Below are positions 1-38,272 of a DNA stretch of 38,272 nt, one piece after another; positions within the stretch are counted from its first letter, which is position 1; every line of letters begins with the position of its first letter. The notes beneath the pieces were generated by a model, which made no database searches, was not told the DNA's origin, and saw nothing but the letters and a program-made list of their open reading frames with translations. This DNA comes from a virus, in IMG/VR virus record IMGVR_UViG_3300048922_000478, positions 1 to 38,272 of that record; one strand, written 5' to 3'. The position numbers and the translations under genes are program-made.

Positions 1-531
1 ATGACTGTTTTCCTGGCGAAAGATTGGACCGAAATCGCGCTGTTGCCGGACGGCGTCGGCGTGCTCGTCAATGGCGAGCCGCATCTCGCCGGCCGCATGG
101 CCTGCCGCGTGCTGGAAGTCTGGCGCGACCGCGCGCCCGGCAGCCGCGTCATATTCCGCCAGATGTTCGGGCCCGGCCAGACCAACCGCTATATGGCGGC
201 GCTCGACCGTTTTTTGTCGCGCTTCGACGATCTCGCGCTCAAGCGCGACATGCTGCGCGAGCATGGCACGGCGGTGAATTTCACCGTGCGCGCGGCGAGC
301 GCGGAGGAGATCGCGGCGGCCGCCGAGGCCGAGGAAAAGCCGAAGCCAAAAGCCAAAGCCAAGGCTCCGCCGCCCGTCATGACGGCTTTTCCCAAAACGG
401 CAGCGCCGCGATTCGCCCGACGGCCCGCGCCGCTCGGGCCGGACGAGGTGCGGGCGCTGGCGGCGCGCTATGCCCGCGGCGAAATCACGCGCGAGGCGAT
501 GTCGCGCGCGTTCTGGCGGGCGCCAGGATGA
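1..531 (+). CDS. Hypothetical early phage protein with basic linker
   Basis: A 176-residue protein that I do not recognise. The window opens exactly on its ATG, so no upstream ribosome binding site can be checked and an earlier start is possible. Residues 1-100 look like a compact alpha/beta domain. Residues 100-145 form an Ala/Glu/Lys/Pro-rich linker with KPKPKAKAKA, and a short C-terminal helical tail contains ARYARGEITREAMSRAFW. That tail resembles the short-helix motif that ends many small DNA-associated phage proteins, but no function follows from it. It lies 46 bp before the ParB-like gene in the same orientation, so it probably belongs to the early operon. Confidence 0.6.
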   Translation: MTVFLAKDWTEIALLPDGVGVLVNGEPHLAGRMACRVLEVWRDRAPGSRVIFRQMFGPGQTNRYMAALDRFLSRFDDLALKRDMLREHGTAVNFTVRAASAEEIAAAAEAEEKPKPKAKAKAPPPVMTAFPKTAAPRFARRPAPLGPDEVRALAARYARGEITREAMSRAFWRAPG

Positions 532-577
532 GCGCGGCTTTGCTGGAATTTTTGTCCTCGATTTTTGGAGCCGCGAG

Positions 578-1825
578 ATGAGTCTGCGCCAGATCCAGAA
601 GATTGAAATGCCCGGCCTCGATCCGGCCGCCGTCGATGCCGACTATCCGGAGCTCGTCATCGCGAATCCCGAAGAGCTTTTCGTCGACGAAGACTATCAG
701 CGCAATCTTTCGGACCGCTCGATTGCGCTGATCCGGCGCATTTTCGCCAATTGGAGCTGGCGGGCGTTCAAGCCGCCGGTGTGTTCGCGCGTCGACGGCA
801 AATTGCATGTGCTGGACGGCCAGCACACGGCGATCGCGGCGGCAAGCCATCCGCAGGTCGGCGAGATCCCGGTGCTGGTGGTGCCGGACGGCGACCGGCT
901 CGATCGCGCGATGGCTTTCGTGCGTCACAATCGCGACCGCCTTCAGGTGACGCCGCAGCAGATGCATTTCGCGCTGCTGGCGGCTGGCGACGAAGACGCC
1001 TTGACCATGCAGCGGACGTGCGATCACGCCGGCGCGCGGATATTGCGCCATCCGCCGTCCTATGCGCGGTTCGCGGTTGGCGATCTGATGTGCATCGGCA
1101 CGTTGCGCGCCGTACTGGCGCGCCGCTATGCCCATGGCGCGCGGCGTGTCCTTGAAACTTGCGTCAGGGGCCAGCTCGCGCCGATCTCGGCCGATGCGGT
1201 CAAGGCGGTCGAGGAATTGTTTTTCGGCGACGCCTATTCCGGCCGCGTCGATGCGGACGATCTGGAGCTGACCATTCGCGAGCTCGGCGCGCTCGCCGAA
1301 AAGGACGCCAAGAAATTCTGCGCCGAACATGACCTGCCGCTGTGGAAGGGGCTGACCGTCGTCTGGTTCCGGGCGCTGAAGGGCGCGCGGCGCGTGAAGC
1401 GCGCGGCGGAGGCGGAGGCCGCGCTGCCGCCCCGTCCGGCGGCGGAGCCGCCCGTTGAGCTGCGTCAGGCGCCCGCGCCGGTCGCCACCGCGCCGCCGCC
1501 CCCGATTGTTGCGGCGCCGGTTGTGCCGGTCGACCCGCGCGCGGCGCTCGGCGTCAATGGAGACCTGCCGCGTCATATCGGCGGCCTGCAGTTCTCGGCG
1601 GAGGAAACGACCCTCATCGAGGCTTTGCTGGCGCGGCCGCAGGCGCGGCGCAAGCATCTGCTCGAAGCGATCTATGACGGCGCAGAGACGGATGAAAGGC
1701 GGGTCGAGACCGTCGTCCAGGGCGCGAGGATGAAGCTGGCGCGGGTCGGCGTCGCGATCGAGGCCTCCGGCGGCAAGATGAGAATGCGCACGCTGCTGGA
1801 GAAGGCGAAAGGCGGCGTCGCATGA
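578..1825 (+). CDS. ParB-like (ParB/Srx fold) protein with C-terminal winged-helix-like domain
   Basis: A 415-residue protein. The ATG at 578 is chosen because GGAG lies 7 bases before it and the longer in-frame start would overlap the preceding gene. Residues 20-120 have a ParB/sulfiredoxin-like N-terminal domain layout: a VDEDYQRNLS segment, then GKLHVLDGQHTAIAA, which matches the D-G-x-H core of this fold. The middle is helical. Residues 270-330 are an Ala/Pro-rich linker. The C-terminal 75 residues (LQFSAEETTLIEALL onward, ending near GVAIEASGGK) align by eye with the winged-helix protein encoded immediately downstream. The role is probably DNA binding or regulation in the early region. 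Partition is not implied, since no ParA is present. It shares a 4-bp ATGA overlap with the next gene. Confidence 0.65.
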   Translation: MSLRQIQKIEMPGLDPAAVDADYPELVIANPEELFVDEDYQRNLSDRSIALIRRIFANWSWRAFKPPVCSRVDGKLHVLDGQHTAIAAASHPQVGEIPVLVVPDGDRLDRAMAFVRHNRDRLQVTPQQMHFALLAAGDEDALTMQRTCDHAGARILRHPPSYARFAVGDLMCIGTLRAVLARRYAHGARRVLETCVRGQLAPISADAVKAVEELFFGDAYSGRVDADDLELTIRELGALAEKDAKKFCAEHDLPLWKGLTVVWFRALKGARRVKRAAEAEAALPPRPAAEPPVELRQAPAPVATAPPPPIVAAPVVPVDPRAALGVNGDLPRHIGGLQFSAEETTLIEALLARPQARRKHLLEAIYDGAETDERRVETVVQGARMKLARVGVAIEASGGKMRMRTLLEKAKGGVA

Positions 1826-2208
1826 TTCGCGTCGACGCCGGTTCGCGCCGCACTGATCTGCTTGAACAGGAAAACGCGGCGTTGCGCGAGCGTGTGGCGC
1901 AGCTTGAGAGCGCGCTGATCGGCGCGGCGCCCCTGCCGCTGGAATGGCGGCTAACGCCGCAGGAACAGCGGGTTTTCGGCGTGCTGCTGAACCGGGAGCG
2001 CGCAACGAAAGATCAGATCGCAACCGCCCTCTATTCGCTCGATATCGACGGCGGGGCGGACCCCAAGATCGTCGATGTTTTCGTCTGCAAGATGCGGCCG
2101 AAGCTGAAGCCGTTCGGCATCGTGATCGAGACGATCTTGGGGAGCGGTTACGCGCTCGATCCGGCGACGCGCAGCCGTCTTCGCCGCGACCTCATGGAGG
2201 CCGTATGA
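1822..2208 (+). CDS. Winged-helix DNA-binding protein with N-terminal coiled coil
   Basis: A 128-residue protein. Residues 12-33 form a leucine-rich coiled coil (LEQENAALRERVAQLES) suited to dimerisation. Residues 40-115 resemble an OmpR/PhoB-type winged helix: LTPQEQRVFGVLL, a recognition-helix region DPKIVDVFVCKMRPKLK, and the wing GIVIETILGSGYAL. The last follows the typical IxTxxGxGYxL ending of that family. There is no receiver domain, so it is not a two-component regulator. It is probably an early transcriptional regulator. It starts inside the stop of the ParB-like gene (ATGA) and its own stop overlaps the next start, so the set is translationally coupled. Confidence 0.65.
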   Translation: MIRVDAGSRRTDLLEQENAALRERVAQLESALIGAAPLPLEWRLTPQEQRVFGVLLNRERATKDQIATALYSLDIDGGADPKIVDVFVCKMRPKLKPFGIVIETILGSGYALDPATRSRLRRDLMEAV

Positions 2209-2387
2209 GCGCCGGCGACGTGCTTTGGTTCCGCTATGTGCGCCATGCCGAGCGCGCCGCCTATGAGGCGCGCGGATGGGTTTTCGCCGCCGATCTCGGC
2301 CTGCACCATGGCGTCTATTCCGTGCTGATGGAATGGCGCGGGGAGGGGCTGCCGCTCGATGTCATTAGCGAGGGGATGGCGGGATGA
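2205..2387 (+). CDS. Small hypothetical phage protein (60 aa)
   Basis: A 60-residue product starting at an ATG that overlaps the preceding stop by 4 bp; its own stop overlaps the next ATG in the same way. This double coupling is the main evidence that it is real. It is rich in aromatic residues (VLWFRYVRHAERAAYEARGW, then a HHGVYSVLMEW segment), as in small phage proteins found next to MT-A70 genes. I see no motif that assigns a function. Confidence 0.6.
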   Translation: MSAGDVLWFRYVRHAERAAYEARGWVFAADLGLHHGVYSVLMEWRGEGLPLDVISEGMAG

Positions 2388-3397
2388 GCACGCTCGTTCT
2401 TTACGACACGGCGAGAAAGGCTTTGGCCGAAGCGCGGCGAATAGATGAGGTCAAGACAATCCGCGATAAAATGGTGGCGATACAGCACTACGCGCGTGCG
2501 GCCAAGGATAGTCAGCTTATTGACGACGCCACCGAAATAAGAATTCGCGCCGAGCGGCGCGCGGGCGAGCTTTTGCGCGATATGGCCGCGAATGGCGAGC
2601 GGGAAGTTGGCGGGCGTCCGGAAAAACGGTTGCAGGCTGAAACCGTTAAATTAGCCGATCTCGATATTTCGAAGACGCAATCGCATCGTTGGCAAAAGCT
2701 CGCCGCGCTTGACGAGGGCGCGTTCGAAGCGCGCACAGCGGCGGCCAAAAAACAGGCTTTGGCTTCCGTCGAGATGACCGGGGCCGAGCGCACGGCGGAA
2801 AAAAAGCTGCGGCGTCAGGAACGCGAGGCCGAGCTCGGCGCGCGGCAGGCTGCTCTCCCCGACAAGCGCTACGGCGTCATTTACGCCGATCCCGAATGGC
2901 GGTTCGATGTGTGGTCTGACGGCGGCATGGATCGCGCGGCCGATAATCATTATCCGACCTCGCCGATCGACGCGATTTGCGCGCGCGAGGTCGAGAAAAT
3001 CGCCGCCGACGATTGCGTGCTGTTTCTCTGGGCTACCGCTCCGATGCTGCCAGAGGGGCTGCGCGTCGTCGCGGCCTGGGGCTTTCGCTACGTCTCGCAT
3101 TTCGTCTGGAACAAGGACCGAATCGGCACGGGCTACTGGAACCGCAACAAGCATGAGCTGCTTCTGATCGGGACGCGCGGCAAAATTCCGGCGCCGGCGA
3201 TGGGAACGCAGTGGGATTCGGTGATCGACGCGCCACTCGGCGGCCATTCGGCCAAGCCGGAAAAATTTCTCGAATTGATCGAGGCCTATTTCCCCTCCTT
3301 GCCAAAGATCGAACTCAATCGGCGCGGCCCGGCGCGTTCCGGCTGGGACGCATGGGGCAATGAGGCTGTGACGGTTTCTACAAATCACGAACTTTGA
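2384..3397 (+). CDS. MT-A70 family DNA N6-adenine methyltransferase
   Basis: A 337-residue protein. The C-terminal 180 residues are an MT-A70 (group beta) adenine methyltransferase: GVIYADPEWRFDVWS with catalytic D169-P-E-W172, then DRAADNHYPT, VLFLWATAPMLPEGL, FVWNKDRIGTGYWNRNKHE and KPEKFLELIEAYFP. The DPEW variant replaces the canonical DPPW and, from general knowledge, is common in prophages of Rhizobiales-like hosts. Residues 1-150 are helical and charged (DATEIRIRAERRAGELLRDM) and resemble the ParB-like or DNA-recognition segment that often precedes this domain. It probably methylates phage DNA to evade host restriction or to regulate transcription. It is coupled to the upstream gene by ATGA and sits in the early operon. 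Target sequence is unknown. Confidence 0.88.
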   Translation: MSTLVLYDTARKALAEARRIDEVKTIRDKMVAIQHYARAAKDSQLIDDATEIRIRAERRAGELLRDMAANGEREVGGRPEKRLQAETVKLADLDISKTQSHRWQKLAALDEGAFEARTAAAKKQALASVEMTGAERTAEKKLRRQEREAELGARQAALPDKRYGVIYADPEWRFDVWSDGGMDRAADNHYPTSPIDAICAREVEKIAADDCVLFLWATAPMLPEGLRVVAAWGFRYVSHFVWNKDRIGTGYWNRNKHELLLIGTRGKIPAPAMGTQWDSVIDAPLGGHSAKPEKFLELIEAYFPSLPKIELNRRGPARSGWDAWGNEAVTVSTNHEL

Positions 3398-3409
3398 CGG
3401 AGTGGCGAC

Positions 3410-3682
3410 GTGAATGCGGAAGCGGTGAATTGGGCGCGGCGGCAGAAGGCCGGCGGCGCGGTTGAGAAATGCGTGCTGCTCAATCTGGCGCTGGGCGCTG
3501 ACGACAAGGGCGTCTGCCTCGTCTCGCGCGCCGATCTGGCGCAGCGGGCCGAACTGTCGCGCTCAGCCGTCGAGCGCGCGCTGCAAACGCTGCGCGCCAA
3601 TGGGCTGATCGGCCGCGACGTGGCGGCGGAATTTGTCGAGATCCGGCTGCTGACGGAAGGCAGGGAAGGGGGCGGAAGATGA
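3410..3682 (+). CDS. Helix-turn-helix protein, first of three tandem paralogues
   Basis: A 90-residue protein with a GTG start, supported by GGAG 7 bases upstream (the nearby ATG at 3414 is out of frame). It is a single HTH_36-like winged helix: NWARRQKAGGAVEKCVLLNL, then SRADLAQRAELSRSAVERAL as the helix-turn-helix, then LRANGLIGR leading into the wing. It lines up by eye with the next two genes over its whole length, with a shared W-A-x-x-x-K-A-G start and a GLI ending before the wing. Its stop overlaps the next ATG. Likely a DNA-binding regulator or replication accessory protein. Confidence 0.65.
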   Translation: MNAEAVNWARRQKAGGAVEKCVLLNLALGADDKGVCLVSRADLAQRAELSRSAVERALQTLRANGLIGRDVAAEFVEIRLLTEGREGGGR

Positions 3683-4008
3683 GCTTGATCATTCAAAAAT
3701 GGGCATGGAGCGTGAAAGCGGGCGGGTGTCTCGAAAAGCTCGTGCTCGTCACACTCGCCGGGCTCTCGGATTATCGGGGATCGTGTTGGCCGGTTGGCCA
3801 AGAATTGGCTGAAGCCACTGAGGCGGCCGAAGGAAACGTCGCATTGGCGTTGGATCGACTGGAAGTCAGGGGGCTGATTTATCGCGCGCCGCCGAAACAG
3901 ATTGGCGCGAAGGCGGAGGGCGTGGTGCTCGCGGATGCGGTGTGCTGCGAGTACGCGCGTCGGCTGGGCTGGCGCGGAGAACAAGCGAACGCCGGGGGGC
4001 GCGGATGA
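3679..4008 (+). CDS. Helix-turn-helix protein, second of three tandem paralogues
   Basis: A 109-residue winged-helix protein. It has the same architecture as its neighbours: KWAWSVKAGGCLEKLVLVTL, SDYRGSCWPVGQELAEATEA, a probable recognition helix NVALALDRLEVRGLIYR, then a strand pair (EGVVLADAVCCEYARRLGW). The recognition turn (EAAEGNV) is less canonical than in the flanking copies, so DNA binding may have diverged. ATGA overlaps on both sides tie it to the first and third paralogues. Confidence 0.62.
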   Translation: MSLIIQKWAWSVKAGGCLEKLVLVTLAGLSDYRGSCWPVGQELAEATEAAEGNVALALDRLEVRGLIYRAPPKQIGAKAEGVVLADAVCCEYARRLGWRGEQANAGGRG

Positions 4009-5084
4009 GTCTCGCGATCATGTCCTGGGCGAAAAAGCAGAAGGCGGGTTCGCCCAGCGCTAAGACGGTTCTGATGCTGCTCGCGGACGCGGCCTCGTCG
4101 CAGGGGCAATGCTGGCCCTCGCAGGCCGCGCTGGCCGAAGAAAGCGAGCAGTCGATCGACAGCGTCCAGCGCCGCCTTCGCGACCTTGAGCGGCGCGGCC
4201 TGATCTATCTCGTCAGCGCCAGGCGCTGGTCGGACAGCGGCAAATGGGCGGCCAATATGGTGGTGGTGCTGGCCGATTCCCTCTGCGTCTCGTTCGCCCT
4301 GAAATATGGCTATGACCCCGCCGAATGCGGGGCTCCGGCCGTCGAAAATGAAGACCCTTCGCGCGACGTCGAAAAAAATACGGAAATTCAATCCGATAGC
4401 GCCGAGACCGCACCGCAAATTGCGGCGCCGTGCGAAACGGATTGTAATGAAAACAATGACTTGGAAGAGGGTGAAATAGGCCACCGCACCGCAGATTGCG
4501 GTACGGCGGAAAAGGATGAAAAAGCGGGTCACCGTACCGCACAGCTGTGCGGTACCGACCGTACCGCACTGTTGCGGTACGAGTACGGTAACCTTAGAAC
4601 CAATATCCCCCCAAAGCCCCCCGAGCCTTCATCGACCCCGGCGTTGGATGAAGGTTCATGGCTTTCCGATTTCAGCCGGTTCGTCGATGCGTGGACCTGG
4701 GCGGATGGCGAGCTGTTGGAGCCGGTCCGGCGCAAGTTTCGTGATCTGTCGCCCGAAGAGCGGGTTCTCGCAATCGAACACATCCCGGCCTATCTCGCCG
4801 AGGTTCGGCGCAAGGCAAGCAAGCCGATGTCGGCGCGAAGCTGGATCGGTCGGAAGGGCTGGGAGCCGTTCGTGCTGGCGGCCAAGAAACATCCGACCCT
4901 CGCGCCGGGTAAGACCGTGCCCGTGATCAAGAACTCGCCGGCCTGGTCCGCATGGCTGCAGGCCCGCGGCGTTCGCAGCTTTCCGACGCGGAAGCACCTG
5001 GTCGACGGCAGGCTTTGCGATGTTTGGGATTTTCCGACGCTCTACCCGCCCGGCGCAGGCGGGCAGGGCGCGCGGCCCTGTTGA
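4005..5084 (+). CDS. Probable phage replication initiator (HTH_36-type), third tandem paralogue
   Basis: A 359-residue protein. The ATG at 4005 overlaps the previous stop. Residues 1-85 are a winged helix (MSWAKKQKAG, CWPSQAALAEESEQSIDSVQ, LRDLERRGLIYL) of the type at the N-terminus of many phage replication proteins. Residues 100-215 are a polar, low-complexity linker encoded by the stretch that carries four palindromes. Residues 216-359 are a helical C-terminal domain (LSDFSRFVDAWTWADGELLE, PMSARSWIGRKGWEPF). A DNA-binding N-terminus, repeat-bearing linker and interaction-type C-terminus, encoded just before the late genes, match the lambda gpO plan. Initiator function is inferred; no helicase or helicase loader is visible in the window. 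Confidence 0.62.
   Translation: MSLAIMSWAKKQKAGSPSAKTVLMLLADAASSQGQCWPSQAALAEESEQSIDSVQRRLRDLERRGLIYLVSARRWSDSGKWAANMVVVLADSLCVSFALKYGYDPAECGAPAVENEDPSRDVEKNTEIQSDSAETAPQIAAPCETDCNENNDLEEGEIGHRTADCGTAEKDEKAGHRTAQLCGTDRTALLRYEYGNLRTNIPPKPPEPSSTPALDEGSWLSDFSRFVDAWTWADGELLEPVRRKFRDLSPEERVLAIEHIPAYLAEVRRKASKPMSARSWIGRKGWEPFVLAAKKHPTLAPGKTVPVIKNSPAWSAWLQARGVRSFPTRKHLVDGRLCDVWDFPTLYPPGAGGQGARPC
4413..4581. repeat. Four palindromic repeats with ACCGCA/TGCGGT arms, candidate replication origin
   Basis: Inside the initiator gene there are four inverted repeats with a shared core. 4413-4425 has arms CCGCAA/TTGCGG. 4488-4502 has ACCGCA/TGCGGT around GAT. 4534-4555 is a perfect 22-bp palindrome with GTACCGCA at its ends. 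4560-4581 has 9-bp arms CGTACCGCA/TGCGGTACG around CTGT. The last two are centred 26 bp apart. Short AT-rich stretches lie at 4371-4400 and 4441-4467. Iteron-like repeats inside an initiator gene are the arrangement of lambda-type origins, so this is a candidate origin. Confidence 0.55.
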
Positions 5085-5140
5085 TGGGCGGTCTGGCGTG
5101 TGGGTGTGCGTAGGGCTTGGCGGAATTCGGGGTGGACGAG

Positions 5141-5704
5141 ATGGTGGCGGAAAAACAACTGTCCTGGGGCGTGGCGCATACCAAGGCCTATTGCTTCGAC
5201 AGTGCGGCGGATGAATTGAAAAAGCTGGGCTTTCCGGTGTTTGCGCCCAAGGTCAGGACGATCGACGTCAAGCGCTTCGGGCGCGCCAAGACGCTGGCCG
5301 AGCCGATCGAGCGGCCATTGTTTCGGGGCTATGTCTTCGTCGCCTGGGCGGCCGGAAGCGATGAATGGGCAGCCGCTGTGAAAGCGCGGGGCGTGGTCGA
5401 TCTGCTACGGACTTGTGGAAAACTTTCGGCGCCTTCGGTTGTTCCAGCGTTCATCATGGACGGGCTCATGAAGGCCGGCGAGATCATTGATTTGACGCAA
5501 CAACCGCGCATCCTGCCGCGCGAGACATTCAACCCGGGAGAGCTGGTGCAGGTCGCCCGGCGTGGGTTTGAGGGTGAAGTGTGGCGCATTGCGCGCCTTG
5601 ACCCACGTGGGCGAATCAGATTCATTCTTCAATCTGTGAGGCCCAGTTTCGAGAAATTCGAGCTCAGCGCCTCCGCTTCCGACCTCAAGCGGGTCGTGGC
5701 GTGA
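5141..5704 (+). CDS. NusG-like transcription antitermination protein
   Basis: A 187-residue protein (from ATG 5141; GTG 5132 and TTG 5117 are alternative starts). Residues 5-110 look like a NusG N-terminal domain: LSWGVAHTKAYCFDSAADEL, then GFPVFAPKV, then PLFRGYVFVAW, matching the W-Y-V, K-x-R and LFPGYLFV pattern of the family. Residues 130-170 (FNPGELVQVARRGFEGEVWR, then RGRIRFIL) form a KOW-type beta domain. NusG paralogues such as RfaH bind RNA polymerase and suppress termination. Its place between the early block and the terminase genes suggests that it permits read-through of the long late operon, including the internal terminator at 14787-14808. Confidence 0.78.
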   Translation: MVAEKQLSWGVAHTKAYCFDSAADELKKLGFPVFAPKVRTIDVKRFGRAKTLAEPIERPLFRGYVFVAWAAGSDEWAAAVKARGVVDLLRTCGKLSAPSVVPAFIMDGLMKAGEIIDLTQQPRILPRETFNPGELVQVARRGFEGEVWRIARLDPRGRIRFILQSVRPSFEKFELSASASDLKRVVA

Positions 5705-5841
5705 CCGGCGGGAAGAGCGTCGGGCGGTTGCACGGAAGGCCTAGCGCCCCGGAGCAACAGGCAAGCGGATCGTTTCCGCCCAAGTGCTACCGCTTTGGCT
5801 TCAAGAAATCCTCACCGAAAGGCCGCGTCAGATGGCGCTGA
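5701..5841 (+). CDS. Possible small basic protein (46 aa)
   Basis: A GTG at 5701 overlaps the preceding TGA by 4 bp and opens a 46-codon frame that ends 10 bases inside the HNH gene start. The product is basic (GGKSVGRLHGRPSAPEQQ, CYRFGFKKSSPKGRVRWR). Coupling supports it, but composition alone could produce such a frame. Confidence 0.3.
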   Translation: MTGGKSVGRLHGRPSAPEQQASGSFPPKCYRFGFKKSSPKGRVRWR

Positions 5842-6155
5842 AGTGCAGGCCGCCCATGCTGGCTTGCGCCGACAGGTCGGCGGCGCGCGTCCCCCCGAAG
5901 GTGCGGGACAGTTTCTACATTACTCCGGAGTTCAGGGCCTGGCGCGAGATCGTCATCGGCCGGGCAGGGCGGCGATGCGAAAAGTGCGGGCGCGCCGAGC
6001 GTCGCATGTTCGCGGATCATATCGTCGAGGTGAAAGACGGCGGCGCGAAGCTGGACCCAGCTAACGGCCAGTGCCTCTGCGGCTCCTGCCACACATTGAA
6101 GACCAACCAAGAGAAGGCCAAGCGCCTGGCGCGGCCCTTCTCGACGGAGGGGTAG
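5832..6155 (+). CDS. HNH endonuclease
   Basis: A 107-residue protein (ATG 5832 preferred; an in-frame GTG lies at 5784). It has the beta-beta-alpha-metal HNH signature: a zinc knuckle CEKCGR, then FADHIVEVKDGG with the catalytic histidine, an asparagine in DPANGQCLCGSCH, and the final histidine in the CGSCHTLKT zinc knuckle. A small HNH nuclease directly before the terminase genes is a recurring feature of HK97-like phages, where it assists TerL in DNA cleavage during packaging. Here that role is inferred from position. Confidence 0.85.
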   Translation: MALKCRPPMLACADRSAARVPPKVRDSFYITPEFRAWREIVIGRAGRRCEKCGRAERRMFADHIVEVKDGGAKLDPANGQCLCGSCHTLKTNQEKAKRLARPFSTEG

Positions 6156-6171
6156 GGGGTTTAAATCCCCA

Positions 6172-6241
6172 ATCGAAGGCAAGCGTTAGACCGCGCTCAA
6201 TCCCGGCCGGAGATTTTTCATCGTCTGGTTTTGCCTTCGAT
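6172..6241. repeat. 11-bp inverted repeat upstream of the terminase genes
   Basis: ATCGAAGGCAA at 6172-6182 is repeated as its exact reverse complement at 6231-6241, with 48 bp between. Next to it, at 6155-6170, is a GGGG/TTTAAA/CCCC near-palindrome. The pair lies in the 121-bp gap between the HNH gene and TerS, where packaging recognition sites (cos or pac) often occur. A regulatory role for the terminase promoter is equally possible. Confidence 0.4.
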
Positions 6242-6276
6242 AAACAATCAAACATCAATCAAAGTGAGCGTTATCA

Positions 6277-6615
6277 ATGGCGCGAGGCGGCAAACGTCTT
6301 GGCGCGGGGCGTAAACCGGGATCGGTGAACAAGCGCTCGCGCGCAGCATCGGCCAAGGCCTTAGCAAATGGCAACACGCCGCTGGACATCATGCTGGCGT
6401 CGATGCGCCAGTTGTTCACAGAAGGAAAATACGCGGAGGCCGCGATGATCGCTCAGCGCGCCGCGCCCTACGTCCATCAGAAGTTCACCGCGACGCAAGA
6501 GCCGGCCAAGCGCCACGCCGAGCAGGTCGTCCAGAGCGATTTGTTCGGGCCGCAGGCAACGCAACCCGCGGACGAAAACAACGCTCCTGACGAGTTCGAC
6601 AGGTTCCTGCATTGA
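6277..6615 (+). CDS. Terminase small subunit (probable)
   Basis: A 112-residue protein. The N-terminus MARGGKRLGAGRKPGSVNKR is the basic GxRxGAGRKPG motif common at the start of phage small terminases and related DNA-binding proteins. The rest is helical with an acidic tail (ADENNAPDEFDRFLH). It ends by overlapping the TTG start of the large terminase, the standard TerS-TerL order. TerS recognises the packaging site and stimulates TerL. It is shorter than a typical TerS (140-180 residues), so assignment rests partly on position. Confidence 0.65.
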   Translation: MARGGKRLGAGRKPGSVNKRSRAASAKALANGNTPLDIMLASMRQLFTEGKYAEAAMIAQRAAPYVHQKFTATQEPAKRHAEQVVQSDLFGPQATQPADENNAPDEFDRFLH

Positions 6616-8357
6616 GCGGCTGGGATCTCTCCTGCCGCGATTGGGAACAGCGTCTGCGCGACGGCCGGTCCCTCATCCCGGATCTGCCGCTCGATCACGC
6701 TGCGGCCGAGCGCGCGGTGCAGGTCTTCAATCTGCTTCGCCTACCGGACGTCCAGGGCAACCCGCTGCTGGGCGACGCCGCCGGCGAATGGTTCCGCGAC
6801 ATTGTCCGCGCGATCTTCGGCTCCTGGGACGAGCAGGCTCAGGTCCGCCACATCCGCGAGCTCTTCGCTCTCATCGGCAAGAAAAACAGCAAGACCACCT
6901 ATAGCGCGGGCCTCGGCCTCACCTGGCTGCTGCTCAACAAGCGCCCGAAAGCCTCGGGCATCATTGTGGCGCCGACGCAGGACATCGCCGACATCGCCTT
7001 CGAAGCCGCGCAGGGCATGATTCAGCTCAACCCGAGCCTACGCGACGTCCGGTTGCACGTTCAAAACCATCTCAAGAAGATCACCAATCGGATGACGGGC
7101 GCGACGCTCGAGATCTTCACCTTCGATTCCAACGTGCTCACGGGCCAGAAAGCCGCCTTCTGGCTCCTCGACGAGCTCCACGTCATCGGCAAAAAAGCGA
7201 AAGCCGCTTCCGCGGTCGGCCAGCTGCGCGGCGGCATGGTGTCGATCCCGGAGGCGTTCGGGATCATCATCTCGACGCAATCGGACGAAGCGCCGACAGG
7301 CATTTTCAAGTCGGACCTTAATGCAGCGCGCGGCATTCGCGACGGCCGCATCAAGACGAGCAAGACGCTGCCGGTGCTCTATGAGTTCCCGGACGCGATC
7401 GCCCGCGACGAGTCGCAATGGAGCGATCCGAAGTACTGGCCGATGGTGATGCCCAACAACGGGCGCTCGATCACCGTGGCGCGCATGCAGGAATCGCGGG
7501 CCGAAGCCGAGACCAAGGGGCGCGAGGAAATCATTCGCTGGGCTTCGCAGCATCTGAACATTCAGATCGGCGTGGGGCTTAAGACCGACAACTGGCCTGG
7601 CGCGCAATATTGGCAGCGAAACGGCGAGAAGTCCCTCACCCTCGCCGAGATCATCGAACGCTGTGACCTGCTTACAATCGGCGTCGACGGCGGCGGCCTT
7701 TACGATCTGCTCGGCTTCGCGCTGCTCGGCCGCGAAACTTACGAGGTCTCCGTTCCGGTCGAGCCGGGCTCGGATGAAGTTGAGGTGAAGCAGAAGACGC
7801 GCTGGCTGCATTGGGGTTGCGCCTGGCTGCATCGCGGCGCGCTCGAGCAACAAAAGGACGTCGCCCCGAAGTTCCTCGAATTGGAGGCGACCGGCGACTT
7901 GATCATTGTCGATGCAATGGCCGACGCCTTCGAGGACGTCGCCGACCTCATCGACGAAATTAACCAATCCGGCAAACTCGCGAAGCTCGGCTTCGACCCG
8001 GTCGGGGTCAAGGAAATCATCGACCAGGTCGCCCGACGCGGGGTCTCGCAGGAGAACGGCCAGGTCGAAGGCGTCAAGCAGGGCTACACGCTGCAAGGCA
8101 CGATCAAGACCGTCGCCAACAAGCTCGCTGATGGCGAGCTGACCCATTGCGGCCAAGAACTGATGGCGTGGTGCGTCGGCAATTGCATGCTCAAGGGCTC
8201 GGACAACGCGACCATGGTCACCAAACAGGCCAGCGGCACGGCGAAGATCGATCCGGTTATGGCGTTGTTCGACGCTGCGCATCTCATGCCCGCCGATGGC
8301 GACGGCAACAGCGAACGCTCAATCTACACCGCCGATCGCGGCTTTCACGTCTGGTAA
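6612..8357 (+). CDS. Terminase large subunit
   Basis: A 581-residue protein starting at TTG 6612, which overlaps the TerS stop. The ATPase half has a Walker A-like G89-KKNSKTT, APTQDIADIAFEAAQ as the adenine/arginine region, and Walker B FWLLDEL with D187-E188, followed by the coupling motif IIISTQSD. The nuclease half carries GVDGGG (D359), IIVDAMADAF and LGFDPVGVKEI, giving the acidic metal ligands of the RNase H-like nuclease. This is the layout of HK97/P27-type terminases (Terminase_1 family). It cuts concatemeric DNA and drives it into the prohead through the portal encoded downstream. Confidence 0.95.
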   Translation: MSGWDLSCRDWEQRLRDGRSLIPDLPLDHAAAERAVQVFNLLRLPDVQGNPLLGDAAGEWFRDIVRAIFGSWDEQAQVRHIRELFALIGKKNSKTTYSAGLGLTWLLLNKRPKASGIIVAPTQDIADIAFEAAQGMIQLNPSLRDVRLHVQNHLKKITNRMTGATLEIFTFDSNVLTGQKAAFWLLDELHVIGKKAKAASAVGQLRGGMVSIPEAFGIIISTQSDEAPTGIFKSDLNAARGIRDGRIKTSKTLPVLYEFPDAIARDESQWSDPKYWPMVMPNNGRSITVARMQESRAEAETKGREEIIRWASQHLNIQIGVGLKTDNWPGAQYWQRNGEKSLTLAEIIERCDLLTIGVDGGGLYDLLGFALLGRETYEVSVPVEPGSDEVEVKQKTRWLHWGCAWLHRGALEQQKDVAPKFLELEATGDLIIVDAMADAFEDVADLIDEINQSGKLAKLGFDPVGVKEIIDQVARRGVSQENGQVEGVKQGYTLQGTIKTVANKLADGELTHCGQELMAWCVGNCMLKGSDNATMVTKQASGTAKIDPVMALFDAAHLMPADGDGNSERSIYTADRGFHVW

Positions 8358-8367
8358 GCGAGCGCAA

Positions 8368-8553
8368 ATGACCGTCGTCGCCATCCTTGTCCGCGATCTT
8401 GTCGGCGTCGCCGGCGCGGCTTCCATCGCCTATGGCGCGTGGCTGCTCAACCCCGCCGCCGGGTTCATCGTCGGCGGCGCGCTGGCGCTGGCCGGCGCGA
8501 TCGCCCAGGGCCGCGCCGATGCGTCGAGCCAGACGATGGAAGGCGAGGCCTGA
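8368..8553 (+). CDS. Small membrane protein between terminase and portal
   Basis: A 61-residue protein from the ATG at 8368. Two hydrophobic stretches (VAILVRDLVGVAGAASIAYG, then LLNPAAGFIVGGALALAGAI) suggest a two-helix inner-membrane hairpin, followed by a polar tail ADASSQTMEGEA. Its stop overlaps the portal start as TGATG, so the two are coupled. Small membrane proteins are common at this position in phages of alphaproteobacteria. The function is unknown. Confidence 0.6.
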   Translation: MTVVAILVRDLVGVAGAASIAYGAWLLNPAAGFIVGGALALAGAIAQGRADASSQTMEGEA

Positions 8554-9872
8554 TGCGCGGCCTGTTCGGATCGATGGCGGCGCCAGTCCGGCGCGGCGGC
8601 ACGTTCGAAAGCGGCGCGTGGTTTCCGTTTCTCGGCTCGGTCAAATCGGCGTCGGGCGTCGCCGTCAACCAGTCGACGGCCATGCGCTGCTCAGCCGTGT
8701 TCGCCTGCGTCAACATCATCAGCGAAGACATCGCCAGGGCCGAACCTAAACTTTACCGCCCCCTGCCGGAGCGCGACCTCGGCGGCGGCCGCAAGGGCCC
8801 CGGCGGGCGCGAACAGGTCAAGGATCATTTCCTCGCCCGCCTGTTCCGCCGCCCCAACCGCGTCCAGGACTGGTATCAATTCGCGGGGATGATGGAGCGC
8901 TCGGTCGAGCTCAAATCCAACGCCTACGCCGTCATCCTGCGCGACCGGCGCGGCCAGCCGACCGAACTCATTCCGATGAATCCCGACAAGGTCACGGTGC
9001 TCGAGGCGGCGGACGGTTCGATTTTCTATCAGTTCGCGCCGACCGGCCTGTTCGAGCTGTCGATCTTCCAGAAGCTGCGCGACGCCTACCAGGGCTTTCG
9101 CGTCCCGGCCGAACATGTGTTCCACATGCAGGAGCTCGGCTTCAACATGCTGGTCGGGTCGAGCCGCATCGCCTTCGCCGCCGACACCATCGGCCTGTCG
9201 CTCGGGCAGGAGCAACAGGCCGGCCGATGGGTCGCCAATGGAGCGCGGCCTTCCGTCGTGCTCGTCACGGACAAGACGCTGACCACCGACGGCGCCAAGC
9301 GCATGCGGCAGGATTGGGAGGAGATGAACGCCGGTCTGGCCAATACGGGCCGCACCGCCGTTCTGGAACAGGGCCTGAAGCCGGAAAAACTGTCGCTGAG
9401 CTCGGTCGATCTGGAGTTTCTCGCCAGCCGCGGCTTTTCGGTCGAGGACATCTGCCGTTTCTTCCGCGTCCCGCCGCACAAGGTCGCCAAGACCGACCGC
9501 GCGACCAACAATAATATCGAAGCGCAGGACATCGATTACACCAACAATACGCTTTCGCCCAAGTTCACGCGCTGGGAGCGTCGGCTCGAATTTCATTTCG
9601 GCCTCGATCTCGAAGACCTCGAAATCGATTTCGATCTGTCCGACTTGTTCCGCGCCTCGCCGGCCGCGCGCATGCTGACCGGCCGACAGGGCGTCGCCGG
9701 CGGCCTCCTGACGCAGAACGAGGGCCGCGCGCGCTTTGACCCCAATCTGCCGATGGAGCCGGATGGCGACCGGCTTCTCGCGCCGACCAATCTCGCCGCC
9801 GCCGGCAGCCAGGCGTCAGGCAGCGCGCCGGATGGCGCCGGCCGCCCCGCCGCCGGCGAAGAACAAATCTGA
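8553..9872 (+). CDS. HK97-type portal protein
   Basis: A 439-residue protein. Family features in order: TAMRCSAVFACVNIISEDIA near residue 45 (the hallmark N-terminal helix), FLARLFRRPNRVQDWYQF, the strand NAYAVILRDRRGQPTELIPM, VFHMQ in the wing, LEQGLKPEKLSL, and FLASRGFSVEDICRFFRVPP just before the clip and stem. The dodecameric portal sits at one head vertex and is the DNA channel and terminase docking site. Length matches typical HK97 portals (about 420-450). The start ATG shares TGATG with the upstream stop. Confidence 0.95.
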   Translation: MRGLFGSMAAPVRRGGTFESGAWFPFLGSVKSASGVAVNQSTAMRCSAVFACVNIISEDIARAEPKLYRPLPERDLGGGRKGPGGREQVKDHFLARLFRRPNRVQDWYQFAGMMERSVELKSNAYAVILRDRRGQPTELIPMNPDKVTVLEAADGSIFYQFAPTGLFELSIFQKLRDAYQGFRVPAEHVFHMQELGFNMLVGSSRIAFAADTIGLSLGQEQQAGRWVANGARPSVVLVTDKTLTTDGAKRMRQDWEEMNAGLANTGRTAVLEQGLKPEKLSLSSVDLEFLASRGFSVEDICRFFRVPPHKVAKTDRATNNNIEAQDIDYTNNTLSPKFTRWERRLEFHFGLDLEDLEIDFDLSDLFRASPAARMLTGRQGVAGGLLTQNEGRARFDPNLPMEPDGDRLLAPTNLAAAGSQASGSAPDGAGRPAAGEEQI

Positions 9873-9881
9873 GGATCGATC

Positions 9882-10865
9882 ATGGCCTTGCAGCGTAAAT
9901 TCCTGCCCAGCACCACGAAATCCGAAGGCCTCGGCGAGCGCCAGATCCGCGTCATCGTCTCGACGCCGGACGTCGACCGGGTCGGCGATATCGTCGTCGC
10001 CGACGGCATCGATCTCGTCGCCTACAAGGGCAACCCGATCGTGTTGTGGAACCACGACGCCGGATGCCCGGTGGCGCGTTGCGTCGAGATCTCCGCCCGC
10101 AACGGCGCGCTCGAGGCTCTCGTGCAGTTTCCGCCGGAAGGCGACGACGTCGATTCGGACCGGCTCTACCGTCGCATCAAGAACGGCATCGTCAACGCCA
10201 CCTCGATCGGGTTCAATCCGACCAAGGCTGAGCCGCTCAAGCAGGGTGGCGTCAAATATGCCGCCTGCGAGCTGATGGAATTCAGCTTCGTCAGCGTGCC
10301 GGCCAATCCCGAAGCGCTGGTCGTCGAGCGCTCTTTGCCCGGGGCGACGGCCAAGACCGTCAAGCCGCTCAAGGTCAAGAGCCTTTACGACGTCGCCAAT
10401 CTCGCCGATCTGCTCTCGAGCCTCGGCTATCTTGAGGCGTGCGCCGAATGGGAGGCCGAATATGAAGGCGACGATTCGCCCGTTCCGGCCATGCTGACGG
10501 AGGCGCTCCGCCAATTGGGCGCCGCGCTGATCGCCATGACGGTCGAGGAAGTCGGCGAGCTGCTGGGCGAGGAGGGCGGCGCCGAAAACAAAGCGGCGGC
10601 GCTCGCCAAGGTCAAGACCTTCCGCCAGATCGTCAAGGCCGGCCGAGCGCTGTCGGAGGCCAATGAATCCGACATCAAGGCCGCCTGCGAATTGATGGAG
10701 ACCGCCAGCGGCAAACTGACCGGGATCCTCGATCGCGTCGCCAAGGATGCGGAGGACGAGACCGACGACGCCGACGAGTTCGAGACGCCCGAGGAGAAGG
10801 CGCTCCAGCTCGAACATTTCCGCTGCAAGGCCGCGCTCGCCGCGCTGACCGCGCCCGCAGTCTGA
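9882..10865 (+). CDS. Prohead serine protease with long C-terminal extension
   Basis: A 327-residue protein. Residues 18-150 are the HK97 gp4/U35-type protease: STPDVDRVGDIV, NPIVLWNHD with catalytic H58, KNGIVNATSIGF with catalytic S108, and ELMEFSFVSVPANPEAL. It cleaves the capsid delta domain and then itself during maturation. Residues 160-327 are an extra acidic, helical region (EDETDDADEFETPEEKALQL) that doubles the usual size and may act as a fused scaffold. That role is inferred. It lies between portal and capsid genes, the standard order. Confidence 0.93.
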   Translation: MALQRKFLPSTTKSEGLGERQIRVIVSTPDVDRVGDIVVADGIDLVAYKGNPIVLWNHDAGCPVARCVEISARNGALEALVQFPPEGDDVDSDRLYRRIKNGIVNATSIGFNPTKAEPLKQGGVKYAACELMEFSFVSVPANPEALVVERSLPGATAKTVKPLKVKSLYDVANLADLLSSLGYLEACAEWEAEYEGDDSPVPAMLTEALRQLGAALIAMTVEEVGELLGEEGGAENKAAALAKVKTFRQIVKAGRALSEANESDIKAACELMETASGKLTGILDRVAKDAEDETDDADEFETPEEKALQLEHFRCKAALAALTAPAV

Positions 10866-10872
10866 ACCCATT

Positions 10873-10888
10873 CCCGGCGCCAGCCGGG
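10873..10888 (+). promoter_or_regulatory. GC hairpin in capsid gene leader
   Basis: CCCGGC and GCCGGG form a 6-bp stem with a 4-base loop in the 100-bp gap between protease and capsid genes. No T-tract follows, so it is more likely an mRNA-end stabiliser or processing element than a terminator. Confidence 0.4.
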
Positions 10889-10951
10889 CGTGCCTGATTC
10901 CGCGCTTAGGCAACGCGCGCCCGCCGTCGCTTTCAACGGCCAACCACCATA

Positions 10952-10968
10952 GATGGAGCCCTAAAATG
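10952..10968 (+). promoter_or_regulatory. Strong translation start region of the capsid gene
   Basis: GATGGAGCCCTAAAATG contains a GGAG Shine-Dalgarno element 7 bases before the ATG. The same 17-bp string with one change (T to C) precedes the tail tube gene at 14872-14888, which suggests a selected high-output translation start. Confidence 0.5.
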
Positions 10969-12231
10969 GCAGTCAAAACGGCTGACCTGCTCGCCAAGCG
11001 CGCGCAGTTGACCGACAAGCTGACGGCCCTGGCTGGCGGCGATACGATGTCCGCTGAACAGGTGACCGAATTCAAATCCGTGCAGGCCGAGCTCAAGGAT
11101 CTCGACGTGCAGATCGCATGCCGCAAGGAGGCCGAAGCCGCCGCGGCGGCTTCGGCCGAACCCACGGCCGGCCAGGAAGAGACCGTCCCGGCGCGTCCGA
11201 AGGAAAAGCTCTATCCGGTCGGAAGCATGGTCAAGGCCTTCTACCACGCCGGCGGCAACGCCATGCTGGCCGGGCAGTGGGCCGAGAAGAACTATGGCGA
11301 AAACCATCCCGTCACCAAGGCGCTCAACACCTCGACCGCCGCCGCCGGCGGCGCGCTGGTGCCCGAGGACTTCGCCAACCAGGTCATCGAGCTGCTGCGC
11401 CCGGCGACCGTCGTGCGCTCGTCCGGCGTCCCCGTCATCCCGATGCCGCGCGGCACCATGCGCATGGGCAAGCAGACCGGCGGCGTCACCGGAACCTATG
11501 GCGCCGAAGGGGCCAAGGCCGGCACGCAGCAGGCTTCGACCGGCAATATCGTCGCCAGCTTCAAGAAGCTGACCGTGCTCACGCCAATCAGCAATGATTG
11601 GCTGCGCTACGCCAGCCCGGCGACCGACGGCCTGGTGCAGAACGACATCGTGCTCGGCCTCGCCCGCACCGAGGATCTCGCCTTCCTGCGCGGCGACGGC
11701 ACGGCCGATTGGCCGAAGGGCCTGCGCAACATCGCGTTGAGCGGCAATCAGATCGCCTCCAATGCGACCCCCACGCTGACCACCGTCGATTCGGAGCTGT
11801 CTCAGGCCATCCTGGCGCTCGAGACGGCCAATGTGCCGATGATGAGCCCGGTGTGGTATTTCCACCCGCGCATCAAGCAGTTCCTGCTCACCTTGAAGAA
11901 CAGCAACGGCTTCTACGTCTATCGCGACGAAATGGTCAACAACGGCACGCTGCGCGGCTATCCGTTCAAGACCACGACGCAGATCCCGTCGACGCTGATC
12001 GACGGCACGCAGACGGAAATCTATCTGCTCGACGCGTCGCAGGCGCTCATCTTCGACGCCCTGGCGCTGTCGCTCGGCATGTCGCAGGACGGCTCCTACA
12101 CCGACGCCGGCGGCAACCAGCGCAACGCCTTCGAGCGTGACGAAACCCTGATCCGCGCCATCGCGGAGCATGATTTCCACCTGCGCCATGATGAGGCCGT
12201 CGCCGTCATCACCGCCGTCAAGTGGTCGTAA
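10966..12231 (+). CDS. HK97-type major capsid protein
   Basis: A 421-residue protein. Residues 1-75 are a coiled-coil delta domain (LLAKRAQLTDKLTALAGG, FKSVQAELKDLDVQIACR) that acts as internal scaffold and is removed by the protease. The mature shell domain has NTSTAAAGGALVPEDFANQV at its start, FKKLTVLTPISNDWLR, DLAFLRGDGTADWPKGL, PVWYFHPRIKQFLLTLK, the G-loop/P-loop strand LRGYPFKTTTQIPSTL, and the typical ending ERDETLIRAIAEHDFHLRHD. Many copies form the icosahedral head. It is preceded by a strong start region and followed by a GC hairpin. Confidence 0.95.
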   Translation: MAVKTADLLAKRAQLTDKLTALAGGDTMSAEQVTEFKSVQAELKDLDVQIACRKEAEAAAAASAEPTAGQEETVPARPKEKLYPVGSMVKAFYHAGGNAMLAGQWAEKNYGENHPVTKALNTSTAAAGGALVPEDFANQVIELLRPATVVRSSGVPVIPMPRGTMRMGKQTGGVTGTYGAEGAKAGTQQASTGNIVASFKKLTVLTPISNDWLRYASPATDGLVQNDIVLGLARTEDLAFLRGDGTADWPKGLRNIALSGNQIASNATPTLTTVDSELSQAILALETANVPMMSPVWYFHPRIKQFLLTLKNSNGFYVYRDEMVNNGTLRGYPFKTTTQIPSTLIDGTQTEIYLLDASQALIFDALALSLGMSQDGSYTDAGGNQRNAFERDETLIRAIAEHDFHLRHDEAVAVITAVKWS

Positions 12232-12252
12232 GCGTCTCCGGCTGAACTCACG

Positions 12253-12276
12253 GGCGGCCGGCAAGGTTCGGCCGCC
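12253..12276 (+). terminator. GC-rich hairpin after the capsid gene
   Basis: GGCGGCCG (12253-12260) and CGGCCGCC (12269-12276) form a perfect 8-bp stem with an 8-base loop, 21 bases past the capsid stop. There is no T-run, so it probably protects the 3' end or partially terminates rather than being a full intrinsic terminator. Confidence 0.45.
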
Positions 12277-12305
12277 TCCCCGATCTCCATCGAGAAAGAC
12301 ATTCC

Positions 12306-12776
12306 ATGAATCGCGTCATCCAGACCGATATCGCATCGGTCATCACTGAGCGGACGGCTTCGGCCTTCACCTCGCTCACCGCCGGCGGAACGGGCGACAA
12401 CACGTCCGTCGTCGGCCTCACCCTCGATCGCGCCTCGGTTGGCGTTCCTCTGTGCGGCGAAATCGTCATTGCCTTCGAGGCCGTGCTGGCCGCCGCCGCC
12501 ACGCTGTCCGTCACCGCGCTCAAAATCGAGCATTCGGCCGACGCCTCGACCTGGGCGGATTATCTCGTGTTGACCGCGCCCGGCGTGGTCGCCACCGGCC
12601 CGGCCGGCGGCGGTACGGTGCGCGGACAGGCCACGGCCGCCGTCAACCTGTCGAGCGCCTATCGCTATATCCGCGTCACCCATACGCCCGACCTCTCGGC
12701 CGCCAATACCGACACGGCCAAGACGCTGGCCCTGCTGGTGCTGGCCGGGTTCGACGCCATCCCGGCGCCGGTCTGA
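12306..12776 (+). CDS. Probable capsid decoration or head structural protein
   Basis: A 156-residue protein with no clear family signature. It is rich in Thr, Ala and Val with alternating hydrophobic residues (SFTSLTAGG-like segments, LSVTALKIEHSADASTWADY, YRYIRVTHTPDLSAA), consistent with a beta-sandwich. It directly follows the capsid gene and is itself bracketed by strong hairpins, the position of head decoration proteins in many HK97-like phages. The function is inferred from position and fold impression only. Confidence 0.55.
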   Translation: MNRVIQTDIASVITERTASAFTSLTAGGTGDNTSVVGLTLDRASVGVPLCGEIVIAFEAVLAAAATLSVTALKIEHSADASTWADYLVLTAPGVVATGPAGGGTVRGQATAAVNLSSAYRYIRVTHTPDLSAANTDTAKTLALLVLAGFDAIPAPV

Positions 12777-12782
12777 TCATCT

Positions 12783-12808
12783 GGCGGGGCGGCCGACGCC
12801 GCCTCGCC
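12783..12808 (+). terminator. GC-rich hairpin after the decoration-like gene
   Basis: GGCGGGGCGGC (12783-12793) pairs with GCCGCCTCGCC (12798-12808) over 11 bp including one G-U pair, with a CGAC loop. It begins 7 bases after the stop codon. No T-tract follows. This is the most stable hairpin noticed in the structural region. Confidence 0.5.
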
Positions 12809-12832
12809 TTCCACCATCGGGGTTCTCCATCA

Positions 12833-13135
12833 ATGACCACATCTTACGCCCGGGTCCGGTTCCTGAAACATGCGCCGCCCTACATGCCCGGCGATCTGAC
12901 GGCGCTCGCCGCCGACAGGGCCGCAATCTTCGAGGGCAGGGGCGTCGTCGCCATCCTCGGCGCCGCCGAGGCCCCGCGGGCGCGCAGCGGCCCGATGGCC
13001 TTCGACCCGGCCGCCGCGCCGCTCGACGAAGTGCGCGCCTTTATCGCCGGACGCGGCAAGGACGCGCCGGAAAAAGCCCCCGAGCACAAACTGCGCGAAC
13101 TGGCGGCCTCCCTGCTGGGCGGCGCGACCGCGTGA
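12833..13135 (+). CDS. Small structural-module protein (100 aa)
   Basis: A 100-residue protein from ATG 12833. The first 50 residues (RVRFLKHAPPYMPGDLTALA, then FEGRGVVAIL) resemble the short head-tail accessory proteins that follow capsid genes and contain a Y-x-x-G-D motif. The C-terminal part is a charged linker and helix (KLRELAASLLGG). No function can be assigned. Its stop overlaps the GTG of the next small gene, so it is coupled to the connector genes. Confidence 0.6.
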   Translation: MTTSYARVRFLKHAPPYMPGDLTALAADRAAIFEGRGVVAILGAAEAPRARSGPMAFDPAAAPLDEVRAFIAGRGKDAPEKAPEHKLRELAASLLGGATA

Positions 13136-13245
13136 AAAAGCCCGGCGCCTATCAGACGAGGGTCATGACGCCCTCGCGCCCCGCGGCGCCCCCTGCCGTC
13201 GTCAAGCCCGTTCCGGCGCAAGCTCCGGCCAAGGACAAACGCTGA
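13132..13245 (+). CDS. Very small proline-rich protein (37 aa)
   Basis: A GTG at 13132 overlaps the preceding stop (GTGA), and the stop of this 37-codon frame overlaps the next ATG (TGATG). The product is basic and Pro/Ala-rich (KKPGAYQTRVMTPSRPAAPP, then KPVPAQAPAKDKR). Coupling on both sides and exact filling of the gap between two structural genes support a real gene. No function is evident. Confidence 0.5.
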   Translation: MKKPGAYQTRVMTPSRPAAPPAVVKPVPAQAPAKDKR

Positions 13246-13889
13246 TGGTCCGCTCCGTCGTCACGACCGTCACGACCCCGGCGACGTCTTACGCGCTGGT
13301 CGATCTCGCGACCCTCAAAAGCGATTTCGGCGTAACGATATCGAGCGACGACGCCTATCTGACGCGGCTGATCGCGCGCGCCTCGACCGCAATTTCACAA
13401 TTCTGCAACCGCGTGCTGGTCGCGGAAACCGTGAGCGATTCCTTTGCGTCGGGGCGCCCGTCCTGGCCGCGTATGACGCTCGCGCGCGATTTGCCGCTGC
13501 AATTGTCGCGCTGGCCGGTCATCGAACTCGGCGCTGTGGTCGAGAACGAGACGGCGCTGACAGCTGACGTCGATTTCCTGCTGGACGCCCCCTCGGGTCA
13601 GTTGACGCGGATCGACGCCGACGGCGCCCGGAAACCATGGCTCGACGCCCCGATCAGCGTCGCCTATTCGGCGGGTTACGATCCGATCCCGGACGATATC
13701 GTCGACGCCTGCGAAAAGCATGTCCTCTCGACCTATATGGCGCGAGGCCGCGACCCGTCGATCAGGTCCGAAACGCTGACCGGCGTCTTTCAGGTCCAGT
13801 ATTTCGGCGATCCGGCCAAGGGCATGAGCAATATCATGGACGTGATCGCGCCGACGCTGCTGAACTATCGCGTCCCCGTGATCGCGTGA
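13245..13889 (+). CDS. Head-tail connector (adaptor) protein, gp6-like
   Basis: A 214-residue protein. It starts YALVDLATLKSDFGVTISSD then DAYLTRLIARASTAISQFCN, the helical signature of HK97 gp6/SPP1 gp15-type adaptors that assemble under the portal. A middle beta region (LPLQLSRWPVIELGAVVEN, then VDFLLD, LTRIDADG) and the helix DDIVDACEKHVLSTYMARGR follow, as usual for this family in alphaproteobacterial phages. The order portal, protease, capsid, adaptor is standard. Confidence 0.8.
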   Translation: MVRSVVTTVTTPATSYALVDLATLKSDFGVTISSDDAYLTRLIARASTAISQFCNRVLVAETVSDSFASGRPSWPRMTLARDLPLQLSRWPVIELGAVVENETALTADVDFLLDAPSGQLTRIDADGARKPWLDAPISVAYSAGYDPIPDDIVDACEKHVLSTYMARGRDPSIRSETLTGVFQVQYFGDPAKGMSNIMDVIAPTLLNYRVPVIA

Positions 13890-13899
13890 GGCCGTTTCG

Positions 13900-14289
13900 A
13901 TGGATCTGACCGGCGGCGTCAAGCGCATGATGGCGATGGCCTACAAGGCCGCGGGGACGCCGCTCGCGTTTCGCAGCCCGGCGACGGGGAAAACCGTTTC
14001 GCTCTCCGCGATCGACAGAACTTCCGCGGAAGTTCTGGACGAGAAATCGCTCAAGATCGGCGTCCTCAAGCCATGCTGCACGGTGATGCGCGCCGATCTC
14101 GCCGCGCAAAAAATCGAACCTGCCGCGATGGCGGATATGAACGTGACCTTCGGCGGCAAGTCATGGCGCATCATGTCGGTTCACGACCGGCCCGACACCG
14201 CGCACCGGGTCATGAAATATGAAATGAAGCCTGTTCCCAATTGGGAAACGCTGGGCGAAGTCCTGTTCATGCTGATGGAAGTGGCCTGA
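13900..14289 (+). CDS. Probable head closure / head-tail joining protein
   Basis: A 129-residue protein of largely beta character (GTPLAFRSPATGKTVSLSAI, LKIGVLKPCCTVMRADLAA, MNVTFGGKSWRIMSVHDRPD). It lies between the adaptor and tail terminator-like genes, where head closure (stopper) proteins normally sit. The pattern of a strand-rich domain with GKSWRIMSV near the end agrees with small stopper proteins. Assignment is mainly positional. Its stop overlaps the next start (TGATG). Confidence 0.55.
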   Translation: MDLTGGVKRMMAMAYKAAGTPLAFRSPATGKTVSLSAIDRTSAEVLDEKSLKIGVLKPCCTVMRADLAAQKIEPAAMADMNVTFGGKSWRIMSVHDRPDTAHRVMKYEMKPVPNWETLGEVLFMLMEVA

Positions 14290-14756
14290 TGGACCGGCGC
14301 GAAGCGATCCTGTCGCGGCTGTTCGCTGTGCTTTCCGGCCTTTCGGATTTTGCGGCGGTCTATCGCAACCGCCCGATGAACCCGGCAGCGTCGCAGCGGC
14401 CCGCGCTATTCCTGCTCGACGCCCATGAGGCGCCCGATTTGGAAAAGGGCATGGAGACGATCCAGCGGCGCCTCGGTATCACGCCGATGCGGCTGACGCC
14501 GGAAATCTTCATCTCGCTCGGCGGCGCACCGGAAGATGTTGGACCGGCACTCAACGCATTGCGCGTCGCCGCGATCGCCGCGGTGTTCGCTGACGTTGCA
14601 TCGACCGACTCGTCGAGCCTTGGGTCGCTCGTTACGCCGAACGGAGACGTTCGCTATGAAGGCTGTACTACTGCGCTCACATTGGCGTCCGGCATCGAAG
14701 GCGAAATGGGACTGTCCCTGACCTTCCTCTATCCGCTCAAGCCGAGCGAATTCTAG
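14289..14756 (+). CDS. Probable tail terminator / tail completion protein
   Basis: A 155-residue protein starting at ATG 14289, coupled to the previous stop. It opens with a helix (REAILSRLFAVLSGL), then PALFLLDAHEAPDLE, a strand region MRLTPEIFISLGG, a helix ALNALRVAAIAAVFADVAST, and a final strand pair (CTTALTLASGIEGEMGLSLT). Alpha-beta-alpha-beta proteins of this size immediately before the tail tube gene are typically tail terminators. This is inferred from order and predicted shape. Confidence 0.6.
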   Translation: MDRREAILSRLFAVLSGLSDFAAVYRNRPMNPAASQRPALFLLDAHEAPDLEKGMETIQRRLGITPMRLTPEIFISLGGAPEDVGPALNALRVAAIAAVFADVASTDSSSLGSLVTPNGDVRYEGCTTALTLASGIEGEMGLSLTFLYPLKPSEF

Positions 14757-14786
14757 CCTTTCATAGGAATCGCAGAACCCAAAATG

Positions 14787-14808
14787 ACCAGCCTCGAGCT
14801 GGTTTTTT
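14787..14808 (+). terminator. Intrinsic terminator before the tail tube gene
   Basis: ACCAGC and GCTGGT form a 6-bp stem with loop CTCGA, followed directly by a run of six T. It lies 30 bases past the stop of the tail terminator-like gene and divides the head and tail transcription units. The 130-bp gap that follows may hold a promoter for the tube gene, though I see no convincing -35/-10 pair. Confidence 0.75.
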
Positions 14809-14885
14809 GCGCCCGAATCCGGTCCTTGGGCAAGGCCGCACCGCGCCGTCACAACGGCGTCGCAAGCCCCTGATGGAGCCCCAAA

Positions 14886-15593
14886 ATGACCGCTACCCCG
14901 ATCGGCCCGCAAAATCTCTCGATCATGAAAGGCGTCGTGAGCATTCTCACGAGCGCCCCCTTGATTCAGCGATGGCAGCCTTCGACGACTTACGCCGTCG
15001 GCGCACAGGTTATCAATTTCAACCCGTCTCCGGCGACGGGCGAATGGCCCTGGTCTGTTTACACCTGCTCGACCGCAGGCACATCCGCATCGACGGGCGG
15101 CCCGACCGGCATTACGACGGCCATCGTCGATGGGACGGCGCATTGGGATTACGACGCCTTTACCGATGTCGGCGAAGTGGAAGAGTTCAGCACGGAGGTC
15201 AAAGACACCCGCGCCGATTATCACACCAATCGAAGCGGTGCGGTCACTATCGTGGCGACGGCGCTAACCGCGCGCGTTTCCGAAATGAGCGCCAAATTGA
15301 AAGAAATGACCATCGAAAATCTCGCCCTTTGCGGCGTCGGTTCGATGGGCGGCACAGCCCCGCATCGCTATTTCAAATTGGGCGACGCCTCGCCTGCCAA
15401 TATGGCCTGGCAGTTCCTCGGCAAGAACACGATCGGCAATAAATTCCAGATGATCATCCCCCGGTGCCAGATCATCCCAGGCAAGCTCCAATGGGTCTCC
15501 AAAGAATTCGCCGATCTGCCGATCACCGGAAAAAATCTCGCCGTCGATAACGACGGCTACGCCTTCGGCTATGGCGCCGAGCTGAATTATTGA
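14886..15593 (+). CDS. Major tail tube protein
   Basis: A 235-residue protein. ATG 14886 follows the strong start region GATGGAGCCCCAAA. The tube fold is suggested by DVGEVEEFSTEVKDTRADYH, then TIVATALTARVSEMSAKLK, ENLALCGVGSM and the C-terminal WQFLGKNTIGNKFQMIIPRC. Residues 28-90 contain an unusual insertion (WQPSTTYAVGAQVIN, WSVYTCSTAGTSASTGGPTG, AIVDGTAHWDY), a carbohydrate-binding-like beta domain also found in the tip and fibre proteins here. Monomers stack as rings to form the tail, with decoration displayed from the insertion. Position before the chaperones and tape measure supports the call. Confidence 0.8.
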   Translation: MTATPIGPQNLSIMKGVVSILTSAPLIQRWQPSTTYAVGAQVINFNPSPATGEWPWSVYTCSTAGTSASTGGPTGITTAIVDGTAHWDYDAFTDVGEVEEFSTEVKDTRADYHTNRSGAVTIVATALTARVSEMSAKLKEMTIENLALCGVGSMGGTAPHRYFKLGDASPANMAWQFLGKNTIGNKFQMIIPRCQIIPGKLQWVSKEFADLPITGKNLAVDNDGYAFGYGAELNY

Positions 15594-15602
15594 TGATCGC
15601 GT

Positions 15603-15627
15603 GGGCGGCGTTGTCATTGCGCCGCCC
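15603..15627 (+). terminator. GC-rich hairpin after the tail tube gene
   Basis: GGGCGGCG (15603-15610) and CGCCGCCC (15620-15627) form a perfect 8-bp stem with a 9-base loop, 9 bases past the tube stop. No T-run follows. It repeats the pattern seen after the capsid and decoration genes. Confidence 0.45.
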
Positions 15628-15647
15628 GCTCTCATAAGGGAAACAGC

Positions 15648-16073
15648 ATGTCTCAATTGTCTCGCCTTCGCCGGACGAAAAATATCATTGAATTTCGCGG
15701 CGAAAGCCTTGCATTGCGCGGATTAAGCGCCGGCTTTCTGGCTGATGCGGCGGAGCGCAATCCGCGTTTTGCCGCGATCATCGACAAGGGCGGCAATCCG
15801 TCTGCGACCCAAGTCATTCTGGCTTGCGCCAAGGAAGCGCCCAGGATCATCGCGCATAGCCTCGACGCGGAAGGCGACGCGGAAACGGAAGCCGACGCCG
15901 CCGATATGGCGATCGAAGACCAGGTCGAACTGATCGCTCATATCCTCGCGCAAACTTTTCCTACGACGATCGGCCCCAAAATGGGGGAGTTCCTGGCGAT
16001 GATGAGGGGGGAGATCCTTTCTTTGAGCGCATCGGACTTTATCGCCTCCGAGCCGAGCGGCGAAAACGCCTAG
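15648..16073 (+). CDS. Tail assembly chaperone (gpG-like)
   Basis: A 141-residue mostly helical protein with a clear RBS (AAGGGAAACAGC before ATG 15648). The N-terminal strand pair (IIEFRGESLALRGLSAGFLA) and helices (AAERNPRFAAIIDKGG, IAHILAQTFPTTIG) fit the first tail assembly chaperone encoded between tube and tape measure genes. Such chaperones coat the tape measure protein and recruit tube subunits. The -1 frame stays open past its stop into the next frame, as in lambda G/GT, so a longer fusion product is likely. Confidence 0.72.
   Translation: MSQLSRLRRTKNIIEFRGESLALRGLSAGFLADAAERNPRFAAIIDKGGNPSATQVILACAKEAPRIIAHSLDAEGDAETEADAADMAIEDQVELIAHILAQTFPTTIGPKMGEFLAMMRGEILSLSASDFIASEPSGENA
16006..16012 (+). 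promoter_or_regulatory. Possible -1 ribosomal frameshift site (G6 run)
   Basis: Six consecutive G at 16006-16011 lie in the zero frame as AGG-GGG-GAG. A GGG codon in the P site could re-pair after slipping one base back, joining the chaperone to the -1 frame that is open to 16327. It is not a canonical X-XXY-YYZ heptamer and I found no other good one, so the exact slip site is uncertain. Confidence 0.35.
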
Positions 16074-16120
16074 CGGATCAACCGAGAAAAGAGCCCGACA
16101 AGCGCAGCTTTTTTGCTGAT

Positions 16121-16327
16121 TTGGATCGCGCTATTGGCGAGCTCGTCGCCCACGGTTATCGCGAAGACGAACTGTGGGAAATGACCCCGGCGCAGATCAA
16201 CGTCAGGCTCGATCTCGCTGAACGGCGCAAACGCCGAGACATGGCGGAAGCATTGAGCCTCCATGCCCTCGCCGCCCAGGGCGACGGGCGCGCGATTGAA
16301 GACCATATCAAGGCGCTGTCGAAATAG
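16121..16327 (+). CDS. Tail assembly chaperone extension (gpT-like), probably made by -1 frameshift
   Basis: The frame starting at TTG 16121 gives 68 residues, but no Shine-Dalgarno element precedes it. The same frame is open back through the end of the chaperone gene (from at least 15902). If shifted at the G6 run, the fusion would be about 226 residues, with the extra part running from 16010. The segment DELWEMTPAQINVRLDLAER, then MAEALSLHALAAQGDG, resembles the small W-x-M/L-T-P proteins encoded between tail chaperone and tape measure genes. As in lambda gpGT, the extension would recruit the tube protein. Confidence 0.62.
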   Translation: MDRAIGELVAHGYREDELWEMTPAQINVRLDLAERRKRRDMAEALSLHALAAQGDGRAIEDHIKALSK

Positions 16328-16357
16328 GCGCGCCATCGGCCAAGGGGCTTCGCCGGG

Positions 16358-16999
16358 ATGGAATTCAGGTTCGAGAAAAACGACCGCGGCCCGATCATCA
16401 ATATCGAGGCGCTGGGCGATCTGATGTCCAATGCGGCGGCGGCGGCGATGAACGACGCCGCCGACATGATTCAGCGCGAGGGGGCCGCCAATATCGCGGG
16501 GGCGCATTTCTCGCGCGACTTTTCCAACGCGCTTGAAGTGACGACGAAAATCCCGAAGTCGCTTGCCGAGCGATATAGCGTCACCGCGCGCGTGCGCATT
16601 CCCTTCGCTATCGTGTTCGAATATGGCGCGACGGTCGAGGGCAATCCGCTGTTGTGGATTCCGCTGCCCGGAACCCCGAAAATGATCGGGGCTAACAAGA
16701 TGACGGCCAAGCTCTACCAGAGCCAGATCGGTCCGCTGTTCTATGTGAAGACCGGAAAATATCCGCTGCTTTACGGCTATGGCGGCGGCGCGCCGGCAGA
16801 ATCCGCGCTGAAGCAAAATCCATCTCGGTCGAAGCGTCTCACGACCGCCGATCTCAAATCGGGCAGCGGGGCGAAAATCCCGCTGTTTATCGGCTTGCGC
16901 GCGACCGAGATCCCCAAACGGCTCAATATCCTCGATATCTGCCGGCGCGCCGAGCAGAAGATTCCTGAATTTTACGGCAAATATGCGGGAGGGCGTTGA
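16358..16999 (+). CDS. Tail-module protein, possibly DUF6441-like
   Basis: A 213-residue protein between the chaperones and the tape measure gene. It has an N-terminal helix (ALGDLMSNAAAAAMNDAADM), a beta core (YSVTARVRIPFAIVFEYGAT) followed by GNPLLWIPLPGTPKM, then a region with KYPLLYGYGGG. The phrase around EYGA...NPLLWIPL is reminiscent of DUF6441-type tail proteins and loosely of gp10-like minor tail proteins. I am not certain of either. Position suggests a tail assembly or minor tail role. Its stop lies 2 bases before the next gene's ATG. Confidence 0.55.
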   Translation: MEFRFEKNDRGPIINIEALGDLMSNAAAAAMNDAADMIQREGAANIAGAHFSRDFSNALEVTTKIPKSLAERYSVTARVRIPFAIVFEYGATVEGNPLLWIPLPGTPKMIGANKMTAKLYQSQIGPLFYVKTGKYPLLYGYGGGAPAESALKQNPSRSKRLTTADLKSGSGAKIPLFIGLRATEIPKRLNILDICRRAEQKIPEFYGKYAGGR

Positions 17000-17001
17000 C
17001 G

Positions 17002-20000
17002 ATGTCGGGTTCGTCTTTCACGCAGACAATCGCCCTTGAAGGCGGGAAGGAAGTCGCCAGGCAACTTGCCGACATCGGCAAGGCGGGCAAGCAGGCGTTT
17101 GACGATATTGGCGCCGCGACCAAATCAGCCTCGCAAAATCTCAATTCCGCGCAGTCGGTTTTCGGCCAATTGGCGTCCGCGTTTCAGAGCATGGTTGGGC
17201 AGATCGCGGGCGCCGGCGAGGCTCTTGGCAAGACATTCGACCCGCTGATTTCAGCCGCCGGCAAGGGGATAGAGGCCGCGAGCCGCACCGGAGCGGGCTT
17301 TGCCGCAATTGCGGGAGCGGCGGCCGGCATTTCCGGGGCGATCGGCAAGATCGGGCAGGAGGCGGCCAATTCTGTCGCCAAGCTGAACGACGCGGCGACC
17401 GCCGCTGGCCTGACGAAGGAAAAATATTCGGCGCTTCGGGCGGCGTTTGAGGGCGTCGGCGTCGGCGGTGACGTGCTCGACAAGATGGTCGCGGCGTCTG
17501 ACAAGGCCGCGCGCCAGGCCGAGGTGAAGGGGGGTCGACGGGGTTGGATTCATGTGCCAGGCGCGCCAAAGGCCGCCGCCGAGGGCGAGGACGATCCAAA
17601 TACGCATACCCCGTCCAGCGATTCCGCGGAAAATCGTCGGAAAATGCTCGCCGATGGCTGGAAAGAGTTTAAGCTGCCCGAGATCGGTGGCGCCTTGTCC
17701 AAGGATAGTGGCGACATCCCCGATATAGCGGCCAAAGCCGATGGCGAGAAAACGTCTGTGCTTGGCGCCGAGCGCGAGATTTCCAATCTGCCGAAGGTCC
17801 ATGCCGGCTCTGGCGGCAAAACGCAGGGCCTTGGCGGCTACGCGCAGGCGGCGGCCGAACTCGGCGTCGCCTTGCGCGACATGTATGGCAAGGCGCGGCC
17901 AGGGATTGAAATCGCGCGCGACGTCGTTTTGTCGCTTGGCAAGATGGCTGACGGCGCGCGGCGCAGCGATATTGCCGTACGCGCTTTTGGCGAAGGGCTG
18001 GCGAAGGAAGTTCTGGCTGTCGCGGATAATCGCGAGGCCATCAACGCCCTTGCCGAAGCGCATGAGCGTTCCGCCGCCAATATGTCGGAGGCGCAGAAGA
18101 AACAGGCCGAAGACGCGCGCGCGACGGGCGCAATTCTCGCATCGGTCAAGGCGTCGTGGCTCGAATATTTCCGCTCGCTGGCGACGCCTGTCACAATCGA
18201 CCAGAACAACGCGATCATTACCTTTTTCGAGCGCAACAAGGCTGCGCTCAAGGATTTCGGCGATAGCGTCATCGGCCCGGCGATCCGCTGGCTTGGGCAA
18301 TTCCAGAACGCCTTCGGCGCCACGGCTCTCGCCGCCGGCGCTTTGGGAAGTTCGCTCGGCCTCTTGTCGCCCCTGGCAGCGACGGCCTTTGGCGCAGCAG
18401 GCGTCGCGGCGATTGTCTTTGGCGATCAGATCACCAGCGGCGCCGTCGCCGCCATGAACGAGCTGACGCGCATCGTCAAGGCGAACGACCTGTCGACCTT
18501 CGCGGGCTGGAAGAATGCGGCAATCGCGATTTGGGAAGACATCAAGCAGATCGCGATAGACGCCTGGACGAATATCCGCCAGCGCGTCGCGTCTGTCGAT
18601 TGGGCCTCGGCGTGGTCGGATTTCAAGGCGACGGCGCTCGCCGCCTGGGAAAGCCTGCGCGAACAGGTCGCGGCGATTGATTGGGCCTCGATCTGGAACA
18701 GCCTGAAATCGACGGCCATCGCCGTCTTTGACGAGCTGGTCGCGATAGCGACATCCGCATGGGCGCAGATCTCGGAAGCCTTCGCGAGCGTTGACCTGTC
18801 CGGTTTGTGGACTGCTTTCGTGGATCGCGCCGGCGAGGCGTTCGCCCGCATGGCGGAAATCGCCCGCAATGGCTATGCGGCGCTACGCACGGCGGCGCTT
18901 TCCGCTTTCCCGGGCCTGACGGGCGCATGGGAAGAAATGGAGCGCATCGCGTCCGCCGTGTTCGACGCCATCAAACAAATGTCTCTTGGGACATGGATCG
19001 CCATCGGCATCGGCTTGGTCGGACTGACCGGCTTGTTTCGCGGCACGTTCAGCGAAATCCTGCTTTTGGCGGCGCCGTTCTGGCGTCAGCTTCTGGCCGG
19101 GGCCGAAATGCTGTTCCCGGGCCTGCGCGCCGCGCTCGCCCCGCTGACGGCGGTCGCGTCCCAAACCTTCGCCGGCATCGAAACGGTCGCTGGCGCGGCA
19201 TGGGCTTACCTCCGCGCGCTGTTTTCAGGCGACAAGGCCTTGCAGATGCAGGCTTGGGGAACTCTGGCCGAATCCGCAGCGACGACATGGGCCAAAATCA
19301 CAGAGGTTTTCGCCACCGGCTATGCCGCGATTCGCGCGCAGATGACGGGCGCTTTCGCATGGATGCGCGGCCCTTGGGAAGAATTGGAGGGCGCCGTTGC
19401 GCGCGCCTGGGCGGCGATCAAGGCGGAGCATGAAGCCGGCTATCCGACCATTAAGGGCGTCTGGGACAATCTCGTCGCGACCTGGCAAGGCGTCAAGGCC
19501 GCTGCCGACTTGGTCGCGGGCGCGATCAACCTCATTTTCCGCACCAATTATTCCGGCACGCAGCTTTTGTTGATCGCGGTGTTTCTGCAAGTGATCGGGC
19601 TTGCGCCGGTCATTACCGCGTTGATCATGGGTCTTGTCGTCAGCATCGAATTGTTCACGGCGGTCGTCGGCGCCATCCCTGCGGTGATCGCGGTCGTCGG
19701 GGCATCGTTCACCGGGCTTGCCGCACTGGCGCGCGGGCTTGCCGCCGCCTTCATGCTGATTTCGGCCACGCCCTGGGGCGCCGTTGTCATCGCGGTTATC
19801 GCGGCGGTCGGCATCGCGCTCTATGCGCTCTACACGCATTGGGATCAGGTCAAGGCCGGCGCGCAGGCCGCGTGGGCTGCGATCGCAAGCGGGACAAGCA
19901 ACGCCCTGGCCTCGATCAGGGGCGCGGCGGAAGCGTTTTTCGGCTGGCTCGAAGCCAAATGGAACGCTCTGAAAGATCTTGGCGGCGCTCTTTGGGACCG

Positions 20001-20613
20001 ATTCAGGGACGGCGCGATCAGCGCATGGGACGGGGTCAAAACCGCGTTCACCGATAGCGTGGCATGGATCGAGGACAAATGGAACGCGCTCATTGAGAAG
20101 ATCAAGAGCGGGTTTGCATCGGTCAAGTCGCTGTTTGGTGGCGGCGCCTCATCGTCGGGCGCGTCCGACCAGTCCAGCGGGGCAAGCGGTTCGGGCAGCA
20201 GTTCAAACACCGAAATCGGCGCCCATGCCAGCGGCGGTCTTATTGCCGGGCCCGGCTCCGGCACGTCCGACAGTATCCTTGCGCGGTTGAGCAATGGCGA
20301 ATTTGTTGTCAGCGCGCGCGCGGTTGGCGCGTTCGGCGCGGATTTCTTCCACAGCCTGAACAACTTGCAAATGCCAGGGTTCGCCATGGGCGGCATGATC
20401 GGGACGCCGGCGATTGCGTCGCTCCCGGCCTTCGCCAGCGGCGGCGTCGCGCGCCCGCCCGCCCACGCTGGTTTGATTCCCTTCACGCTCGATCAGGGCG
20501 GCCGCTTGTTCGAACTGATGGCGCCGCGCGACACCGTGCGCGATCTGCAACGCCATTCGGCGCAATCGCAAATGGCCTCGACCACCAAGCGCAAGCCGAG
20601 TTGGGACCGCTGA
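17002..20613 (+). CDS. Tail tape measure protein
   Basis: A 1203-residue protein. ATG 17002 is preferred over TTG 16996 because GGGAGGG lies 7 bases before it. The N-terminal third is helical and Ala/Gln/Lys-rich. Residues near 530-620 hold three related Trp-rich repeats (SVDWASAWSDF, AIDWASIWNSL, SVDLSGLWTAF). Residues 854-947 are strongly hydrophobic with several membrane-spanning-like helices, as expected for the part that enters the host envelope. A Gly/Ser linker precedes the typical C-terminus GGLIAGPGSGTSDSI, ILARLSNGEFVVSA. By the usual 0.15 nm per residue, the tail would be near 180 nm. Residues 170-260 form a hydrophilic insert. Confidence 0.93.
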   Translation: MSGSSFTQTIALEGGKEVARQLADIGKAGKQAFDDIGAATKSASQNLNSAQSVFGQLASAFQSMVGQIAGAGEALGKTFDPLISAAGKGIEAASRTGAGFAAIAGAAAGISGAIGKIGQEAANSVAKLNDAATAAGLTKEKYSALRAAFEGVGVGGDVLDKMVAASDKAARQAEVKGGRRGWIHVPGAPKAAAEGEDDPNTHTPSSDSAENRRKMLADGWKEFKLPEIGGALSKDSGDIPDIAAKADGEKTSVLGAEREISNLPKVHAGSGGKTQGLGGYAQAAAELGVALRDMYGKARPGIEIARDVVLSLGKMADGARRSDIAVRAFGEGLAKEVLAVADNREAINALAEAHERSAANMSEAQKKQAEDARATGAILASVKASWLEYFRSLATPVTIDQNNAIITFFERNKAALKDFGDSVIGPAIRWLGQFQNAFGATALAAGALGSSLGLLSPLAATAFGAAGVAAIVFGDQITSGAVAAMNELTRIVKANDLSTFAGWKNAAIAIWEDIKQIAIDAWTNIRQRVASVDWASAWSDFKATALAAWESLREQVAAIDWASIWNSLKSTAIAVFDELVAIATSAWAQISEAFASVDLSGLWTAFVDRAGEAFARMAEIARNGYAALRTAALSAFPGLTGAWEEMERIASAVFDAIKQMSLGTWIAIGIGLVGLTGLFRGTFSEILLLAAPFWRQLLAGAEMLFPGLRAALAPLTAVASQTFAGIETVAGAAWAYLRALFSGDKALQMQAWGTLAESAATTWAKITEVFATGYAAIRAQMTGAFAWMRGPWEELEGAVARAWAAIKAEHEAGYPTIKGVWDNLVATWQGVKAAADLVAGAINLIFRTNYSGTQLLLIAVFLQVIGLAPVITALIMGLVVSIELFTAVVGAIPAVIAVVGASFTGLAALARGLAAAFMLISATPWGAVVIAVIAAVGIALYALYTHWDQVKAGAQAAWAAIASGTSNALASIRGAAEAFFGWLEAKWNALKDLGGALWDRFRDGAISAWDGVKTAFTDSVAWIEDKWNALIEKIKSGFASVKSLFGGGASSSGASDQSSGASGSGSSSNTEIGAHASGGLIAGPGSGTSDSILARLSNGEFVVSARAVGAFGADFFHSLNNLQMPGFAMGGMIGTPAIASLPAFASGGVARPPAHAGLIPFTLDQGGRLFELMAPRDTVRDLQRHSAQSQMASTTKRKPSWDR

Positions 20614-20616
20614 TCC

Positions 20617-21063
20617 ATGGCCATTCTTCCGCCCGGCGCGACCACGCTGCTCATCCTCGACAGCTTCGGCGTGCCGCTCTATTCGGCCCGAGGGCTGAAA
20701 CAGACGCTGACCCCGATCAGGGCGGCCGAGCAGTTGCGCCGCACCATCAATGGCGCGCTGGTCGATCTGTCGATGGCGCAATTCCGCAAATACGCCTCGA
20801 CGATCTCCTGCACCGATCAGCGCGCGCCGGCGATTGACAAAATCTGGCCCGGTCAGGTCGTCACCGTCTCCTGCGTCGCGGAATTGTCCTATCTGACGGC
20901 CGGCGGGTCGCCCGGGCGCACCGTCGTTTCCGGGTCATCCTATACCGAGGGCGCGTTCACCTTCTATCGGCCGCAACTCACCATGCGAGTCATGACGCCG
21001 AAGACAGAAATGGACGAATGGGCGGCGCGCGTGGGCTGGAGCCTCGACCTTGAGGAGGTCTGA
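20617..21063 (+). CDS. Distal tail / minor tail protein
   Basis: A 148-residue beta-rich protein directly after the tape measure gene, where distal tail or upstream hub proteins sit. It has LLILDSFGVPLYSARGLKQT, RRTINGALVDLSMAQFRKYA and VTVSCVAELSYLTAGG, ending with LTMRVMTPKTEMDEWAARVG. The middle resembles a tube-like strand set that could join the tail tube to the large hub protein. No specific family is recognised. It is followed without a gap by the 941-residue hub gene. Confidence 0.58.
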   Translation: MAILPPGATTLLILDSFGVPLYSARGLKQTLTPIRAAEQLRRTINGALVDLSMAQFRKYASTISCTDQRAPAIDKIWPGQVVTVSCVAELSYLTAGGSPGRTVVSGSSYTEGAFTFYRPQLTMRVMTPKTEMDEWAARVGWSLDLEEV

Positions 21064-23889
21064 ATGAGCGGCCCCGGTCCTGGCTCTGGCGGCCCGTTCT
21101 ATTTCCACTATGTGGCGGATGCGACGGTCGGCTTTTCCTCGGATTGCTATACCGAAGACGAGGCGATTTTTTCGTTCGGATTGAAGCACGACGAAGGGCA
21201 AATCCCGGTCCTTGAACTGGAAATCCAGAATCCTGAAGTCGGGCTGCTGTCCTCCGGGCGTAAGCAATGGGCGTGGTTTTCGTGGTTCGGCGGGACTCTG
21301 GCGACCTCGGCCGCCGCCGCATCCAACGTGATGACCTTCGCCTCGATCCCGAATTGGGTGACAGTCGGAACGTGCGTCACTGATCTCACGGCGCCGGACG
21401 CCGTCGCCCATGGGACGATTGTTATCGCCAAAACTGCGACGACCGTCACGCTTTCGGCGAGCGTTTCCGCCGTTGGCGAGGGAGATGAAATCGCCTTCGT
21501 CATCCCGCTGTTTTTCGGGCGCCTCGTCGGCGTGCCGTCCGATCTGTTCGCGCAGGTTCTCAAGGTCCAGTTCATCGCCCGCGCGCCGGATTATATCTCG
21601 CGCAAGCAGGCCTTGGCCGAGACGCTGAAAATCGCGCCTTTTTACGATCCGGTTTTCCTTGACGACGCCCACCGCGACGACCCGGACGCGATTCTTGAGG
21701 CGTGGTCGTCGATGTATCACATCGACCGCACCTCGCTGGCGTGGACCGTCTCGGACATTCTGATCGGCGAGGATGGCGCCGTGACCTTTGACGGGTCCAC
21801 GGCGTTCTATGATGATCTGCAATTGCGGATTGGCGAGCCGCCCTTCACCGCGATCCGCGTCGAGATGACCGCGAAATGGGCGCAGGTCGTTTCGGGCGGC
21901 TCGATCGATCTGCAACCGTGGACGATCGAGACCTTTACCGGCGAAAAGCTGGTGTCCGACTGGCCGAAGCCTGGCGCATCGGTCGGCGGCGGCTGGTTCG
22001 TGCGAGACTCCGGGATTTACGACACTTCTGGCGTGATCGGCTCAACCTCGATTTCGTCCTCGGATAATTGGCAAAATCAGGCGACCAAGCATGTCGAAGG
22101 CGACACCATGTCGCTTTCGATCAGCTATTCGCGGCCGTCCTTCGTCGGGCTGATGGCGCCGCCGCCGTGGTCGCGCGAAACCAAACGCGTCACCACGTCT
22201 GGCGTCGCCCACGGGAGCGTGCAGGTCGAATGGAACATCACGCCGAAATATAACATCGTCTGCTTCCTCGGGCTGCAATATCAGGCCAACCGCAAGCGCA
22301 CGGAGCGCCTCGGCTTCACCCTGACGAGCAATTTGCAACCGGTCCTCACTGATCCGACCGTGCAGCAGGATTCGGAAGTCCTCCAGCTTAACACCGTTTC
22401 GCTGTCCGACCCGATGATGACGCCAACCAACTGGACGGCGCTCGCGGGCCAGCCGGTGCAGGTCGGGCAGATCTGCTTCCCGAACAACCCAACCCTGCCG
22501 GCGCAATCGAGCTTTTATGTGTGCATCGTCGCCGGGACGTGCGGCGCGACGGAACCGGCTTTCAACGATCTTGTCGGCGCGACGACGACGGACAGCGGCG
22601 CCACCTGGGCCTGCATGGGCGCCAACCTGCCGGCGATCGCCGATTGGCAGGGCGCGACAGCGGCGAGCCTTGGAACGATCATTGCGCCGTCAACGCCGGT
22701 CTGGGTCACTTATTCGGCGCTGACGCATCCGTTTTACCCGACCATGTCGGTGGGGGCTTCTGTCGCGGTCGGGACCATTATCAGGACCGATGACGGCTCC
22801 AGCTATCAGATGTGCGTCGTCGCCGGCACAACCGTTCCGCTCTACAATTCGCGGTTGGCGGGATCGCCGGCCTTCTCGCGGGTCTGGGGCGTCACCACGA
22901 CCGATGGAACGGCGGAGTGGATTTCGCTCGGGCCAAATCTCCCGGCAGGGACGTTGCATCTCTGCGTTCAGGCCGGCACGACTTCGACGGCCGTCCCGCC
23001 TGTTCCGCCGCCATGGTCCGCGACGCCTGGAAACGTGGTCGTGGATGGAACGGTGCATTGGTATTCGCTCGGAACCAATCCGCCCTCGATCTCGATCCCC
23101 GCCGGCGGCCAGGTCGGCAATGTCACGGCGCGCAGCTATTTCACCACGGATCGTGGCCGGCGCAGCCTTGAATATGGCCTGATGAAAGCCCGCGCGCATT
23201 TGCGCAAGAAAGCGCGCTGCGCCGAGATTTCCTTTTCCGCGCCCTTTGCTTCCGGGGTGGCGCTGTCCTGCCGCAAAAGCGCTGTGATCGAAGACCCGCG
23301 CCTGCCGGGCGGCTCGGCGTCGGGGAAGATCATTTCTTACGAATTGTCCTGCGATGGCGACACGGGCGACGCGCTGACGAAAGTCACGATTGGCTGCGCG
23401 GTCGGGACGGGCGGGACGGCGCTGGCTGTGGCGCCCACGGATACCTATTTCGCGCCGGGCTATTTCGCGGACGGCTATTTCGAGGATGTCGGCGCAACGA
23501 TCGTCGTCGGCTCCGACCTCGGCTATACGCCGCCGGCCGACAACCCGAACGACGACGGCCTGACGTTTCCGTTGACTGCCGAGCAGGCCGTGATCTCCAA
23601 CCAGATCATCGGCAACCCCGATGACCAGAAGGCGCAATTGGCGGCGGCGTGGTCCACGCTCATTTCCAAGCAAACGGCTGCGACCAGCCAATTCACCCAT
23701 GCGGCGTCCGCCACCGACACTGCCCCCACGGCGCCTTATCTCTCGCAGCAGATGCTTGCCGAACTCGCCAACCGGCAGGATGTCTATCTGGATCTCCAGC
23801 TTAAGAACCTGACCGGGTCGAGCTTCACGACGGTTTATGAAATCGCGACGACGCCGCTGCAAATCCCGCAACAAATCAATTTGAGCTGA
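21064..23889 (+). CDS. Large tail tip / hub protein with three inserted beta domains
   Basis: A 941-residue protein. Residues 1-240 (FSFGLKHDEGQIPVLELEIQ, FFGRLVGVPSDLFAQVLKVQ, EAWSSMYHIDRTSLAWTV) and 690-780 (YFTTDRGRRSLEYGLMKARA, CRKSAVIEDPRLPGG, SGKIISYELSCDG) are typical of the hub protein that caps siphophage tails. Between them, residues 457-524, 562-631 and 631-677 are three related modules with the pattern C-(V/I)-x-A-G-T then T-D-G/S-x-x-x-W (FYVCIVAGTCG, YQMCVVAGTT, LHLCVQAGTTS). These resemble carbohydrate-binding folds. The C-terminus (residues 800-941) carries helices ending in LQIPQQINLS, possibly a fibre attachment point. Confidence 0.78.
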   Translation: MSGPGPGSGGPFYFHYVADATVGFSSDCYTEDEAIFSFGLKHDEGQIPVLELEIQNPEVGLLSSGRKQWAWFSWFGGTLATSAAAASNVMTFASIPNWVTVGTCVTDLTAPDAVAHGTIVIAKTATTVTLSASVSAVGEGDEIAFVIPLFFGRLVGVPSDLFAQVLKVQFIARAPDYISRKQALAETLKIAPFYDPVFLDDAHRDDPDAILEAWSSMYHIDRTSLAWTVSDILIGEDGAVTFDGSTAFYDDLQLRIGEPPFTAIRVEMTAKWAQVVSGGSIDLQPWTIETFTGEKLVSDWPKPGASVGGGWFVRDSGIYDTSGVIGSTSISSSDNWQNQATKHVEGDTMSLSISYSRPSFVGLMAPPPWSRETKRVTTSGVAHGSVQVEWNITPKYNIVCFLGLQYQANRKRTERLGFTLTSNLQPVLTDPTVQQDSEVLQLNTVSLSDPMMTPTNWTALAGQPVQVGQICFPNNPTLPAQSSFYVCIVAGTCGATEPAFNDLVGATTTDSGATWACMGANLPAIADWQGATAASLGTIIAPSTPVWVTYSALTHPFYPTMSVGASVAVGTIIRTDDGSSYQMCVVAGTTVPLYNSRLAGSPAFSRVWGVTTTDGTAEWISLGPNLPAGTLHLCVQAGTTSTAVPPVPPPWSATPGNVVVDGTVHWYSLGTNPPSISIPAGGQVGNVTARSYFTTDRGRRSLEYGLMKARAHLRKKARCAEISFSAPFASGVALSCRKSAVIEDPRLPGGSASGKIISYELSCDGDTGDALTKVTIGCAVGTGGTALAVAPTDTYFAPGYFADGYFEDVGATIVVGSDLGYTPPADNPNDDGLTFPLTAEQAVISNQIIGNPDDQKAQLAAAWSTLISKQTAATSQFTHAASATDTAPTAPYLSQQMLAELANRQDVYLDLQLKNLTGSSFTTVYEIATTPLQIPQQINLS

Positions 23890-23906
23890 CGCCGAGGGAG
23901 AGACTG

Positions 23907-24236
23907 ATGACGCTTGAAACCATCGTCCGTCCGTTCCAGACCAATGACGTGTCGCCCGGAAAAACTGCGATCGACACCGGCTTTTCGAACAGCAATGCGC
24001 CCGTCCATTTGCAGCTTGGCAAAGATGGATGGCCGCCAAAGGTGCTGCAGGCCAGCTATTCGGCAAGCATCACCAATTATGTGATCCGGCGCCCGGTTGA
24101 GAATTACCCGAACAACGCCTCGAATCCTCCGGGCCAGTCATGGAACCCGGATTACGCCGGGACCAATACAAACATCGGCGGGTCGATCAACGTCGGTTCG
24201 GCGCCCTCGGATAGTTCGGACGTGGCGATCGGATGA
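23907..24236 (+). CDS. Small tail tip-associated protein (109 aa)
   Basis: A 109-residue protein with good RBS (GAGGGAGAG) before ATG 23907. It starts LETIVRPFQTNDVSPGK and contains PVHLQLGKDGWPPKVLQASY, a pattern I associate with small tail proteins encoded after the hub gene, then an Asn/Pro/Gly-rich region that is probably extended (NYPNNASNPPGQSWNPDYAG). No enzymatic motif. Its stop overlaps the next ATG, linking it to the repeat protein downstream. Confidence 0.6.
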   Translation: MTLETIVRPFQTNDVSPGKTAIDTGFSNSNAPVHLQLGKDGWPPKVLQASYSASITNYVIRRPVENYPNNASNPPGQSWNPDYAGTNTNIGGSINVGSAPSDSSDVAIG

Positions 24237-24892
24237 CGACGGAATCGAGCCGCGTCACCTCGACGCGGCGTCTCAGGTCGCCGGATGCCGATCCGACGGC
24301 GCCAACCTCGGACTCCGATATTATCATCGAGGTCATCGACCAGATCACCTTTATTGACCCTGCAAAGCAATATCAGGAGGTTACGTGGGCGTTCGATAAT
24401 TCAGACCAGGAGACGCGGAAAACTCATGCTGTTGTCATTACGGGAAGTGACGATGGCTCAAAGATCAGCGTTGAGCGTGTTGACGCCTATTCGGTCATTG
24501 ACCCAGCAGACCATTATCAGGAAACAGTGACGACGCTCGATAATGGGAGCGAAGACCGTTTCGCTCTTGATTATTCAGCAGCGTCCGGCGACGCGCGGGT
24601 CACGCATGATGTCAAGATCTGGTCGAAGGATGGTTCCTCATGGGTGCTGGTCCGGCGAACGGATTCCTTCCGGGTCGTTCACGGCTCTGACCGGCAATAT
24701 TGGGAAATCGAATTCGCGCTCGACAACAGGGACCATGACGCCGGCAATCCGCCGCCCGACGATCTGGACGCGCCGATAACGGCTTGGGACGGCACGACGA
24801 TCAATCCGCCGTGGCGGCTCGATCCCTTCCAGAACATCGTTGACGTGTCCTGGAGCGGCCTGGCGGTGGTGTTTTATGACGGGGCGACTTGA
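24233..24892 (+). CDS. Tail protein with three tandem beta repeats
   Basis: A 219-residue protein with internal repeats of about 42-50 residues. Each has a D-x-x-x-(V/F)-(I/V) start, an aromatic Y-(Q/W)-E and an LDN or FDN close: DQITFIDPAKQYQEVTWAFD, DAYSVIDPADHYQETVTTLD, DSFRVVHGSDRQYWEIEFAL. The repeats are strongly beta and acidic. The C-terminal part ends with WSGLAVVFYDGAT. Third-position bias is weaker than in the neighbours, with more AT (24380-24540), which may mean recent acquisition. It is probably a fibre or tip component. The repeat suggests one blade or strand set per copy. Confidence 0.6.
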   Translation: MTTESSRVTSTRRLRSPDADPTAPTSDSDIIIEVIDQITFIDPAKQYQEVTWAFDNSDQETRKTHAVVITGSDDGSKISVERVDAYSVIDPADHYQETVTTLDNGSEDRFALDYSAASGDARVTHDVKIWSKDGSSWVLVRRTDSFRVVHGSDRQYWEIEFALDNRDHDAGNPPPDDLDAPITAWDGTTINPPWRLDPFQNIVDVSWSGLAVVFYDGAT

Positions 24893-26040
24893 TGGGGTTC
24901 CTTTCTGATCCGGGCGCATCCGTCGCGGATTTCTCCAAGGCCGTGATCTCGCTCTGGTTCCGCGTGCCGCAGGCCTCGCTCGATGCGGCTGCGGCTGCAT
25001 GGAACGACTTTCTGAACGGCGATTCTTCGGCCTCGCCATGGGTCGGTTCGATCCCGCTCGTCACCTTCGGCTGGCAGGGCGACGGTCATAGCGCAGCTTT
25101 TTTCTCCGGGTCCAGCACGAGTTTCGGCATCGCCCCGAGCTATATCGGCGTTTTTGCCGGCGGCGTCGATCCCGACACCGGAAATCCGGTTCCTTGTCTC
25201 TATGCGCGGCTGCAATACAGCCATGGCGGCACGCAGGACGACGGGACCAATAACGGGCTGATCGCCCCGGACGCCTTTGAAGTCGGGGCCAATAATTACG
25301 CCGGTTACACGACGCTGCGCAGTTCGGCCGGCCATATCCTGGCCCCGGCGCCGATCAGGGTCGCGGCGGACAAATGGCACCACGCCCTGATCTCGTTCGA
25401 CGTCAGCGCCGGGTCATCGGTTGCTTACGACGACAGCGGCGTGATGACGGCCTCCGCCGCCAGCAAATTCTGGTGGGCGTTCGACGACGTCGATTATAAT
25501 GGCGACGCCATCGGCCCCCACGGCGTCTACGCCATGACCGGCGCCGGCGGTCTGAACGACATCGTTTCGCTGTTCTCCGGACAGCCCATCGTCCAGGCCG
25601 GTTATGACGCCTTTGGCGCGGAAACCTTCACCACGATCGGGACCGATGAATTCGCCGGCGGCGCGCTGCCGGTCGCCGGGTTCCCTTTTGGCGTCCCATC
25701 GACGGCCGCGAATTCGGGCGCGATTCTCAAGGTCGAAATGGCCGAATTCCAGATGTTTACCGGCGTCACGCTCGACACATCGATAACCGCCCACCGCCGC
25801 GCCTTCATAAACGCCGACGGCAAGCCGGTCCCGCCGAAATATTCGCGCGCGACGGATGGAACGATCAGCGCCGATCCGGCGTCGCCGCCTGTAACCCTGC
25901 TCGGCAAACTGCCGGATGTCGCGCTTTGCCAATCCTCGGGCAACTGGATCGGCGGCAAGAACATGGGTTCGGCGACGACGCATTTCGCCAAGACTGGCAC
26001 GGTCAAATCATTCACGCCCGATCCGAAACTCGGCGTTTAA
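24892..26040 (+). CDS. Lectin-like (concanavalin/LamG-like) tail protein
   Basis: A 382-residue protein beginning at ATG 24892, which shares TGATG with the preceding stop. Motifs suggest a jelly-roll lectin fold: AVISLWFRVPQASLDAA, then a strand-rich body, and KWHHALISFDVSAGSSVAYD, the W-H-H-(A/L)-x-x-(S/T)-(F/W/V) signature of LamG-like domains. The C-terminal KVEMAEFQMFTGVTLDTS matches the closing strands, with NADGKPVPP after it. It may bind surface glycans of the host. The lectin assignment is by pattern only. Confidence 0.62.
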   Translation: MGFLSDPGASVADFSKAVISLWFRVPQASLDAAAAAWNDFLNGDSSASPWVGSIPLVTFGWQGDGHSAAFFSGSSTSFGIAPSYIGVFAGGVDPDTGNPVPCLYARLQYSHGGTQDDGTNNGLIAPDAFEVGANNYAGYTTLRSSAGHILAPAPIRVAADKWHHALISFDVSAGSSVAYDDSGVMTASAASKFWWAFDDVDYNGDAIGPHGVYAMTGAGGLNDIVSLFSGQPIVQAGYDAFGAETFTTIGTDEFAGGALPVAGFPFGVPSTAANSGAILKVEMAEFQMFTGVTLDTSITAHRRAFINADGKPVPPKYSRATDGTISADPASPPVTLLGKLPDVALCQSSGNWIGGKNMGSATTHFAKTGTVKSFTPDPKLGV

Positions 26041-26061
26041 TCTCAAGAAAGACCGGCGGAA

Positions 26062-27105
26062 ATGTCGATTTCACTGTACCTGCGCTCGATCCTCGGGCGC
26101 GCTTTGACATGGGCCGAAGGCGACGCCAACTGGACCGCGATCCAGACCGCCGTCAATGGCCTGCTGGCGGTCAGCCCCGGCCTCGGCATCGCCTCGATTA
26201 CGCAGCCGACGCCGTCCACGATCCGGATCACGCTTTCGGACAGCACCACGGCGACGTTCACGCTGCCGATGGGGTCTTATCGTTATCAAGGCGCCTGGGC
26301 GGCCTCGACCGCCTATGTCGTCAACGATACCTTTCTGCAAGCCGGAACGCTCTATGCGGTCCTGGTCGCGCACACGTCGGCTTCGACCTTTTCGGCCGGC
26401 GCCAATGACGGCGCGGGCCATGATTATTATCAGGCGTTGGTGTCGTCGCCGTCGAATGTGCTGCCCTCGGGCGGAGCGACGCGGCAGGCCCTCACCAAGA
26501 CCGACGGGACCGATTTCAATACGCAATGGGCGACGCTGCGAGAATTGCCCACGGCGGGCGCGAGCGGCCAGGTTGTCGGCTATGGCGGGTCGTCTGGAAC
26601 AGGCGCGTGGGTCACGCCGCCAAACGGCGTCCCAAGCGGGGGCGCATCCGGAAACTTCCTGACTTATGGCGGAACGACGGGAACCGCGTCCTGGGCGACG
26701 CCGGCGCTTTCCGGCCTATCAGATGTCAACGTCACCGAAGGGGCCGGCATCGACGGCTATTCGCTAACGTGGAACAATTCGACCTCGAAATGGGTCGCGA
26801 CGGGTCCGCTCCCGCTCGGCTCGATCGCGGCGAGCGGAACGACCTCGGTCAGCCCCGCCTCAAGCGTTTGGCAAGGCACGCCGACCGGAGCCTGTACGCT
26901 CAACGCCGCCAGCGTCGGTCAGAACCATATCCTGAGCGTCATCGTTACCACCTCCGGCACGACCTCCTACAACGTGACCTTCGGCACGAATTTCAAATCG
27001 TCCGGCGTGATCGCGACCGGGACCACAACGGCGAAAGTCTGGACCGTGACCTTCATCGGCGACGGGACAACCTACACCGAAATCGGGCGCACCGGCCCGC
27101 TGTAA
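26062..27105 (+). CDS. Tail fibre-like protein with glycine-rich repeats
   Basis: A 347-residue protein. An N-terminal head region (SISLYLRSILGRALTWAEGD) probably attaches to the tip. A beta module YRYQGAWAASTAYVVNDTFL with TLYAVLVAHTSAS belongs to the same AGT/AHT type seen in the tube and tip proteins. Repeats follow (LPTAGASGQVVGYGGSSGTG, then VPSGGASGNFLTYGGTTG), typical of fibre shafts. The C-terminal half contains SLTWNNSTSKWVA and a final beta domain. Likely a receptor-binding or side fibre. Confidence 0.68.
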   Translation: MSISLYLRSILGRALTWAEGDANWTAIQTAVNGLLAVSPGLGIASITQPTPSTIRITLSDSTTATFTLPMGSYRYQGAWAASTAYVVNDTFLQAGTLYAVLVAHTSASTFSAGANDGAGHDYYQALVSSPSNVLPSGGATRQALTKTDGTDFNTQWATLRELPTAGASGQVVGYGGSSGTGAWVTPPNGVPSGGASGNFLTYGGTTGTASWATPALSGLSDVNVTEGAGIDGYSLTWNNSTSKWVATGPLPLGSIAASGTTSVSPASSVWQGTPTGACTLNAASVGQNHILSVIVTTSGTTSYNVTFGTNFKSSGVIATGTTTAKVWTVTFIGDGTTYTEIGRTGPL

Positions 27106-27130
27106 ACCGCTTCCATACAGGGGAATTCAA

Positions 27131-27316
27131 ATGACTGGACAATCGCCGGCAGCAGGCGAAATGCGAGCCTGTGGCCGCGTCAGATCGACATCCATCGAAA
27201 TGACCGTCATCCGCGCCGATGGGCGCCGCGAGCCTTTGGGCGTCGTCGGCTATTGGCATGAAAACCCGCTTTACCGACTCGCGCACCGCATTGGCCGCGC
27301 GCTGAACATCCGCTGA
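27131..27316 (+). CDS. Small basic phage protein (61 aa)
   Basis: A 61-residue protein with RBS AGGGGAATTC before ATG 27131. It has an alternating strand then helix: IEMTVIRADGRREPLGVVGY, then NPLYRLAHRIGRALNIR. It resembles short proteins found within tail fibre modules. The basic C-terminal helix could be amphipathic. Function unknown. Confidence 0.55.
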   Translation: MTGQSPAAGEMRACGRVRSTSIEMTVIRADGRREPLGVVGYWHENPLYRLAHRIGRALNIR

Positions 27317-27332
27317 CATAGGAGATCCACAG

Positions 27333-27710
27333 ATGACCGCGCGCACTCAGAATAACGGCCTCGCCCGCGTGACTTCGCTTCTCGCCGCCGCCGCATGGTA
27401 CTTCCAATGGGGCACCGGTTCCGGCGCCGCCGCCTCGGCCAATGTCGTGACCACGACCAGCACCACGGAAGCGCGCGTTACGTGTGCCACGTCTCAGGTC
27501 ACGACCACGGCCACCAATGACACGCTGCAATTGACCGGCACGATCACGGCGGCGGGCGCCCGCACCATTACCGAAGTCGGCGTGTTCGACGCGGCGGGAA
27601 CCGGTTCGCCTCCGACCGGAGGGAACATGGATTATTATTGCGATTTCACCTCTGTCGGCCTGTGGTCCGGCGATTCCATCGCCTTCACGGTCAAGGTCGC
27701 CTACTCCTAA
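27333..27710 (+). CDS. Phage structural protein, tail-fibre associated (125 aa)
   Basis: A 125-residue protein with a clear AGGAG before its ATG. Thr/Ala-rich strands (ANVVTTTSTTEARVTCATSQ, NDTLQLTGTITAAGARTITE) and EVGVFDAAG followed by YYCDFTSVGLWSGDSIAFTV match small conserved tail proteins with a beta-sandwich that occur near fibre genes. The motif T-I-T-E-x-G-x-F-(D/N) is a feature of phage-tail-associated beta proteins. Probably a tail tip or fibre accessory component. Confidence 0.6.
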   Translation: MTARTQNNGLARVTSLLAAAAWYFQWGTGSGAAASANVVTTTSTTEARVTCATSQVTTTATNDTLQLTGTITAAGARTITEVGVFDAAGTGSPPTGGNMDYYCDFTSVGLWSGDSIAFTVKVAYS

Positions 27711-27728
27711 CCCGGCAAGAGGCGCATC

Positions 27729-28220
27729 ATGACCAGCAGAACAGCATGGGCGGCCGGCAACGGGCAAGGCCTGACATGGGGGACCGCGATCAATTCCGCC
27801 GACATGGCGAGCATGGCGAACGCCAAGACCGTCTTGTCCAGCGTCGCTGATATCGCCAACGGGACGAATCTTGACCAGTTCATGGACGTTTCGGTTCGCT
27901 GCGCCATTTCGTCCAGCACCATCGCCGCAGGCGCGAATTTCGCGCTGTGGATTTATGAATTGCTGGACGATGGCTCGACCTATGGCGACGGCCAATTGAC
28001 GGCTGGCACGGCGGCGACGGCCACGCCGACCTTCCCGCCCTGCGCGATCATCCCACTCGTCGCCGCCGCCTCGCAAACGACGCTCGTCGGCTATTCCAAC
28101 GGCATCATCATCCCTCCCGGCTCGTTCCGGCTGGCGATTCAGAACAATTCGGGCTTTACGCTGACGAGCGGGACGCAGACGGTCAAATATCGAACTTACA
28201 ACATCAATCTGAATTCGTAA
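27729..28220 (+). CDS. Phage structural protein (163 aa)
   Basis: A 163-residue beta-rich protein (AAGNGQGLTWGTAINSADMA, FALWIYELLDDGSTYGDGQL, FRLAIQNNSGFTLTSGTQTV), rich in Thr and Asn. It has RBS AAGAGG before the ATG. It resembles small tail-fibre accessory proteins with a beta-sandwich fold that often precede a fibre gene. Function is not determined. It lies 9 bases before the repeat fibre gene. Confidence 0.55.
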   Translation: MTSRTAWAAGNGQGLTWGTAINSADMASMANAKTVLSSVADIANGTNLDQFMDVSVRCAISSSTIAAGANFALWIYELLDDGSTYGDGQLTAGTAATATPTFPPCAIIPLVAAASQTTLVGYSNGIIIPPGSFRLAIQNNSGFTLTSGTQTVKYRTYNINLNS

Positions 28221-28229
28221 GGCGCGACA

Positions 28230-29984
28230 ATGGGCCTGATCTTGCCGCGCAATCCGCTTGCTTTCCCCGGCAGCTCGCCAGCGATGAGTATAGCGCATCC
28301 GATGGCGAGCGGCGCTCGCTATGCGGGCGTTGCGGCGCCAGGCGGCACATTCATCGATTTGAAGAGCGGAAACGCCGGCGTCGTGACAGGCGGGTCGCTG
28401 ACAAGTTTAATATATCCCGGCATGGGATTGGCGGTAAAAAGTAATGTGTCCGGCACCTATATCGCCGTCGCCAATTCTTATTCCGATAGCCCTAGCTCAG
28501 TCACGTTCGCAGGCATTGTTTCACCCATTGCCAGCACGACCGCTGTTTTATTCGACACGATTGCTACAAGCGGGTCGAGCGATTCTTATATCTGGCTCAA
28601 TTCTCTCGTTCTTAAAATCGTCGTCAATGGCGCGACCGTTAGTTCTGGGATAACGCTTTCGATAGGCGTCCCTTATTTCATTGCGGCCAGCGCGCGAAAC
28701 GGGCAACAAAATTTCGTTGTCGTTAATCTCAAAACCGGGGCCATTCAAACCGCAACGTCAGCAACGGCGCTGACGATGATTGTAGGGTCAAGCACTTGGT
28801 CGGTAGGAGGGTATTCCGGGGCGCTTTCGTCGAGCGCCTACCTCGCGGCGTTCGCCTATAGCGTCAATAATTTCTTATCCGTCGCCCAGCTCAAGGCCTG
28901 GGCGGCGGCGCCGTGGGATTATTGGTATCCACAGGCGGTTAGCCAGCAAATATTCGATTCTTTACGCATCGCGCCGGCAACCGTAAATTACAATCAAAGC
29001 CTTTCGATTTCGTCCGCGTCCTCCGTCATACCGACACATGGCGTCGGCAAGCTGGCCTCCATAACGTCGGCGGCGAGCATTGCCGATGCAAAAGCCGTCG
29101 CCAAAGCCTTCGCGCTTTCGTCGGCCTCAAGCGCGACGCTGGCAAAAGCGGCGATCTTCGCGCTGGCGCTGGCGTTGTCATCGGCTTCCGCCATTTCTCT
29201 CGCCCTTGGCCGCGCCTATAATCGCGCGCTCGCCATTGCTTCCGCTTCCGCGCTCAGCCTCGCGCGAGGCGTGGGTCTGGCGAAATTGGTTTCGTCAGCA
29301 TCCTCTACCTCCGCCGCGCGGCAGATCGGCAAATACCTCGCGGCGGCGGCGTCTGGCGCGGTTTCGGCGTCGCATTCCGTCCTGAAGGCGCTGTCGTTCG
29401 CCTCGGCTGGCGCGGTTGGCCTTGCGCGGGCGGTCACGAAAATCCTGGCGCTGTCCTCGGCGTCATCGGTCGTCCTGATCTATGGCCGCGCCTTCATCCG
29501 CAATCTTGCGATTGTCTCGGCGTCGTCCGTTACGCTGGTCAAGGTCGCCATCTTCGCCCGCGCGCTCTCGGTCGCTTCGACTTCAGCGGCGTCTCTCAGG
29601 CGATCGATAGGCAAGTTGGCGCCAATTGCCGCGCCAAGCGTTCTTTCTATGGCGAAAACAGCAAGCCTTCATTGCGCTATGGCGGCGGCCTCATCCGTTT
29701 CTGCCGCCAAAGCCATCGCCTTGAATGGGCTCGCGTTCGCTTCGGCTTCGTCTGCCGCGCTCTCGCGGCGCATATCGATCACCGCCGCCGCCGCCTCATC
29801 CGCCGCGCTCGCTCTTGTCTCTACCGTCGCCCATTCAGTCGCCATCCGCGCGCTGGCGCTTTCCGGATCGATCGCGCGCAGCATCGCGATCAGCGGCGTC
29901 ATTGCGCGCTCAGCTCCCGTCGTCGGCGTGATCGAACGGGCAAAATCCCTTGTCGGAATTCTTCTGCCGAAGGAAACGAAATGA
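28230..29984 (+). CDS. Fibre-like protein with about 15 Ala/Ser-rich tandem repeats
   Basis: A 584-residue protein. Residues 1-240 are a beta domain with a LamG-like feel (SYIWLNSLVLKIVVNGATVS, SLAQLKAW-type ending in QLKAWAAAPWDYWYPQ). From about residue 253 to the end come roughly 15 imperfect repeats of 17-24 residues built on (L/I/F)-x-S-A-S-S-x-x-L-A-(R/K)-x-x-x-x-x-x-L-A, for example LSSASSATLAKAAIFALA, LSSASAISLALGRAYNRALA and IVSASSVTLVKVAIFARALS. They are almost purely Ala, Ser, Leu, Val and Ile with a single Arg/Lys, and no Gly/Pro. The ATGA overlap with the next gene suggests coupling. A silk-like, solenoid or membrane-active fibre are options. I know no named family for this repeat. 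Confidence 0.65.
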   Translation: MGLILPRNPLAFPGSSPAMSIAHPMASGARYAGVAAPGGTFIDLKSGNAGVVTGGSLTSLIYPGMGLAVKSNVSGTYIAVANSYSDSPSSVTFAGIVSPIASTTAVLFDTIATSGSSDSYIWLNSLVLKIVVNGATVSSGITLSIGVPYFIAASARNGQQNFVVVNLKTGAIQTATSATALTMIVGSSTWSVGGYSGALSSSAYLAAFAYSVNNFLSVAQLKAWAAAPWDYWYPQAVSQQIFDSLRIAPATVNYNQSLSISSASSVIPTHGVGKLASITSAASIADAKAVAKAFALSSASSATLAKAAIFALALALSSASAISLALGRAYNRALAIASASALSLARGVGLAKLVSSASSTSAARQIGKYLAAAASGAVSASHSVLKALSFASAGAVGLARAVTKILALSSASSVVLIYGRAFIRNLAIVSASSVTLVKVAIFARALSVASTSAASLRRSIGKLAPIAAPSVLSMAKTASLHCAMAAASSVSAAKAIALNGLAFASASSAALSRRISITAAAASSAALALVSTVAHSVAIRALALSGSIARSIAISGVIARSAPVVGVIERAKSLVGILLPKETK

Positions 29985-30346
29985 ACAAAAATCAAAACGT
30001 CTCCATCCCCGCAGGCGATACGCCGACGCTCACCATTGCAATCGAAGTCGCAGACGGCTCGGCGTTCGATCCGACCGGCGCAACCGGAACCTGGTGGATG
30101 GGGAAAACCTCGACTTCATCGGGCGCGGATGTCCTGTTGAAGAAATCGTCGGCTACCACGGGCGCGAGTTTTGTGCAGGATCCCACGACGCTGGAATGGT
30201 CGCTCTGGGTGACGCTGGCCGAAGCCGACACTGAAAGCCAGACGCCAGGGGATTACTACCATGAAGCCCTGATCGTGGAGGCCTCCGGCATTCGCTCCCG
30301 CATCATGACGGGAAAATTCACCGTGGCCCCCACCATCATCCGCTAA
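29981..30346 (+). CDS. BppU-like small beta protein (121 aa)
   Basis: A 121-residue protein starting at ATG 29981, overlapping the previous stop. Pattern: NVSIPAGDTPTLTIAIEVAD, then FDPTGATGTWWMGKTS, a middle strand set (LEWSLWVTLAEADTES), and PGDYYHEALIVEASGIRSRI with the closing strands MTGKFTVAPT. This is the layout of the immunoglobulin-like N-domain of baseplate upper (BppU-like) proteins. It probably connects fibres to the tip or is a small fibre adaptor. The match is by pattern. Confidence 0.6.
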   Translation: MNKNQNVSIPAGDTPTLTIAIEVADGSAFDPTGATGTWWMGKTSTSSGADVLLKKSSATTGASFVQDPTTLEWSLWVTLAEADTESQTPGDYYHEALIVEASGIRSRIMTGKFTVAPTIIR

Positions 30347-30372
30347 AAATCCAATCTCCGAGAGGTTTCAAA

Positions 30373-30642
30373 ATGCGCGCCTTGCTCGCCGCATTGCTCT
30401 TTTGCGCGCCCTCGGCGCTGGCGTCCGAATATGTCGATCCGCCCCATTGGGCTGTCGTGATCGACGCCTGCCGCTCGGACGACGCCGGCCATTGCGCGCG
30501 GTTCCGCAAGCCGTTCGAAGCTGATTCCGAGATCTCTTGCATGATGAGCGGTTGGCAGGCGGCGAGCCAATGGTTGATGCAAAATCCCGGCTGGATCCTG
30601 AAAAAGCAGGCCTGCGCGCCGGCGAGCGAGAAAGACATCTGA
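30373..30642 (+). CDS. Small secreted cysteine-containing protein (89 aa)
   Basis: An 89-residue protein with RBS GAGAGG. The N-terminal MRALLAALLFCAPSALA is a signal peptide ending in an A-L-A cleavage site. The mature part has four cysteines (DAC, GHC, ISC, QAC) and a helix GWQAASQWLMQNPGWILKK. The C-terminal half resembles a small conserved phage protein with W-x-x-x-x-P-G-W-x-L near a final cysteine. It is likely periplasmic and disulfide-bonded, in the lysis region, possibly an accessory to envelope disruption or exclusion. No specific function seen. Confidence 0.62.
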   Translation: MRALLAALLFCAPSALASEYVDPPHWAVVIDACRSDDAGHCARFRKPFEADSEISCMMSGWQAASQWLMQNPGWILKKQACAPASEKDI

Positions 30643-30722
30643 TGATCTCGCCCGAACAAGGCGCCGCCGCCTTCGCCTGCGACGCCGCCGCTTACGCGCT
30701 CTGGGCGATCTTCGCGCCATGA
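30642..30722 (+). CDS. Very small protein (26 aa), coupled on both sides
   Basis: ATG 30642 shares TGATG with the previous stop, and the TGA at 30720-30722 overlaps the next ATG. The 26-residue product has a hydrophobic centre (AAAFACDAAAYALWAIFAP) and may be a small membrane peptide. Two-sided coupling is the evidence. It is too short for a homology judgement. Confidence 0.42.
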   Translation: MISPEQGAAAFACDAAAYALWAIFAP

Positions 30723-30943
30723 TCGGCAAAGCCGCCGTTCTCGCCGTCAAGGTCGTTGGCGTCCTGATGATCGTCCTGACCTGCGGCGTCGGGGTCATCT
30801 TCACGGTGCTGATGCTCGCGCTTGAGGCGCTGGGCCGCCTCGCGCTGGAGTTCGTCCGGTCGCGCTTCGCCCGCTCCGGCGGGTTGCTAGCGGCGCTGTT
30901 TGGCGGCGCGCTCTGGCTTTTTCTCTCCGCTCTTCGAAACTGA
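30719..30943 (+). CDS. Small membrane protein in lysis region (74 aa)
   Basis: A 74-residue protein with two hydrophobic segments: AVKVVGVLMIVLTCGVGVIF plus TVLMLALEALG, and GGLLAALFGGALWLFLSAL, separated by a basic loop (EFVRSRFARS). The two-helix topology and position just before the holin and lysozyme genes suggest a holin/antiholin-type role or a pinholin partner. Starts at an ATGA overlap. Confidence 0.55.
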   Translation: MIGKAAVLAVKVVGVLMIVLTCGVGVIFTVLMLALEALGRLALEFVRSRFARSGGLLAALFGGALWLFLSALRN

Positions 30944-30956
30944 CAAGGAGGCGCTT

Positions 30957-31220
30957 TTGCTCGCGCTGACCAAAATTCTCGCCGCGGCCAACGCCCGCAT
31001 GATCGACGGCTGGCGGCAAGAGATCATTCGCTTGTGGTCGCTCCGCGTCGCTTTGATCTGGATCACGGTTGGCGCCGTCATTTTCGTCGCGCCGATGATT
31101 TCGGACGAAGCCAAGGCGCTGATTGGCGCATGGCCCTTCGCTGGCGGCCTGTTCCTGGCCTCGGTCTCGTTCGGGCTGGCCCGCATCCTCAAGCAGCCCG
31201 GGACCGACGCCAATGGCTGA
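30957..31220 (+). CDS. Holin-like membrane protein (DUF7940-type)
   Basis: An 87-residue protein. TTG 30957 is preferred because AAGGAG lies 6 bases upstream. It starts with an amphipathic helix (ALTKILAAANARMIDGWRQE), then a basic RLWSLRVALIWITVGAVIF and a second helix WPFAGGLFLASVSFGLARIL. The pattern M-I-D-x-W-R...W-S-(L/I)-R is typical of DUF7940/holin-type proteins next to phage lysozymes. Its stop overlaps the lysozyme ORF. It likely depolarises or permeabilises the inner membrane to start lysis. Confidence 0.68.
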   Translation: MLALTKILAAANARMIDGWRQEIIRLWSLRVALIWITVGAVIFVAPMISDEAKALIGAWPFAGGLFLASVSFGLARILKQPGTDANG

Positions 31221-31698
31221 CGCCCCGAAAAAACTCAACCGCCTGCACAAGAGCGGCATCGCGGCGGCTTTGGCTGTTTCGGTCGTCGGCGGGTTCGAGG
31301 GGCTGCGGCAGAACGCCTATCCAGATCCAGCGACGCGCGGGAAGCCCTGGACCGTCTGCTACGGCCACACCGGCCCGGACGTCACGCCCGGCGAGCGCGC
31401 CAGCCTGGCCGAATGCAAGACGCTGCTGCTGGCCGATCTCGACCGCGAGGCCGATGGAATCGAGCGATGCATCCGCGCGCCGATGACCGACGCGCGCTAT
31501 GTCGCGGTCCTCAGCCTCGCCCACAATATCGGCGTCGGCGGCGTCTGCCGCTCGAGCGTCGTCGCCAGGCTCAATGCGGGCGACATCCGCGGCGGCTGCG
31601 ACGCGCTGCTGCATTTCAACCGCGCCGCCGGATTCGTCATGCCGGGCCTCACCCGGCGCCGCGAAAAAGAACGCGAATTATGCCTGATGGAGGGCTGA
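31213..31698 (+). CDS. Endolysin, GH24 lysozyme with probable SAR anchor
   Basis: A 161-residue protein from ATG 31213. The catalytic triad of T4/P21-type lysozyme is present: E29 in GGFEGLRQNAYPD, D38 eight residues later, and T47 in KPWTVCYGHTG, the T-x-x-Y-G-H motif. Later helices (MTDARYVAVLSLAHNIGVGG, FNRAAGFVMPGLTRRREKER) match GH24. Residues 15-28 (GIAAALAVSVVGGF) are weakly hydrophobic and Gly/Ala-rich, as in signal-arrest-release anchors, after a basic N-terminus. It cleaves the peptidoglycan glycan strand after membrane depolarisation. Confidence 0.92.
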   Translation: MADAPKKLNRLHKSGIAAALAVSVVGGFEGLRQNAYPDPATRGKPWTVCYGHTGPDVTPGERASLAECKTLLLADLDREADGIERCIRAPMTDARYVAVLSLAHNIGVGGVCRSSVVARLNAGDIRGGCDALLHFNRAAGFVMPGLTRRREKERELCLMEG

Positions 31699-31702
31699 TA
31701 CC

Positions 31703-32047
31703 ATGCAAAAAGGCGTTCTCAGGGTCATCCAGGGCGATCACATCGGGTTTTATTGCCCTGGCTGCAAATCGCTCCACGCGATCAATGTCGGCCCCAACGG
31801 CTGGGGCTTCAATGGCGACTACGACCGCCCGACGTTCACGCCCTCCGTTCTCGTTCACGGCCATAGAATCATCACCGATGAAAATGGCAAGTGGACCGGA
31901 GATTGGGAATTGGACGCGGCAGGGAAAGCCATTCCGCTCGTCTGTCATTCCTTTGTGACGGGCGGAAAAATCCAGTTTCTGAGCGACAGCGGCCACGCGC
32001 TCGCCGGTCAGACCGTCGATCTCGTCGCGCGTCCGGAGGCTGAGTGA
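31703..32047 (+). CDS. DUF6527-like zinc-binding protein, first paralogue
   Basis: A 114-residue protein with RBS GGAGGG. It carries FYCPGCKSLHAINVG, GWGFNGDYDRPTFTPSVLVH, LVCHSFVTGGKIQFLSDSGH and ALAGQTVDL, the sequence hallmarks of DUF6527. Cys22/Cys25-type and histidine residues suggest a small metal-binding fold. It lies between the endolysin and the spanin gene in a run of overlapping genes. Function of the family is unknown to me. Confidence 0.72.
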   Translation: MQKGVLRVIQGDHIGFYCPGCKSLHAINVGPNGWGFNGDYDRPTFTPSVLVHGHRIITDENGKWTGDWELDAAGKAIPLVCHSFVTGGKIQFLSDSGHALAGQTVDLVARPEAE

Positions 32048-32436
32048 TGGTTGACATCAAAGGGCGTCGTTGGCCGTCGGACTTTCCCTTCACGACTGGG
32101 ATTACCGACGGCGTGACGAACAAAACGCTGGTTCGCGACGGCTTTGTTTTCGAAGCGCGTCACGGGGATTTCAAGTTCAAGGATGCGGAGGGAAAAGGGA
32201 CCGATGACCCGGCCAAGGTCGATCGTCTCGAATTCAATTGCCCCGACCCGCGGCGCCCCGTCGAATATTGCGGCTCGATCAAGATCGGCCACCTGAAAAA
32301 ACCGGACGGTCCACATGCGTCGTGGCTATGGGACGGCAACTTTGAAGCGCCGACGCTGACGCCTTCCGTGAACTGCCAGGGGTGCGAATGCAAATGGCAC
32401 GGCTGGCTTCAAGGCGGCGTTTGGAGGTCGTGCTGA
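32047..32436 (+). CDS. DUF6527-related protein, second paralogue
   Basis: A 129-residue protein. ATG 32047 follows the previous stop as TGATG. The C-terminal half shares the W-x-(W/F)-(N/D)-G-x-(Y/F)-(D/E)-x-P-T-(F/L)-T-P-S-V pattern with the gene before it (SWLWDGNFEAPTLTPSVNCQ) and includes CGSIKIGHL and CKWHGWLQGG, with Cys/His residues for a metal site. It has a longer N-terminal region and has diverged. Likely arose by tandem duplication. Confidence 0.6.
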   Translation: MVDIKGRRWPSDFPFTTGITDGVTNKTLVRDGFVFEARHGDFKFKDAEGKGTDDPAKVDRLEFNCPDPRRPVEYCGSIKIGHLKKPDGPHASWLWDGNFEAPTLTPSVNCQGCECKWHGWLQGGVWRSC

Positions 32437-32894
32437 TGCTCTCTCTTTTCGACGTGATCGGCCATGCGGGCACGCTGGTTTCCATTCTCGCCGTGGCGGC
32501 GGCTGTGGCGGCTCTGGTCTATGTGCCAAGCCCTCTCAAGCATTATGCGGTCGCGGCCTGCCTCTGCGCCGCGCTCGCCAGCCAGATCTATGCCGAAGGC
32601 TACCATAACGCTGACGCTCAATGGCAAGCCCGTTACGATCGGCAGATCGCCGCGATCAATGACGAAAACGAAAAAGCCGTGATCGCCGCCGAACAGAAGG
32701 CGCAGGCCGAAGCCGCCGCCAATGCCGCCAATCTGAAAGCCCAGCTTGACGATCTCGCCCGGAAGAAGGTGGCGAGCGACGCCGGTCTCGCCGCCGCGCA
32801 AGCCCTGATCGACGCCGCGCCGCAGGACACCAAGCCCGACGGTCCCGACGCGCCGGCGCATTCCGTCATTCTCGACGCCATCCGGGGGAAATGA
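32436..32894 (+). CDS. Rz-like inner-membrane spanin (probable)
   Basis: A 152-residue protein from ATG 32436, sharing TGATG with the previous stop. Residues 10-55 hold hydrophobic helices (AGTLVSILAVAAAVAALVYV, AVAACLCAALASQIYAEG). The rest is a charged coiled coil (AAINDENEKAVIAAEQKAQA, AANLKAQLDDLARKKV). An N-terminal anchor and long periplasmic coil, directly followed by an overlapping lipoprotein gene, is the i-spanin/o-spanin pattern. The pair fuses inner and outer membranes in the last step of lysis. It has more hydrophobic N-terminal length than classic Rz. Confidence 0.62.
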   Translation: MLSLFDVIGHAGTLVSILAVAAAVAALVYVPSPLKHYAVAACLCAALASQIYAEGYHNADAQWQARYDRQIAAINDENEKAVIAAEQKAQAEAAANAANLKAQLDDLARKKVASDAGLAAAQALIDAAPQDTKPDGPDAPAHSVILDAIRGK

Positions 32895-33166
32895 TGCGCG
32901 CTTTTCTCCTTCTCGCCGCGCTGGCCCTAACCGGTTGCGCCAGCTCGCCCGCCGTTCTCACGGCGCCGCCGCAAGTCGCGCGCCCGCTGTTGCGAGATTC
33001 CATTCCGCAAAGCCTGCTGGCCTGCCTTGACGAGCCGAGCGGCGCCAAGGTCGCCACCAATCGCCAGGCGGCAACCTACGTCCTCGATCTCAAGCGCGCG
33101 GGCCGCGACTGCCGGCAGAAACTGCGTTCGGTCGGCGCCCTGATCGAAGGCGAGGGCGGCCAATGA
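32891..33166 (+). CDS. Rz1-like outer-membrane lipoprotein (o-spanin, probable)
   Basis: A 91-residue protein with a lipoprotein signal peptide MMRAFLLLAALALTGC and lipobox L-T-G-C (C16). The mature part begins ASSPAVLTAPPQVARPLL, Pro-rich as in many Rz1 proteins, then LLACLDEPSGAKV. It overlaps the end of the Rz-like gene by 4 bp. In alphaproteobacterial phages this pair commonly follows the endolysin. The lipoprotein and pairing are seen. The spanin role is inferred. Confidence 0.65.
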   Translation: MMRAFLLLAALALTGCASSPAVLTAPPQVARPLLRDSIPQSLLACLDEPSGAKVATNRQAATYVLDLKRAGRDCRQKLRSVGALIEGEGGQ

Positions 33167-33393
33167 GCGCGCGCTTTCACACGCTTTCGGCCGTTCTCTG
33201 CCGGATCGGTTTGCTGCGGACCATTTCCACGCGCGAGGCGATGCAGCTGCATGACGCGATCGATCACATCCTGATCGCGCGCGGCGATGTGCTGGATATT
33301 CCACGCCCGATCGTCTCGCAGCCCGAGACGCTCCGTCCGGTCATTCTGGACCGGACCGACGGCTCGAAGATCGAGGAATGGTCAAACGAATGA
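33163..33393 (+). CDS. Hypothetical protein (76 aa)
   Basis: A 76-residue protein with ATGA overlap to the lipoprotein gene. It has a helix (TISTREAMQLHDAIDHILIA) followed by DVLDIPRPIVSQPETLRPVI. No domain recognised. The coupling indicates membership of the lysis/late operon. It may be cytoplasmic. Confidence 0.5.
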   Translation: MSARFHTLSAVLCRIGLLRTISTREAMQLHDAIDHILIARGDVLDIPRPIVSQPETLRPVILDRTDGSKIEEWSNE

Positions 33394-33512
33394 GCTCGCG
33401 CCGGCGCCAATGCGTCCCGGCTTTTCTGCATTTGGAAGAGCGGCCCGATCCGGTCGCCATAAGGATGGATGATGGCGGACGGCGGCGGTTCGAATTTGCA
33501 GATTGCCCTTAG
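33390..33512 (+). CDS. Possible small basic protein (40 aa)
   Basis: ATG 33390 overlaps the preceding stop (ATGA) and opens 40 codons (MSSRRRQCVPAFLHLEERPD, then GGRRRFEFADCP). It overlaps the next gene by 41 bases in another frame. Coupling is in favour, the overlap and lack of motifs against. Confidence 0.28.
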   Translation: MSSRRRQCVPAFLHLEERPDPVAIRMDDGGRRRFEFADCP

Positions 33513-33891
33513 CGTCGCCGGCGCATTAGGCCTTGGGGGCATTCTCGGGAAGATCATTGAGACTTATTACAGCAAGCGGAAAACATCGGCCGAAACTGAC
33601 AAGACGGTAGCCGAGACCGATCGCACCGAAGCCGAAACGGCCAAACTGCGCGCCGAAACAGACGCGCTGATCCGCGCTGCGGTTGCCGCCCAGGTGCAAT
33701 TCATTCTCGACGACCATACCAAGCAACGGCAGATGGATCGTCAGACGATCGAGGAAATGGGTCGCCGCATCGAGACGCTAGAGAGGGAACTAAAAAAAGT
33801 CGAAGCCGAACTGAGGCATGAGCGCAGACGTCAGGCAAAGGCCTGCATCGGTTGCGAAAGGCTGCTTCCGTTCGGCGTGACCGAAGAATAA
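33472..33891 (+). CDS. Membrane-anchored coiled-coil protein (139 aa)
   Basis: A 139-residue protein from ATG 33472 (AAGG 7 bases upstream; ATG 33469 also in frame). Residues 8-28 form a hydrophobic anchor (IALSVAGALGLGGILGKIIE), then a long heptad coiled coil rich in Glu/Lys (ETDKTVAETDRTEAETAKLR, IEEMGRRIETLERELKKVEA), and a final pair CIGCERLL that may bind a metal. Similar small proteins end late operons and may be virion-associated or envelope-acting. No function can be assigned from the sequence. Confidence 0.55.
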   Translation: MADGGGSNLQIALSVAGALGLGGILGKIIETYYSKRKTSAETDKTVAETDRTEAETAKLRAETDALIRAAVAAQVQFILDDHTKQRQMDRQTIEEMGRRIETLERELKKVEAELRHERRRQAKACIGCERLLPFGVTEE

Positions 33892-34045
33892 TTTAGCGCT
33901 TCGTCCCTCCAGAATGCTCACGCGAAGCAAATGGCGGGGCTCCGCGAAGAACTGGAAGAGACGAGGCAGACGCGCGGGATCGGAGTAGGAATTTTAATTT
34001 CAGGCCTTGGCCGACGCGCGAAAACAGGGCCGGCGTCTAAAGCTG

Positions 34046-34834
34046 TTATTTTGCGTCAGGACAGCTCTGAGTTTTGGCATACCATCTCGGGCGCTTGCCT
34101 TTTTCAAGAATGATCACGCTTGGTACGCCGCCAATATTGTCGGCCTGATGAGAATCTATTACCTCTTTAACAACAAACGCTACCCTAGAGGCAAGCGCAT
34201 CAGCTACATTAATATACTTACGCAACGCATTCGTTCTATATGCGTCGCCAATAACGATTTTATGTATATCTATTTTATTTTGAGGTGTGAAAAATATATT
34301 TAAGTCATTTTTTGTCTCTAAACGATAGAATTTATATTTATTAGTATCATTATCAAATCCGATATACGCTGCAGAAAATTCGGGTTTATCGTTGTCAAAG
34401 CCTCCAAAAATTCCTACGGTTTGCCTTCCGGGAATAGGGGAATTTCCTTCAACCAGCAATCTTTCTACTTGGTTGCCGAATAGCTGCGCTGCGTCTTTTA
34501 TACTATTGCCATCCTCAATCAATTTCTTTTCAATGTTTATGATGCTTATAGAAGATGGTGCTGGCTCGACGAAATAATTAATATATCCCACGGCGGAAAC
34601 AACAGTATGATCATTAACAACAGTTAATTTGCAGACATCATCATCCGTGCTGCCATCATCATGTGTTTCGCGGCTGTCTGCCCCCATAACAAAAACATCG
34701 CCGCTAGAAATTGCAACAATATAAGTAGCATTAGCTATTCCGTTATTAAATAAAAAGCACAGCATAACAATGCTGCTAGCGGCGTAATGTTTAAAAGAAA
34801 CAATACGGCAGAAATAGTTAATGATATTCAGCAT
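34046..34834 (-). CDS. Secreted proteasome-beta-like Ntn hydrolase (AT-rich accessory gene)
   Basis: A 262-residue protein on the minus strand; start supported by GAAGG 7 bases before the ATG. Residues 1-36 are a signal peptide (hydrophobic IVMLCFLF, cleavage site A-N-A). The next residue is Thr37. Numbered from it: T1, A16-D17-S18-R19, K33 and G47, exactly the positions of Thr1, Asp17, Arg19, Lys33 and Gly47 in proteasome beta subunits. It opens TYIVAISSGDVFVMGADSRE and near the end has ADNIGGVPSVIILEKG, as in Anbu/HslV-like proteins. Mature size (226) also fits. Signal peptidase could generate the nucleophile. Substrate unknown. The gene is AT-rich and codon use differs sharply from its neighbours, indicating transfer. 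Confidence 0.72.
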   Translation of the reverse strand: MLNIINYFCRIVSFKHYAASSIVMLCFLFNNGIANATYIVAISSGDVFVMGADSRETHDDGSTDDDVCKLTVVNDHTVVSAVGYINYFVEPAPSSISIINIEKKLIEDGNSIKDAAQLFGNQVERLLVEGNSPIPGRQTVGIFGGFDNDKPEFSAAYIGFDNDTNKYKFYRLETKNDLNIFFTPQNKIDIHKIVIGDAYRTNALRKYINVADALASRVAFVVKEVIDSHQADNIGGVPSVIILEKGKRPRWYAKTQSCPDAK

Positions 34835-35116
34835 ATTAATACCTTCACTATGTTATATTTATTAAAATAAAACTAATTGCTATGCATTCACTGTCGCGCG
34901 GGCATCGAACTGACTACATCGATTCGAAAATCGCAAGGGCAGCTATTCACCGTATTCTAGGCGCACGAACATTTGCTCGCAATCGCTGACGTAGCGTTTG
35001 CTCCCTCGCTAGGTCTTTTCGCCAGATTTGCTGGCAGATGACCGATTTTGACGATTTCGGGCGTTAGCCCGTCCAGAGGCATCGCGGGCTGCAAGGCCTG
35101 TGCTGCAGCCCTCCTT

Positions 35117-35203
35117 GGGCGTTTCCTCCCTTGACTTGGCCCTGGTTCTGCTTCGGCAGGGCTGGGGCCTTTTTTTAAGGGCGTCAGTCTCCGGAAACGG
35201 GGG
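35117..35203. repeat. Direct repeat copy 1 (87 bp) carrying a terminator-like hairpin
   Basis: This stretch matches 36161-36246 at roughly 85 percent identity (13 differences counted by eye, one of them a one-base gap). The copies flank the D12 methyltransferase gene. The core is a hairpin with a GC-TTCG-GC loop end and a T-tract. Confidence 0.7.
35138..35176 (+). terminator. Terminator-like hairpin in repeat copy 1
   Basis: GGCCCTGG (35138-35145) pairs with CTGGGGCC (35162-35169) using two G-U pairs, with an inner CTGC-TTCG-GCAG hairpin, followed by seven T. It is a good intrinsic terminator in shape but no plus-strand gene is evident just upstream. Confidence 0.6.
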
Positions 35204-35320
35204 CCGGCAAAACCGGACGCGGGCCTTGCTTGGCGGCCGACCCGCGCAGCGCACCGATGGATAACGCTCCCCCGCCGCCGTCGACGGCGCGCCCAGGGTA
35301 GCTGAATCCGGGTTACCAAA

Positions 35321-36151
35321 ATGCAATCAGAAATGGATCTGGGCGACAGCCAATCGCGGCTGCGCGTCGTCACGCCGGCGCGCCCAGCGGCGGGCTATAT
35401 AGGAGGAAAGAAGCAACTTGCTCAGCGCCTGTCGCGCCTGATCGACGCGACGCCCCATGTTCTGTATGGCGAACCGTTCGTCGGCATGGGCGGCGTGTTC
35501 CTGCGCCGCGAGCGCGCGCCGGAGGTTGAGGTCATTAATGACCGCTCGCGCGACGTCGCCAATTTCTTCCGGATCCTGCAGCGCCATTACGAGCCGTTCT
35601 TCGATCTGCTCAAATGGCGGCTGACCAGCCGGGCCGAATTCGAGCGATTGCTGGCGCAGGATCCTGCCACGCTGACCGATCTGGAGCGCGCCGCCCGATT
35701 CCTCTATCTGCAGCGGCTCGCCTTTGGCGGGAAAGTCGCCGGGCGGAATTTCGGCTATTCGCTCACGGGTCCGGCGCGTTTCGACACGACGAAGCTTGGG
35801 GTTCTCCTCGAAGCGATCCACGATCGCCTCGCCGGCGTGACGATCGAATGCCTCGACTGGCGCGATTTTTTCACCAGATGGGATCGGCCGGGCGCGCTGT
35901 TTTTCTGCGATCCGCCATATTTCGGGACGGAGGATTATTACGGCCGCGATCTGTTTTCGCCGGCGGACCATGCCGCCATGGCGGCGGCGCTCGGCAAAAT
36001 CCTTGGGCGCTTCATCCTAACGATCAACGATTTGCCCGAGACCCGCGCAATTTACGCGGCGTTCCGGATCGAAAGCGTCGATCTGACCTATCAGGTGGGC
36101 GGAGCCGACGAGGCTAAGGCCGTCAGCGAAATCATCGTCTCGGGGCCATGA
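35321..36151 (+). CDS. D12-class DNA adenine N6-methyltransferase (Dam-like)
   Basis: A 276-residue protein. Motifs in order: AAGYIGGKKQLAQRLSRLI near residues 23-40 (the AdoMet-side F/Y-x-G-G-K motif), GEPFVGMGGVF around 50-60, VINDRSRDVANFFRIL, FLYLQRLAFGGKVAGRNFGY, and catalytic FFCDPPYF with D197-P-P-Y200, then TINDLPETRAIY. This is the alpha-group order of Dam/DpnM enzymes. It probably methylates adenine in phage DNA (classically GATC, not verifiable here). ATG 35321 has a weak RBS; ATG 35333 is an alternative. The gene is flanked by an 86-bp direct repeat and followed by a fragment of a second copy. Confidence 0.85.
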   Translation: MQSEMDLGDSQSRLRVVTPARPAAGYIGGKKQLAQRLSRLIDATPHVLYGEPFVGMGGVFLRRERAPEVEVINDRSRDVANFFRILQRHYEPFFDLLKWRLTSRAEFERLLAQDPATLTDLERAARFLYLQRLAFGGKVAGRNFGYSLTGPARFDTTKLGVLLEAIHDRLAGVTIECLDWRDFFTRWDRPGALFFCDPPYFGTEDYYGRDLFSPADHAAMAAALGKILGRFILTINDLPETRAIYAAFRIESVDLTYQVGGADEAKAVSEIIVSGP

Positions 36152-36160
36152 TCGGGCCTC

Positions 36161-36246
36161 GGGCGTCTCCATCTTTGACTTGGCCCCGGTTCTGCTTCGG
36201 CTAGGCCGGGGCCTTTTTTAAGGGCGCCAGTCCCCAAAAACGGGGG
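36161..36246. repeat. Direct repeat copy 2 (86 bp)
   Basis: Second copy of the sequence at 35117-35203, on the downstream side of the methyltransferase gene. It keeps the hairpin, T-tract and the tail AAGGGCG-CAGTC-CC through ACGGGGG, and then runs straight into the methyltransferase fragment. Confidence 0.7.
36182..36219 (+). terminator. Intrinsic terminator after the D12 methyltransferase
   Basis: GGCCCCGG (36182-36189) and CCGGGGCC (36206-36213) form a perfect 8-bp stem, loop about 16 bases, followed by six T. It lies 30 bases past the stop codon of the methyltransferase gene and probably ends its transcript. Confidence 0.75.
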
Positions 36247-36295
36247 TAAGAAACAGCTCGCGCAGCGTCTGTCCCGCCTGATCGACGCGACGGCG
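36242..36295 (+). pseudogene. Fragment of a second D12 methyltransferase gene
   Basis: The plus frame encodes GGKKQLAQRLSRLIDAT, identical to 17 residues of the intact methyltransferase (35402-35452). At DNA level the two segments differ at eight synonymous codons and no non-synonymous one. The fragment has no start and its reading frame loses similarity at about 36295, so it is a remnant of a related gene rather than a fresh duplication. Confidence 0.65.
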
Positions 36296-36510
36296 ATTTG
36301 GCTCGTTCCGGCCACCAAGACGACGGCGGCGCCAGTCACGAAGGCCTCGGGAGCGTCGCGGGGAACTTACCCGAGTTGGGCGCAGAGCCGTTCATGGCCA
36401 GTTCAGGCTCGATGGTACACTTCTTAAGAGAACGTTAACCAGACGGTGGGGACGGAACTGTCGCCCCAAGGAAAACGGCGGGTTAAAATCTTTCGGCGAT
36501 GGAGGTGCTC

Positions 36511-36777
36511 GTGAAATTCTTGCGCGGGATTCTTGAAAGTGTCGGATCGGCTTTTCTGATCGTTGCGATTATCGGGCTGACGGGGATCGCGATCAATCAT
36601 GCGGACGGCGAAGCCCGTGCGGAGCGCGATAAGGAAATTGCGATCGCTCGGGCGGATTGTTCGGCGAAGTTCGCCAACGAATCTGACGCCACTGAAGAAT
36701 GTGTCGGGGTTGCGAAGGCCGGATTGTTGGGCCGTGACATAGCACTCGCGCGCATCATGATGAACTTCGCGCGCTAA
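36511..36777 (+). CDS. Small membrane-anchored protein (88 aa)
   Basis: An 88-residue protein. GTG 36511 is preferred because GGAGG lies 5 bases upstream (ATG 36499 adds four residues). The N-terminus KFLRGILESVGSAFLIVAII is a membrane anchor or signal. The rest is charged (NHADGEARAERDKEIAIARA) and has two cysteines (ADCSAKFANES, EECVGVAKAG). It is followed by a strong terminator at 36845-36875. No family recognised. Confidence 0.5.
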   Translation: MKFLRGILESVGSAFLIVAIIGLTGIAINHADGEARAERDKEIAIARADCSAKFANESDATEECVGVAKAGLLGRDIALARIMMNFAR

Positions 36778-36844
36778 ACGAGTTCGCTGGTCGATCTGCA
36801 TCTGCTCCGTCATGACTCGGACGGTGCTCCTTAAGCCTTCCTTA

Positions 36845-36875
36845 CCCCACCCGGCGAAAGCCGTGCGGGGTTTTT
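36845..36875 (+). terminator. Intrinsic terminator after the small membrane gene
   Basis: CCCCACCCGGC and GCCGTGCGGGG pair at nine of eleven positions around a GAAA tetraloop, followed by five T. It lies 67 bases past the stop codon and would end plus-strand transcription before the convergent minus-strand genes. Confidence 0.7.
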
Positions 36876-37003
36876 CGTTTCCTGCCACAGCACCTTTGTT
36901 TGAAATTATTGAATCCGACGGAGTGCTTTTCGTCTTTAACTTTGTTGGCTGTTGCGGTCATCCAAAATTCGCTGGAACGCACTCTTCGCTTTAGAGCTGA
37001 CGT

Positions 37004-37144
37004 CCGCCGCGCGGCGCGGCGTCGCGCCTTCAAATAGAGAAGCGTGATCTCGACTCGGCCGTCAGCCGCCATCAAGCGCAGTGGCGAGCGGCCGTTAAAG
37101 GGTTCGGCGACATTGTTCTCGCGCGCCCAGGCGGCGGGGGGCGT
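37004..37144 (-). pseudogene. Possible remnant with MbcA/ParS/Xre (DUF2384)-like segment
   Basis: The minus frame encodes NNVAEPFNGRSPLRLMAADG then VEITLLYLKARR, reminiscent of the (F/L)-x-G-R-(S/T)-P-L-x-L-(M/L) motif of DUF2384 toxin-binding antitoxin domains. It lacks a credible start; an ATG at the end of the YedK-like gene opens a different frame (MDKAETKNAPRRLGARE), so a frameshifted small gene is possible. Weak evidence. Confidence 0.28.
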
Positions 37145-37158
37145 TCTTCGTTTCAGCT

Positions 37159-37809
37159 TTATCCATCCTGTCGAGCTCCGCGAGCCACGACCTGCAGCTT
37201 CCCATTCGCAAGCGGCCTTTGAAGCTCCATGGCGATCGGCGTCGGCGCGTTGAGCCACGCGTCGATTTCGCTCTCCTCCGTCAAAATCACAGGCATGGCC
37301 TTCGGATGGATCGGCGCGACCTCGGCGTTCGCTTCGGTGGTCAGGAACGCGAAAATATCGCAGGTGACCTCGCCTTCCTTGGCTTTCCGAATGGACGTCC
37401 AGTTCGTCCAGATTCCGGCGAAGCAGGCGAGGGGACGCTCCTCGCCAAGGGCGAACCAGACCGGAACTTTTTTGCCGTCGGATCCTGTCTCATATTCCGA
37501 AAAGGATGTGAACGGCACGATGCAGCGATTTGCGGGCCCGAGCCAGCGCCGCCAATGCGGCGATGACGTGTTGCGCACGTTCGTCACGCCGGGATCGGTG
37601 GCGCGGCCCTTCAGGGCGAACGCCGGCGACGGCATGCCCCATCTGGCGGACGTGAGTTCCCGCGCGCCTTCGGTCAATCGGACAATCGGCGCGGGATAGT
37701 CCGGGAATATCCCGGGCATCGGAGGCAAATTGCCTGCCAGATCCTTGCTGACCCGGAAGAGGGCGCGCATCGCGTCTTGGGTCTTTGTCAGGGAGTAGAG
37801 ATTGCACAT
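37159..37809 (-). CDS. SOS response-associated peptidase / abasic-site shield protein (YedK/HMCES family)
   Basis: A 216-residue protein on the minus strand. It starts MCNLYSLTKT, so Cys2 becomes the N-terminal nucleophile. The other active-site residues match the family: N77 in TNVRNTSS, E105 in FTSFSEYE, H168 in PIHPKAMPVIL. RWGMPSP and RCIVPF are also typical. The family forms a thiazolidine crosslink with abasic sites in single-stranded DNA and protects them. In phages it may guard replicating DNA. The minus-strand location and position beside methyltransferase and zinc-ribbon genes suggest an accessory DNA-protection set. Confidence 0.88.
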   Translation of the reverse strand: MCNLYSLTKTQDAMRALFRVSKDLAGNLPPMPGIFPDYPAPIVRLTEGARELTSARWGMPSPAFALKGRATDPGVTNVRNTSSPHWRRWLGPANRCIVPFTSFSEYETGSDGKKVPVWFALGEERPLACFAGIWTNWTSIRKAKEGEVTCDIFAFLTTEANAEVAPIHPKAMPVILTEESEIDAWLNAPTPIAMELQRPLANGKLQVVARGARQDG

Positions 37810-37818
37810 GACTGAAAT

Positions 37819-37935
37819 ATGCGCCACGCAGGCGGCGCGATAAAGGTGGATTTTCCGCTCTGGCTTAGCTCCGACAGCGTCGGGAACGCAAAGGAGATCC
37901 TGGCGGTGAACGGCTGTGACGCTGACGTATTCTGA
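37819..37935 (+). CDS. Possible small protein divergent from the YedK-like gene (38 aa)
   Basis: A 38-codon frame starting at ATG 37819, directly divergent from the YedK-like start, encodes IKVDFPLWLSSDSVGNAKEI then LAVNGCDADVF, which looks protein-like. The terminator-like hairpin at 37968-38004 follows on the same strand, which would suit a small transcript. No RBS is obvious, so support is limited. Confidence 0.32.
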   Translation: MRHAGGAIKVDFPLWLSSDSVGNAKEILAVNGCDADVF

Positions 37936-37967
37936 TCGGCGTTGGATGCGCTCTGCGCGCATAGGCT

Positions 37968-38004
37968 GGCCGCAGTTCTGCCTCGGCAGGGCCGGGGCCT
38001 TTTT
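37968..38004 (+). terminator. Third terminator-like hairpin of the repeated type
   Basis: GGCC (37968-37971) pairs with GGCC (37996-37999), with an inner CTGC/GCAG hairpin, followed by five T. The core resembles the hairpins of the direct repeats at 35138 and 36182 (shared TTCTGC, TCGGCAGGGC and GGGGCC), so it seems to be a third copy of the element. Confidence 0.55.
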
Positions 38005-38005
38005 G

Positions 38006-38272
38006 TTATCGCGTGGCGCTCATGCCGCCCATTCCATTGGCTTTGAAGTCGGACCAATCGGGCAGGGAGATGATCGCGCGTCCGCCGCAGCCTGAGCAGA
38101 CGAATCGTCTTTGGCGCGCGATACCGGGGATCGGCGTCGCCTCGGGGAGGGCGAGCTGCTCGAACGTCACGCGCGCATAATGTCCGCACTCCCGGCACAG
38201 CAGCTGCGCGGCGCAAAGCCCAAGAGCGCGCGCGTTCTCGATCGTCATGGGGTCGCAGGGCGGCCTGTTCAT
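38006..38272 (-). CDS. Zinc-ribbon-like protein (88 aa)
   Basis: An 88-residue protein on the minus strand. The window ends exactly at its ATG, so an earlier start cannot be excluded. It has two CxxC knuckles (LLCRECGHYARV and FVCSGCGGRA) spaced about 35 residues apart, indicating a single zinc ribbon. Start PPCDPMTIENARALGLCAAQ is helical. Such small zinc proteins are common in phages of alphaproteobacteria. Probably nucleic acid-binding, role unknown. The lysogeny or early-left region of the phage may continue upstream of it, beyond the window. Confidence 0.55.
   Translation of the reverse strand: MNRPPCDPMTIENARALGLCAAQLLCRECGHYARVTFEQLALPEATPIPGIARQRRFVCSGCGGRAIISLPDWSDFKANGMGGMSATR

What the first reader, a model, noticed from the sequence alone, without database searches (positions are those of the whole stretch)
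34046..34834. Exported proteasome-like Ntn hydrolase carried as a phage accessory gene
Seen: a signal peptide with an A-N-A cleavage site is followed immediately by Thr, and counting from that Thr gives D17, S18, R19, K33 and G47. The C-terminal end has a GG-P-x-(V/I)-(I) strand ending. Known: these are the catalytic and structural positions of proteasome beta/HslV/Anbu Ntn hydrolases, which normally expose Thr1 by propeptide cleavage or Met removal in the cytosol. Inference: here signal peptidase would expose Thr1, giving a periplasmic or secreted proteasome-type hydrolase. I know of no described phage system of this kind. It could be a lysis, superinfection-exclusion or anti-competitor enzyme.
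Basis: partly seen in the sequence, partly recalled or inferred. Interest (0 to 1): 0.9.

Follow-up and report, generated by a model that had tools for sequence, protein, structure and literature searches.

The report
Phage gene for exported proteasome-like enzyme
A bacterial virus carries a foreign-looking gene for a proteasome-type enzyme with an export signal in front of its catalytic threonine; viral proteasome relatives are already known, but a version sent out of the cell has not been described in the literature I could search.

Summary
The ORF lies on the minus strand (34834 to 34046, 262 aa). A Sec-type signal ends in ANA, Thr follows, and T1, D17, S18, R19, K33 and G47 sit exactly where stated. 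Pfam Proteasome (PF00227) matches weakly (E=0.0013), with T1 in register. A profile of this protein and one relative retrieves 26 PDB chains at E<=10, all catalytic proteasome beta subunits, nearly all Thr1 on Thr1.

The gene is a phage moron: 38.5% GC against about 63%, antisense to the late genes, in a variable slot between lysis genes and a Dam methylase.

A motif scan of IMG/VR found a second exported relative in an unrelated phage (P0003), sharing T1/D17/K33/G47, DDxCK and a C-terminal W-x4-Q-x-C-P tail.

Phage proteasome homologues (PPH, AAH) are published, so "phage proteasome" is not new; no exported branch is described in that paper. Both AlphaFold attempts failed (pLDDT 34-37), so the fold beyond about residue 60, catalysis, exact cleavage and role are unproven. 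That signal peptidase itself exposes Thr1 is plausible here but not conserved in the relative. New variant of a known kind.

The parts
34046..34834 (-). Gene for the exported proteasome-like Ntn hydrolase, 262 aa
   Evidence: Open frame with ATG; Pfam Proteasome E=0.0013 in register with the Thr; GC 38.5%, GC3 34% against 65-88% in other phage genes
34727..34834 (-). Signal peptide, residues 1-36, hydrophobic core AASSIVMLCFLF, ends ...NNGIANA
   Evidence: best hydrophobic window at residues 18-29; two -3/-1 sites, after 34 and after 36
34586..34726 (-). Catalytic N-terminal block T1-G47 of the mature protein (T1, D17, S18, R19, C32, K33, G47)
34049..34150 (-). C-terminal strand and tail: IGGVPSVIIL...W-x4-Q-S-C-P, shared with P0003
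   Evidence: weak on its own (C-terminal shuffle test 9 of 500)
33446..35112 (.). Variable accessory slot: about 1.7 kb here against about 0.7 kb of unrelated DNA with a 78-aa ORF in sister phage G004; flanks conserved on both sides
32891..33166 (+). Rz-like spanin gene, near left neighbour (lysis end of the late genes)
   Evidence: PHROG 456 E=7e-8
35321..36151 (+). Dam-type adenine methyltransferase, right neighbour; 96% identical in sister phage G004

Best explanation
A phage moron encoding an exported member of the proteasome-like Ntn-hydrolase family. Proposed working: the host Sec pathway exports the precursor; signal peptidase I cuts at ANA|T (or two residues earlier, with trimming), leaving Thr1 as the N-terminus. 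Thr1 is nucleophile and base, with D17, K33 and the G47 oxyanion hole, as in proteasome beta and HslV. The two cysteines C32 and C222 may form a disulfide in the oxidising compartment. The most likely biological role is lysogenic conversion: it cuts or amide-modifies an envelope or secreted protein, for example a phage receptor, while the prophage is resident. Shown: the gene, motif positions, homology over about the first 60 mature residues, foreign composition, variable site, and a second phage-borne exported relative. Inferred: export, cleavage position, full fold, catalysis, disulfide. The role is a guess only (about 0.3); the confidence below is for 'exported proteasome-like Ntn hydrolase carried as a moron'.
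For: Pfam PF00227 E=0.0013, residues 34-83 on profile 2-52; the same family hits the relative P0003 at its own Thr. The first 57 mature residues alone hit only a proteasome beta-6 and an HslV chain at E<=10, in register (E about 1 each, not significant alone). The two-sequence exported profile hits 26 PDB chains at E<=10, all proteasome beta; adding a chromosomal relative gives E=3e-4 and also hits BPH. The exported profile finds a single protein among 381 alphaproteobacterial genomes, E=3.9e-6, and that protein is a clear Pfam Proteasome member (6.7e-10). hhalign against HslV E=9e-4, though probability only 23%. P0001 and P0003: E=6e-9; shuffle z=15 over the first 60 residues. P0003 lies on a contig with terminase and head genes. 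Moron evidence.
Against: AlphaFold2 gave no usable model (pLDDT 37 and 34) and Foldseek on those models found nothing relevant. The PF00227 score is below the curated cut-off. Beyond residue 60 similarity to P0003 is weak (17 of 500 shuffles as good). The family evidence rests on two exported sequences. The site after residue 34 would leave Asn-Ala before Thr1. No expression or activity data.
Confidence: 0.75

Rival explanations
1. Proteasome-family fold with export signal, but not a protease: a catalytically different enzyme (an amidase or a ligase like archaeal connectase) or a binding protein.
For: Connectase shows that family members can be specific ligases, and the 2021 survey warns that 'proteasome-like' implies ancestry only (PMC8665760). 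Only the active-site part is clearly conserved between P0001 and P0003.
Against: The full active-site set T1/D17/K33/G47 is kept in two divergent proteins, which argues against a dead enzyme but does not tell protease from ligase or amidase.
Confidence: 0.35
2. The hydrophobic segment is an uncleaved signal anchor, so the enzyme sits on the membrane and Thr1 is freed by self-cleavage or not at all.
For: In P0003 the segment follows a 54-residue N-terminal stretch and five residues (QVNIG) separate the likely cleavage site from Thr1. P0001 has a rather long n-region too.
Against: P0001 has a short 12-residue core and a good ANA c-region directly at Thr1.
Confidence: 0.2
3. Lysis-associated or superinfection-exclusion protein: it degrades envelope proteins at lysis or blocks entry of other phages.
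For: Position next to spanin-like genes; exported.
Against: Opposite strand to the late genes; different GC; the sister phage has an unrelated ORF there, so it is probably dispensable for lysis. No match to known lysis, exclusion or defence families.
Confidence: 0.25
4. Chance resemblance: a secreted protein of another fold with a coincidental Thr and motif.
For: No confident fold; single-sequence database scores are marginal.
Against: Independent profile hits land on proteasome beta, mostly Thr1 on Thr1; a second exported protein keeps the same positions; 0 of 100 shuffles.
Confidence: 0.06

Closest known systems
PPH and AAH (phage-borne proteasome homologues; Fuchs, Alva, Lupas 2021, PMC8665760)
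   Same: Proteasome-like family, carried by tailed phages, Thr1/Asp17/Lys33/Gly47
   Different: No export signal is described for them, and the paper says only proteasome beta and HslV have N-terminal propeptides. PPH is about 140 residues; this mature protein is 226.
HslV (ClpQ)
   Same: Thr1 Ntn motif block; hhalign E=9e-4 over 42 columns
   Different: Cytosolic, partnered with HslU; no HslU-like ATPase seen beside this gene; no signal peptide; no cysteine next to K33 in the aligned sequences
20S proteasome beta subunit
   Same: All 26 PDB chains found by the exported profile are of this kind; GG-x-x-x-V C-terminal strand; P0003 has a Gly|Thr junction
   Different: Exported, foreign phage gene, no alpha subunit, no ring evidence
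Chromosomal alphaproteobacterial relative L047 (G327), 261 aa from its MTSLVAI start
   Same: MTSLVAI...GADSS: Thr1 after Met, D17; the single convincing genome hit
   Different: No signal peptide, neither of the shared cysteines, four-residue longer loop before the Lys
P0003, contig IMGVR_UViG_3300033977_000098 (second phage)
   Same: Hydrophobic export segment, T1/D17/K33/G47, ADSR-x-TH-x-DG, DDxCK, W-x4-Q-x-C-P tail
   Different: 341 aa, long N-terminal extension, QVNIG before Thr1, only 25% identical in the mature part

Membership tests
Proteasome-like family (Pfam PF00227, sensu Fuchs 2021) | Catalytic Thr/Ser1, Asp17, Lys33 and oxyanion-hole Gly47 in register | tested here: met
   Direct count; shared by P0001, P0003 and L047
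Proteasome-like family (Pfam PF00227, sensu Fuchs 2021) | Sequence match to the family profile | tested here: met
   E=0.0013 and 0.0055 for P0003, both below the curated cut-off; supported
Proteasome-like family (Pfam PF00227, sensu Fuchs 2021) | Two beta sheets sandwiched by helices (Ntn fold) | tested here: inconclusive
   AlphaFold2 pLDDT 37 and 34
Proteasome-like family (Pfam PF00227, sensu Fuchs 2021) | Free N-terminal Thr after processing | not testable with these tools
   Needs N-terminal sequencing; sequence allows cleavage after residue 36 or 34
PPH / AAH phage proteasome homologues | Sequence cluster membership (BLAST P 1e-10 in the published map) | not tested
   Published sequences not held here; no convincing tblastn match to any annotated phage or plasmid (one phage at E=2 only)
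PPH / AAH phage proteasome homologues | No N-terminal extension before Thr1 | tested here: not met
   36-residue signal-like segment precedes Thr
HslV | Co-encoded HslU ATPase, cytosolic Met-Thr or short propeptide | tested here: not met
   Neighbours are spanin-like genes and a Dam methylase; signal-like segment present
Sec / signal peptidase I substrate | n-, h- and c-region with A-x-A | tested here: met
   by simple rule only; SignalP not available

The most novel reading that the evidence does not exclude
There is an unreported exported branch of the proteasome family, spread by phages, recognisable by a signal sequence before Thr1, a DDxCK motif and a C-terminal Q-x-C-P cysteine that may lock the fold by a disulfide outside the cytosol. 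In the window phage the active site is switched on by signal peptidase itself.
Probability: 0.5. Interest if true: 0.8.

Novelty: new variant of a known kind. Interest (0 to 1): 0.62.

Why it matters
Characterised proteasome relatives work in the cytosol, behind rings or specificity gates. A phage-borne version sent across the membrane would show that the catalytic unit can act without ATPases and outside the cytosol, and it would tie protein export to activation of an N-terminal nucleophile. It gives a small, testable enzyme for asking whether family members work as single subunits and what phages use them for.

Tried and rejected
AlphaFold2 on the mature protein alone and with two relatives gave no usable model, so the Foldseek results are disregarded. 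No homologue by tblastn in phages or plasmids, none by exact peptides in IMG/VR or GTDB contigs, and only L047 as a real relative in some 1,150 sampled genomes; of the other weak hits L046 lay in no proteasome-like frame and L048 showed none either. The exported profile found nothing in 113 Myxococcota genomes. A PF00227 survey of 299 Pseudomonadota listed only strong hits, which where read were HslV, and was not informative for exported members. PADLOC gave nothing convincing. Two scripts drafted altered copies of the protein as a loose search query; they were dropped unused. Considered and rejected: assembly chimera, because both flanks are conserved in a sister phage and the insert is internal; lipoprotein, because there is no lipobox (VMLC does not fit).

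Full report
OBSERVATION. The interval holds one long frame on the minus strand, 34834 to 34046, 262 aa. A DNA pattern for these positions matches once in the window and never in 100 shuffles; the slightly stricter version matches five stretches in all of IMG/VR, three of them chance hits in frames with stops and two of them proteasome-like proteins.

FAMILY. Pfam Proteasome matches residues 34-83 at E=0.0013, below its curated cut-off. Within the 38-kb record the same model scores E=1.6e-5. The first 57 mature residues hit just two PDB sequences at E<=10, a proteasome beta-6 chain and an HslV chain, both in register, though at E about 1. The profile of this protein with its exported relative hits 26 PDB sequences at E<=10; every one is a catalytic proteasome beta subunit and nearly all align Thr1 on Thr1 (best E=0.14). 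With a chromosomal relative added the best E is 3e-4 and BPH appears too, but that relative is itself a clear family member. The exported profile, run over 381 alphaproteobacterial genomes, found one protein (E=3.9e-6), and that one is an unmistakable Pfam Proteasome member (6.7e-10). hhalign against an HslV alignment gave E=9e-4 but probability 23%. I take membership in the proteasome-like family as well supported at the sequence level for the first 50-60 residues. The remainder has a GG-x-x-x-V strand near its end as in proteasome beta, but no test of fold succeeded.

SECOND EXPORTED PROTEIN. The motif scan found P0003 (L054, 341 aa) on a 74.6-kb contig with a terminase large subunit and head genes, so it is a separate phage. 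It has its own hydrophobic segment before the Thr, the run ADSR-x-TH-x-DG, DDxCK, G47 and a C-terminal W-x4-Q-x-C-P tail. The two are 39% identical over the first 57 mature residues, E=6e-9 by BLAST, shuffle z=15 there but only 2.4 beyond residue 60. The window's mature protein has exactly two cysteines, C32 and C222, and both align with cysteines of P0003. The cytosolic relative L047 has Lys, not Cys, next to K33. A disulfide outside the cytosol is an inference from this.

EXPORT AND ACTIVATION. The signal has a basic n-region, a 12-residue core and two acceptable cleavage sites near its end, after 34 and after 36. If the second is used, signal peptidase directly exposes Thr1. In P0003 the likely cut leaves QVNIG before Thr-Thr, which resembles self-processing of proteasome beta at Gly|Thr. 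Direct exposure by signal peptidase is therefore likely in this protein but not a conserved family trait.

MORON. The gene has 38.5% GC and GC3 34%, against 57-67% and 65-88% in nine other window genes (window profile). It is antisense to the late genes. In sister phage G004 the left flank is conserved up to about 33445 and the right flank from about 35113 through a 96% identical Dam gene, while the middle is unrelated and holds a 78-aa ORF. Searches of nine related viral records found no copy. The capsid gene's relatives lie mainly in Alphaproteobacteria, the best in a Telmatospirillum MAG and in Azospirillum agricola, so the host is probably an alphaproteobacterium; by composition the gene probably came from elsewhere.

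KNOWN. Fuchs, Alva and Lupas (PMC8665760) described 22 new proteasome homologues, of which PPH and AAH occur in phages; they state that propeptides occur only in proteasome beta and HslV, and the terms secret-, periplasm-, export- and extracellular do not occur in the main text, while 'signal' occurs once, in a journal name. Four further literature searches found no exported member. The library holds open papers only, so this is not proof of absence.

FUNCTION. The best working model is a Sec-exported threonine hydrolase acting on envelope or extracellular proteins, most likely for the benefit of the resident prophage. Export, catalysis and role are inference. Whether it is a protease, amidase or ligase cannot be decided from sequence.

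VERDICT.

Noticed in passing
35113-35203 and 36157-36246; 35402-35452 and 36242-36292: Direct repeats flank the Dam methylase: a terminator-like hairpin copy and a second copy of the start of the Dam gene (84% identical), as if the gene had been duplicated and partly lost.
   Followed up: partly
37159-37962 (-): SRAP-domain (HMCES/YedK-like) protein, Pfam E=7.5e-27, PHROG 1599, carried by the phage near its end.
   Followed up: no
L052:5072-5764 (-): Another viral contig has a cytosolic proteasome-like gene (MAIKSGTVLV..AADRR) between a dUTPase-like gene and a ClpP-like gene with a lipoprotein-type signal (neighbours named by eye).
   Followed up: partly
L047:976-1758 (-): An alphaproteobacterial chromosome (G327) encodes a cytosolic proteasome-like protein of 261 aa with Thr after Met and GADSS, next to an EamA-type transporter (transporter named by eye).
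   Followed up: partly
L011:1197-1433 (+): Sister phage has a 78-aa ORF (CxxC motif) at the same accessory slot, in the same orientation as the proteasome-like gene.
   Followed up: no
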